DNA of 64,000 nt from Hansfordia pulvinata. Its lineage: Eukaryota > Ascomycota > Sordariomycetes > Xylariales. The stretch spans positions 3,596,001-3,660,000 of the forward strand of contig BJKQ01000001.1 in the NCBI GenBank assembly GCA_006538405.1. The letters run 5' to 3'. Below are positions 1 to 64,000 of this stretch, in pieces; within the stretch, counting starts at the first letter, position 1, and each line of letters begins with the position of its first letter. The notes under the pieces were generated by a model. It was not told the DNA's origin. It searched no databases and saw nothing but the letters and a program-made list of their open reading frames with translations. The position numbers and the translations under genes were made by a program.

Positions 1-687
1 CGTGGCATCTCCGCTCCGTGGTGTTCCTCTCCAGAAAGAGAGAGACAGGCGGTCAGCGACACCGCCCATCATCGCCACCAAGCTAGTTGCTTGTTAGTGC
101 TCGAACACACACTCGTAACCCCATTCCCTCCCTCCTCGCCCATCCTCATCCTCCCCTGCACTGCACTGCAAGGGCCTCTTCTCCCTTCCCCATCCCTGTC
201 TGCTCTCGGCTCGGACACTAATACTCGTGGTCCCACAATGACCTGCAGAGCCCGATGGTCAGGTGACCACCCCCCTTGGTCCCAAACCCCTTCGCACCCC
301 AGTGGGCACCCGGCGGGTTTTCCATGTCGCATGTGAAACCTCGGTGAGCGACGCGCCATGCAGACCCGAGCCAGGATCGCTTGGCTTGGCCGAAGCGCGC
401 CTGCAGCACACGGCTATCACGGGCGTCGCAAGCCAAGCGCCCCGTCTTGCGCGCACCAGGCATCAAGGTCGTGGGCAGTGTTGTGTTCCTGACGGTGGGT
501 GCGAGTACGCGCACTCGTAGGCTCTCTGGAAGCTTCTCGGGGATGCGATGACTTGTAGGTTGAGTGCTTTGTGCCTGTATGGGTACGTGTCGCCGTTGAC
601 ACACGCTCTCCACGTCGTGCGTGCATCATCATCTTTCCAACTACCAGGTACTCGCAACCCGCGCTCCCCCTCCCCGTCCACTTTCCC
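1..687. other. Gene-free left edge
   Basis: Downstream of the four-module gene. Several short open frames on both strands have no recognisable content. The stretch holds a near-palindrome of the TACTCGTA family around 502-520. Confidence 0.5.
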
Positions 688-3600
688 TTACCCACCTGGG
701 CACGTCTCGGTAACATCCGCCCCCACTTGCCCGCCGCCCACACCGCTCCCGAATATCTCATCCCGCCTGCTCTGTCGGTCCCACACCAGCAGCCCGTCGC
801 TCTTGCGCTTGAAGTACTCGATCCGGTGCTGCGGGATGAATTCCTCGTCCGTCTGCTCGCCTTTCCACTGGTCTAGCGGCCTCTCCATGATCCCCAGGAA
901 CCGGTCCTCGTACCCCACCACGTAGTCGCCGCTGTCCAGCCCTGCGTCCCATCGCAGCCGGTTGATGACGTCCGCCGAGGACCGGAACTTGCCCGTGTAA
1001 GCTGGCCGCTCCGGTATCGACGACTGCGCCTTGGGCCCGCCCTTTCCGTGTTTCCGACGCGACGACCAGGCCCCAGTCTCTCCGTGCGCCTCCCCTTCCG
1101 ACAGGTCCGCCTCCTCGAGCTCCTCCTCGTCCTCAGACCCGTCGTCGCCCGCCGTGAACTCGCCCCAAGCGCGATCGTCCAGTCGGAGGTTTCCCAGGTC
1201 CGCCTGCCTGACAACGGACGCGCTCATCCATGAGCACTTCCCATCGAAATACTTCTCATCGCCCCGGATCATATCCTCAAATCTCTGCAATGAGGTCTGC
1301 AGAGCTCCCATGGCCATCTTGACGTCCTCTTTCGAGACCAATCGCTCCGCAAAATCCTCCTGCCGGTCCAGACCTATCAGATAGTATCCCTGATAGTCCT
1401 TGTCCTCCTCGCTAGCGTCGCTGTCGACAAACCGCGCGGGCCAGATCCGCGCGTGGACGCTGGGGCTCCTCCGGTTCAAGTCTGCGCTCTTGTTAGGAGG
1501 GGTAACAACGTAGTTGACAGAGACGTGATTACTTACCAACGAGGAGCATCACGCACCGCGATTCTAGCCAGCCAACGAAGCCGCTGCCCTTGGCCAGCGA
1601 AACGCCCCAGAACTGCACGTCAATCTTGATGTAACTTTTGAATTTCCCCAGGAACTCATCGGCGCCGGTCGAGTCGTCACCCCCTGTCTGGCCGCCCAGA
1701 AAAGAGGACCAGGTTATGTCGTCCTGGCGGAGCAGCTCGCTGGCGCGCCTGAACTCGTCAGTGAGGGTCTGAACTGAGGGTGCCGACGCCGCGAGCGCCG
1801 TGTTCAGCACAGGAGCGTGGAATCCTAGGATCGCCAGGGGCTCCCGGGCCGTCCGCACGTAGCGCAGACGCTTGTGGAAGAAGGGGTCGAACGCCATCTG
1901 GTGCTTCCAGTCGAAGCTAGCGTAGTGGTCGAAGAACGTGGTGAGTACTGTCGACGCTGCCACAGGCCGGCCGTCGTGGGACAGGGCCTTGCAAACCCGC
2001 GCCAGCAGGACGGAAATATGAATGCCCCCAAGGTACCCGAATCTGGCCGCGTAGACGCCGCGCTGTCGGGCCCAGCACCGAATAAAGCGGTGCGCGAGCC
2101 GAAAGGTAGCCATGTCCGGCAATGAACGCCGCAGATAGTACAGGTCGCGAACGGGCTTGAGCTTGGCCAGCACCTGCGTGGACAGCGAGAAGACGGGGTC
2201 GCCGGAGGGCAGAGCCATGGCGCGCGGCCATGTCTCGGCGATGAAAGTCGACGGACAGTATTGGAGGTCCATCCTGATCCCGAGGACGTCGAGCTCGAGC
2301 ATGGTCCCCGAGTTGGCGTTGATCCGGCGCACAATACGGATGCCTGCGCCCTGGGCAGCCGCGCGCCGCAGGCGCTGGCCCGTCATGGTAAAGAAGGTCC
2401 GGGAGCTGACGGAGCCGATGCAGAGGCAGTCGATGTCCGACGAAGGCGACCAGACACCCAGCCCATAAGAGCCCACGGGGACAATGACCAGATCAGGCCG
2501 CCCACGGACCTTGCTGTCGCCCTCTTCGAGTACCACCTCCCGCAGCAGTCTCAGCGCTGCCTCTCGCTCATCCTTGTGAGCCTCTGTGGGGAAGACACCC
2601 CTCTGTGCAATACTGCTCTTGAGCTTCTGTGTATCCGACAGGTCTCCCAAGGCTGGCTTGACGTGAATCGGGACAGCAAGGTCGCTCTCGGTTTCGTGTC
2701 CTGAAGAAGATACGGTGCCGAGCTTCAACCTGCACCGCACTCCCCAGTGATCGCTTCCATAGGAGAGTCCTGTAGATGAATCTTCTGCTACTTTCTCCTC
2801 TTCTATCTCGCTGCTGCTTCGATCGACACTGCCGTCGCCTAATTCCCGCATGGTATGACCGAACAGATTGAAGCCGTCGACGTGCAAGAAGTCTCTCCCG
2901 CGGACATAAATCCGGTCATACCTTTGGGGGCGGTTATTGAGACCACTTCCAACAATACTGGCCGCCAGTTCATTGGTTAGCGGGTTGAAAGTTGCGCCCT
3001 CCTCGCCGGGCCCAACTTCGTCGTTCATCATTCCGGGGTCTTCGCAGTGGCTTCCAAACGCATTTCCTTGGACCCGGGACACAGACCAAGCGTCCACGAG
3101 CCCTGCATCGGCGAGCAGACTCTCGAGGGCTGGTAAATAGTCGGCAGTCTGGGAGGAGATGGCCCCACGCTCCAGCGCAGCCTGGATAGTAGCCGCGCTT
3201 GTTGGCAGATTCGTGTCGCCCACCACCAGCCAGGGGCTCTCCGGGTGTTCCCGGCGCAGATGCTGAATGACGGATTGTAGCTCCAATTTCTTGCTGGCCA
3301 CAGAGCCATCCGTGAGACCGCAGGTTAGGTGGATGGCAGCCAGAACGAGGGGTTTGGAGTAGTGACGGTCGTCGTCACTGGGGTTGCGCTTCCTGAACCC
3401 GTCAAACCTCACCACCACCGAGCTCTTGTGCCGCCTCCGTAGCGGCACGAATTTCCACTGGAATTGATATCTGCTCAGTACAACAATGTTCAGGTGGTTC
3501 GGAAGCGGGGCAATATCGGGTTGGCACGGGGGCCCGCTCGAGGCGTAAGGGTACTGGGCGCGCACGCTAGGATCGCGCAGTGCATACGACAGGAAGTCGT

Positions 3601-4582
3601 CTGTCACCTCTTGCAACACCAGGACGTCGGCGCGCCCCGCCGCTTCAAGCAGGTTGGCGACCACCAAGGGGTACCGGGCTGGCGACGGCGGGTGGAAGAA
3701 CTCGGCCAGCACATTGTAGCTTGCTACGGTCAAGCAGGATGCCGGCTCCGAAGTCTGCGATGACGGCGCAGGCCCTGAATGCGGCTCCGGCTCGACGACC
3801 CACTCCTGCTGCGCAAGGGAGAAACAATACGGCCTTCGATACGGCTCGGCGGTCCCAGAAATCTCGGAAGGTCCGTTTACGGCGTCGTAGAATGCTGTAG
3901 GGGAGGGTTCTATCGTCAGCGCCCCAGTGCCGAGGTCGAGGGTGCCCCAACGCTTCATGCTGCTGATCTGGTGGTCATCGCCCTGGGTCCCTTGGCGCTC
4001 CCGCACCAAAATACACACCTCTCCTATGTCGAGCTGAATGTCTGCCAGTAAGCTAGCCTTGTCGAGGAGGAACTTGTGCGGCGCCGAAGTGAGGTCTGCG
4101 CTCTGACCGATGGTCATGTGTGCCTGCCATGATCGGGGCTGAGGCAATGAGCTGGCCCCAACGGCTGTCAAAATAGTCTTCCTGAGTTCTTCAAGGCGCG
4201 CGCAGCGCTCGGTGTTGCGGTCACAAAGGTAGATCGTGTTGCTGCTATGGTTGACGAAGACGTCGGCTGTGTCCAGGTTGAGCGATAGGCCGGCATCTTT
4301 AGGAACGGCGTCTTGCTCGTCGGGTACCCTCCCTTTCCCATTGCTGTGCTGTCTCAGTGCGTAGGAAACGGCCTCAGCAGCCGCAGGCAGGTTCTGGACG
4401 GGCACAAAAGGGTACACGAGGTTGACGTGCGGGGGCCACTTCACGTAGGCCTTGTCGTGGTTCAAGCGAAGGCTGTCGATAGACGACCACGAAGACTTGG
4501 GCGGTAAGATGCAGATCGCAGTGTCGTGCGAGTCGACCGAGGATGAGTAGGCTGCGGTTTCTGATGCACGGTGGCCCGCCAT
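688..4582 (-). CDS. Four-module RNA-end processing protein: 2H phosphoesterase, EEP nuclease, poly(A)-polymerase-like nucleotidyltransferase, MJ1316/DUF504
   Basis: Two exons, complement(688..1481, 1537..4582), 1,279 aa. The 55-nt intron (GTAAGT...GCGCAG, phase 1) restores a continuous frame. Domains: 2H phosphoesterase with HVN at residue 52 and HMT at 155; an EEP-fold module with SYNVLAEF near 288, QEV, GDTNLP (D456), DRIYVRG and GSDHWG (H612); a pol-beta-type nucleotidyltransferase with GSYGLG at 704, D716xD718 and a later MDLQ aspartate, followed by PAP central and RNA-binding segments (KIDVQFWG, RIWPARF); an acidic linker; then MJ1316/DUF504 at about 1185-1260 (VINRLRW, VVGYEDRF, VWDR). 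Known of the families: 2H and EEP enzymes act on phosphoester ends, PAP-type transferases add nucleotides, and MJ1316 is a predicted cyclic-phosphate RNA-end binder. Inferred role: RNA-end healing or tailing. I chose the ATG at 4582 because the fold starts just after it; the frame stays open to 5038. The first 2H motif has Asn where Thr or Ser is usual. Confidence 0.85.
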
Positions 4583-6846
4583 AGCGAGCGGCTGTGGACG
4601 GCTTGCTTTGTGAATACACAGGTAGAGGATGGGTGGGTGGGTATGAGTATCAAGATAGTCAGGTGTTGCAACCCAAGTTGAAGCAAAGACAGACCGAGTC
4701 GCCGGTGCTGGTGTAGAATACTGAAATGGAGGTTGTTTGGGGGTTTCTAAGAAGGCTTGCAGACAAGATGCGAGGGGGCATTGCCATGACATATACTTGT
4801 TTGCAGCATGCGTAGTGACGATGCCCTCACTCCCTTTTCTTTCTTGCCTTCGAGGTCGTGATACGGCCGTGTGAACACGCGGTACCCGCCTGTCCGCCCG
4901 TAGTGCAGTGGCCTTGATGCCAGGGGTCCATCGCGCTAGAAGAAACGAGGTCTGTTCACTGGATAGCACCAAAGGCGCATATGCTAATAAGAGTCGCCCG
5001 GAGTGGCGAAGGTCCCAGGGGGCTGAGCCGGTAGCCACGAATCAAATTCAAGCAGCTTATTCAGACTCAGCCCTGGTCATGGAGGCGCCAGTCATCCGGG
5101 GTGACTCACGATCTTCGAACCGCAGTTGCATAGTGGGTTTAATGGGTAATCGGTATCGTACAGTAGCTGGAGGGCACAAGAGGGCAGGGCGCTGAGGCAT
5201 GATGTGATGTGATGTGATCGGCCATCATAGAGTGGTAGTTGTGGCCCTTCATCTGCTGTGACGAGGTGCTGCGGAACAGTGGATGATGGAGATACCTTCG
5301 GCTCGGATTGTGAGGTTGAGCGTGCCGGATCAGGTGCCAGCTGGCATTCAAGATACTGACTGTAGGTCATCCATTGGATGTAACCTAAGGTACATACGGT
5401 ACATGTAGACAGCCCGGTATGAACAATTGAATTTGATGTTGGGTCGACTGCACCTTCCACGCAAAATCGAACCGATCCATCAGAAACGACGGCATCGGCA
5501 GCCCCGTCGAAGCGGCAACCCGCTGTCTTGCCGGCAAGTGCGACCGTCCACCCGTGCACAATTGATCCCAATACGAGTACATACCTTATGTAAGGTACTC
5601 GTAGGTAGTAGGTACTCGTACACTTGACATCTGGCCCTTCCGTATCTTCGATGGCATCCCTCTGCCTGAAAAACGACGCACAAAAATCAACGCTCAACGA
5701 ACACAGCCAAGTCGTCATCATCACCACTCTGGCCGTCTGCCCTCGGCCTGACCCCTGCCTGACTCAACGACGACGAACGAGAGCTGCGACGAACGAGCCT
5801 TGGCCCCCAACACCCTGGACTGCGACGCCTGCGGGTTCCACGCACACCCTGGAACCATCAGAATGAATCATGCCCCGCCTGCCCCATCCTCCATCTGCCC
5901 GTCGACCGAAGCGGCGCGCTGCCCCCAGGCCCGGCCCTGCAACAAAAGAAACGTGCCAAAGCCGCGTCCCGGGTTCACGGGTCAGGCTAGATTCACCATG
6001 GCCTCCTGAACCCCAAGAATCGAACCATTTCGCGTCTCAGACCGGCAGCTTGTCTCGCAGTATACCACAAGCTTTTCCAGCCTCCAGTATTAATTAATTC
6101 ACCTCCCCGTCTCGCCAATTCTATCACTTTTCTATGTCCTGGATGGCGACACCGGAGCCGCGCCGGCGTCCTCGCTCGGCATGTAATCTAATAGCCCGGC
6201 CCACGTGTCTCTTCTCGTCTCCGCCCCCCCCCCCCCCCCCCCCCCTGCCCCATACAACCCATCCCCTTCTCCCCTTGCAGAGACGCCCCAGACCTCTGCA
6301 CCAAACAGGAGATCTGTAATATGAGCGACCCCCTCATGCCTGATTGGCTCGGGCAGCCCTCCGAGCCCTGACCGATTTTCGAATGAGACTAGGGACGTGT
6401 TGATCTAGATCAACATGATCTGATTGTTTCACAAGGCTAATGCATGTCTCTCCATCCCCATCGGCCCCAGCACAGCGTCGCGCGATTTGCGACTTCAACT
6501 CGTCCAGCGTTCTGCTCTCATCATTCTCGCGAGCAAGTGACGACACCCGTCCGATGATCTCGCCTGACGCAATGGCCAGAGAGCTGTCCCCTGCATGCAG
6601 CTCTTCAAGCCTCGAGTCCCCAGATCCAGCACCCGCCATCACACATCACGACCGCATCGTCGTCGCGGGTGAGGGCATGCGGCCTGATCGGTACCAGAGT
6701 ACCCCTTCTCATCCGTCTCGTCTACCTTCCGGGCGCCGCTGCTGTCACTTTCCGGCTTCGTGTAAACATTCTATCGCCCTTTGTCAGTCTGGCTTCTTCG
6801 ATCGATCGCGCGCAGTCCACCATTGACCCGGGAAGAGGAAAAAAGA
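4583..6846. other. Intergenic, upstream of the four-module gene and downstream of the desaturase
   Basis: No supported gene. It contains three exact TACTCGTA/TACGAGTA octamers (5572, 5596, 5613) and a 22-nt C run at 6224-6245. A 102-codon minus frame at 6334-6642 has plausible codons but no recognisable domain. Confidence 0.5.
6224..6245. repeat. Poly-C tract, 22 nt
   Basis: Uninterrupted C run, read directly. Length in the assembly may be unreliable. Confidence 0.9.
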
Positions 6847-8300
6847 TCAGGCGACACCTACTGCTTGCAACGTTTTTTCCGGGTTCGGCTCGACCCACTG
6901 GCATTTGGTGAAAGACTCCCAGAGCGCACCCCAGTATGAGCCCTGGTCAACATGGTAGTAGTCCCCGAGCAGGGGCTTGATGGCGTCTGTGGCCTCCTGG
7001 GCGTGGTAATGAGGGATGCGACTGTTGGAGCCGGTCAGCCTATTTCCTCGCCCCCGAGCGGCTTATATCATCCTTGAGACTTACGGGAACAAGTGGTGTA
7101 CAACATGCAAGTCAATAATGTGGTGCATGAGGTGTCTCAGCAGGAATCCAGGATCCCGGTCGACGGTCGCCAACGCGCCTCGCAGGTAGGTCCAGCTCTC
7201 AGGTGTGTACTTGGGCAGCGTGGGCGACGTGTGGTGGAGGTAAGTTATCATGACTTGTCTCACGGGTCAGCAATAGCTCCTCGCCACTCGACTGTGACTG
7301 ACGGGGTTGAGGAGGCCTCTGCGGGTTCCAGAACTTACCGATCCAGTGATTCACCCACATCAAGGGGACGCCGTAAGTCCAGACCATAGTCCAAGTCCCG
7401 AATTTCTGACACGCCACATAGACGAGATAGCCCATGGCAATAAGCCCGACATCGGACGCCGCGATATTCCAGAACTCGTTGCGACGGAAAAGCGAACTCC
7501 CAGGAAGGAAGTGGCTGTTGTCCCACCAGCCCTTCGACTTGTTGGGCGAGCTGTTGGGGCCCGCCGTGATGTGAGTGAGAAGATACCAGGGCCAGCCAAT
7601 AACCTGCTGGAGTACGATTCGCAGAAACACTACGACAGGGGCGTCCTCGGTCAACTCGTCTAGGTCCATCTTGCCGCGGAACAGCTCGGCGTACTCATCC
7701 CGAACAGGGGGAACATAGTTGAGGTCCGTTGACATGTTGTTGGCGTATTGATGGTGGCGGGCGTGGCTGGACCGCCAAGCAAAGTACGGGGACATGAGAG
7801 CCGAGTGAATGATGAAGCCGACAGTATTGGCGAGCCATCCGCTGGTCGAGAAGGCCCCGTGACCGCACTCGTGCGCCAACACCCACAACCCCGTCAGTGG
7901 CATCCCCACCAGGTATGGATACACGACATAGCAGACGATGAACCGGTTGATGGAGCCCAGATCAGTCTGGGCCTGGAGGGCCCAGGCCGTTCCAAGCAGC
8001 GCCGCGACAATGGCCGAGTCCCGAACCACGAAGCCCAGCGATCGCAGTGTCGACGGCTGCAGGCAATGCGCTGGAATGGCCTGGCGAAGTCTCTGCACAT
8101 CAATACTGACTTCTTTTCCATTGGACAGCGCTTGGATTTCCTAAAGACACATGATCGTCAGCCAAGTTCAGTCATCACGTGTCAAAACGTCATCACGAGT
8201 CATTGACGAAGGGGAGAAGATCAGTTCCCGATTTTGCTCGACTTACACCACCTTTGACTGCCTCTCCATGAATGGTCTCCGTTACCCAAGTGGTAGACAT
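6847..8300 (-). CDS. Membrane fatty-acid desaturase, delta-12/omega-3 (delta-15) type
   Basis: Four exons, complement(6847..7021, 7085..7253, 7339..8140, 8247..8300), 399 aa; introns of 63, 85 and 106 nt all start GTAAGT. The three histidine boxes of acyl-lipid desaturases are present: HECGH at 108-112, HARHH at 144-148 and HVVHH at 335-339, between hydrophobic segments. The first exon encodes only 18 residues ([18 protein letters not shown]). Such enzymes use di-iron and oxygen, with electrons from cytochrome b5, to desaturate oleoyl or linoleoyl chains in the ER. The short length and the sequence after box 3 ([13 protein letters not shown]) remind me of the roughly 400-residue fungal omega-3 paralogues rather than the longer (about 470 aa) delta-12 enzymes, so I lean to omega-3 or bifunctional. 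A TATA element lies upstream at 8517-8523. The family is certain; the regiospecificity is not. Confidence 0.9.
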
Positions 8301-10610
8301 GGCCGATAAGGATTATGATGCTGGCGTGTTTAACAGGTTGGCAACAGAAAGGCTTTTCCCTCAAGAGTGATGGGGCGACGGCGTTTGATCTGTGTGAAAG
8401 GAGGGCAGAAAGAAGTTCGGTGATCTTGTTCTGTTCAGATCGAAGATGCCCAGCGTTGGAGTTGCGGCGCGATGATGTCGACGAATACTGCCAACACCGA
8501 GACGACAGAAGCAGGCTTATATACCCATCCAGCAGCTGGTCCGACAGCCACAGGCTCGCCCCTTTCCTCCCGCCGCGTCGGAAGTTATCATCTCAGGGCG
8601 ATCCGAGCTTCGTATGAGCCATCGTGGAGATCTGATACAATTGCCTGGCCGAGCGGAGTGACGTGGAGCTTGCTGGGTCGGTATCTCACCATCCCCAGTG
8701 GCGGCGGCGGCGGCGGCGGCTCCGTCCATGAAGTCCGAAGTGGCGGAGACGCAAACTCATGCACACATGAGGCTCTAGAATCATACAGAGTCCAGTTGTA
8801 CTCGTACAAGATATGGGTCTGAGAAGGGTAAGGGGGTTAAAAAAAACAGGCAGGGGGCGCCGGCGCCGGACGTGACACTGGCTCCTCCTTTTGATGAGTT
8901 GGTCTATCATTCATCGTGGAATACATGCTGTGTGTGTTACTCCATATGGCATGATGTGGTTTAGGAAGGGGCCCGGTGTTGTAGTCCCTGAGACTGCGGA
9001 AGAGCGGAAGCCTTTCCCGAAACTCGACGGGATGCGTATATTGTCTTGTATCTCGTCGTGGGTGATGGCGCGCACCATGTTGTCCCATTGGCCAAGCGTT
9101 TCAAGGTGAGAGTGGCATATTATGTTTGCTTTCTACGAGCGACCTCGGGGTGTCTTCACGATGGTTCATGAGCGTGGTCCTCTCGTCCTGAGTGGACCAG
9201 GAGGGTGGGTGGCAGATACAGCTACCGGACGGACAGTGACGATGCGACAACTGTGGTACGCGGAGAAGCAGCGCAGCGTGACGGGACGCCACAGAAATGG
9301 GACGCGCAAAAGGAGCCGACCTGCACGTACCCTTGCGGCAACGTCTCTGAACCAACCAAGTCGTTGGGAATGTTCTGCAAGACTGCCCGAAGCCTCTGAA
9401 GAACATGGCTGATGCAGTTACCGAGCGAGCTCCGGCTCGCGCGCCCTGCGGAGAGCCGAGGCTGCGAAGCCGGCAACCCATCCCGGCCCGTCCCCTGCAT
9501 CACCGCCATTCAGCCCAACCAGCGGGACACCTCGAAGAAAGAAGGAAGGAAGGAAGGGCGAAAAAAAGAATGAGAGTCCATTATCGATGTGTCGGGCAAA
9601 GCCGCGGCAGGGACCTTCTCGATTAGCTCAGCGGCAAGTTGTTCCGGAGTTGAGACACCGTCATCTGCGTGTAATCTGACCAGTCGCCTGGTTGTTGGGT
9701 CGTGCTGGGGGTGGGGAGTGTTCTTTCATTCTCTGTTTTTTTTTTTTCCTTTTCTTCTTGTTCCCTGGCCATGGTGGTCGTTTTCTCCACGTGGAACCTT
9801 TCTGGTTTTCTCCTGCTGGGGTCTCAGCGGCTCCGATAACCGGGTTTCCGGGTCTTGCTCTCCAACGCACCCAGAGAGCGAGCATGTCGCGGTGCGTCAT
9901 ATAGAGACTTGGGCATCCACGCGAATATCCCTGGCACTCCCCTCCCCCTGGCCTGCTGGTGTTCGCGACGACTGATGGCATCCAGCAAGGGGAGAAGAAA
10001 GAAAAGAAAATAATAAAAAACGAGAAAGTACCAAAGAAGCATGCCATGATGAACGCGCACGCTCACGGACAAATCTGCTGTGTGGGACCAGCTTGTGCTC
10101 TCACCTGCGCCAGCTCCACTTTCAACGAGCCCGCACAGCGCTGCAGATGGAGTCTTTCGGTCCATATTCTCAAGGTACGCCCGGCCGGCCTGCCTGGACC
10201 TCTACATCGTCGTCGAGCCGTGGCCGAGACTGCCTCGTTGCTTGCCGGAACACTGGGCCCAAGACAGCCAAGGCACCTCCCTTGACCCGGCGTACCGGTA
10301 CTCACCTCGAGCCCCCTCGGGAACGCCGGATATGCAGCATAGGGAGAGGGCAAGGCCCAGTAGAGTGGTTCTGAGTTCCGGGGTCAGCGTCGGTCGATCA
10401 TACGAACGCTCAAGACATGCTATTTGGAGCGACCTCCAGACCTCGACCAATGTCGCCGACTCGGGACCGAAATCGAGGCAGGGTCACGTACAAGGGCGAG
10501 GTCAAGACCGGCTCATATGTGTTCCGGCTGGCAATCGTCTCTGTTGAAACCGAAAAGGAAAACAATAACAAGCTGCGGGTCCACACTGGCTCAGGCCCGT
10601 GGCCGGGTAT
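8301..10610. other. Intergenic, desaturase promoter side
   Basis: Holds the desaturase TATA element, a GGC microsatellite near 8700-8719 and one TACTCGTA octamer at 8799. The remainder shows only short shadow frames. Confidence 0.5.
8517..8523 (-). promoter_or_regulatory. TATA-box candidate of the desaturase gene
   Basis: The minus strand reads TATATAA about 217 nt upstream of the desaturase ATG at 8300. The position suits a fungal TATA element with a leader of about 150 nt. Inference from sequence only. Confidence 0.45.
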
Positions 10611-12423
10611 CTACCACTGTTCCTCGGTATCCCAATCTACCGTCGGGATCCCCTTATTCAGCCCCTCCATGATGAACTCCAATTTATCCTCGGCGGTGAC
10701 CCAGCCGTGTCTTTTGGTGGCGACGGCGTACCGGATCGGATCCTTCCACTCGTCCCACCACGTCCTCTCGCTCTGCACCAGGACCGCGCGTCCAGACTCG
10801 CCGTACTTGGTCGTGGCGTACGGCCAGACGGCATTGACCACCTCATACTTGCATTTGCCGCCGAACAAGGTCGAGACACTGGTAAAGAACTTGTTGTGCT
10901 TGTCCGGGTTCTGGATAATGACCCTCGAGTGGGTCACAGGGAACGAGATGATCACGTCCCCCTTGTAAAAGGTCGATGATACGAGCACCCTCAGCTGGCC
11001 TTCGAGCCACTCGGTGTCAAGATTTGCCACCACGCGCTCGAGCATGAACGTCTTGACGCCTGCCGGGTCTTTGACAAACCGATCACACCAGTCCTCGAGG
11101 GTGGCATCGCTTCCCAAGTCGGGCTTAAGGGCGGGATTCTGACCACCCCGGTGGGCCAGCTCGTCCGGGTTGACACATCTGAGGTAGTCGAGACGGTTGC
11201 GCGGATCTTGAGGGAGGAGAAGCTGCATCAAGTTCAGCTTGATGTTGAAGTCAAATTTGCGACCCCGCTTGCCCTGGATGACGATCTGGGGCTTCGGGGT
11301 ACTGTGGCCAGGTTGCGCAGAAGAGTCGCCAGTGCCTGCGCGTTCTCCGACAGGTACGTGGCTTTGCTGCTGATCGTCGTGGAGTCAGACGACAGCTCGA
11401 AGAGTGGCGGGGAGTACTGCCTGTAGTCGAGATCCGGAAGGTCGGGATAGAGCTGACCGCCCCTCATGTTGGGGGCTTTCTGCGAGCATGATTCAGCAAA
11501 CCACCCGACTGGGTCCTGCCGTACAAGGGAGGGAAGTGTGTCTGCCCGCTGGCATCGGCATCCCTTGTCGCGTGGGACGACTGAGATGGACTGCTGCTGC
11601 CAGAGGCATGATTCGTTCGATGCACAGCGGCCGCGTGTTGTGCTGTCTTATCCTGAATGATGGAGCCGCTCCCTCCTGCAGCAGGCATATCTGAGGGACG
11701 CCTTGGCATCGGGGGCGGCCTGCCAGACTCATCGTCACCAGAAGGTCGGTGTACCGCACCGGCAAATTGGGCAGTCTTGTCTCTCACGATAGATCCTCTC
11801 TCGGTTTCTGTCGGCGTAACAGACTGATGGATTGCCGCCGTTTGCACGCCGGTGCCGCCCGAGGAAGCAGCAATTGAGGCCTCATAGTCGGGCAGGATTT
11901 CCGACGCGTCCAGGTCAACATAGCCTTGCCCCACCGGGGCACGTGTTGAAGACGCCGCGGTAGGGATTCCTGGAGGGGGTTCAATCGGATGAGGCGGTGT
12001 CGAAAGGCTATCCGGAGGAGCGTCCGCGTATGGGGCGGCGTTGTCGTAGACCAGCGAGGTCTGACTGGCCACAGGAGAGACATCCGCCGAACTTGGCGAA
12101 TGAGCGGAAACCGTCTCGGCGGGCTCCGATACTTGGTATTGTGAGTCTCTAGACCGCGCGGTGCCGTATTCGCTGATGCTAACGGGACTCTGGCCGTCGG
12201 CAGTCGTCGGGCTCTGTATTTCGATGGTAGGCAGTTGAAAGACGGGAGGAAGTGGATCTGCGGCAAGCTCGACCGGACCAGCGCCACGGCCATGGGTTTC
12301 GTCGTGGTCATTTGCATTTTCGTAGTCACGGTGGGAGGCGTCAGACACCCAGGGGTTGTGGGCGAGACCTGTCTCGCCTCCTGCGACCTGTTGCGCGCGC
12401 GACATGATGGTCTGCGTGCTCAT
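10611..12423 (-). CDS. Fungal protein of unknown function, reading frame broken twice
   Basis: Three same-strand open segments (12423-11464, 11467-11234, 11231-10611) make one protein of about 604 aa if one base is added at each of two G runs on the plus strand, 11471-11475 and 11296-11299. The joins then read RRKPPNMRGGQ and ATVPPKPQIVIQG without interruption. The N-terminal 320 residues are Ser/Pro/Thr-rich, low complexity and probably disordered. The C-terminal 280 residues look folded: a helical stretch, a KRGRKFDFNIKLNLMQLL segment, then mixed alpha/beta with several tryptophans (WCDRF, WWDEWKDP). I recognise no catalytic motif, signal peptide or membrane segment. A 56-nt GT-AG intron (GTACCT...CCACAG) could explain the second shift but would remove a well-formed helix. 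Either the assembly lost bases in homopolymers or the gene is decaying. Confidence 0.6.
11296..11299. other. Apparent frameshift site 2 (G4, unknown-function gene)
   Basis: Four C on the coding strand; five would join LRNLATVP to PKPQIVIQG. Confidence 0.55.
11471..11475. other. Apparent frameshift site 1 (G5, unknown-function gene)
   Basis: On the coding (minus) strand a run of five C is followed by a frame change. Six C would join RRKPP to NMRGGQ. Confidence 0.5.
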
Positions 12424-15400
12424 TCTGAGGGGAACAATGCGTGTCGGGGTTGGCTTTGGACAGTTCGTGGGCGCCGCTAGCGTACGCGGACGCCTCTGCG
12501 TTGACTGGAAACGTTGTCACGGGAGTTAGGGGGCAGAAGGCAAAAACGGGCTCGACGACGGCGGGCGGCAAGGGGCCACAGAAGCCTCTTATGACGGGAT
12601 CATCCCACGGGAAAAGAAACACGTGCTTCGAGGCGGCGGCCTCCAACAAGCTGAGGAGGGGGGTTGGCCTGATAAAAGCTGAAATGCAGGATCAACAAGG
12701 CCGTGTGTGTGGCGCAGTGAATGTGACGCTGGAATGCAAAGCGCGAAGGGCGAGCGCAGGCGACCCGAAAAGAGGCTGACGGGGGGCTTTGGCGTGATGG
12801 CGTCCGTCTTGGCCAACCGCAGTTCGCTTACTACCCCGAATCGCGGTCGGCGCAGACGGTCGTCAGGCCCAGGCAGCCGCGGCCAACCAAAGGCTGAGCT
12901 GAGAAGGAGACATCTCTGCCGGCAGGGCAGGGCTGTGCAAACAACGGGGGCCGTGAGTGGGCAGCGGGCGGGCTGGCGGGCGTTTGCGAGAGCGGGCTGT
13001 TTGTTATGCTTCTTGCCAAGGCCTTTTTCGGGTCGAGGCCGAATATTCGGTGTAAGTGGTCAGTATCGAGGTCACATTTTCGCATCGGATTGAATTTCGG
13101 AGCATGGGGTGCTCGACGCCCCGCCGCGGCGCATCGCTGACAACCCGGAGCAGCAGTTCGCTGCAGGGCGGCCTTCCAGAGCGATCACTAATCGACTTCG
13201 CAGTATCTGGTCGTCGCCGAGGACCTGCAATCTCCGTCCATCCTGCAATATCGCATGATGAAGGAATTGGCCAGAACAAGGCTTAGCCTCGCGAGCCTCC
13301 GACCTTGCGGACTCCGGAACATGGGCAGCTCCCGTGCCGCGGTGGGTCCGGCGCAGACGGTGTCGTTACCGCTCAGAGTCTCAGCCTTACAGTCGGTTGG
13401 GTTAAGTAAGGTACTTGGTCGGGTTGACCAAAGCCCAACTCGCCTGCGCAGCTTGCGAGAACTCGGCGGCAAGCAACGCGTTCTCAGGCGGCTGGCGAGC
13501 GTTGCTTCTTGGTGTGTACCTTATTTCGGGCCATGGACGTGGGCTCGCTCGAGGAACGCGTATCTGCGGCGCGCATGTCTTGGAGGATAGAGCGGCAACC
13601 ACTATGGAGCACAATGACTCGAAGGCTCCAGGGACCTTGGACTGCATGGTCTGGGCCTCGACGCCCAGACACTGCGGTAGCCACTGCGCGGAGGGGCGGC
13701 ACATCGTGTGCGACAACCTGTGAGCGAGCGAGACGACTGTTAGCGAGAGGAATCTTCGGAGGGCAGACGGAGAATGCACGTAAGTCGAGGATGAAATAAA
13801 TCATGCAGGTACCTTCCATGGGGGCAGGAACTTGGTGGTGGGCAATGCAAGAGGAGAATATACTGGAGAGGGTGAATGGCGCCGGCTGGGCACACCGAGT
13901 TCAGGTTGTCGAGAAGTTGGAATCGCACTTTTGAAGAGTGAACTGTCGGGGCACGAGATCGCATTGGACCTCATGCACTATGTAGGTCAAGTCCATCAGA
14001 GCCATCATGCCGGCGCTCGATCCCATGGGTCGAGTCCCTACTACGTGTGCCGGGTATGCACACACGCAGTAACAAAAGTCCAGGTTACTTACCTTCCCAG
14101 GTGGAGAGCGTTAGAGCTGGAAACCGTCGAAATCGGGAAGTTTCGATCACCAGTTGGCAGGTGTCAAGATTCGTACTCACTTGACTGATGACATCCACTG
14201 TAGCCGGGTCGTGACTTCCAGGGTCGTGCTGTCAACGCCTGGGGTTGCCTGTGCTGTGGAAGGAGCGGGCGGCTTGTTGCGGTAATCGACAAAGGCAAGA
14301 GCAGATGGCGCGCCAGGCGCTCTGGTGTCGTCGTTCATTGAATGTTCTGTCTTCGACTTTGCCGTCTTCTGCGTCGATGCCCTTTCCTCTGTGGCCTATC
14401 AGCAGCCTGTCGCACAAGTCGCTCTGTCGAACGCCAAGCTGCGATCTGGCAAGTGAACATCCTTTGTCGACACGAAAAAACGAAAAAAGACAGCGCCAAC
14501 CCCATCCTTAGGCCATGGCCGCATAGTGAGAGCGACGAACCCGGCCCCAAACATTTGCAGCGGCAATAGGGCACTGGACCTGTTCATGATCTCTTCGTCG
14601 TGGCGCGTCCGTGGTGTCATTGTCTGTGGCATCCCAACAAGCTCTTGCTCGAGAGCTTCTAAAGGACCACGCCAGCTTTCACCTGACCAGGCTACGGGGG
14701 GCTTTATCAAGGGCCCCAAGTCCAAGCCACCTGAATATTAATCAAGCAAACCCCTCGAAAGGCCAAGAGAGAGGTGAGCCACCACCCCCGGAACATGATT
14801 ATTAACTCCAGTCTCACCAGCTCGGTGCTCCCACCGGTCTGATCTACCACTGGCCTGCTTTACCACTGATCTGTTCTTGAGTCTGAGCCGGCGTGCTCCC
14901 TGACGAGCACGAAATGACTGACAAGGGAGCAGGCACGCTCAGTTCCGCGGATCCCATCGACATGCGAGACCACACGAAAGCGTTCAGGGCTGTTTGGTAT
15001 TCGTTAGCAGTCCGACAATCGCATATGCCCACTTGACGGAATCGCTCGGATGCGCTCCGGATCGTCGGCAAGACTCAACAGACGTGCGTATGTGGCTGCC
15101 TCAGCCCCGCGTCGGCAGAGATCCAGCCAGGCAAGAGTTCTCAGACCAGCACTGATGATTTTCTGAAATGAGCCCTTCACAGCACACCGACAGTGCTCAT
15201 TCAGGAGAAGAGTTGCTCCGGCAATGGTCTCGTCGGTTTTTCGTCGGATCGCGACGCCCGAATTTCGCAAGGGTCTCATGCAGTCCCTTCCCGACTGCAA
15301 CCAGCCCGATAACCCCGTCGCCCTCGTCCTACGCGAGTCTAGCTGTGTGCGAAGCCGCCTGCAACGCGAGCCCGGCTATGCGGAAGCAGTTTACAAGTCA

Positions 15401-17651
15401 CGAGCGTCGGATCGTGGGGTGCAATTCCCCATTGGAGCGTCTCTAGTGGAGTGATCCGCAGGAGACCTCAGCCCCGCTGCCAACTTGAGAACACCGAGTT
15501 TGCAGCGAATGCGAACTGCCCCTATCCCAAGGATCGGCACCCGACGCTGACCAGGGAAGCCAGCCAAGCCGTCAAAAAAGCTTGTTGCACGGATCCCCGT
15601 CGCAACGTAACGCCACGAGGTGCTTGGTGCAGCTCCAATCACCCACAGGCTTACTGACAACCCTGCGGCCGGTAGCCCCATGCCAGACCCAGCATCCCAA
15701 AGCTATCCAAGCTAACGCATCACGCGCTGCGCCTGCAGGTGTAAGCCTCTCGTACGCCGGCATGGCCGAACTTCAGAGGAGTACCCAGGACTCGAGCTTA
15801 GGGGGGCGGCCAGATAGCCCGTCGCAATCAAGAAGCACACCACGCAGCCATCAGCGGAACTCAGAGAGCATCAGATCACCATCTCACAATGGACAACCTC
15901 GCCGCCCTTGCCACACCTGGTTGGCGCCGGAGACTGTCCCGAAGCGGTTCGCCAGAACAAACTGCCTACTCCATACGAGGTAAACCGATTCCTTCAGATG
16001 GGGGTTTATCAACTCGCTTCGTACGCAACGCAGGCTTACGGATGATGAATGGTACAACTCCCACCTCGTCGTCGCCAGTCTCGGCATTCCTAGGACTGCC
16101 AGTCATCCAAGGGGTAGGAGTTTGTTCGCTATTGGACCCGGGATGGATAAAAAATCGTCCCTCGTATCTACATGGTATCATCGTCGCCTCATTCCAAATC
16201 AAGCACGTTGACATGGAAGCCTCATGGCTCCATATCTGCAGGTTGCTGTATGTCTGACATGGCCCATGAATGACTACTCGTGTTTATTGTACCCTCCGAT
16301 AAGATCGTTCGAGGCCGCAGAGGGAGATGCTAGCGGCAATTTCATTGTTTCTGGTTAGCGCTGGACCTGCTCGCCGTCGCTTCCGTCGCGATCCAGAGGC
16401 ACCCGGGTGACGATCGGAGGATTCAACGGGCCGCGGATCACATTCGATTCTAGCCTGACTGACGGGAGTCTGGTGCGAGAATGGATAGCCGGAGGATAGA
16501 GCGGAGCTACGCAATGAGCGATTTCATCAGCAGCCACACGCTGACGGCAGCTGCATGCGCGGTCCGGCCCTGTGAAGAATGAGCCCACTGATACGAGCTC
16601 ACCAAGGCGGTATCACGGGGCCAAGCCTCACTCCAGAAGCAAATATTCGAAGCCGAGCGTGCAACCCCGGACGACCTTGACCTGGAAGTGGTCGGCGGGC
16701 AAGTGACAACTCAGTCCGGGTCTAACTCGGGTTGTGGAAGTGGGTAGGGCTTGTGCATAGTCCACCTGAGGCACGACGTGTTCGTAATCCCCCACCGCCG
16801 AATCCAACTCGTCCGTTCGTCCCTCCAGATGCAGATCAAACGTGTTTGGCTTGGAGCCTCACTCATCAGGGGACGCTGGCTCACTGCGCAGCAGGTGCGT
16901 TGACCAATGAAACCCCGGCCGTCTCGGCTGCTCCCATTTCTGAAATGCCGCGGGGCTGGCAAGGCTGTCTTTGTCTTGGCCGGTCGGGAGGAATCTGCAG
17001 AGAACAAGACATGCTGCTCCGTTCTCCCTACCATGAGCCCTCGAGCCGCCTGGGATACCCCGGCTTCTCCGCCGCAAAGCCTCTGTGGGTGACGCATAAC
17101 CGGCACATCCCAGCTGACTGCCGGTGCGCTGTGACCCCGCCTTGACCAGCGTCCCCTGGGGCCGATGCTGTTTACAGTAAGAGGCAGCGGATAGAATCCT
17201 CTCTGGCAGAATCTCAGAGTCGACTACCGAACACCGAACCTCCGAGATGAAGGCCATGCAGTCGCTCCCAGCGGTCCACCAAGCCTCTCTCCGGATAGCT
17301 CGCTGGTGCGTGCTGTCGTCATGAAATGTCTAGCGCGCGGGCGCTAAGTCGGCCGGCCAGGTCGGCGCGTGAAGCCTCCATCGCTGGGTATCGCGGCGGT
17401 GCGGGTGCGGAAACAATAGTCTGGAAGTATAGAGCGTTATCCAAGGAGCGGGTGGTAGCCCAGGCACCGAGGCCGCCAGCCATGCCCATGCCCATGCCCA
17501 TGCCCGTCGAGGACATTTACCATTTCAGAGTCGCATATAAGAGTCCTGGGAACCGCCTCTAATCAGGAATAACAATCCATCATCGGCAAGAACCATCACA
17601 GACTGCTGCCTCGAGACCTCCAAGCAATATTGCAGCTGACACATCTTCACC
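12424..17651. other. Five-kilobase gap between the unknown-function gene and oxalate decarboxylase
   Basis: Many short frames on both strands, none with a recognisable domain. Close to the oxalate decarboxylase it has a CCATGC hexamer repeated four times (17480-17506) and a TATA element. No TACTCGTA octamer seen here, unlike most other long gaps. Confidence 0.45.
17536..17541 (+). promoter_or_regulatory. TATA-box candidate of the oxalate decarboxylase gene
   Basis: TATAAG lies about 112 nt upstream of the start codon at 17652, a normal distance for a fungal promoter with a short leader. Inference from sequence only. Confidence 0.45.
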
Positions 17652-19381
17652 ATGCATTTCCTCAGCAGCACGTTGATGTTGGCCATGCCTGCCGCCATCA
17701 TGGCGGCGCCTGCCCCTCAGTATGTCTTTCGGGTTTCCGGGAATATGGGAACAAGACCATCTCACAGGGTGCTGACTTGACTCCAGGATGGACTACACTG
17801 AGAATGACGGCCCAGTCGGCGGCGTCAAGCCCCCTACCCCGACTGTTACGAGCGTTTCGGGCTCCCTGTACGGAGGCTCTGACCTGCTTACGGGAAACGC
17901 TCCTCGGCCCTCCCCGTCCGGTGGCGACTCTGCCGTGGTCGACAACCCCGAGCTAGTCAACGGGCAGGAGGCCGACAAGGACCTCGGCCTGTACCTTGAC
18001 ATGAACAGCGTCGACGCTCCGCAGCCGATCCGCGGCGATGGTGGCGCCACTGACCCCGGCCCGAGTATGTGGAATACCCTCAAGCTGGAACAGACCGGTG
18101 AATCTCAAGAAGGCGAATACTGACTTGCTTTCCCCTTAACCAGGAACCGACGAGTACGAGAGACTGAACCCGGACCTGTACGCGCCCCCCGGCACCGACA
18201 CGGGCGACATCCCGCAGGCCATGTGGCCGCTGGGCCTGAGCCACAACCGCCAGGGCACCGGCCACCGGTCCGGATGGGCGCGCCAGCAGAACGTCGAGGT
18301 GCTGCCCATCGCCAAGGCCATGGCGGGCGTCGACATGCGCCTGTCGCCACACGCCTACCGCGAGCTGCACTGGCACAAGGCCGCCGAGTGGTCGCTGATG
18401 CTCAAGGGCTCGGCGCGCATCGCCGCCATGGACGAGGACGGCAAGACCTTCATCGACGACGTGACGGCGGGCGACGTCTGGTTCTTCCCCCCCGGCGTGC
18501 CCCACAGCATCCAGGCCCTCGACGAGGGCGTCGAGTTCCTGCTCGTCTTCAACGACGGCGAGTTCTCCGAGGACAACACCTTCCTGGCCAGCGAGGTCAT
18601 GATGAGGAACCCCGTCTCGGTCATGTCCAAGAACCTGCAGACCGACACCAGCGCCTTCAAGGACCTGCCCAAGTCGGAGAAATACGTGAGTGTTTTTCCC
18701 CCTTGGCAGCCGTGCCCCTTTCCCCACCCCACCTGAGCTCGAAGAAAAACGAGCATTCACTAATGAGACAAATGATAGATCTTCAACGGCACCCCGGCCC
18801 CCGCGGACATTGAGAAGCAGAACATCACGTCCTCGGCTGGTGCGCTGGTCGGCGAGAGCGGCTACTCGTTCCACTGGTCGCAGCAGGAGGCGCAGCTGCA
18901 CCCCGGCGGCAGCGTCAAGCTGATCGACTCGACCGTGTTCCCCATCGCGGACAACTTCGCCGCGGCGCTGGTGACGATCCAGCCGGGCGCCATGCGCGAG
19001 GTGCACTGGCACACGACCTCGGACGAGTGGAACTACTTCCTGCAGGGCTCCGCGCGCATCACCGTCTTCGCGGCCCCTTCGGCGGCGCGCACCTTCGACT
19101 TCACCGCGGGCGACGTCGGCTACATCGAGGTGGGCAACTCGCACTACATTGAGAACACGGGCACCGAGGACGTCATCGTCCTCGAGGTGCTGCAGGCCAA
19201 GCGCTTCACCGACGTCAGCCTGTCCCAGTGGCTGGCCCTGACCCCGCGCCAGGTCGTCAAGGACACGCTCAACCTCAGCGACGAGGTCCTCGACGCCCAG
19301 CCCAAGGAGAAGACGCTGCTCAAGCCCGGAAACGCCAACATGACGGCCCTGGCCGGCGGCGCCAAGAACTTCGAGGCGTAG
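17652..19381 (+). CDS. Secreted bicupin oxalate decarboxylase
   Basis: Four exons, 17652..17719, 17787..18097, 18144..18685 and 18779..19381, 507 aa; introns of 67, 46 and 93 nt. The N-terminus (MHFLSSTLMLAMPAAIMAAPAPQ) is a signal peptide cut near AAP, so the enzyme should be secreted. Cupin 1 carries HWHKAAE (H202, H204, E208) and a downstream histidine in VPHS; cupin 2 carries HWHTTSDEW (H383, H385) and the NSHY histidine. Both match the Mn-binding cupin pattern. The lid reads FSEDNTF with a glutamate at 269, aligning with the SENST lid whose Glu marks decarboxylase rather than oxidase activity in Bacillus OxdC. Expected reaction: oxalate to formate plus CO2. No tailoring or transport genes are adjacent. 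Uncertainty lies only in whether the D-N change in the lid alters activity. Confidence 0.93.
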
Positions 19382-22300
19382 GAGAAGCAGAGACGGAGAT
19401 GCTGAGGGCATGAAGAGAGATGGCAGCCCCTCCTCTTTCCCACGCCCTCCATCTCTCCCCTGCCCACTTGGGCGCTTTCTTGCTCCCTTCCAGACACGGC
19501 GATTTGCGCTCCAGGTGACGACAGCGTTGTAGGGGCTGCTCAAGCGCTGCTCGCAAGCCTGCCCCTTTTCGATAGAACAGCATCTCCCGGAGGAGTCTGG
19601 CTCTTTAAACCGCCTTGGTTTTTTTTCTTCTCATCCTGCCATGAGCTCTTCTTGTTTTCGCATATTTCCTCAACATAGACAATACATACAGTCAAAATCA
19701 CATGGTGAACTGAGGTATTGCAGGTGCGCGAGCCCTTTGGTCAGTGAATCGCCGGCATCATCGGTGATTCCCCGAGCAACTCCCGAACGTGGTGACACGT
19801 CATCGGCGCCATGCGGATTCACCCAATAGTAAGTTGGGCAGAAGTCTTTCCTCGGATCTCGCGATAGAATTTCTTTGCCGATCTTGGCATTCCGACTCGA
19901 CACCGAAAGGGAGAGAGGGAGGCATCAAAGTACGGAGTAGCTGGGCGATGCAGTCGGAAATAAAACAATAAAGCCTGGTGGGCTGGGTTCGAACAGGGGG
20001 GCGGTGGGTTGCCAGGCATGAGCAAGAGCACAGGGGCGTCGGACAACGGGGCACAAACTTAGTTCTCTCGAAGCCATCCCTGCGACCGCGAGGTTCGGAG
20101 CTCACAGTGAGGCTAGGACTCGCCGTGTGGCCGAGATGCCAATCGCGATGGCAATCTCAGCTTCGCGATGTCCCGAGAGACCAATCGACGTGGCTCCCGC
20201 ACCCTGCGCACCAGAGACTGTTTTCCGTGAGGGACCCGGGGCACGATTCGAGATTCCGGCCCGTCGGCGCCTGGCCCACCAGCGTACGAGTACGCAGCGC
20301 GTGCTCACATCCGTGTTATTCTCTGCCGATTACGTATGCAGGGATTTACGTCGCGGATTACTCGATGGGGCAACGGCGGCGGGTCGCAGATGAAGTGCCG
20401 ACGAGCTGCTCGTACTGCACCATCCTCCGCCCCTGGCTTGTTACCATGAGCGCTCGCACCACCCAGGCGGTGGGTGGCCGTGTCGGGATTGCGAGCCACG
20501 TCTATGGCGAATTCCCCGAGCGAGTGGGCAGGCTGGTTGTCGGCGGGGTCAAACTCGTACGGGTTCGAGGTAGACAAAGACTGGTAGCATGACCGCATCC
20601 GACTCACCGCATCCAACTGACCGCGCGCCGTACGAAGCCTCAACAGGCGCAATCGGTGACGTAGTACGGAGTGGCGGAAAGCCGACGACTCGGCCGGCGA
20701 CGTTGACGGGTGAGGGACGGGGGCGAGGGACCGGCGTCGCGGGCGCGGAGTTGCGCGCGCGCGCGTAGGCCGAGGCGCGTAACCGAGGCTCGGTAACCGG
20801 GCGGAGATGCCCTTGGTCGGCGCGGGCAGGCAGGGAGGCGACCTCTTGGTTCGTGTAGTCGTGCAGGGTCGTTGGTACTCGTCTGCCTGACTCACGATAA
20901 GGCGCCGAGTACGCGTACTCACTCGTAGCTGTCAGCTGGGTGGGTGAGATTGCAGGCGGCAGGCCTAACCTCAGTGTGGAATCATGGAGGAGGAGGAGGA
21001 GGACACTTCACTGTGCGAGGACGGCTGGCATAAACCTGAGTTGATTCCATGTTGGTGAATGATGAGTTGCTGGGAAGGATGCTGGTGGCCGCCGTTGGTT
21101 GCAATGAAACCAGCCCTTGTCCGGTGGCGTGCGGGATGCAGCGTCGATGAACATGACATGAATGCGCGAGATCTGCAGATGAACCGTGAAGATAAGGTAC
21201 GACGGGAGTATGGAGGGTGCAGATGCGTGGCGATAGCGGCCGCCGCAGCAGGTCCAGGACCAGGACCCGGCGTGCCAGGGTCAACACGGGACGGGACAGG
21301 CCGGGCAGGACGAACGGTCAAGACTCTTGACTTGTCGCCATCAGCCCTACAATTGAAGCATGTTTCTGATGATTCTGTCGTGTCTGGTAAGGTAAGGTAA
21401 GGTACATACTTGATTACATGTATTCAAGGCGTGTGTTCATTGGTTCCAATTATGTGCGTTTGTGGGTGCGGGATACCAGGGTACCTGAAAGACTCACTTC
21501 AAGTCATAAGGTGATTTCAAATTCTTTACTCATCAAGAAAGAGCGTTTGCAAATTGCTTGACTCGTGCTTTCCAACTCTATACTCGTACGTAGGTACTCG
21601 TATACTCCGCACGAGCACCAGACTTGGGTAAGGGCGCGGTACTTACATCCATGTGTCTCGTGCCTGCCGTTCTACTCGTACTGGATCCATTCATGGACCG
21701 ACTGGGCCATGTCCCGGGTATACCTAAAGTACCTACATGTAGGTACCCGTACGCGTTGGTGTCGCTCACGAGTACGCGTATCCTGAAAGTACCTGCAAAG
21801 CTTTATCGCCCTTCAAAAGTTCTCATACAGAGGCATACCGTCGGCGTGGAGTACATGCAGGACACTCTGCAATGTCGCCAGGGCCATTGGATCGAACTCA
21901 CCTGCCTTCCAGGGCACTCTTCTCGTCTCGTACGAGACTCCCGCCGCCCCCAAACTTAGAATGCGGCCGCGAACTCCGATCTCGTGCGTACACGGCCACA
22001 CGGCCTCCGCCCATTCTCCATCGTGGGCCGCATCCTCGACCAGCTCCAGCACCAGGGTCAACTATCCCCCTCGTCGCGCGCCCCGTTCTCATCCCACAAC
22101 CGGCGCCATGCCCCTCTTTCTGACCAATCACCACCCGTCAATCTTCCGTCGATGGAGCCTCTTTACAACAAACAGGGCCAAATGTCCCCTTGCAGAACCA
22201 CCGCCATGTCTGCGGCCATCCGTTCAGAAGCCGAATACTCGTACCCGCTCCGCCAGCACTCGCTAACCACGCCCGCCGTCACTATCAGACGGGCGCCTCG

Positions 22301-22769
22301 CCGTCCTCGTCTCGTCGGGTACGAGTACGCGCCGCGCGGTGGGACGCACGAGCGAGAGTGCTGCTAGCCTGGGAGTACGAGTAGGCGTGCTAGCTATGTA
22401 GGGTGTGTGGGTGTGTGTTAGCTCAACCTGACGCCGTCCTACCCTACCCTCCAGCCCGCCCTCACTCTCATCAGTCACCACTCAGGGCCGATTAATCAGT
22501 GTACATTAATCAATGGCCCCAGTCACCGCTTTCGCACAGTCACGCAAAAATCGCCGACTCGCTTCTGCCTTCTCGCGGCCAGGGTATATAACCAACATGA
22601 CGCCCGACCGATGTTGAACCCTGGTCTTCCGGGTCAGTCCAGGGCTCTTCACCTTCCCAACAAGACCAACATAACCCGACCCGACATCCAACACGAAAGC
22701 AAGCAGCACTAACAACTGTTCAACAACGTCAATACTCGTGCTGTCCTGCTCGCGTCGAGCCCCCACCCC
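19382..22769. other. Intergenic, oxalate decarboxylase 3-prime to MFS 5-prime
   Basis: Pyrimidine-rich 3-prime flank, then a cluster of seven TACTCGTA/TACGAGTA octamers between 20285 and 22383 and a GGTAA triple repeat near 21386-21400. No supported gene. Confidence 0.5.
22585..22591 (+). promoter_or_regulatory. TATA-box candidate of the MFS gene
   Basis: TATATAA lies 179 nt upstream of the MFS start codon at 22770. Inference from sequence and distance only. Confidence 0.45.
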
Positions 22770-24492
22770 ATGGCGGCTCCGTCCACCGCCAGCACCGGCG
22801 GCCCCAACGGCCCAGTCGACAAGGAAACCGATGTTCTCGATAGGGTCCCCACCGGTTCTCATGGCGCCCCCGAAACCCACGACGACAATGGCGGCGGCGG
22901 CGGCGGCGGACACGACGACTTGGTCAGACACAAGACCCACGAGTCCCACGTCGTCGCCCAGCTTCCCCTTGGCCGCGAAATCATCTTCGTGGCAACCGTG
23001 TGCTGCGCCCAGCTCACTACGCAGATCGGCTTGGGCCAGTGTCTCAACATCACCTCGGAAATCGGCCAGACCTTTGGAATCACCAGCGCCGGCCAGCAGT
23101 CATGGCTCATCGCCGCGTACAGCTTGACTGTTGGCTCCTTCATCCTCGTGTCCGGGCGCCTGGGCGACATTTTCGGTTACAAGAAAATGCTGATTATTGG
23201 CTACGTCTGGTACTCCTTCTGGTCCCTGATCGCCGGCTTGAGCGTCTACTCCAATAGCGTCCTGTTCCTCTTCTGCCGTAAGCCACTCTCTCCCCGCCCC
23301 AGCTGAGGCGTGCACCAAAAAGCAATAAATGCTGATGATCTTCCCAGGAGCTTTCCAAGGCATTGGACCTTCCATTCTGCTGCCCAACGCCATTGCCGTT
23401 TTCGGCCGTGCCTATCCGACTGGCCAGCGCAAGAACATGGTGTTTGCCATCTTCGGCGCCTGTGCCCCGAGCGGTGGAACCCTTGGCACGGTGTTCTCGG
23501 CCATATTCGTGACCTATGCGACCTGGCCGTGGACATTCTACACCTTCGCGATCGCGCTGGCCCTGGTCGCCGTCATTGCCACGTGGGCGATCCCGGCCAG
23601 CCCACAGCCACCTCTCAACATGAGCTGGAGAGAGCTTGTGAGTGAGCTCGACGTGCTCGGCGCCACCACCGGCGTCGCCGCACTGGTCTTGATCAACGTG
23701 GCGTGGAACCAGGCGCCCATCGAGGGCTGGAGCACGCCGTACGTTTACGTCCTGCTCATCGTCGGCTTCCTCTTCGCCGCGGTCTTCTTCTGGGTCGAGC
23801 TCAGCTTCGCCGCGCACCCGCTGCTGCCCCTCAAGGCTCTCAACTCGAGCGTCAGCTTCGTCCTGGCCTGCATCGCGTGCGGTTGGGGCATGTTCGGCAT
23901 CTGGTCCTTCTACATCTGGCAGTTCTACATCAAGATCCGCCAGCTGCCGCTGCTGCTCGCCTGCGCCTGGTTCTGCCCCGTCATCGTCTCGGGCGCGCTC
24001 GCCGCCATCTGCACCGGCCACCTGCTCCACCGCATCGGTCCCGCGTGGACCATGTTCGGCGCCATGAGCGCCTTCGTCATCGGCGGCGCGCTCCTGGTCA
24101 CGACGCCAGGCTACGAGGGCCAGATTTACTGGAAGCAGCTGTTCCTCTGCGCCGTCATCATGCCGTGGGGCATGGACGCCAGCTTCCCGGCGGCCACCAT
24201 CATCCTCAGCGACTCGGTGCCCCGCAAGCACCAGGGCATCGGCGCCAGCCTTGTCAACACGGTGCTCAACTACAGCATCTCGCTGGCCCTGGGCTTCGCC
24301 GGCACCGCCGAGGCCTACACCAACCACGGCGGCCTGACGCCCGAAGACGTGCTGCTGGGCATCCGCGTGGCCGTGTACGTCGGCATCGGTCTCGCGGGGC
24401 TGGGGTGGCTCATCAGCGTCGTCTTCCTGGCCCAGGTGCACTGGAGGAAGCCCAAGCCGGTGAGCGAGAAGGTCGAGACGGCGGGGTCGTAA
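22770..24492 (+). CDS. MFS transporter, DHA2 (14-TM) drug:H+ antiporter type, Atr1-like
   Basis: Two exons, 22770..23277 and 23348..24492, 550 aa, with one 70-nt phase-1 intron. The N-terminal 70 residues are cytosolic, polar and contain a run of seven glycines. The membrane part starts at REIIFVATVCCAQ and contains about 14 hydrophobic helices. Motif A between helices 2 and 3 reads GRLGDIFGYKK, and the helix 5 region reads GACAPSGGTLG, resembling the antiporter motif. This pattern is typical of DHA2 proteins related to yeast Atr1 (aminotriazole or boron efflux). The substrate cannot be read from sequence. It sits in the plasma membrane in the family and probably expels small polar compounds by proton exchange. 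It converges with pre10 (stop codons about 510 bp apart). An antisense reading frame through the gene is a GC artefact. Confidence 0.9.
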
Positions 24493-25000
24493 GAAAGGGG
24501 TGGTAGTAGAGATGGCGCTGAATTGTGCGTGGTAGACAAAGAATCGGAGTCGGACCAGCATACCCCCAAGCGATAGATTTATCATTTCAACTTTGCTCAA
24601 ACCTGCAAGATCTTTGCGTGCTAAGTCCTGTGAAAGACGTTTGCTAGAAACAGCGCTCATGTCTCGGTTAATTTCACATCTACCACCGATGATGCTGCCT
24701 CTCTGCTCGGCGGCCATCAACCTGGCCTTCCGAGCCAGCCAGGGCTGCAAGAACGGGGGAGCAAGCCGCCTGAGTTCACAGCATTTGATTTTTGTGGTGC
24801 CGTGGGCTTTCCCGTCCAGCCTCCTTTTTCAATGAGGGATCAGACACTCCCAGGCCGTGAATTCGGATTATCTATGTCCTCGACAGACCCTAGTGGTGGG
24901 GCCCTGTACGAAATCTCGTGCCTCGACCCCTCTTTCCGTCATGAACGTCGTGAATTCGCCGCGCGGGTCCCGGCTCTAAGCAAGGGGGCGGGTGCTCCCT
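24493..25000. other. Convergent 3-prime spacer between the MFS gene and pre10
   Basis: About 510 bp between two stop codons facing each other. Nothing else seen. Confidence 0.5.
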
Positions 25001-26139
25001 CTACAGCTCCATCTTGTCGTCCTCCTTCTTCTCCTCCTCTTCGTCGTCGTCGTCGGACAGAGCCTTCTTGGCTAACCGCTCGGCCTCCTCCTTGATGTCC
25101 TTGGGGACCTCGACGTGGCGGCCCTTGGTGGGGCCGTCGGCGTTGCTGATCCACGTCATCTCGAGCTCAAACTCCTTGTCCTTGTTGTCGTCCTGGGCGA
25201 CGTAGATGATGCGGGCGGCCTCCTTGACGCCCTGCTGCAGGTCCAGCTTGCCGGAGGACAGGTCGAGCTTCTCCAGCTCGGCCTTGGCGGCCTGGCGGCC
25301 CTTGCCCGACGCGGCACCGTAGTAGCCCCAGTACAGGCCGCTGGGCTCGATCATGTAGAGGCCGGGGCCGCCGTGGACCTTGCCCGGGGTCTTGCCGCCG
25401 GCGCCGCACGAGGGGCCGGAGCCGACCTCGCCGTCGACGGGGTGTCGAGCTCCGTGTCGAAGCCGCCGACGATGGCGGTGATGCCGAAGGGGCGCACGGA
25501 CTGGTATAGCGTGTAGGCCTGCAGGTATCCGCCCATGCGGCTGGCGAGGTCCGAGGTGGAGATGGGGGCCTTGAAGGTGTCGCGCCAGCTGCGAGCCTCG
25601 TCACGGGCGCGGTCGACAAAGTGGTTTCCGTCGGGGATCATTCCAGAGTAGACCTGGGTACGGCAGCTTGGTGAGCAATGGACGAAGCATGGCGGGCAGG
25701 AGACAAAGGGAGGGGGGCGGGGGCGCGCGCGGCCAAGGGGGGGCGGCGGGCAGGACGTACCACACCGAGATGTCTGTCGACGGTGGAGATGCGCTTGTTG
25801 GCGCCGGGCTTTGCGAGCTTGGAGCTGACGACCTTCTCGACGGCGAGGACGACGCCGTCCTTGCACCGGATGCCGACCGAAGTGCCACCATTCTCTACGG
25901 CCTTGACGGCATATTCGACCTGGAAGTTGCGGCCGTCGGGGAGAAGATGGAGTTTGCGAGATCGTAACCCGTTCCTATCGACGTCTGTGGACAGGCGTGT
26001 CAGTTAGCTCAAGGTTGGGCTGGGGTTGTTTGTGGGATGAGGCTGCGGTCGAGGGGGAGCTGGCCGGAGGGGTCGGTCGGGATCGGAGGGGGGGCTGGCG
26101 CCGCAAGCTGCAGCTGCTGCTGAGGCAGGGGCGTACCAT
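25001..26139 (-). CDS. pre10: 20S proteasome alpha subunit (yeast Pre10 / human PSMA3 orthologue), two apparent one-base frameshifts
   Basis: Three exons, complement(25001..25653, 25761..25984, 26137..26139); the first exon is just the ATG, followed by GTACGC and a 152-nt intron, and the second intron is 107 nt. The protein reads [34 protein letters not shown] and onward through [21 protein letters not shown] and [13 protein letters not shown] to an acidic tail ending [13 protein letters not shown]. This is the alpha-ring signature (YD...SPDGR..QVEYA) without a catalytic N-terminal Thr, with Pre10-specific sequence. The frame breaks at two G4 runs on the plus strand, 25938-25941 (between SP and DGR) and 25439-25442 (between DTP and [10 protein letters not shown]). 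One extra base at each restores about 293 aa. Since the subunit is essential in fungi, base-calling errors are likelier than a pseudogene. Confidence 0.9.
25439..25442. other. Apparent frameshift site 3 (G4, pre10)
   Basis: Four C on the coding strand; five would give [13 protein letters not shown], in frame with the conserved C-terminal half. Confidence 0.75.
25938..25941. other. Apparent frameshift site 4 (G4, pre10)
   Basis: Four C on the coding strand; five would give [15 protein letters not shown], the invariant alpha-subunit signature. Confidence 0.8.
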
Positions 26140-27140
26140 GATGAAGGCAAATCAAGAGTGCCTAGAGAGGGCGACGATGGAAATGGCGCGGTCTGGAAGG
26201 GCAGTTGTGGTGGCGGGAGAGGGTCGCGGAGTCGGCTTGAAGAGATGGATTATGGCGGGTGGGATGGATGGCGGCGTTGAGGTGGGCTCGTGATGTCGTT
26301 AGGTTGGATGTTCCCGGGGGGGAAGCTTGCTTCAGGCAGCCTGGAGCTGCGTCAACGGTCGCCGCCCACTGGCCTGGCCTGGCCTCGTACCTCGTACTCA
26401 GTTTGGCGGGACGAATGCAAGGCTGCGCTAACGGGGAAGGTACGTACCTGAGCGTCCCCGCGATTGCCATTTGAATTAGGTACTACCACCTGCAATAACT
26501 TACATGTAAGGTTGTATTTACTGGTAGACCTACTGCGGTGGATTTACGGAGCCACTGCTGCCTGTGGCGCGCGCTGCGCTGACTTGTGGCGCATCTTGGG
26601 ATCAAGCACCACCATGAATCACCTGAGTAGGGCCACGAGTAGTTCACCCATCGCATCAGCCTGCTAAGCGGCGCAGCCTGGATTGAAGCTATTTATTGAT
26701 TGTTTATTCGAGATTGTAAAGCATCGCGAGTCGAGGCTGTAGAGAAATGACTTCCAGCAGTCGATGAGTCCATTTTCAGATTGCCCTTGTTCGGGAGCAA
26801 CTAACAGTCAGCCAACTTCAAAATCCCGTAGACCTAATCGATTTCGAAATCAACGATCGAATGCCAAGGATGCCACTGAGACCGGTGGAAGGCCGCCAAG
26901 TATCGTGAAATAGAGCATCGTCAGTTCACTCGTGATAATCACTGGACTGGCAAGGCCACGTATTCGAGATATCCATATTGAACAACAGCTGGTCTGTCGC
27001 CTCCCAGCATGGCAACGTTGAATGGTCGATGAGCCAGGTAGTGACTTGAAATCAGAGCGCAAGAGAGGAAAGCAACGTGCAACAAGCAACTGTCCGAGTG
27101 GTGATGGCAGCAAGACTCACGCCGCTCAAGATACCGTGGT
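26140..27140. other. Intergenic, pre10 promoter and 3-prime flank of the BTB-like gene
   Basis: G-rich 5-prime part, then a more AT-rich stretch (26460-27060). No supported gene and no octamer of the TACTCGTA family. Confidence 0.45.
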
Positions 27141-28544
27141 TTAGGGGTGGTCGGGGTCTGTCTCCTCTTCTTCGCTCACCTCTTCTTCATTCGCCTCTTC
27201 CTCGCTCTCCTCTTCTTCGCTCTCCTCTTCCTCGCTCTCATCTTCTTCGATTCCCTCTTCATCTTCTTCGTCATCCTCGGTGGCCGCGCGAGAGCGCTCG
27301 ATGCTGGGGCGTTTCAGGCCCATTCTCTCGCCGTGGTCTGCGCGGAGCTCGTACCGCACCGTTGCCGGCGCCGGCGGGACCTCCTCCAGCTTTTCCAGCC
27401 CCTGACTCTCGTACCAGCTTTTGATGTCGCCGTGGTCCCAGCGGTCATCAATCTCTTATGTCATGCGAGAGAGAGTTGGTGAGCATTGGATACAGTGGTA
27501 GAAAGGGGGGCGGGGGGTGGGGGGGGGAGCAAAGCAACTTGGTAAACACTCACGCATGTGATGCCAAAGCTTGAGGCGCAGATCGTCCATGTGGCCCGGG
27601 ATGCTGGCCTTGAGGCCGCCGGCCGAGTCGATGAACCGTTTGAAGTCCTTGTCCTCCATGGCCGCCTCCCACAGTCTGGCGTATCGATCCTTCGGGGACT
27701 CCACGCCGTCGATGTCCATCCCGTCCGCGACAGAAGAGGAGGAGGAGTCGCCGTCGCCGTCGCCGTCGCCATCGTCGATCAGGGCCAGCGTTGCCGGGTG
27801 CAGCGGCCCGCCGCACTGCAGGACCTTGGTGACGTAGTCGAGCAGCTGCGCGCGGCGCCCCAGCGGCTCGAAGTCGACCGCGCGGCAGTTGTCGAAGACG
27901 TACAGCGGGCCCGCGGGCTCGTAAGGGGGCTGCTGGGTCCAGGGGCGATGCTGCTGCTGCTGCTGCTGCTGGGGCGGAGTCCACGAGGCTGCGAACTCGG
28001 ATGGCGACGGCGACGGCGGCGACGGCAGGGTCGGGGGCGGGGGCAGCTTCTGCTTCCCTTCTGACCGGGCAGGCCTTGACGTCGAGTTCTGCGAGTACTT
28101 AGCCATGACGAGCTGTATGGCGGCGTTGGCCGCCTCGGGCATGTCGAGGTCCATGGCCAGGCACCAGAGGCGCTCCGCGCGCGTGCCCTGGAGGAACAGG
28201 CTATGTGCCGGCGGGTCCTCGACGTCTTCGTCGTCGTCGTCATCGTCGTCGACGCTCATCTTGCCCCCGTCCTTGGCCGGCGACGACGGCAGTGGTGACA
28301 GGGCGCCCTCGGTGATCACGTTCACCAGGTCGCGCACCGTCTGCGGGTGCGTGTCGTCGTCCTCGAGCTCCAGGCGCGATACGTAGTGAGCCTCCAGGCT
28401 GCTGCCTTGCAGCTTCTCGAGGAAGCGCTTCGAGTGGAAGGCCAGCAGGACCGTCGGGCAGGAGACCACCGCCGCGGCGTCTTGTCCCGCCTGCGCCGGG
28501 GTCTGAGCGGAGGCGGACTGCGGGATGATGACGATTTCCGTCAT
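27141..28544 (-). CDS. BTB-like protein with polyglutamine tract and acidic Glu/Ser-rich tail
   Basis: Two exons, complement(27141..27454, 27554..28544), 434 aa; the 99-nt intron starts GTGAGT and ends ATAAG. The start MTEIVIIPQSAS is the first ATG before conserved-looking sequence; the frame is open further upstream to 28823. Residues about 25-140 (LLAFHSKRFLEKL ... LELEDDDTHPQTVRDLVNVI ... LWCLAMDLDMPEAANAAIQLV) have the length and hydrophobic spacing of a divergent BTB/POZ fold: strand, His-Ser loop, helix, then a helical hairpin. The middle is Pro/Ser/Gln-rich with a run of eight glutamines. The C-terminus is a series of ESEEE-type repeats encoded by a TTC/CTC minisatellite. BTB proteins without other domains are abundant in filamentous fungi and mostly of unknown role. 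I infer the BTB assignment from pattern alone. Confidence 0.7.
27163..27275 (-). repeat. Glu-coding TTC/CTC minisatellite
   Basis: Imperfect repeats of CTCTTCTTCGCTCTC type encode the ESEEE series at the end of the BTB-like protein. Read directly. Confidence 0.8.
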
Positions 28545-29375
28545 GAGGTCTCCTGGGTGTGGCCTGGTTTGGCGGATCGAAGTCAGTATTCTGTGGGACC
28601 ATGCGATGTTGAGAATATGTGGTCCCGCGATTGCAAGGGTTGACCATGACAAGGAAACGCCGAGAGTGAGGCCTGACTTACATCTCCTTCTGGATCGCTC
28701 TGAGTTCCTCGGATGTTGCTTCAGATAGGCAGAACCGTGTTGCGAGGTGCTGGAGATCCCCCGTGTGGAAAGGGCAGGCACAGTGAGCGAGAGAGGCCAT
28801 CTGGTCCGACATTCTGGGCGCAACGCTCGAGTGTGCTTTGGTTCCAGGTTGGAAAATAGTAGTAAGTGTGAATGGGAGAGTGAGCAAATACTTGGGCTAG
28901 TTCATTCCGTGAGGTTAAGAAACGAAAAGGATGAGATGTCGGTGAGAGACTTATGCTGAGAAAGTCTCCAGCGCAGTGTCGACGTTTTGAATACTTTACT
29001 CCAGGTTGATAGGGTACTATGCATCACTCTGAAGCTCTCAAAGTAATAATACAGAATCCGAGTTGTTGTTCCGTGTGGATACTCTCTTGATAACGACGAG
29101 GCTCACGCTGTTTTTGACTGGCTGACTGCGCAAACTGCGGGTAGTCAGTCGACTGTGGTGTGGGGTGTTTTTAGAAGTGACTTTGAATCAGTCTTCCAGT
29201 GCCAGGTAAAGTAAGGTAGCCAACGGGCTCAAGTTGCGAGAGGTTTCGGCGTTGCGGTGCTCTGGCGCTCAGGCCAATGTTTCTGAAAGGCACGTAGTAA
29301 AAAAACCATACAGTCTTTCTGGATGTCTATGATGTCAGGCTCTTTGTAATCGACACGAGCATGAAGACCAATGTC

Positions 29376-29441
29376 GTAGAGCTATCCTCGAATCTCTTCA
29401 TCTCACAAGTAGAGCTATCCTCGAATCTCTTCATCTCACAA
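29376..29441. repeat. Perfect 33-bp tandem duplication, two copies
   Basis: Copies at 29376-29408 and 29409-29441 are identical in my reading (start GTAGAGCTATCC, end TCTCACAA). Confidence 0.9.
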
Positions 29442-30951
29442 CCGTACACCACCAAGGGCCAAGAGCGATGCCTTTGCAATTTTCGTTCGGCTCTACAGAG
29501 GGACAGTCGAGGGTTGCCCGCCTGGCTGTCCAATGCCGTGATACTCGAGACTTGCACACTGACAACACGACATCACCACATCAGTGGGCTACAGTCGATT
29601 CTGAATCTAACAGTGGTGCCCTCGGGTCCAGACTCTCCTTGCCACGCCCGTGTAGGAGCATCACGTATATCCTGTGACAAAATCGACGAGATGAGACAGG
29701 CTTACCATCCGAAGTGCGAAGCGACATGGTTACAGGCCCCTACGACGAACCCGGCCGGACATCATCCGATCCTATATTCTGGAAACCGGCAGTCTCTTCT
29801 ACCAGTGGAGACCGCCCTGGAGAAGCGGCGTCAGATGTATGGCTTTTCCCAACTGCCGCTGCTCCCCTGCTGTGAAATGCATGCGAGACTCACGGGTAGG
29901 GTGGAAAGCCTCAACCAAAGGCACGACAAGCCGCACGTCAGACCGGCGCATCGTGTGCCTACGACTACCGCACCGAAGCCACCGGTATCTACAGCTACAG
30001 CCACAGTGGCACCGCACCGCACCGCAAGGATCGACGGCGAGGCGCCCTCCCAATCAAGGCTATGCTACCTTCCAGTCGCAGCAGCCTGCTGCTGGCCCTA
30101 CTGCAACCGCTGACTGCCTCACCTGCTGATCCTGATGGGGAATCACCGGCAAGCACGCAGGGTGCACCGACTTCGCATTGCTGACCGCAAAGGGGGACAA
30201 TGACGTGCATTGCGCCCTGCCCTGCCTGCCTGGGGCTCCTCACACGGACACCATGCAATGCTCGCACTGCCGCGGAACGCGAATAACCTTGCGTGCGTGC
30301 GTGCGTGATCGTACAGCAAAGCAGCGCCAGGCATCGAGCATCTGCCCGGCGATGCCAGCTCACACAAAAGCCCCTCTCCCCCTGCATCGACCGACCGGGA
30401 CTCCCGCCCGATCCCACGGGGTGTGACGCCGGGTGATGTGCAGGCCTAGGTGAGGGTGAGAGAGCCACGGATACTCGTACGGAGACGGAGTACTCTTACG
30501 AGTAGACGCGCCAGGGCCCTTTGGAGATTTCCCCACATGGCGCGGGCACAGCACACGCGAGAGCCGACCAACGAGCACCCAAGCTTGGCACATGGCTCCG
30601 CCGTAGAGAGGGGACGAGAGGTTGATTCCTCCCGCCGGCGCCGTGCAGGGACGGGACCGAAGGCGTTCTCCGGCTTCTGGCGCCGCAGTGAGAGAGCCGT
30701 GGACGCGTGCACTGGGAGAGGCCACTGGGGGGCAGCTACGAGCTATCCCGAGCTGTCCCAAGGCCAAGATGGATGATCGCCGTGGACGCCCCGACAAATG
30801 CCGCAACGCACGGGCAAGTTGCAGACTACAAGTCGTAGCTGCAGGGCTGGCTCAGCCCCGGGGCCCGTTTCAGCTCCCTGCGTCTCGGGTAGAGATGCTG
30901 GCGCATTTTCCGGATCTGGTGCTATGACGGCGCAAGGGGAGGGAGGATGCC

Positions 30952-30964
30952 GGGGGGGGGGGGG
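30952..30964. repeat. Poly-G tract, 13 nt
   Basis: Uninterrupted G run in the gene-free stretch. Confidence 0.85.
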
Positions 30965-33406
30965 AAGGTCTTGTGGTCTAAGCCGGACGGGGACCCTTTC
31001 AAGGAACGGAAGCTTGGCCTGGCGAGACGGAGACGGGGTGAGGCGCAGACCATTCGGGGAGCTATCGACATGGGAGATGGATACTGGTACCCGGGAGAAG
31101 GCCGGGATAGTCGCAATAGTCGTGAAAAGTCAAGTTAACAACAGTGCTGAATACGAAGAAGGGGCTTTCTCGTACTGCCTCGTCGGTACGTTAGGTGAGA
31201 AGAAGACCCAGACGGGTTGCATCCTTCGCTCGAAAGAGACATCACTGCCCAGGGGCGCGTTGTAACGGCGCCAACAACTGCGCAGGGGAGAGGTCGTAGA
31301 TCGCTCTCTCTCTCTTTCCATTGGTGCCGAAGGCATCCGAGAACGACGTAGTGACGGCTCTTGGCCAGGTCGCTAGCCCAGGGTCTGTGAGCAGCGGTCC
31401 AGTCGACTGTCGTAACTGTCCTGCTGCGCCCGTCTGCCTCCCTCTCCTCCCGGCCCAGTCGTTCGGTGGAGAGGCGGGTCGAGGGGCTCATGGGGCAAAG
31501 GAGCGAACGAATCCTTCCAGGGCCGGTGTCGTCTTTTGTGTTTGATAATCGACAGGTACTCGTACACAAACAAGCCCGCCCCTCCGTGACGATGCCGAGC
31601 AAGCTGACCCGACAACGGACGGCGACGCTGAGCCGTGGGATGGGGCAGCCAGCCAGCACTTCGACAGGCCGGCAGGGCGTCCGGCGACAGGCAACCCGCA
31701 CGGGCACGAGGCGAAGACCAGTCGAGAGCCGTGGTGGGTGGCAGACGCCACTCAGCAAGGCGACGCCGACGAGACGGTTGGAGAGGCGGAACGGACCAAC
31801 GGAGAGCGGTAGGGAATCAAACTAAAACCCGGCTAAGAGGCCAGCCAGTGATGCTTAAAATAAATATCCGGGTGTCCATGATCTGAGCGCAGGGAGACGA
31901 CGCGTGACAGGTGCAGAGGGCGCGGGCGAGGGCTGCGGTGCGGTCTGTGAGAGGTCTGTGAGAGGTCGAGAGGGCCCGAGTTGTCGTTGATGGGCACCCA
32001 CCCACACGCCTCCACTCACGAGCTCAAGCTCCAAGCTGTGGGAGGTGGAGAGACAGGTACTCCGTACAGAGGCAGAGGGAGGAGAGATCCAATCCAATCC
32101 ATCCAATTGCAGGCAGTTGAGGTACGGAGCTACGAGCACTCGTACCAGTCTTCATGTATCTAGGTACCAGGTATCTACCCAGTCTGCCCCACGTTCCGTT
32201 TCCGGCTAAGCGCCTCCCGTGACCTCGCGTCGCCGGCGGACGCCCCGCACGACCCGCAATGTTTACTTTGCACACCGAGAGCGTGCCGCTGTTGTTTACT
32301 TTGGCTTCGGTCGAAATCGGAGGGGGCCTCGCCTTCTGATTACCCCTCACCACGACGCCATCCGTGGTCATTGATGCACGTACGAGACGGCCTGGGCTCA
32401 GAAACCCCCCCTGCAGAGGACCGCCGCGACCGTCAGCCCCCCAGGGCCCAGGTGAGCCCGCGGACGGCCGTGATAGGCAGGCGGGCGGCGCGCGATCGGC
32501 CACAGGTGTACGTTACTCGTACGAAGAGTAGGTAGCCACGCCGGGCTCCATGGGCGGGTGGGGGAGCTTCGCCTGCCAATCACGGCCGCCCCATCGCCTC
32601 TCCCAGGTCTGGCCCGCGCCGGGGCCAGGCAGGCAAGCAGGCAGGCGAGACAAGACATTCAACGGCAGCGTTGGGTCTTCGAGTACCAGCAGAAAGTGTG
32701 CTCGGTCTGCCACCCGCTGGCGAGGCGCCGCAATCGGCCGCGCCCAGCCGCGGGGGGGGGGTTACGAGAATGGATGGATACCTCGTGGACTGATGATGTG
32801 ATGGGATGGAGGGGCAGTCGCCAATAGCGTTATCAGGCTCACCGGGGGCCGTCACTCGCGTCGTCGCACGTCGAGCGCCCGGGCTAGCGACGGAACCGGC
32901 TTGGGCCAATGCAAATCACTCAGCTGAAGAGGGCCTCTGTGCCTCTCTTCCCTCCCTCTCTCTCCAAGAGGAGCCTCTTTTCTCTTTCTGGCTTTCTATG
33001 TTGGGCTTTCGGCACGGCATACCTGCAGCAGGGCGCCGCCGCTCGCGCGCTTTCGAGCAGCCAGCCTGCTTCGCAGCCCAGCCAACGGCCTGGCCCCGTT
33101 GCGGAGTACGGAATATAGACAGGCGTGGGCGGCACGGGCACGGCATCAGAGGGTTAACTTACGAGTAGTGCCACCGTGCCTCCGCTGGCCACTCGGGGGT
33201 TCACGCGTCTCATTGGCCCGTCGCCGGCCTTGTGGCTCGATGCGGATTACTCAAATGTCCTTCATGCGAGTGATCGAGTGGCGGTCAGCAGCAGCAGCAG
33301 CATCACCGGGGGCGGCAGCGCTGGGCCATGCGCGACGACGCGTCGTCGCCGCCGCCGCCCCTCTCCGCCCTATCGCGGGCTACGAGAGTACGTACTCGAG
33401 TGTTCT

Positions 33407-33423
33407 AAAAAAAAAAAAAAAAA
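33407..33423. repeat. Poly-A tract, 17 nt
   Basis: Uninterrupted A run. No target-site duplication or retroelement end recognised beside it. Confidence 0.85.
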
Positions 33424-34067
33424 GGTAGAATGGCTGCAGCACGCTCCTCTCGCTGGGCCAGACCGATCGAGCAAGGCGTTCATTCGTGCGTTGTCTATCT
33501 GTCCACCATGCCCGAAGAACCTGGACCTAGCGGGGGCTCGGCTGCGAGGGATGAGCCAGGCACCACGGCAAGGGAAACAGTGGAAGACCGGGAGGAGGAT
33601 GAGGGGAAGGGGAGAGGACGGAGAAGAAAAAGTAAACAAACCATCGAGATCTGATCTCGCCAAATCAAGAATCCCATCTCAGCCTCGCTCGCCCTGGGGG
33701 AGCAAAAAAAGACGAACGCCTCTCCTTGCAGGCAGACCCTCCTCGCCAGGCACCAGATGCAGGTTTCACCCGGGCATCACGGGTTTGCGGAGGGTATCGC
33801 GATCTTTAATGCGCCCCATCTCAGAACTATGGGTGTTTCCAGGGCGCGTGAAATGACCTATGACGACGAGGTGTGCCGGCGCGTCGTGCGCTGCCCCGTT
33901 TTTTTCTGGGGCGGAGACGCGTCTTGGTTAAGGTACAGGTAGCCTCCAGATGTTCAAGCTCGCTTCTACCGAGGGTCCCCCCCAACCCCAACCGCGCGCC
34001 TTCGCTGCACGATCGATCGCCTGTATAGAGATCTTGTATGCGCGAGCATGTGTACTTAAGGTATTTG

Positions 34068-34111
34068 TGGTGGTGGTGGTGGTGGTGGTGTGCGTGCGTG
34101 CGTGCGTGCGT
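34068..34111. repeat. GTG and GCGT microsatellites
   Basis: About seven GTG units followed directly by GCGT units. Confidence 0.8.
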
Positions 34112-37100
34112 CCGTGTTGGGCAGCCGTCTCATCTGCCTAATAGGTACGAGGTATTCCCGAGAGGAAGAAAGAAAAGTGGTGTGCCACGATGACGTTGAA
34201 ACACTGCTCAAGGGATCGGGATTGGCGGCCAGCGATCGGGGATTGGTTGGCAGCTCCCACGCGACCGCCGGCGACCCTCTGTCCTCTGTTCCGGGTCCAT
34301 CCCAATACGCGCACGAGTACGAGTACTCCGTGCTCGAACTCGCCTACGAGTAACTGACTGCTCGGTTCGTCGAGGGTTCGCCCTTGGGCTGGGTGGCCGG
34401 GTATCAACACCTATTCGTTCGTACTCCGCCTGCGCTGTCGTGGCTGTCCAGTCTGACCTGGCAGTGGGTTCTGTTGATGATGATGGTCGGTCGCCTCGTG
34501 AGTGCGCGCTACGGGAAATCATCATACTCACCAGGGAGGCGGACACCACCGCCCGAACAAGGAGAAACGAGGACGATACCGATTGATGGGCCATGGCGGC
34601 TACTACAAGTATTGCTGTTATTATTAGCCTGGGTCAAGGGAGTGGTTGACCCTCGACTCGGCCCCCGCGACAGGGAGGGGACCGCCGTCTTTTCCCGTTT
34701 ATCGGTTGAATCCCGACCAAGAACTATTGCGTCTGTCTTTCTGGGCGGGAAGAGGGTCAATCTGGAGCCAGACCCCGTCGTTGCCTGGTAAGAGCCTCAT
34801 ATCAGGATTTGCACAGAGCCGGGGCACTCGTTTGCTCGTCCTTACGGAGCACGGAGCACGGGGTAGGGCCCCACAGCCGATCTCGTGAGTCTCGACCTTT
34901 GCGGGTTTTTACATCTTTCTTTCTGTCTCTACACGACACCAAGTACGATAGACGTGCACGACGTGCCAGGGCCTGTAAGCGGGGAGGGGAAGGATTTTCT
35001 TTCCTTTCTTGCTTGCTCTGCACAGACACAGAGTGCTGGCTGTCTTTCCGGGTCGGTGGCGCAGGGCAACGCAGTGCCGAACGCTGCAGCGTCCATCCTC
35101 ATCTCCTACCCTGTTCACCATGAGGTCTTAACGGAGGGTCTTAACCTTTTCTTTCCTTTCTTTTTTCGGTCGGCGCCACGGTCGGACCCTGTCGTGGGGC
35201 ACGGACGCCTCACAGTAGTCGTGCAGGCGATTGGACAGAAAAGGAGCGGCCGATGGGAATAGAAGGGATTAAAAGAAGAAAAAAGACTTTCTATTTTCTG
35301 ATTGAGGCTCTGTGGCTCTGTGGCAGCTGCCACGACATGGACCGACCGCGGCTACAGTTTGGTCCGGCGCAGGACAGACCACCAACAGCCGCCGGCGAGT
35401 CGGTACGCGCATTTCAAGTTAGGTAGTGGGTGTGATATTGAGCGTGATAGTCAAAACGTTGGTACAGAACAAACGCTCGCGCTCCCCTCCCCCATCACTA
35501 AACGCGTACTCGTACGAGCACTCGTAGGTGCTGGGTGTCCAACTTGGGGGAGAAGTGGTCAAGGCTGGGGGAACCTTCGATATCAGAAAGGAGGCTAGGT
35601 AACTTGGGTACGGGGAGCAAATGGAAAGGGAGAAAATAGGTGGCCAGCAGTGCGTTATCTTGGGGGCCAGGGCGAAGAAGGGGACCGACGAAATTTACTG
35701 TCTCATCAAGTGTCAAAATAACTTCAAAGTCTTGTTGGTGAGGTACGATACGAACTCGAACGGGCGGTGTTTGGAGAACTGCTGCGCTGGACATGTTCTG
35801 TGCTGGTGAGTGGGAAAAAAGGGTCCAGTGCCGGCGGGCGTTTGGCGACGATCCATCCTCAAGCTCTGCATCAGGTTAACGCGCCCCGCAGACCATCCGG
35901 GCATGCTGCGCTAGGCCTAATTAGTAAGAGAGGTCGACGGCAACTGCGAGGCTACGAGTACAAGCGGGCAGGCGTTGGCGCGTGGCCTTGTCCCATCCAG
36001 GCTCAGGGTATGCTGAGTACCTCATCCGCCCAGCTTCGCCTGGCAGAAACTTCGGGCTGGCTGGAGCCCCGCTTGCCCGAGCTGGTGCTCAGCAGCCCAC
36101 GACAGCTCCAGACGGGAGTGGAGGCTCAGGTACGTACCTGGCAATCTACAAGCTGGAGCTCCGAGAGGAACTCGTAGGTAATGGACTCGGGCTAGTCTGC
36201 TTCCGGGGCGCTCTGGGGCGCTGGGGTTTCTGCTTCTGGCGTTCACTCGGTCGACGAGGTCCAATGGTGGGCGGTGATACTTTTTTTGGGCGTCTCGCGG
36301 GCAGGGGTCCATGCTACGCATGCTTCTCGATTGGACTCGGCAACCAGACCTCACATTACGGACCTACCAGGTAACTAGGAAGACCCCCTGCGAGATCCAT
36401 ATGCTGGACGGATAACTGCGAATCGGTACCTGTCCCTACTCAAAACCCGAGCACTGAGCCGCGGTGGTCGGTGAAATGATGGTCAGCAAAGGATCTTTCG
36501 GTGACGGCTCTCCCCTGGCCTGGCCCCTGCCGGCGCCGAGCCGGGTCCTCTCGACGGCTCTCGTGGATGCCTAAGGGTACGTTCCGCGCTGCGACCACTC
36601 GTGCGAGAACTCCTTGTCCCTGACGAGGCGGCCACAGCACAACGGGCTGTGATGAGCAGCAACGAGTACTCGTAGATAGACGACCAACCAGACATGGTTG
36701 GATACTGTGTACAGCAGCCAATCTGCCTCCAAATCCTCATTGGGAATTATGGAACCCAACTCCTGCCCGGATAGCTGCGACCCTGACTGACCGAGCAGGC
36801 ATTCCAGTTGACAGCGGCCCAGGTCCCTTGGCGGATGAGGCTGCGAGTACATACTCCGTACGAGTACATAGTTGCCACCCGTATCCGTCTAGGTTAGGTA
36901 GTTGTCCTCGTCACATCCCGCCCCCTTAAGACCCTTGCGGCTCTTGGGTACGACAAGATGGGAAAAGAAGAAGGAGGGGATGATGATGATGAGGGGCGGA
37001 TCCTGGCAACAAGCCATCGGACATGTACTCGTAGCACCCGTTCTCGTCTTTTCTAGCACCCATCCCTCGCCGCCGGGGTCGTTGATGTCGGCCGGACGGG

Positions 37101-40071
37101 GAGCCGGAGCCCGGCGCGGCCCGGCATCAAGTGCACGGTAGACACGCGCGAGCGAGCACCCCTGGCAACTATGAACAACGTAACATACCTGGTCGCCAAC
37201 CCGGTAATGAGGAGAGCTGTAGGTGGAAATGCAGGGTGTGCGACGCCGGCGCCTCCGGTGATGGGTTGTCTCTGGGGCGGGGACCGCACTGGGGAAAGCT
37301 ATTTTTTTTTCAGACTCTTTTTATCCCGCCCCCCGTCTCTCGGAGAGACCCTTGGAAATGCTGGGTCGAGCCACAATTCATTTTCAGGGGACCATCTCGC
37401 AGGAGAAACAAGAGACACACGTGGATCTGGCAGGACGGGGGACGGCGAAAGAGACACAGCTGCGCAGTGCAAGAGACACCGCATTCCTTGCAGCGCATTC
37501 GCGCCGGCTGCGCAACATCACATCAATGTGCATGCCTCTGCGGAGCCACACCACGCCACGCCGCGCCCCGCCCGCCCAGAAAACCCTGAGATCGAGGAAG
37601 CCAGGCGCGATCCCGGCTCTGGCCAGTAGCGCAGCAGGCCCTGGAATGCAGATGGCGACAGTAGCCGCGCATGAAGCCGCCTCTTGTTGGTGTCTCGCGA
37701 CCCCGAGAACCGCAGCCGGCCTCGTACGAGTCTCTGGTTGGGCGACGGGGTTTTGCGGGGCTCGCGATCGATCTTCTCAGCATCCGCCGCGCGAGCACTC
37801 CGTACTGTGATGAGAACGAGTATCCGTGCTCGCAGAAGCTGGATCCGGCGTAGGCCCGTCGTCAGTCAACGCCCCAGCCCGCCCGAGGCGTCGCCAACAC
37901 AAGGGCACCGGGGGCTTGCGTGCCGGTGATTGGTTGTGTCGTTGGTCGCACGTCGCTTACGAGTACTTGGGAACCTCTCTCTGCGTCCCTGGTGGCTCCA
38001 CAAGTACGGAGTAGACGCCGGCGCGGAGGGGGTGAGAGTATCTCGTCGTCCTCGGAGTGCTGCTACTCGTACTCTCTGAAACATGTTCTTCTCCTCGGCC
38101 CCTCCGTCGATTAGGTAGTCGACGCAGTCTCAGCCCACCGATACCCTTGTCGTGGAGCCGCCGAGGAGAGGCCCGACAGAAGGGCGAGGGGAGGGCGGGG
38201 GGTTGGGGTTCATGGCTTTCCCTAGTCAAGGTATTGTCTTTGTTGTCCTCATTCTCGTTGCCGTCCGGGAAGTGATAGTGGTGGCGGCGAGATGGCAGAC
38301 GCAGACCAGAGCACGCCCTCGTTGACGCACTCGGTTGACAGGCCCAGTGAGACGGGCGGGGCCCGAGCTCGTCTTGCCATGCAATTGGAGGGTTGGCTGG
38401 CAAGCAGCGCACGAGTGCCAGTCGCCAGTAGCCCACCCCGGTCCCTGTACGAGTACCTGTGCCTGTGTCTACACCTGTGCATGTCCCTACGAGCTGTGCC
38501 TGTGCCCTGATGTCCGGCAAGAACGGGGCTAGAAGTCGGTACCTTGGAAATTTGAGGTACCTAGACTCTGACGAGGCCTACGGCCGGCCCGAGGCAGCAC
38601 CGCGTACCCCTGTCCAAACCCCCGCGTATGTGCTGCGCGGTGCGGGCACCCGCTCGGCTCAACCAACTCACGCGCCCGAGTTCGCCCCGGACGCGTGCTC
38701 CCCGGTGGTGCTGCTGGTGGTGAACCGGTTTCGCATGAAAGGTGAACCGCTCCCGTGCAGTTTCAAGACGTGGCAGATTAATCAACCTCCCGCACCCCAG
38801 CCCGAGAACCTCATGCGGCCATGCGTCCCAAACACGGCATTTGGGGAGCGGGAACAAAGGGATGATGGCAGACCGCGAATTGGCCATGGCATCGTGCGCC
38901 CCTCCCCGATGCCGCGTTTCTGCAGCACATCCGACCGCAGAGGTGAGGCGACTGCAAAACGGCGCACCGGGATTCTGCAGCATGGGCCAATGGGATACGG
39001 TGGTGTTTTTTTTTTTCTGTCCTGGTTTGCCGGCTTGTTTGTCTGCTTCCTGCTGCTTCTGCTCTCACCTGTGGCCGCAGCGGGCTGCAGCTTTGCCAGA
39101 CCGACGGCGCAGCAATAGTCTCAGATTCGCTGGCACTCGGCAAATATCGAACGGCACGATCCTGCTCCTCTCCTCGTGCTGGCCACTCGCCCCCTTCCCC
39201 CCCGGAGCGAACCGGGGGCTGTGCACGCGCGGGGTTGCTCCCTGCAAGGACGTCTCCAGCCCCGGGGCCAAGGGGTTGGCAAGGCCATCTGATCTGGCCC
39301 AGTCATCATCAGCACCAATCGCACGCGAGCCGTTTATTTACTTCCGGGGCGCGCGTAGCACAGAATACGTCACTGACGTGCTCCGGGGCGAGGCATCGTG
39401 ATGGCGGCGGCCGGCCGGCCGGCGGAACCTGGCGAGCCCGGTTGCAATCCAGCCCTCTTCTGCCCGTGGCAGATGCGAATGGACCCTGTTCTCGAAGAAT
39501 TCGACGGCCGTCGGCCAAGTCCGTAGGAAAAGGTGGCCGCACGGCCGCAACAGCAATTCGAAGGAAAAGAAAAAGAGGCTTAGGTTCGGTTTGCCGGGCT
39601 ACCTACCAGTACTCGTATTCCGTACCTAAGCCCCGGACAATGGTAGGTATCTTTCTCGGTGCAATAATGTACTCCAGGTCCGAGTAAGGGGATCGTGATT
39701 TGCCGGGGCGCCAGGTATCCAAATGATGGAGGCGGAGGAGACATGTCTCACGCGATCACGCACTCGCGGCTGCGAGATCTGAGCACTGGCGTTGTGATCG
39801 GATGGACGCCCGCAGGCGCGACGGGCGCCGCCGGTGCAGATTCGGGCGAGGTCATTTCCATTCCCGGCCGCGGGCTCGGCGGCGCGGCAGCATGGACTTT
39901 TGACGACCGACCATCGCTGCCGCTGACCACTGGCTGCTGACGGATCGGCCGAGGATTTGATGGCGATGTGCCTTCTACGGCTTACATGGAACGGGTGCGA
40001 GTATAACAACGAAAGGCACTCCGTGTGCAAGGTATGGACGGGCTCGCATAATCCATGAGCGAGGCATCAGA

Positions 40072-40101
40072 CAATCAATCGATCAATCAATCAATCAATC
40101 A
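40072..40101. repeat. CAAT microsatellite
   Basis: Imperfect tetranucleotide repeat ATCA/CAAT. Confidence 0.8.
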
Positions 40102-43100
40102 AGGAAGCAAGCACGCAAGTAACTTACGGAGTACGCACCAGCGAGCGGCGCCAGGTAGCCAGCCGGGGCTCCTTCGATGCGCGCTTAGGAACCGTCAATT
40201 GCGGAAATGAATCTACCGATGGGAGTCGACATGTCGCCCGAGGAACATGACATTGCCCACGGGGATTAAGCAGGAACAGACATGTCTGGCGCCATGTCGT
40301 CGGTTGTCGTCGTTGTCGCGTACCAGTGTGGTGTCGGGCCGGATGCGAGCCCGGTATCGGTACGAGGTGCCGGGCGGTCAGGCACGCTTGACTAGGTGCG
40401 CACATCAGGCTACTGAGCCGTACCGCTACATCCATCTCTTCTTCCCTGCAGGGACCGGATGGCTGATGACTGATGGGGCATCGACTCCATCGACGACAGA
40501 GTCACGATGTAGGCCGTACGAACAAGACATCTGAGCGGCGGCATTGGATTGATTGCCCGGGGCCACAGTGCCAGAAGCGGAAAGACATGATTGATATCAG
40601 TGCGCGGCGGCGGGCTGAGACGCTGCTCACCGCCTTGCCAATGTGCCAATGTCGAGCGGCGCCGCGCCCATGCCCACGCGACGACGGAGCGATGATGTAA
40701 CGCGGGAACACGCGCCCACGTCGAGCTTTGGAGACGGCGCTAGCCATTGCCCACCGTGCCATCCAATTCATCCACTTGGTTCATGTTCCAACACCCGACC
40801 CTGGCACCCAGCCAGCTCGAGGTACCCGCGTACATAACTTGTATCGCACTCAAGCACGAGTATCTCTCCAGGGAGCTCGGACTGCCCCACCAACGGACAC
40901 CTCACTCACCTCATTCACCAGAGCAGCCTGGCAACCTCCTCGAGGCAGAGACGCGCCACACCAGCAGCATGCAATTGAAGCGCACCATGCGAGTAAGCCT
41001 GCATGCGCGATCTGGCGCCAATGGCAAGACGTGCTATTGATTCAATTGTCGGGCTTCATGTTGTGAGTGAGGCTCATCCCGGTGCGACAGCGCGCCACCA
41101 ACAATGGCCGGCGGCACCGCTCCCTCGAGCGCCTCGCCTTTGGCTAGCACCCCCGCCCTTGTCGCCCACACGGCAGACACGACGAGGATACTGTGGACAG
41201 CGCTCAGCACAGGTTACGAGATTTGTTGCAATGGCCGCGGTCTCGCCACCCCCCAGTGCTCCGTACGATCCATTGTTGTACTCGCACGCGCGAAACAAGA
41301 GAGCCCATGTCGAGCTGGCCTTGTGCTGCCGCCTGTCGCTAGCCAACGCGCCAGCGCTAGCCCACTCCCCTTCCCTTGCCAGCGGCCAGGGAGGGGAAGG
41401 GCCAGGGAGGGCCTCATTCAAGGCAGAGAGAGAGAGAAAGAGAGGGAGACTCGCAGACAGACAGAGAGAATGGAGAATGGCCCTGGTTTGGCCCGCTGCT
41501 TGGTCTTTGCAAGCCAAGTCGAGCGAGCATCCGCGGCCCGGCAACTGGGGAGCGAACGAGAGAGTGAGAAGCAGCGTGAGCAGACACGACCCAGCAGCCC
41601 GCAGCAATTGCCCCTGACAACGGGCGGTTAGCCGCCGTGTAGCATAGTCCTTCGGAGGTTTTAGCGCGTGCGGCCCTGGTCACAGTGGGGGCGTCCGGGC
41701 TGCCTGACTGGCCGCCGGGGCCCTGCTGGCTTCGCAGCGCCCGGGGGGGTGCCTCTGGCTGCTGCGAGCTGCTGCCCCACCTCCCGCTGCAGGTGCTGAT
41801 GGTTGCCGTGGTCGGCGCAGGGTAGAGCCCGCGAGCGCCCCCGTAGCGGCGTGGCCTGGACTGCGACTGTACTTGGGGCGCCGGTATGTGTACGGCGCGC
41901 GGCGCCCTTCCGCGCGGTCGCTGGCACGTACTGGGAAGACGGGGTCGAGGTAGCGCGGTCGTATGGGGTGCTCCATTCGCGCGGAAGTACCTCGAAACCA
42001 AGACCCAGCTGGAGCTGGAGCCCGGCCCAGCAGCAGCCCCAACCCAGTACTCGTAGCCTGTAGCAGCCCAGCAATGGGTGGTGGTCGTGGTGGTAGCCCT
42101 GCAGTAGCCCAGGCCGGCCAGCCAGAGATCAAAAGCCACTGGGTCCCCCTCCACGGCAGCCTTGGTCCTGCCCGGCTTCTTGCTGCAACGGACCTCGTCG
42201 TCGTCGACCTGCACCACCCGCCCGTCCGCCATACTAACCTTCCGACAGGTTCCGGTGTCACAACCCCCCTCGCTGCACCTTCACTCGACGGCTCACTGCA
42301 CACCGGCTGCCTCGCTTCGTGTGTGCGACCGTTTGCTGTCTGGAGCTGCTGCTGCTGCGGCTGAGTGTGTTTGTGACATTTGCCGGAGGCTCTGGTGCTG
42401 GTCTTTGTCCGCGCTGACCTGACGACGGGTCGGGAATTGCCTGCTTGGTTGCCACTGCGTTGCCCCCCCAGCTCGCCCATCCGCCCTACCACCACCGCCA
42501 CTCGACATTCAACACTGCCCGTCAGCCTGCCTCCCTGCTTCGGCTGTCGCCCTGGCTTCCTGCAGCTCTGCCCTCAGCCCCGCGGCCGTTGTCCAGAGCA
42601 GCAGAGTAGGACACAGCCTCCGACCCGATCACCGTGCCTGGGATGGTTAATTATTAACGGCTGCACCACGCCGCACTCGCACTTCCGCCGCCAAACCCGC
42701 CTCCACGTCTCCGAGCAACGCCGTGCACACTGCTGCCCTTGTGCACCATCCGGCTGCTCAGTCTGCCCATATGCTTTTTTGCAGAAAAGCAGCTTCTTTC
42801 TTCCTCTGGCCTCGATCTTGAGAGCAACCCACTCTCTGCACCTCTCTCTGCAAGAGCTTGGATTCTCAATTGGACCTCTTCTCTGACACCTGCTTTGCCT
42901 CTCCCTGACTGCACAAGTTCACGCCCACGGGTTCACTCCACCTGCTGGCTCACTTTGTCTTCCAGACTCTGCCCTCTTTCAGATTCCCCCTCGAGCCCGA
43001 GTCAATCTTCGATATCCCCGACTGCAGCTTCCCCAGCAAACGAATGCCCGCCCCGCTCCCGCCGGCTTCGCTTGCCTGACATCCCCCGTGCCGCTCCAGC

Positions 43101-43367
43101 TAGGCTCTCAGTCCTGCAACCGATATCTCGACTCGCCCCAACAGCAGAACGGCCTCGTCGACTTGCACCCTCGATCCCCCAAGCCCTCGTTCCCTACGAC
43201 ACCCGGCATTGCAGGTAGCAGCATTCGCTTGTTGCCAGCCTCATCCCTCAGCCTTCGTTTCGACCATCTTCTCGTATGACCCGAGCATATTGCATTGCAA
43301 GCAGGCGTTTTGAGGAGTAGGGTTATCGTCACACATCCTCAAGTCTACAACACACTCGACTGTCAAT

Positions 43368-45133
43368 ATGGACTCATCACCGCTCGCTGCTCTCCACCCG
43401 GCTCCCATACAGCCATGGGGGAGGGATCCTCTCAACTCCATGGCCGGAGCTAAGGACTTCGGCGCTGGCACTTTCAACATCCGTGAACGTCTGCAGCAGA
43501 CCAAGCCTGACTACTTCAGCATGCGGAGACCGTCTCCCTCGACCCTCGCTGCTGACATGTCCCAGAACTGGCGGATTGACTCTGAGTCGAGGTGAGCCTG
43601 TTGAGCACGACCGTGACCTTGATGATGCACTTGCTGACCGAACCCAGCCCCAAGTTCCCCACGCCTCGACGTGCTCTCTTCACATCGGCTGCCTTCGGTG
43701 GCGACACCCGGGTCACGACGCCACCCATGCCTGCCTCGTCGTCCCCCGTGCCCATGAGTGGCGACATGATGGACATCTCGCCTCTTCCCCACAAGGGCCC
43801 CCTGATGGCCACGATCGAGGTGACCTCCACTCCCACGCCGGGAGAACCCACACTGGAGGAGTCTATGATGAGCGATTCGCCCATCCCTATGAGCCGCCAG
43901 GGCTCCTTCACCTACGAGCAGCCCGCTGTTGCCCCCGAGCCTCGCAAGCGGATAGCACTTCGCAGACCCTCTCTGAGCCGCAGCAAGGTTCATTCCACCA
44001 GTGCGCTCCTGACCAGACTCCACCCTGAGAGCCAGACGGCCAACTTCCGGTTCGGACCCGAGACCCGTTTTGGAGGTGCCCTGGACATGTCCCCTGGCGA
44101 GTGTTTCCAAGACTCTCCTCCTCAGCCTCAAGAGAAGAGACCCCAGACGGCGAACAGCCCCTCTGCTAGCGGACCCATCTTCCGCCCCAAGCCTCAATTT
44201 GCCAGCTTAACCGGTACCAGGGACATCCGCAACGGCTCGCCTTTGGCCTCGCACTCGCGGCGCCCCTCGAACCCCTTCAACCGCCCCCGCCGGGCCTACC
44301 GCCGAACGCTGAGCATGTTTGAGAACCCGGGCGAGGTGGTCAAGCAAAAGTCCGAAGAGCCCCAGCCGCAGAGCAACCTGCAGTCTGTTATGGATGTGGA
44401 GGAGATTCAGGACCCGATTCTTCCTCATTTCTTCGGCAAGGACCAGAATGACTCAATCCCCCGCATCAGCAGAGAGACGTTTGTCGACATCTTGGACGGC
44501 AAGTACGCGGATCAGTACCAGCAGAAGGTCGTGATCGACTGCCGTTTCGAGTATGAGTACGATGGGGGCCACATTGACGGGGCCATCAACTACAACGACA
44601 AGGAGTTGCTGGCTAAGCAGCTCTTCCACACGCCCATGGAAGGCAAGACCCTCCTCATCTTCCACTGCGAGTACTCGGCCCACCGTGCTCCCATGATGGC
44701 TCGCCACATTCGTTCCGAGGACCGCACCATCAACGCCGAGTTCTACCCGAAGCTCAGCTACCCCGAGGTGTACATCCTGGACGGCGGATACAGCGAGTTT
44801 TACAACGAGCACCGCAACCTGTGCTACCCTCAGGCCTACGTGGAGATGCACGACTCTGAGCATGTCTTTACCTGCGAGCGTGAGCTTGGCAAACTGCAGC
44901 AGAAGCGCAAGGGTCTCAACAGAGCCAAGACATTTGCCTTTGGCCATCGCCAGGCCATGACCGAGTCTCCCACCGCCCCCGGCCGACTTGGCTCTCACCA
45001 GTCCCCTTGTGGCATGCTTGGGGCTTCTCCTATGCTTGGCGGCTCTCCCATGCTGGGCCACTCCCCTATGCTGGGCAACTCCCCCATTCTGGGTGCCGAT
45101 CGCTCTCCTGCACGCCGCATGGCGTCTTACTGA
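43368..45133 (+). CDS. nimT: M-phase inducer tyrosine phosphatase, Cdc25/NimT family
   Basis: Two exons, 43368..43591 and 43648..45133, 569 aa; a 56-nt intron (GTGAGC...ACCCAG, phase 2). The N-terminal 340 residues are Ser/Pro-rich and carry many SP/TP sites. The Cdc25-type rhodanese domain follows: ISRETFVDILDGKY, VVIDCRFEYEYDGGHI, AINYNDKELL and the catalytic loop HCEYSAHRAP, in which Cys415 and the Arg six residues on form the CX5R motif. YILDGGYSEFYNEHRNLCYP completes the domain. The enzyme removes inhibitory phosphates from the mitotic Cdk and so drives G2/M. The C-terminus contains tandem MLGxSP repeats (residues about 531-560). The 5-prime region from 42450 is pyrimidine-rich and may be a long leader. 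Identification is firm. Confidence 0.95.
45014..45100 (+). repeat. 18-bp coding minisatellite (MLGxSP) in nimT
   Basis: About four and a half copies of ATG-CTN-GGN-x-TCN-CCN near the end of the nimT coding region. Third-base differences show it is not a very recent expansion. Confidence 0.85.
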
Positions 45134-47191
45134 TGATCGTCACCATCCAAGTCCAGGCCTCTTCTGAGAATTCCGTGTGCTCAGCGCACTTCTCAGTTCC
45201 CTTCCCTATGGCAAATGCACCTTGTCATCCCGCTCCGTCTCACCAACCAAGACGCAGCCGCCTGCAGAAACAAATCTGTAACTTATGATACCCGTCGGCC
45301 CTCTCAAGTCGTATTGGCACCGCGTCCCGAACGCCCACATCGCTTTCTTGATGTTTGGATCCGCCATCTGCATTGTTTGTGCGCGACTTGTGATTTCCCA
45401 TTCTTTCTTCTCTTATGTCCTTCTCCCAGCATGGCGCATGGCTTTTCTCTCTTCGACCTATTCTTCTATTCTCTTACATATTCTCCATTCCCCGGGGGCG
45501 ACTCGCAATACCCGGCTTCGTGTCCTTTTTCAGCCGATGGCGCCTTCGGCTACGCCCACCTCTCCCTTTGAGAGCCCTTCTCGCATAACCGAACCACGGA
45601 ATGCGCTGTACGAATCATTCTACGAATCCGACGCTACGTTCTCGAGCCCTCACCCGAGCCCTCACCAGACGACTCCCACGCGATCGCATTCGACTCTACA
45701 CCACGCACACAATATTTCTTCTTGTATTGATCTTTGGCGGAGTCTGGCTCTGTCACTCTTTCGACGCCAATTCGCTGTGTCTCAGCTTGAGGCCACGAGC
45801 GTCCTGTTCTATTTTATTGCCCGGTTCTCAGCCCACCAGCTGGCACCCGGCCCGGGATTTGTCTTGTTGGCCTATTTGCCCCAGCAAGGCATGATGCATG
45901 CAGCATAAGCCAATTCTATGGGCTTTCCACATGGTTGCACTTTATGTTGGAGGGTGCTTGTTGCAGCCCTTAGACCTGGCCATTTTCATTTCCAGCTCTT
46001 TTTGCTGGATTGCTAGGCGTACAGGCTTGTCAGAGAATCACATTCCCTGCGACTTATTGTACTAATGTTCTTGTTTGGCACGGGGGCCATTGTGTTGGCT
46101 TTATTGCCACCATACCCCATGTACGATACCGGTTCTCCTGTCATGCCTCCTGCACATACACTCAGACATACTCTCAACCCATGGATCTGGACTCAGGGTG
46201 TATCAGACCTGCCAGTGGCAAAGCGCCGCCGGCAGTGACAGCCCTGAAGATGAGCATGTCATCTTTGCACTTCATAGGAGGACAGCAGGAGCTTTGCCTC
46301 TTTGATGGAAAGGGTAGGACCGCCATGAAAGAATTGGCTGCTCCAGAAGTCCTCTTAGTGATGAGGTTAGCTGGAAAGATAGCTAGCTCATCAATCTGAA
46401 GTGCCCCAATCAACTTAAAGCCTAATAGTCTTGCTCTCTGTGTGATCTGAACTCAGTGATGAGATAGGTCTGTTCAGCATCCTGCCCTCATGGCAGCCTC
46501 TCTGATACATAGCACATTGTGGCTGATGTCTACGTGGGTGAAGAAAGCCACCTTCACTTGGTGGATGGCCAGTTGACATTGGTCCTCATGAACTTCTATT
46601 CATAAAACGTTTTTGTCCTTGGTGGGCCCGGACGTATTTATCTCACAGAGCTCGAGTTCCTCCAGGACCACGCCTGGAGCTGGGGCCGCGTTTGCGCATT
46701 GATGCTGGCCACCATCATTGAGGTCGCATTGAGCTCTCCTAAGTGACGTGGGGATGGTGCAGCGACTTTTCACCACGACTTTGATGCCGCTTTTCCCTCC
46801 ATGATACGTATACGAGTACTCCTCCGGCAAGGAAATAATGCGCCCTGGCGACTGCAAAGTCCGCTGGCAAGAATGAGTTGCACCATTGCAAGGGTGATGT
46901 GTGGAGATGAAGTCGTAGGCCAATCCATAGTACTCACCGCCTTCCTCAGCTGGGACAGTGACGCTGATAGGTGGGGCCGATGGCAGAATTGATGCGACGC
47001 AAAAAAAAAGCCGGCAGGGTCTGATTTAGCGGGCGAGTCGCCCAGAGAGCGGCTCGCATAGTATGTTCCATTCTTATCAAGACCCTTCATTTCGGTAGCA
47101 AACGCTCCGCTGGCCTCTCAATTGACGAGTTGGACTGCAACAGCCGCGCTCTTATCACACACCATTCCTCTGAGTATCCAACTCCTGTGCA
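45134..47191. other. Intergenic between nimT and pol5
   Basis: The first 0.8 kb is pyrimidine-rich, presumably nimT 3-prime flank. About 45,930-46,620 is visibly less GC-rich than the rest of the window. One TACGAGTA at 46811. No supported gene. Confidence 0.45.
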
Positions 47192-50100
47192 ATGGGCAAA
47201 AGCAACAAGCGGAAGCGCGAGGCCAAGGCGGCGGCGGCCAACGGCAATGCTCCCACCCCGGCCAACGCCTCGGCGCACGCGCAAAAGCGGGCAAAGACGG
47301 CCCACGGCGACGTCAAATTCGACGGCAACCTAGATGACGACCAGCCCAAGAACCAGACCCTCGACCTCGACAAGTCTCCCTTCTCCGAAAAACAGACCAC
47401 CGAAGACCGCAAACGCGAAGCCCACGTCTACGAGCTGCTCGGCAGCGCCGACATTACCGAGCGCCTGGCCGCCGCCGATGCCCTGGCGACGGGCCTGCTG
47501 GGCGGCGAGGGCTCGCCCGAAGCCGTGCTGGAACGTCACCTCGAGAAGCGCCTATTCAGAGGCCTCGCCAGCTCCCGCAACGCTTCCCGCGTCGGGTTCA
47601 GCCTTGTCTTGACCGAGATCCTCAGCCAGCTGTTTGGCGCCAAGAAGCTCTCGGCCTCGCGCTACCCGGAACTGACCTTCGACAAGGTCCTCGGCATCCT
47701 GGTCGACAAGACGCAGTCGGGCGGCAATGTCCCTGGCCAGGAGGAGCGTGACTTCTTCTTCGGCCAGCTCTTCGGCCTGCAGTGCTTTGTCGAGGCCAAG
47801 ATCCTGTTCGGGGAGGAGGACGATTCGCGCTGGGCCAAGGTTCTTGACCTCCTGCTCAAGATCGCCGACAAAAAGGTCTGGCTGAGGTCCCAGTGCGGCT
47901 GGATCATCGTGCAGGCGCTGCCTCAGATGGGCCGCGAGCGCGCCCAGCACACACTGCAGCAGCTCTCCGACCTGGGGCTGGGCAAGACGGCGGAGGGCGT
48001 CGGCATCTGGCTGCAGGCGCGCAACGTCTACTCCCACATCAAGACCCCGGCCAAGCCCTGGAGGGACCCCCTGGCGTCCGGCAGCATCCCCGAGGTCGCC
48101 AGAGTCCTCAAGGAGAGGGTCAAGCAGGACACGGGCGAGGATGCGGGCGCGGCCAAGCAGAAGCAGAGCAACTGGACGGCCCAGCTTCACTTTGTCTGGG
48201 ACCTGATCCTGGCCTCGTTCAAGGACACCCAAGGCTCGAAAACATACGACAAGGACCAGTTCCGCCAGTTCTGGTCCACAGTCGTCGACGGTAAGCTCTA
48301 CTCTGCCCGCTCCCTGTCCGTCGACCAGCCGGATCTAACACCACGCAGAGGGTCTCTTCTCCAAGGGCGCCACGGACGGCCAGAAATTCCGAGGCTTCAT
48401 GCTCTTCCGCCGGTTCCTCGAGAGCTTCCAGTCCGACAACAAGGCGCTGGTCAAGGAGCTCTTCTCCAAAAACCTCATGTCCTGCCTGATGAACCAGGCC
48501 GCGCAAGAAGACCGGTACCTCCACCTCGCTGCCGTCAAGACCCTGAAGTGCATCGAGCAGACCGTGGAAAAGTCTCCCGAGCTGCTTCTGCCGATCCTGC
48601 AGGAGATCCTGGGCAAGCGCGGCGTCTTCACGTTCGACCAGCGGACGAGCTCGAAGACGGTCGAGAAGTTGCTCCAATCCGTCACGTCAGTCAACGTCGA
48701 GGCCGTGATGAAGCTCCTTCGGTCGTACGTCGAGTCCATGCCAAAGTAAGCCGTCTTCCGCCCCGCAGGCCCTCCGTGCAGCTTTTACTGACAGCCCCTA
48801 CCAGGAGAGATGCCACCGAGATTGAGAACTTCCGCCAGGTGTACGGCCACTACATATTGAAAATGGTCACGCGGCCCAGGCCGGCCGGCGAGAGCAGCAA
48901 GGAGTCGGACATCTCGCTGGTCGTCAGCCTCGGCATGGCGGACCTGGCCGAGCTCGCGTACTCCGCGGCGCCGTCGTTCGAGCCCGAGTTGTCGCCGAAG
49001 ACGCGCGAGGTGTTCCGCAGCCGGTTGTCGTCGGGGCTGGCGCGGATCGCCCGGCGCCGCGACGACTTCGAGGCCATCTGCGACGCCGTGCTGGCCGTCA
49101 AGCCCACGGCCGTCGCGATGAGCGCCGAGATCGAGGCCGAGAGGGACGCGGCGGTCAAGACGATCCGCAAGCTGGTCAAGGCCAGCCGCAAGCACCAGCC
49201 GTCTTCAGGGTCCGGCGGCGGCGGCGGCGGCGACGTCGGCGCGTCGCTCGGCCTCGCGCTCCTGTATGCCGTCACCGTGCTACAGCTGTACGACGGCGCG
49301 CCGGACGCCATGAACATCCTGCAGGACCTCAAGGGCGTGTCGGACCGGTTCAAGGACAAGAGCAAGGGCAAGGACAAGGGCAGAAGCAAGAGCGGGGAGG
49401 AGGAAGACGGTGGAGCCTCGGAGCTCCTCGTGGAGATTCTGCTGTCGCTCATCTCGCAGCCGTCGTCGATGATGCGCCAGATCAGCCAGCAGGTCTTCGA
49501 AGCCTTCACGAGCCAGATGACGGCCGGCGCCCTCGACCTCCTCACCGAGCCGCTGCTGGCCGAGGAGAACACCAAGGGCTACCAGGCGCTGTTTGAGAAC
49601 CTTGACGACGAGGAGATGGTCGACGCGGACGATGACGACGACGAAGACGAGGAGGCGGGAGACGATGACGATGATGACGTCCAGGATGTCGAGGAGGACG
49701 ACATGTCGGAGATCGGATCCGACGTCGAGTTTGTCAACCTGAACGGCGCGGACGCCGAGGACGGTGACAGCGAAGACAAGGACGACGAGAACGATGACGG
49801 CGACGACGACGAAGACGACGAGGCGGACGCCGAGGCTGAAGAGCTTGCCGACCTAGACGACAAGCTGGCTCAGATCCTCAAGAGCCGGCGGCTAGACCAG
49901 GCCGAGGGGGCGGGCAGCGACGGCGACGGCGAGTCGGACGACGAGTCGGACATGACCGACTCGGAGATGATGGCCCTGGACGAGAAGCTGGTCGAGATCT
50001 TCAAGCAGCGCAGCAAGAAGAAGAAGGAGGACGGCGGCAAGAAGGACGCGAAGCAGTCGGTGCTGAACTTCAAGCGGCGGGCGCTCGACCTGCTGGCCAT

Positions 50101-50584
50101 CTACCTGCGTGCCGAGGCGGGCAGCGCCGTGGCCCTCGGCGTGCTGCTCCCCCTGCTGCAGCTCGTCCGCACCACGACCGACAAGCCCCTGTCCAACAAG
50201 GCCATTGAGACCATCTCCGACTTTTCCAAGGCGCTCAAGAAGAAGGCGCGCGACCAGAACGAAAAGAACACCACCACCACCGACGACGACAAGGACGACG
50301 AGGCGAGCGCGGCGGCGGCGCCAGCAGCGGACAAGGAGACGCAGCTGGAGCTCCTGCGCGCGATCCACCGCGAGGCCTTCGCGGATCCGGCCCACGCGTT
50401 CGCGCGCGCCGCGTCGACGGCCAGCCTGGTCCTCGTCAACAGCCTGGTGGCCGCGGACCGGGCCAGCGTCCGTGACGTCGCGGCCGTCTACGCCGAGACG
50501 CAGGCCGACTGGTTCGGCGTGCGCCGCCCGCCGGTGCTCTTCTCCGACTGGCTCAACTGGTACCAGAGCCAGGCGACCAAGTGA
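47192..50584 (+). CDS. pol5: Pol5 / DNA polymerase phi, Mybbp1a-family rRNA processing factor
   Basis: Three exons, 47192..48290, 48349..48745 and 48805..50584, 1,091 aa; introns of 58 nt (GTAAGC...CACGCAG) and 59 nt (GTAAGC...TACCAG). The N-terminus is Lys/Arg-rich (KSNKRKREAK), fitting a nucleolar signal. It is followed by HEAT-like helices (VYELLGSADITERLAAADAL, RLFRGLASSRNASRVGFS, KAKILFG-like repeats, FMLFRRFLESFQSDN). Residues about 770-900 hold Asp/Glu tracts, then NFKRRALDLLAIYLR and the terminal FSDWLNWYQSQ. This order is that of yeast Pol5 and vertebrate Mybbp1a, which act in the nucleolus in rRNA synthesis and 60S assembly; the polymerase name is historical. Unspliced sequence is also open throughout (1,130 codons), so a naive call would misread exon 2. 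Exon 2 in the spliced frame gives the conserved helices. Confidence 0.93.
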   Translation: MGKSNKRKREAKAAAANGNAPTPANASAHAQKRAKTAHGDVKFDGNLDDDQPKNQTLDLDKSPFSEKQTTEDRKREAHVYELLGSADITERLAAADALATGLLGGEGSPEAVLERHLEKRLFRGLASSRNASRVGFSLVLTEILSQLFGAKKLSASRYPELTFDKVLGILVDKTQSGGNVPGQEERDFFFGQLFGLQCFVEAKILFGEEDDSRWAKVLDLLLKIADKKVWLRSQCGWIIVQALPQMGRERAQHTLQQLSDLGLGKTAEGVGIWLQARNVYSHIKTPAKPWRDPLASGSIPEVARVLKERVKQDTGEDAGAAKQKQSNWTAQLHFVWDLILASFKDTQGSKTYDKDQFRQFWSTVVDGKLYSARSLSVDQPDLTPRRGSLLQGRHGRPEIPRLHALPPVPRELPVRQQGAGQGALLQKPHVLPDEPGRARRPVPPPRCRQDPEVHRADRGKVSRAASADPAGDPGQARRLHVRPADELEDGREVAPIRHVSQRRGRDEAPSVVRRVHAKVSRLPPRRPSVQLLLTAPTRRDATEIENFRQVYGHYILKMVTRPRPAGESSKESDISLVVSLGMADLAELAYSAAPSFEPELSPKTREVFRSRLSSGLARIARRRDDFEAICDAVLAVKPTAVAMSAEIEAERDAAVKTIRKLVKASRKHQPSSGSGGGGGGDVGASLGLALLYAVTVLQLYDGAPDAMNILQDLKGVSDRFKDKSKGKDKGRSKSGEEEDGGASELLVEILLSLISQPSSMMRQISQQVFEAFTSQMTAGALDLLTEPLLAEENTKGYQALFENLDDEEMVDADDDDDEDEEAGDDDDDDVQDVEEDDMSEIGSDVEFVNLNGADAEDGDSEDKDDENDDGDDDEDDEADAEAEELADLDDKLAQILKSRRLDQAEGAGSDGDGESDDESDMTDSEMMALDEKLVEIFKQRSKKKKEDGGKKDAKQSVLNFKRRALDLLAIYLRAEAGSAVALGVLLPLLQLVRTTTDKPLSNKAIETISDFSKALKKKARDQNEKNTTTTDDDKDDEASAAAAPAADKETQLELLRAIHREAFADPAHAFARAASTASLVLVNSLVAADRASVRDVAAVYAETQADWFGVRRPPVLFSDWLNWYQSQATK

Positions 50585-52347
50585 CGAAGAAGAACAAGAA
50601 GAATCGAGGGGTTGTGTGTATGTGTGTACTTGTGGCGTTGGTTGGGGATCCCTGATGCGTGGGCATGTAGAAAAATCGAAAAAGGGCGACAAAGCCATTT
50701 CGAAATGGGCACACTCTTCTTCTCGTCATGCTACGAACAATTACACGGGCTCTGATTTGTCGCGAGTGACGGTGCAGCAAAAATTGTGCCGCTTCTGCTT
50801 CGTTCGGAGATGACTTCTTGCAATTCACCGTCGCCTTGACTGCATCGTGCCATGACTGATCTTATATTGCTCCAACATTACAGGTGAAGCGGGGGAGTTG
50901 ATGGGAATCACGAGCTGCTTCTACGTTTGTTGCCTGGACAGAAGCAGAGCGATAGCCTCCCAACACGCTCAGCGGGCTACAGCTGGACGAAGAGTCGAAT
51001 TCGGTGGGTCCTTGAGATGAGCCAGCTGCCTGGATCGACGCGAACATGAGCGCGAGGCTCAGCTGATGAACATATGACTATCTTTACAATCCTTCAGATC
51101 AGTCAGTGCCCATGATGATGTTCAGAATGTTACCATCACTCCCACTTCAAAGTCCTTCCCTTGACCTGCCTCGACTCTTGCCTAGCTCTTCGCTACCGCC
51201 GTCTGGCAGATCAGCGTGTGCCGTGTCTCTGCCCCTGGGCCTCAACTGCCCAGCCCCCTTTTCATCGAGAGACTTCAGCATCGCTGTTCGCCGACACAAG
51301 ACGCTCCATGCCCCGCAGCTCAGTCGTATGCAGCCCAGCATCCATGGATGTGTCGCAGAGATTTCGCCGCTCCGGAGACCCAACCCTGTATGTGTGCATA
51401 CGTTAGGTACGTCTAAACTCTGGCTCTTTTCGGGCACACGGCCATCCATGCTGGTACGGGTGCCAGCCTCCCTTTTCGACTCTTGCAGCGCCGTGTGCCG
51501 CGCCTTTGTAGTCCCAATCACATGAAGCTCTCGAATCTGCACCTGTTCATCATGTGATAGCCACGACGTAATCATGATGAGATGGGTGAATGAGATCTGT
51601 TCAACCGCCAAGGGCGCAAGTGAAATCGCGAGATGTTTCGTAGCTGACGAGGGTGTAAGAGCACTTTTCCAGGTACTGCCTTTGCATTGTAAGAATACCT
51701 ACAATAAGCTCTCTAGTCAAGAAGAGAATACCTACCCTCCTCCAAAAGGCCCGCTGCCGTGGCTTTGCTCCTCGTAGGGCTCGGAAGAGCCGTCGGGGTT
51801 CGAATGAGCTGACAAACCTCGACAAATTTTGGAGGCGGGATAAGGCGAAGCAAACGGCCAAAGCAGCGTTTGAAGACTCGACGTGAACAGGTATGAGAGT
51901 ACCACGGTACATGTACTTCCTATCTCAGGCACCCCCAACATGTAAACATTGAACCTGATACCTTGACGGCTTCCACCACAGCAGTCGGGTTTGGCTCCAT
52001 TTGGCTCTATGCAATGCAGCTGCACATTTGGCAGGCACGAGCGAGGTCTATTCCCACTTACAGTGAATGTTGTTGCCACATGCAATACATAGCCCCTGCC
52101 GGTAGGGTTTGGCAGGCTCGACCGCCCAACATCTCCCACCCGTTTGCTTGCTTGTCGCCTCTCGTCTTTCTTTTTTAACCGTCCATATCTCGGGTTAGGA
52201 AATAAAGCGAAAAGCTCAGAAACATCACCCGCTTCATCTCCCATCTTTTATGGTCATTCTTCATCCATCTCGTCTTGGCCGCCGCCATCACCTTGAACTC
52301 AAACACCCCTCCAGTAGTCTCACGATACACACGCGCGCATCAGGAAC
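50585..52347. other. Intergenic between pol5 and the G-patch gene
   Basis: No supported gene. Only shadow frames under 160 codons; no octamer of the TACTCGTA family found. Confidence 0.45.
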
Positions 52348-53802
52348 ATGGCAAGCTCAGCTTCTTTCCGATCGACCCTGCTCGACTGGCTTCTAGCCCA
52401 GACCTCCGTTGCCCAGCAAGACTGTGTCTACATCCGATCAAGTCTCAGTTGCTTGTCCGCTTCGGACGATGATCAGATACCCAAGATGGCGTCGGAGCTC
52501 TTGACTATGGTGGGTGTCCCTCTACGCCCTTTTCACTCTCTGGGGTAGATGCCAAGCTACTGACCCCAACTCGCCTAGATTATCAACGGCCTCGACAAGA
52601 AGAAGCCCCTCACCAACCTCGAGCGTCTCGTTCTGCAAGGCCTCATCCAGAGGCTGCACCAGAATGAAAACGACATTCCGACCCAAGCCCCGTCCACAGC
52701 TACCGCAGGACCGACTAAGACTCCGGTCGCTGCTACTGCTAAGCCTGCCAATCAGGACGCTACATCCACACCGGCACGGAAGAGTCCCACCGCGATGGAA
52801 GTTGACACTGCGGACGACTCTACTGCTCTGACCGTGGAGCATATCGAGTCCAGAGAAGTGTATCAGCCCTCACACTCATCCGCATCTGAGGTGGCGGCCA
52901 ACGTGCCCGGCTCTGATACCCTGCCTGGCCCGCCTCGCCAAGCCGGCCGTCGTGGTCAAGCTCAACAAGAGAAAAGTCTCCAAAACCCATCGGTATGTCA
53001 CGAAAAGTCCTACGGCCAGGGGGCCCGAATCTTGAAGAGCCTTGGGTGGACGGAAGGCGACGGTCTCGGGCCCACAAGAGACGGAATGAAAAGTTACCTT
53101 CCCTGCAAAATGCTACCAGACAAGGCTGGGATCGGTTGGACGCGGAGCTTCGAAACTGATGATGATGCTGTACAGGGCTCGCCCTCAAGCGGGCGGACCA
53201 AGAGCGGGGCCGCATCATACCGACCTTTTACCGGTCATTACGGCATCCAAGGCCTCCCGCCTGTGGTACAGTCGGCCGAAGACGAACGGGCCGAAAGAGC
53301 CCAACTCATGCCTCATAGGGCCTTCCAAAAAGCCCCGCCTCCGCTTATGACGGATTCCGAAGCTGAGGCCTATCGGGCCAGTGCCCGAACACACAAACTC
53401 ATACCTCATGGTGGCTTACAAAAAGCCCCGCCTCGGCTTATGACGGATTCCGAATTTATAGCCGGAATTATGCGAGGCGAGCGGCCCTCTGAGCCTCGTC
53501 CACAGACAATGAATACCAATCACACCGCCACGGCCAGCCCTGATGTGAGCCCCAATGTGCGGGTTCGCAGCATCGATCATCTGCAAGGCGGTGGCGGCGT
53601 TACTTGGACATCGAATGACGCGGGAGCCACAAAGCCCTCCCCAGCGACTCCCCTCACAAGCAGCTCCTCGCTTATTCCTAACATTCAACAATCACGGTCT
53701 CGCGCCAATTCATGCAACTCTTGGGGAGACCCTGTAAGGATGAGTGAGAAAGATGTCGACGATAGCGACGACGACGACGACTGCTTTGGGTGGGGTGGCT
53801 GA
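52348..53802 (+). CDS. G-patch domain protein with a duplicated 31-residue module
   Basis: Two exons, 52348..52509 and 52579..53802, 461 aa; a 69-nt phase-0 intron. The N-terminus (to about residue 80) is helical. A Thr/Ala/Pro linker leads to a G-patch at about 195-245: SYGQGARILKSLGW, EGDGLGPTRDGM and KAGIGW. G-patch proteins usually bind and activate DEAH RNA helicases in splicing or ribosome assembly. After it, xMPH..QKAPPxLMTDSE occurs twice, 31 residues apart. The C-terminus is disordered and ends in an acidic stretch plus CFGWGG, a short aromatic acidic tail. I cannot match it to a named factor such as Spp2, Pfa1 or Cmg1. The start ATG is the first in frame before the helical region. 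Confidence 0.82.
53305..53459 (+). repeat. 93-bp period direct repeat in the G-patch gene
   Basis: Sequence starting at 53305 recurs from 53398 with a few substitutions over about 60 bp (core AAAAAGCCCCGCCTC and TTATGACGGATTCCGAA). Confidence 0.9.
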
Positions 53803-54631
53803 GACTATGACAGTGGCTGAGAATTGAGGTGGTTCCTAAGAGCTGGGTAAAGAGGCCCAAGGCGGACAGAACCAAGTCAGGGCAAGGCTGGGTGACTGAA
53901 TCCGAATTCATTCACGGTATGGTGCAGGTAGTAGTGGGCAAGGAGAAAGGGGTAGGTAATAGTCGAGGTATTGTTTGATGGCCAGCAGAACTTCCACCAC
54001 CGCAGGTATGCAGCCATTACTTCGCAACTCTGCGCGCTCATTTACCACATTCAAGCCGCATCGTTGGTCGTGAATACGATTGCGCCAGACGTGATGAACC
54101 AAACCCGCGGCACACCTGATCTCTCGGTACTTGATACCTAGCGGCGAAGCTGACAAGGGTGAGGGCGCGGCTGTTTTGGGTTCTCGAGAGCTCGTAAGCA
54201 AAGCCGATTGCAGCGTGTCTCACGGCTGCCCCTGTTTGAATGATGGCGAGGCAGCTGCGAGATGGAGTTTCGAGGTCCACTTCCAGAGTGCAGGAAGCGA
54301 CTTCCTGCGGACAAGGGGCGAAAGTGATGGGCGGTGTCAACAAGCCGTCCATCTTCAACAGCGGAAAAGCCGGCTTGTGAAGCTTTCAAACCGGGCTCCC
54401 CAGGTGGACGAATGACGTCCATTTCTTACAACCGCCTCTAGAGCATGCTCATTGACCATCCATTACAGTATATCACACCCTGAAGCCCTCCCTCCACGGA
54501 CCGCAAGACGTCAAAAGGCGGGCCCCCTCTTCACTCGACCCGAATACCTACCTAAGAGATCCGCAAGCACGCACGCACGCACGCACACCAACGCCGCCGC
54601 CGCCGCCGCCGCCGAGCCGACTCTGCCCTCC
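53803..54631. other. Intergenic between the G-patch gene and the small unrecognised gene
   Basis: No supported gene. Short GCAC repeats at 54568-54587 and a GCC repeat at 54592-54613 lie next to the downstream start. Confidence 0.45.
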
Positions 54632-55268
54632 ATGACCAGCGTTGTCGCGGCCGCGTCGTCGACGGTCACCTCGAGAAAGCCGAAGCCGATTGTGGCGAGC
54701 CTCCGCCGCGGGAGCTTCCCGGGTTGCCAGTCGATGAGCTGCCACTCGGCGGGGGAGGGACACGACCGGCCCGGGGCGAAGACGAGGTCATTCAAGGTGA
54801 GTGGGCGCGGCAGGCGCCTCTGCGGACTGGGATCGAGACTGGGACCGGGACCGGGACCGGGAGAGGTCAAGCATGGCGAGCGAGCGAGCGAGAACTGATG
54901 AGTGACTTGACTTGACTTGGCTGATGACTGACGGGACGACGGTCGGGCGTCGGTGTTTGGCAGGCGTGCTGGCCGCAGCAGCAGGGGGACTACCTGCAGA
55001 CGTACATGTGGGAGCGGCGGGAGATGGGCAAGATGTACCTGGACAAGCTGCACGACCTGCAGGAGAAGCACAGCAGCGCGCTGGCGGACTTTGACCGGGA
55101 GACGAACACGGGGGGATCCGGGCGCTGCAGGCGGACGAGCTGGAGCGGCTGTACAGCACGTACCTGAACAGCTGCAGCGACCTTTACGCGCAGTACATGC
55201 TGTCATCCAGGAGGGGGTCGCCGCAGTCGTCGCTGTGCGCCTTTATCCCGCCCAGGAAGGGGTTCTGA
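54632..55268 (+). CDS. Small unrecognised protein with helical C-terminus, one apparent frameshift
   Basis: Proposed exons 54632..54796 and 54964..55268, about 157 aa; the 167-nt intron runs GTGAGT...GGCAG, phase 0. The N-terminus is Ser/Ala/Arg-rich. Exon 2 reads GDYLQTYMWERREMGKMYL, DKLHDLQEKHSSALADFDRE, then breaks at a run of six G (55110-55115). With one more G the frame continues IRALQADELERLYSTYLNSC, SDLYAQYMLSSRRGS and ends PPRKGF. Both halves are amphipathic helices with similar codon usage, so a single protein is likely. No family recognised. An in-frame ATG at 54452 would give a longer N-terminus. A GCC microsatellite and short GCAC repeats lie just 5-prime of the start. Confidence 0.5.
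55110..55115. other. Apparent frameshift site 5 (G6, small unrecognised gene)
   Basis: Six G; seven would keep both helical halves of the protein in one frame. Confidence 0.55.
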
Positions 55269-56170
55269 TGAGGATGGAAGTAGATGGGGAGGAGTGGGAG
55301 GACGGGGAGGGTGATGGTGACCTTTGGTGGTAACGACATGGGAGGGACCCCGAACTACTCATCCATTACCCCTACTACATGCACATATGCTGTTAGTGCA
55401 TGTATCCATTTTGCGCCTCCTGACGCTGTATCGACTACGACTGTTCGCTGGTGCGCACTACATGCCTAACACCTTCTTGACCTACCTTACCTATGACAGC
55501 TTGATGATGGTACTTGGAATCAATGGCTTTTCTGTACAATCAGGATGGTGCGCATTGAAGTGAAGGGGTGCTTGCTGTTATGAGTAGTGCTTGTTGTTAC
55601 ATACCCAACCAAGGCTTGCCGTCAACGTACACGATACTCGTACGTATGGGGCGCCCGCCATGCTCGTCGTACACCTTGCTATACTGGTATACTCGCAACG
55701 GCAGCAATAGCAGCAGTAGTGGGCGGGCGGGCTCGGGGCTCGCGCCCACGGGCTCGCACAAGTCCGCGCGGCCCGAGAGCGAGGCCGGACTTGGGGCAGC
55801 TAAATTCCAGAGGGAGAGCGAGGTGCGCGGCAGAGGTGAGTGAGACACGCGAGTGAGAGTACTCCGTAAAGGTAGTTGAACTTGCGTCGTGAATCCACCG
55901 GGGCCCGCCCCAAGACAGGAGGAATCCCCCGAATTGGGTAAATTGCCTGAAGGGGTTAAGTTGGCAGCACCGGCTTTTAGTACTCGTACGCCTTGTCTCA
56001 TCTCGTCTCACAGTTCGAGAGTCTCTCTGTCTGCTTGTCTCCGGCTGGGCACCCCCACCCCCGATCTCGTTATCACCGAGAGTCCGTCCTTTCGCAGCAA
56101 TTTCCAGAATTAGGGTGGGTGGGCAGGCAGGCAGGCAGTGGGCTGGCCATCGCAAAGCATCATCGCCGGC

Positions 56171-56199
56171 AGACCAGACCAGACCAGACCAGACCAGAC
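56171..56199. repeat. AGACC pentamer array
   Basis: About six tandem AGACC units, read directly. Confidence 0.85.
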
Positions 56200-56362
56200 G
56201 GAGGGCTCTGGCGTGGGATGTTCGACGATACCTCCTCCCGGGCTGCGGAGACCGTGATGACGGACGGCGGTGGGTGGACGCATAAATACGGCGCTGGTCG
56301 CCGTCGAAGTTCATCAGGTGTCGTCCACAGCAGCACGGCAGCGACGTGACACCACATCTGAG

Positions 56363-56370
56363 CACACACA

Positions 56371-56411
<41 letters not shown>

Positions 56412-56433
56412 ACACATACACACACATACACAC
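56363..56433. repeat. CA dinucleotide array with TA interruptions
   Basis: About 70 bp of CA with several ACATAC interruptions, 140 to 210 bp upstream of the dehydrogenase ATG. Confidence 0.9.
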
Positions 56434-56572
56434 GCAGCAATCACAGCAGCAGCAACAACAACAACAACAACATCAACCCCCCTTCAGCAAACGAGACAGC
56501 TCAGCCATCTACCGCTCTTGACACCTCTTCAAAGCAGAAGAAGACAAAAAGAAGAAAGAAAGAAAGAAAGAA

Positions 56573-57561
56573 ATGGCCACGTACGTCGTCACGGGAACCT
56601 CGCGCGGCCTGGGCCTGGCCCTGGTGCAGGAGCTGGCGGCCCGGCCCCGGGGCGAGGTGTCGCGCGTCTTCGCCACGACGCGGTGCACCGACGGCCCGCC
56701 CGCCGACCTGGCCGACGTCATCTCCTCCTCCGCTGCGTCTGCATCTTCTGGCGGCGGCGGCGGCGGTGAGGGGGTCGAGATCACCCACGTCTACATGGAC
56801 CTGCGCGACGAGGCCAGCATCCGCGCGGCGGCGGAGCGGGTCGGGGAGGAGCTCGCTGGTAGTCACAAGGGAAGCAGCAGCAGCGGTGATGACGACGACG
56901 ACGACGACGGCGACAAGCAGCAACAGAAGAAGAAGAAGCAAGTGGTGCCGCTGGACTACCTGATCAACAACACGGGGGTGCGGGACGCGGAGCGGGTGGG
57001 CGTCGAGGACATGGGGCCGGCGGCGCTGAGGGCGGCGCTCGAGACCAACGTCGTGGGCACGCACGAGGTCATCCGGGCGTTCCTGCCCCTCATGAAGCGG
57101 CCACCGCGGGGGGCGCCGCGGGGGCTATCATCACGGCCGGGCCGGAAGACGATAGTCACCATGTCGTCGACGCTGGGCCAGCTGAGCACGGCGCAGTCGG
57201 ACCCCAAGCTGGCCTCGGTGGCGTACCCGGCCTACAAGGTCAGCAAGGCGGCCTCGCACATGCTGACGGCGCAGTGGGCGAACCGTCTCCGTGGTGACGC
57301 CAGCGACGACGAGGAGGGGCAGGGGGAGGGGGATGGGGGGTTCTGCGTCTACATGCAGAGCCCCGGCAACCTCAAGACGGAACTCGCGGGGGGGACAGGG
57401 CGGACCTCCCGCCCCGCGTGGGCGCCGCCGAGGTCCTGCGCATCGCGCGCGAGACCCGCGGCGCCCGGGACTCCGGGCGCCACCGCAACATCCGCGTCGC
57501 CGGGTGGGAGGAAGGGGGCGGCGTCGGGGGCAGGTACGACGGCGCTGATCTGCCTTGGTGA
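56573..57561 (+). CDS. Short-chain dehydrogenase/reductase, one apparent frameshift near the C-terminus
   Basis: Single exon. TGTSRGLG at residues 7-14 is the NAD(P)-binding glycine motif; NNTG at 132-135 replaces the usual NNAG; the serine in VTMSST and YKVSK at 221-225 are the catalytic Ser, Tyr and Lys. The frame leaves the family at a run of seven G (57388-57394). With one more G it continues GDRADLPPRVGAAEVLRIAR and ends with a YDGADLPW-type tail at the stop 57559-57561, as C-terminal ends of this fungal SDR group do, giving about 329 aa. Without it the frame runs on to 57757 as Arg/Pro-rich nonsense. Odd: residues 97-123 are an inserted Ser, seven-Asp, Gln and Lys tract. Substrate unknown; probably cytosolic. 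Confidence 0.85.
57388..57394. other. Apparent frameshift site 6 (G7, dehydrogenase)
   Basis: Seven G; eight would restore the SDR C-terminal region and its natural stop. Confidence 0.75.
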
Positions 57562-58127
57562 AGGGAGAGGGATTCGCCGTGTGAAGAAGGGGGGAAGGGC
57601 TTGTGTTCTTCTTCTTTCTTCTTGCCCTCCCAAACATGTGCTGGTGTTGTGGGGTAAGAGAGATATATCCTCAAGAAAGCAGGGAGATAAGACAGGTGCT
57701 CGGTACAGGACGGAGGCAAAAGCAGACTTGAAGTCGCAGCTCACCGAGGCAAGATGAGATGGTGAAGCACCCGTGTGTCCGTAGTCCCCAAAAGTCTACG
57801 TCTCTTCTCTTTCCAAGCAATCAGCTCCCTGTCTCTATCCCGGTCGTCGCGTGAATGCGGAGTGTTGCCCTCGTGTCATTTTGTCTTACTCTGTTACTTC
57901 CCCGGGGCTCTTCGTCTTCTTCTCTTTCTTCCCTCCTCTGTGCAGAACTCTCGGCTGTCCCAGGACTAGCCAGCACCTGCGGCCTGGATTCCGCATTTAG
58001 ATGATTTTCTCCCTGGCTACTCCCCAGGCGTCACCCAGTCTCTCTTTTCGGGCTTCGCCACATCTGACACGGCGGGCCAAGGGAGAACGGTGGCGTCGTC
58101 GTCGTCAAGCGAGGACCGGACCGGGGG

Positions 58128-58203
<76 letters not shown>

Positions 58204-59170
58204 AACGCACGCCAATCAGCGAGACAACCACCTTTTTCTTTTTCTCTCTTTATTATTAGTGTCCAGTGGTACCCCGAGATAGACAGAGTCAGCTGAGGCT
58301 GGCAGAAAGTCTAATCTTGGAGACTCACCACAGGACAGAAGCAGAAGCCGAGCTGGAGGCTGAGTAATCTCTGAGGCAGAAGTGGCAAAACCCTTCCCCA
58401 ACTCAGTAAGTGGTGGCACACCTTGACTACCTAACCTTACGAGTACTCGCGACGGCGGCCCTGCTTGGGACGCCTCTTGCCCTTGTCAGCTTGGCGCGGC
58501 CTGATCCAAGCCTCCAGAAGGGCAAAGGTGGTGGCGAAAAAGAAAAACTCGCTTGTCTGCCTGTGGCATCTTACCACAGGCAGCTACCGGGCAAGCGAAG
58601 CCAGGTCGCCACGCCCGGCCGGCGGTCCACATATGGGATCGCGTCTTGTTGCCTTCCAGGCATGCTGTTCATGGGTGAGCTGCTCACGTGACTCGTGAAG
58701 GGCAAAAGTTATTCGGATGACAAGAACTTGCGAAGCGCGCTGCGAGGGTGACCGTTGCCCAGTTATTGAGTCTGCTTTTTCAGCTTGGATTCTATCTCGT
58801 CGGCCCCGTCTAATAAATGCGTTAAGCATGTACATGTATGTGCCTGACGTGGGGGGCTGTTTCTATGGTTCAGGTACCTATGGACTGTGAAGGGGGTTGG
58901 ACGCTTCTTTGCTTGCCGAAACGCCTTGCCCCGATGCCCAGTGCCTCCAGGCCCATCGTGGGGTTGTACTTTCTTCCAACCTCTGTATAGGATCTCCCCT
59001 TTTGTTCCGTTTGGTTGCATGGGAAGATGGCACTGTTGGCGGGTTCTTCTCCGGCGTCGATCGTCAGTTGAGGTTGTCTTCAATCGGCAAGTTTCCTCCT
59101 TCTTCTCCCATGTCGTCGTGCGTACTGTGATCCTCTCCTCTAACTTCTCTCAGTCCGAGTCCTCATCAGT
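57562..59170. other. Intergenic between the dehydrogenase and the small secreted protein (convergent)
   Basis: Holds a 72-bp GT array and a TACGAGTA octamer at 58438. No supported gene. Confidence 0.5.
58131..58202. repeat. Perfect GT dinucleotide array, 36 units
   Basis: Uninterrupted GT from 58131 to 58202. Confidence 0.95.
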
Positions 59171-59812
59171 TTATTTGCCATTCCCCTTCTCTCGGACCTC
59201 GTCAATAGTCAGGACCTTGTACCGCCCGGCAACACTGCGAATCTGTTCACTGTCCTGCAGCGTGGCTAGGCTGCCCAGGGTGAGCTGGCCCCCCGTGGAC
59301 GAGACGGTCATGGCGTCCTCCATCTGCACAATGTCGGCCTCGTACCCGGTCGCCAACTTGGCCGAATCAAAGAGCCCCGCGACGTTGGCCCAGCTGGCCG
59401 GTTCGGTGCAGAGGATGTACATCTTCTCGATTGCCTTTGGGTACTGGAAGTTTTCGAGGCCAGCCTCGAGATGGCCGGACGCCCGGGACGGGCCGGTTGC
59501 CCCCTTGGACGGTCTCCAGACGCTGGTCCGCTGGTCCATGAGGTAGGCCAGCTGCGTGATGGCCCCCTTGTTTTCGGGGATCTTGGAGCCCTTGATGAAG
59601 AGCGCGATGTTCCCCGCCTTGAAGTGGTCCCCGCTGATTTCCAACTTCTTGTCGTACCGCGCCGTGCCAAGGCTGCCCGGCGTGTCAACCATGCCCCACA
59701 CACGGGCTTCCAGCCCTGCCGTCGAGGGCGGCTCGCTGGCGACGCGGGCGAGGGCGGGCGCGGTCAGCAGGCCAACGGCCGCGAGGCCCTTGACGAGGCT
59801 TTGGAACATCAT
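59171..59812 (-). CDS. Small secreted protein of unknown function
   Basis: Single exon, 213 aa from the ATG at 59812. The frame is open to 59953, but the methionines at 59812 and 59809 are followed by a clear signal peptide (FQSLVKGLAAVGLLTAPALA, cleavage expected after ALA). The mature part of about 190 residues has strand-helix alternation (YDKKLEISGDHFKAGNIALF, KAIEKMYILC, YEADIVQMEDAMTVSS, GGQLTLGSLATLQDSEQI) and only one cysteine, so it is not a disulfide-rich effector. No catalytic motif or membrane segment is seen. The gene is preceded by TATAAAAA at 59967-59974. A lineage-restricted extracellular protein is my inference; I recognise no family. Confidence 0.65.
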   Translation of the reverse strand: MMFQSLVKGLAAVGLLTAPALARVASEPPSTAGLEARVWGMVDTPGSLGTARYDKKLEISGDHFKAGNIALFIKGSKIPENKGAITQLAYLMDQRTSVWRPSKGATGPSRASGHLEAGLENFQYPKAIEKMYILCTEPASWANVAGLFDSAKLATGYEADIVQMEDAMTVSSTGGQLTLGSLATLQDSEQIRSVAGRYKVLTIDEVREKGNGK

Positions 59813-59966
59813 CTTGGCTTCTTTCTTCCGTTGGTTGGGGGCTGATGGCCGGAAGAAGTAGAGACTCGTAAAGAACGGTGGAAGCTTCTCTCTCCAATAA
59901 GCGCTGGCGGTGTTTTGGTTCTTGAATCGCTTCTTAAAGCCGGCCGAGGGCAACGGGGACCCCTAG

Positions 59967-59974
59967 TTTTTATA
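59967..59974 (-). promoter_or_regulatory. TATA-box candidate of the small secreted protein gene
   Basis: TATAAAAA on the minus strand, 155 nt upstream of the ATG at 59812. It supports the choice of that start and that the reading frame is a real gene. Confidence 0.45.
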
Positions 59975-60314
59975 CACTTTGTCAGCTCCGGGGCGTCATC
60001 GCCCTCCGTTGTCCCGGCGCCATTGGCCCCTTCGCCCCCTTTCCATATCTGTCCCGGATTGCGCGATTTTGATTTTGGTCCGGGGGCGGGCCGCCGTCCT
60101 TGCCTTTCGGTTTCGAAGCCCTCGAGCCGCGCGCGAGGGTCTGAGTCGGAGCTGAGCTTGGCGGCGCAGCGGGCCTGGCGCGAGGTGGCGAACAGGTCGT
60201 CATAACGGGCTTCGGGTTGACTCCGCACTCGTGTGCTCGGTGCCCACGAGTACTGGCGCGGCGGCGAGTCCCCGCCACCGAAGATTGAACAATGAGCCGG
60301 GCCTAGGAAGTTTT

Positions 60315-60347
60315 CGCCCGTCGCCCGTCGCCCGTCGCCCGTCGCTC
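60315..60347. repeat. CGCCCGT heptamer array
   Basis: Four to five tandem CGCCCGT units. Confidence 0.85.
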
Positions 60348-60854
60348 ATAATCCTCGTCCTTGATTCGGTGTCGCGAGGCGAGCAGCTGAAAGCCCCAAA
60401 GGGCCAGCTGAGCAGGCACCTCAGGCGGTAGTGTTGCCATCGCACAGCTCCGACCCGCCGGTGAAGCCGCCTGGTGATGCTTGCCATGGCCGGCTAACCC
60501 TTTCTGTCATTGCTTCTGTCTCGGCGAGCGTACGAGTAGACCTGCCTGTCGGCCTGAGGCTCCATGCTGGGGTTCAACCAGGGGCGATCCCTTGAGCACG
60601 CTCGCATTGTCTGAGAAGAAGAGACCTGACACCTCACACCTCCTCACGAGAAAAGTCTCCCCACGTCGATGTGTGGCGACGGCATTGGCTTTGGAATCCG
60701 AAGACGCGGGCCAGACCCCACCCGTGCTGCCTCGTGGTCTTGTCAACTAGCCCCGGCATGCAAAACCTTTGCATCGGCCTCTCCACGAGTAACGAGAAAA
60801 GGACAAGAACCTCTCTGGAGCCAATACTAATTATAGGCGTGCATCGACGTCCCG

Positions 60855-60890
60855 CCCCCCCCCCCCCCCCCCCCCCCCCCTTCCAGGCCC
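60855..60890. repeat. Poly-C tract, 36 nt
   Basis: Uninterrupted C run, the longest homopolymer in the window. Confidence 0.9.
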
Positions 60891-63800
60891 GTCGCCCCTT
60901 GATGAGAGTGGAGTGAGGGGCCATCGCGCTCGATCTCAGCGTTCGTTCGCATGATGAAAAAGAAAAGAGGTGGATACAGACTTGCGACTGCCTGGACCAA
61001 GTGCCGGTGGACACGTGCGGATATGCTTTTCTGTAAAAAGAGCCGGGAGACCCATCACATCGGCAAGTCGTCTTGGCTCCAAGATTACTGCCTCTTCGAT
61101 CTCAGATCTTGACTACCGATGAGGCTCTCTTGCTCGCCGACGAAGCGAGGCCCTACATCAAGTGCCAAGGCACAACACACAGTGTACGCCCGGCTTGGCT
61201 ACTCTGCCATCGAAAGCCCAAAGAAGCAGGCTGCTGAGCTTCGTTCGTTGTTTGTCTGTGGGTAGTCGCATATCGCACACCCTCAGGTCGACCGCAGTCA
61301 TGTCACTCGGAGTACTCCTTCGGACATTCGAATCATTACAGCGGGGCTTTGGTCAGTCCGTGGCAGTTCGCGGTTCGCCCTCGGAACCCCGGGTCGCGAG
61401 AGAACACCGCGGACTCGCCACATTCGTCTTCGAGTGCATGGCACGTCTACCCCTCTGGCACATGTGCGGTGACGTCCTGCCAAGATCTCGATGCAAGGCT
61501 GTTCGGGTGTCGTTGTGGGGTGAGTTGCCCTGCGATTTGCTCAGGATTCTTTCTCGCCCTGAAAAGTAGGTAGCTATCAACAATGGCCGTCAGTAATAGG
61601 CACCTCCGATCTGTAAGAGGCTGTGCAGTCGTCGTAGATGGATCTTGGCGTCCAGACTTCCTGCTTTCTTAGGTGCCTATCTGTACGGCACTTGAGCCAC
61701 CCAAGCCGGATGAGCTGTAGCTTCGGCTGCTGGGGGAGCTATACTCTTGACCCTATCAGTGAACATCCATTACTTGAGCGGTCCTCTTGGCTTTGCCTCT
61801 TACCTCGGTCAGAGAGAACACAGTGGCAAGGGTTTTGGTTCTTTTTTGGAAGAAATAGCCCGAGGGCGTGCGTGGTCTACATCCCGGTGGCGAGTGGCTG
61901 CCACTATGATGTGGAACAGCTAATTGACCAGAAGCGGGAGGGCGTGACGATTCAGATCGCCTACGCTGCCCAGAAGCTGTCGGTAAACACCTTGTGTCCA
62001 GACATCTTTCACCCGCGATCTCAGGCGGGTGCTCGTGGCCTACAACAGGGATCATCGGAATAGTCACCATGCGTCTGGGTATTTTGGCCGACAGTCCGAC
62101 CCGGATGCCGAGTTGTCAAACCTTCTTCGTGTGGGGTCGCCCGATGTTTCCTGATGTCGTCTTTGGTGCTCGCAGGGTCGCGGCTCACATTTCAGGGAAC
62201 AAGGGCTTGCTGTGGCGTGTCCAGTGCGGTCTGATGTGGGCCAGGATTCTGACTGAGTCCAGACTTCTGGCCATGTGCGTACGAGTAAGGTAAGCAACAA
62301 GAATGCAACAAGACAGATACCCACCGCCGGGGCCTGTTACCCGTGTATACAAGAGCTGATGGCAACCGCCGAGAGAGTGTATTTCTATTCCCTCGAGCAC
62401 TGCGAAGCCTATAGACTCCACACAATTTAGCATCATCAGAAGTCGGACTCGAGCCCCGGAAGTAGGAAGCACTTAGGCAGACGCGCCTGGCGCCTGGCGC
62501 GAATGGGGCCATGCGCAAGAAAATTTGGATTCGATTGCGCTGCCGCCACCGCCGCCACCACCACGGCCTCATCGTCTTGCCACAATCGTGGGGCTGCCCT
62601 GGACGTGCCCGGCAACCCATCAGTGATCGCTTAAGGTTGCGCCCAGAGCAGCCCATCACTTGCGAGCAATGTCGAGACTGGGCAGACCTGTATTGCTGAG
62701 TAACAACGTGTGCCTGTCACCTGGTTAGCCCTTGCTCGCCGTCGATGGCAGCGATCCGCGCTTCCATTTCTCCTGCCAGGGCTCCACGTATGACTCTGTC
62801 TGCACCGGCGTTCGGTGGGGGCGAACGTTGAACCCCCGCCACCCAAGGAAACCGAGTCGGCCGTCTCTTTCACAACTTTCGGCCGGCTGCGGACCCGCAT
62901 TGTGCTGTAGCTGCTGGTTTCGTCTTCGTCGTGGCCGTCATCTTCGCCATCGCGGGTCTTCCTGGTCTCCGAGCGTGGGCCGCACGTACGCCGAGCCGAC
63001 TGGATTTTCTTCGCTTCTCGACGACTGTACGATCGTACCTGAGCCGGCAAGGTCCGTTCCGGCGAGCCATGGCTGGGACCCGTCATTCATGGTGCGCTGG
63101 AGTCCAAGGTTGTTCAGGAACTCCACGCGAGAAACCATGACCAGAGCACCAGAGAGGAGTCTGGTCGCCGGCTCGAGGTGCACGTCGGAGTCCGGGGAAG
63201 CACCAAGAGTGCGAGCATTGTCACCGTCCGAAATCCTACCCCAAAGAGCGGCGCGCCTGACCTGTGCTGAGCATTCGGTGGGCAATGCTGGTTTGTATGA
63301 GAACCGCCACAGATGTGGGAAGCGCGAGACTTTGCGAAGTGGCTTGGGCCCTGGGGCGGAGAGCCAAGGACCTTCGGGAAATCCAGACAAGCCGTACTCG
63401 TTCGTATCGATGGCCATCACGGCTGAACTGTCGTCGCTGGCCGGCGAAGTGGCTGATTGCGAGTCTCGGGAGGCTGCGATCCGCCTGTCAATTGGATGCC
63501 TCTGAGTGTAGGCGAGCCCATGCCCACGATGAAATGAAGACGCACATGCCGGCTCGGTCTCGGGGTTGGATGATGATGGTGAGATGTACGAGTACGCGTA
63601 AGGCAGCAGGCGCCATGTTTCACGCGCACATTCATCATCCTACCTGCCCGCATGCGAAAAATGAGGACTCCCGTCGTACCTACCCCCAAGATACGCACGC
63701 GTTCGGACATGGAGCCTACCGTTCGTAACGGAGCCTTCCGTCCCGACGGCCCCGATCCGATCTCGTCGAAGCTGAGGTCCTGACCCGTTGAAGACGCGAA

Positions 63801-64000
63801 ACACGGTGCGTGCGAACGACCCACCGCGGCGAGGCGGGTTCCCGAGATCAGTGGAAGTTTGCCATCCGTACCATCGCATCAAAAGCGCAATGTCGCGACG
63901 GTGCCAGTGTGCCAGTGTGCCAGGCAGTCGATGACCCGCATCCCGTATCCAATAGTTCCACTGTTCCAGTCTGGACGTCCGTCGGGTTGTGACGGCCAAC

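Follow-up and report, generated by a model that had tools for sequence, protein, structure and literature searches.

A single spliced gene of Hansfordia pulvinata encodes a protein of 1279 residues in which Pfam matches and alignment place, in this order, a 2H phosphoesterase, an EEP module, a poly(A) polymerase (PAP) and an MJ1316 domain, and the fusion protein is widespread in Pezizomycotina. The presence of four modules in a single polypeptide, first claimed in our initial annotation of this DNA, was borne out by exact coordinates, one spliced frame and Pfam matches. We see about an even chance that this one polypeptide both heals and tails broken RNA 3' ends, with activities that we infer from its modules. 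The conservation of all four in one protein makes the RNA-repair prediction for MJ1316 directly testable.

Gene structure and the four modules

The gene lies on the minus strand of the window, that is, of the whole 64,000-nt stretch of DNA that was analysed, with the following features.

688..4582, minus strand: whole gene, encoding the 1279-aa protein (spliced translation; alignments cover 97-99% of the query for most of the 120 homologues listed)
4582-1537, minus strand: exon 1, with its ATG at 4582 (spliced translation)
1481-688, minus strand: exon 2, stop codon included, ending at 688 (spliced translation)
1482..1536, minus strand: 55-nt GT-AG intron, GTAAGT...CTAAC...CAG (junction uninterrupted in 111/116 homologues)
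3992..4504, minus strand: 2H phosphoesterase, residues 27-197, with H52-x-N54 and H155-x-T157 (PF13563, E 5.7e-24)
2747..3724, minus strand: EEP, residues 287-612, with N290, E325, H418, D456, N458, D556, D611 and H612 (PF03372, E 6e-8)
1366..2659, minus strand: canonical poly(A) polymerase, residues 642-1054, split by the intron, with D716, D718 and D772 (Pfam, PAP gamma alignment and fold)
775..984, minus strand: MJ1316 domain (PF04457), residues 1182-1251 (E 3.7e-20)

The GC content of the gene at codon positions 1, 2 and 3 is 0.63, 0.47 and 0.75, which is coding-like. In the alignment of long homologues the region of the splice junction (residues 1008-1024) had neither gap nor insertion in 111 of 116 proteins, was gapped in three and carried insertions of 17 and 20 residues in the other two. 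Two genes misread as one were ruled out by the single frame and the conserved splice junction. The catalytic residues named beforehand (HxN/HxT, N290, D456, H612, D716 and D718) proved correct, the third aspartate of the PAP being D772, and profile detection of the EEP and MJ1316 modules, which had been set in advance as a test of the architecture, gave Pfam matches above the cut-offs for both.

The 2H module matches 2_5_RNA_ligase2 (PF13563) with 85.3 bits against a cut-off of 27. Enzymes of this superfamily have two HxS/T motifs in which the histidines serve as acid and base and the serine or threonine coordinates the substrate and aids catalysis, according to one passage of a published account (PMC7026655). 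The Hansfordia protein departs from this signature in its first motif, which is HxN, while the second is HxT and both histidines are retained. Of 245 aligned sequences, 234 have N at the position of N54, nine have T and two have S, both S apparently misaligned; H52 is present in 243 of 243 ungapped sequences among the Hansfordia protein and 341 homologues, partial ones included, a set in which the catalytic columns are near-uniform where ungapped. Because both histidines are kept despite the HxN motif, 2H catalysis seems plausible from the sequence, not given. The single 2H match in the PDB by sequence profile was B. subtilis BSU11850 (2d4g), not Usb1.

The EEP module matches Exo_endo_phos above its cut-off (33.1 against 24.5 bits) and has both the catalytic N/E/D/N/D/H set and the predicted fold of the superfamily, with N290 in 288 of 290 and H612 in 300 of 301 ungapped sequences of the same set. 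Its predicted model (m6c84590fe085, pLDDT 84.5) is nearest in fold to TDP2, chains of which take the first 37 places in Foldseek and the first 20 rows of VIA, and the sequence profile gave a weak, non-significant match to TDP2 (E 0.7). The nucleases CNOT6L and ExoIII are also among the fold matches; ANGEL2 was absent among the 50 listed EEP fold matches and Usb1 likewise from the fold lists, which excludes neither. As modelled, the EEP appears to fold most like TDP2 and not like a CCR4 deadenylase, an assignment to CCR4/ANGEL being still possible, not favoured. Of the earlier interpretation of the protein as one that heals, trims and tails RNA, the architecture thus stood, whereas the reading of the EEP as a CCR4-type deadenylase was disfavoured by the fold comparison.

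The PAP module has the nucleotidyltransferase, central and RNA-binding domains of a canonical PAP together with the three aspartates, and its predicted fold is complete. PAP_central (residues 826-950, E 1.7e-13) and NTP_transf_2 (E 2.3e-4) are both above the Pfam cut-offs, PAP_NTPase (642-740) is slightly below its own (24.6 vs 27 bits), and the alignment to human PAP gamma (E 1.7e-21) spans residues 642-1054, RNA-binding domain included, exceeding the Pfam extent of 642-950. D718 was found in 306 of 314 and D772 in 298 of 316 ungapped sequences of the set described above. The genome, with 46.8 Mb in 63 contigs and searched for families in six frames, unspliced, encodes another canonical PAP on contig 2, with 25% identity to the PAP of the fusion protein. 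This identity rules out a recent duplicate of the host PAP, and judged by sequence the module is an old paralogue of that enzyme. With a canonical PAP of such low identity (25%) encoded elsewhere in the genome, the fusion protein is unlikely to be the PAP that serves housekeeping mRNA polyadenylation.

PF04457 matches the MJ1316 module with 72.8 bits against a cut-off of 26.3 and was found nowhere else in the genome by the six-frame search, without splicing. This is the best-conserved module, with a median identity to the query of 76% vs 45-61% in the other three. A PDB sequence search with the domain gave no match at E 10. Pfam names the domain for a predicted RNA-repair role, and it is predicted to recognise 2',3'-cyclic phosphate ends.

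Distribution of the fusion and alteration of its catalytic residues

The full-length search gave 555 matches among 7,997 scored candidates, of which the best 120 were listed, and with the C-terminal and N-terminal halves as queries there were 162 and 230 matches, again with the best 120 of each listed; the candidate sets were capped in size. Of these 120 best full-length matches, 109 combine the four Pfam signatures within a single predicted protein and 11 are without one or more, PF22669, which we take to be an EEP family, being counted as such for one row of the 109. All 12 chosen signature residues of the four modules are identical in 110 of the 116 homologues of at least 1150 aa. Named matches among those listed belong to Sordariomycetes, Geoglossomycetes, Lichinomycetes and Candelariomycetes (the lineages of four names were looked up), and further listed matches from Coccidioides, Aspergillus and Pyrenophora presumably represent Eurotiomycetes and Dothideomycetes; no named match outside Pezizomycotina was seen among the matches listed. 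Some homologues are apparently split into 2H-EEP and PAP-MJ1316 proteins, like Trichoglossum GP486_004231/_004232 (P0272, P0201), which have consecutive locus tags and equally long contigs, and metagenome pairs on equally long contigs, e.g. P0314/P0209 and P0249/P0188. Some of these splits are probably gene-calling artefacts, and EEP absence was therefore not accepted at face value, as some "absences" may be gene-model splits. In P0154, P0177 and P0195 the EEP is missing and the PAP triad is intact.

The 341 homologues were scored with domain HMMs for the EEP set (N290, E325, D456, D556, D611, H612) and the PAP triad, which is altered in 26 and unreadable or absent in 29. Where it could be read, the triad was altered in 5 of 267 proteins with an intact EEP, in 6 of 10 with an altered EEP, in 11 of 14 with no EEP (17 of 24 for these two groups combined) and in 4 of 21 with a partly covered EEP. 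Such an association of an altered PAP with a missing or altered EEP would be expected of modules that work in the same pathway. Among the 26 altered-PAP proteins the 2H module is missing in 19, cut in one and kept in six, and the MJ1316 signature is kept in 23, the other three having no MJ1316 match. The named ones come from Hypoxylon, Daldinia, Annulohypoxylon, Xylaria, Candelaria, Candelina, Pycnora, Delitschia, Ophiocordyceps and Emericellopsis and the remainder from metagenomes.

Trees were made with FastTree and a quick IQ-TREE search from 93 rows, including 24 of the 26 altered ones (two had too little PAP). With both programs the altered-PAP label changes 12 times, at least 10 of these changes being forced by starred branches, and because most rows are intact the changes would be losses, not gains. 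A Fisher test on the tree rows (58/7 vs 4/16) gave p 1e-8, ignoring relatedness. Sign tests on independent pairs were not significant: for EEP and PAP, 9 pairs on starred branches gave 3.5 same, 1.4 opposite and 4.1 with no difference (median p 0.63); for 2H and PAP the counts were 2.3, 0.0 and 6.7 (p 0.5); and for EEP scored by residues, 6 pairs gave 2.7, 1.0 and 2.3 (p 0.63).

For the comparison of conservation we took positions with at least 95% conservation among intact proteins, and 23 altered rows that have both domains. PAP positions, triad excluded, were changed at 11.9% in altered vs 2.8% in intact proteins (63 rows, leave-one-out; p 6e-7, relatedness ignored), and MJ1316 positions at 1.7% in both (63 rows, leave-one-out; p 0.52, relatedness ignored). 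A first, in-sample comparison of MJ1316 had given 0.7% for intact vs 1.7% for altered proteins (p 0.025), a difference that was gone under leave-one-out. When 23 intact rows were drawn at random and held out (200 draws), PAP was changed at 3.1% (maximum 5.0%) and MJ1316 at 2.0% (maximum 4.8%); for the 23 intact rows of greatest divergence, of which 20 have both domains, the values were 8.2% and 4.6%. As far as these sequences go, altered proteins show relaxation of the PAP, a modest one by comparison with the most divergent intact rows, and none of MJ1316. Because MJ1316 is as conserved as in intact proteins, the altered forms look like pseudoenzymes, not pseudogenes.

It is possible, and in our judgement unlikely, that the co-loss reflects gene decay instead, the altered-PAP proteins being pseudogenes, RIP-mutated or mis-predicted and thus uninformative on module function. 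The steady MJ1316 argues against decay, both beside the higher PAP change and in the comparison with the most divergent intact rows, as does the presence of named genomes of several classes among the altered rows, although some of these rows come from metagenome assemblies and the lineage sign test is not significant. At the altered PAP residues D to N is the commonest change, which is compatible with C-to-T mutation, and RIP-like mutation may therefore have played a part; the many changes to S, T, E, K, Q or G fit RIP less simply. Several stand-alone PAP-MJ1316 proteins have their own leader ahead of the PAP, and these leaders are alike in three Hypoxylon proteins.

A proposed route for broken RNA 3' ends

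In the scheme that we propose, the C-terminal MJ1316 domain would hold the 2',3'-cyclic phosphate that cleavage by metal-independent RNases produces, in line with the predicted role of its family, and the 2H module would open the ring to a monophosphate, as its superfamily suggests. The TDP2-like EEP may then remove the phosphate in the manner of ANGEL2, or trim the end, so that the PAP module, with its predicted fold and catalytic triad, could add A to the freed 3'-OH. PAPs require a 3'-OH, and healing before tailing is therefore the natural order. The tailing would either direct the RNA to decay by the exosome or restore a functional tail. A precedent within the EEP fold is ANGEL2, which converts 2',3'-cyclic phosphate to 2',3'-OH via 2'-P in the relevant parts of two reports (PMC13247085; also PMC12265940), the second of which ties ANGEL1 to non-stop decay (PMC12265940). 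The conservation pattern suggests that some lineages dropped catalysis and kept MJ1316, perhaps as a non-catalytic RNA-end binder. Points against the scheme are the HxN motif, the 5'-end substrates of TDP2, the non-significant co-loss and the predicted status of the MJ1316 cyclic-end role. If the scheme is true, broken RNA could have its cyclic phosphate healed and then be polyadenylated instead of being ligated. The natural forms with altered catalytic residues offer a ready test of MJ1316 acting alone. Tentatively, and with more doubt than confidence, we suggest that filamentous ascomycetes may have a one-protein RNA-damage pathway that turns cyclic-phosphate into A-tailed ends, dispensable and of conflict type, in which catalysis was repeatedly lost while the end-binding MJ1316 remained under selection, making the enzyme an RNA-end sensor or decoy.

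The same modules might serve the trimming and re-tailing of ncRNA 3' ends, with the 2H module as a Usb1-like exonuclease, the EEP as another exonuclease and the PAP re-adding A, which would make the cyclic phosphate a product. Usb1 is a 2H protein with 3'-5' exonuclease activity, after which cyclic phosphates are left, as stated in a section of PMC7026655. Nucleases, CNOT6L and ExoIII for example, also occur among EEP folds. We consider this improbable, since the 2H module matches PF13563 and finds BSU11850, not Usb1, in the PDB, HxN/HxT is kept here vs two HxS in Usb1, MJ1316 would bind the product, and an essential ncRNA enzyme should not change catalytic residues in many lineages.

The known substrates of TDP2 are 5' ends. 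An EEP acting on 5' adducts or blocked ends, protein- or nucleotide-linked, would have both RNA ends cleaned in an antiviral or quality-control role; the TDP2 chains that head the fold comparison speak for this, but the sequence similarity is not significant and the other three modules are 3'-end modules by family, which makes the idea very doubtful. Signalling of the 2'-5' oligoadenylate type, in which the transferase would make a nucleotide signal and AKAP7-/PDE12-like 2H and EEP modules would degrade it, is hardly credible.

Away from the fusion gene, the genome contains a single PF09511 match, on contig 6, for a T4-type RNA ligase domain like that of Trl1, which we infer to be Trl1, and a Tpt1 match; there was no match to RtcB in the six-frame unspliced search. 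A Trl1-type ligase domain with Tpt1 and no RtcB match is in keeping with healing of cyclic phosphates by ring opening in this fungus. The genome also has a second 2H gene and 11 EEP matches, the fusion protein counted; no RNA-repair partner beside the gene was seen by eye among open frames of at least 260 aa in the window.

Comparison with known systems

Diverse eukaryotic fusions of MJ1316 to RNA-repair domains are mentioned in a passage of PMC6514570, citing Burroughs and Aravind 2016, so that a repair fusion of MJ1316 is in itself no new idea; the joining of MJ1316 to such domains is what the fungal protein has in common with them. Among the papers listed by open-access full-text searches there was no study of the fungal 2H-EEP-PAP-MJ1316 protein, nor an assay of any eukaryotic MJ1316 protein. 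Our own analysis yielded the likeness of the EEP to TDP2, the full extent of the PAP, HxN as the first 2H motif and the repeated alteration of catalytic residues. Vertebrate LENG9 has a CCCH zinc finger with its MJ1316, whereas there is no zinc-finger family among the seven Pfam matches (E 1) of the fungal protein. LENG9 has a 2H domain and is not known to have a PAP or an EEP.

ANGEL1 and ANGEL2 share the EEP fold and the proposed reaction with the fungal protein, but they are CCR4-family EEPs and the fungal module is nearer to TDP2 in fold. Trl1, which opens cyclic phosphates, has a ligase and a kinase for sealing, whereas the fungal fusion has a polymerase instead, and no ligase domain is among its Pfam matches. 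Tpt1, which works with Trl1, removes the 2'-phosphate, according to an excerpt of PMC6456296. Pap1, Pla1, PAPOLA and PAPOLG have the complete nucleotidyltransferase-central-RNA-binding fold and the triad in common with the fusion PAP; from canonical PAPs, of which the host's own is the one 25% identical, the fungal fusion differs by its three extra modules. In the databases many homologues are named "polynucleotide adenylyltransferase", few "nuclear poly(A) polymerase 1" and many "hypothetical protein".

Variation in the first 2H motif

The first 2H motif reads HxT, not HxN, in the homologues P0289, P0297, P0305, P0308, P0311, P0316, P0317, P0337 and P0207 of the four-module protein. Since some homologues carry HxT at this site, the HxN form may represent a derived state.

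2H and EEP matches elsewhere in the host genome

Profile searches of the host genome (G000) found a second gene for a 2H protein, whose product could be a stand-alone cyclic phosphodiesterase:

G000:C5:643786-644364 (contig C5), locus L007, PF13563 match with E 2.8e-7

The same approach placed EEP matches on contigs C23, C29 and C32 (loci L011, L012 and L013, respectively), which are of the same length, score nearly the same and lie in open frames of 623-1284 aa; these three loci may be copies of the endonuclease of a non-LTR retrotransposon.

Other open frames in the window

Upstream of the four-module gene lies an open frame whose histidine boxes resemble those of fatty-acid desaturases, and two further frames have, on reading by eye, a likeness to known protein types:

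7199-8098, minus strand, histidine boxes HECGH and HARHH
43592-45133, plus strand, CDC25-type phosphatase-like open frame
47192-50584, plus strand, apparently Pol5-like open frame

The intergenic stretch upstream of the four-module gene also contains a run of approximately 20 C (about 6226-6245).
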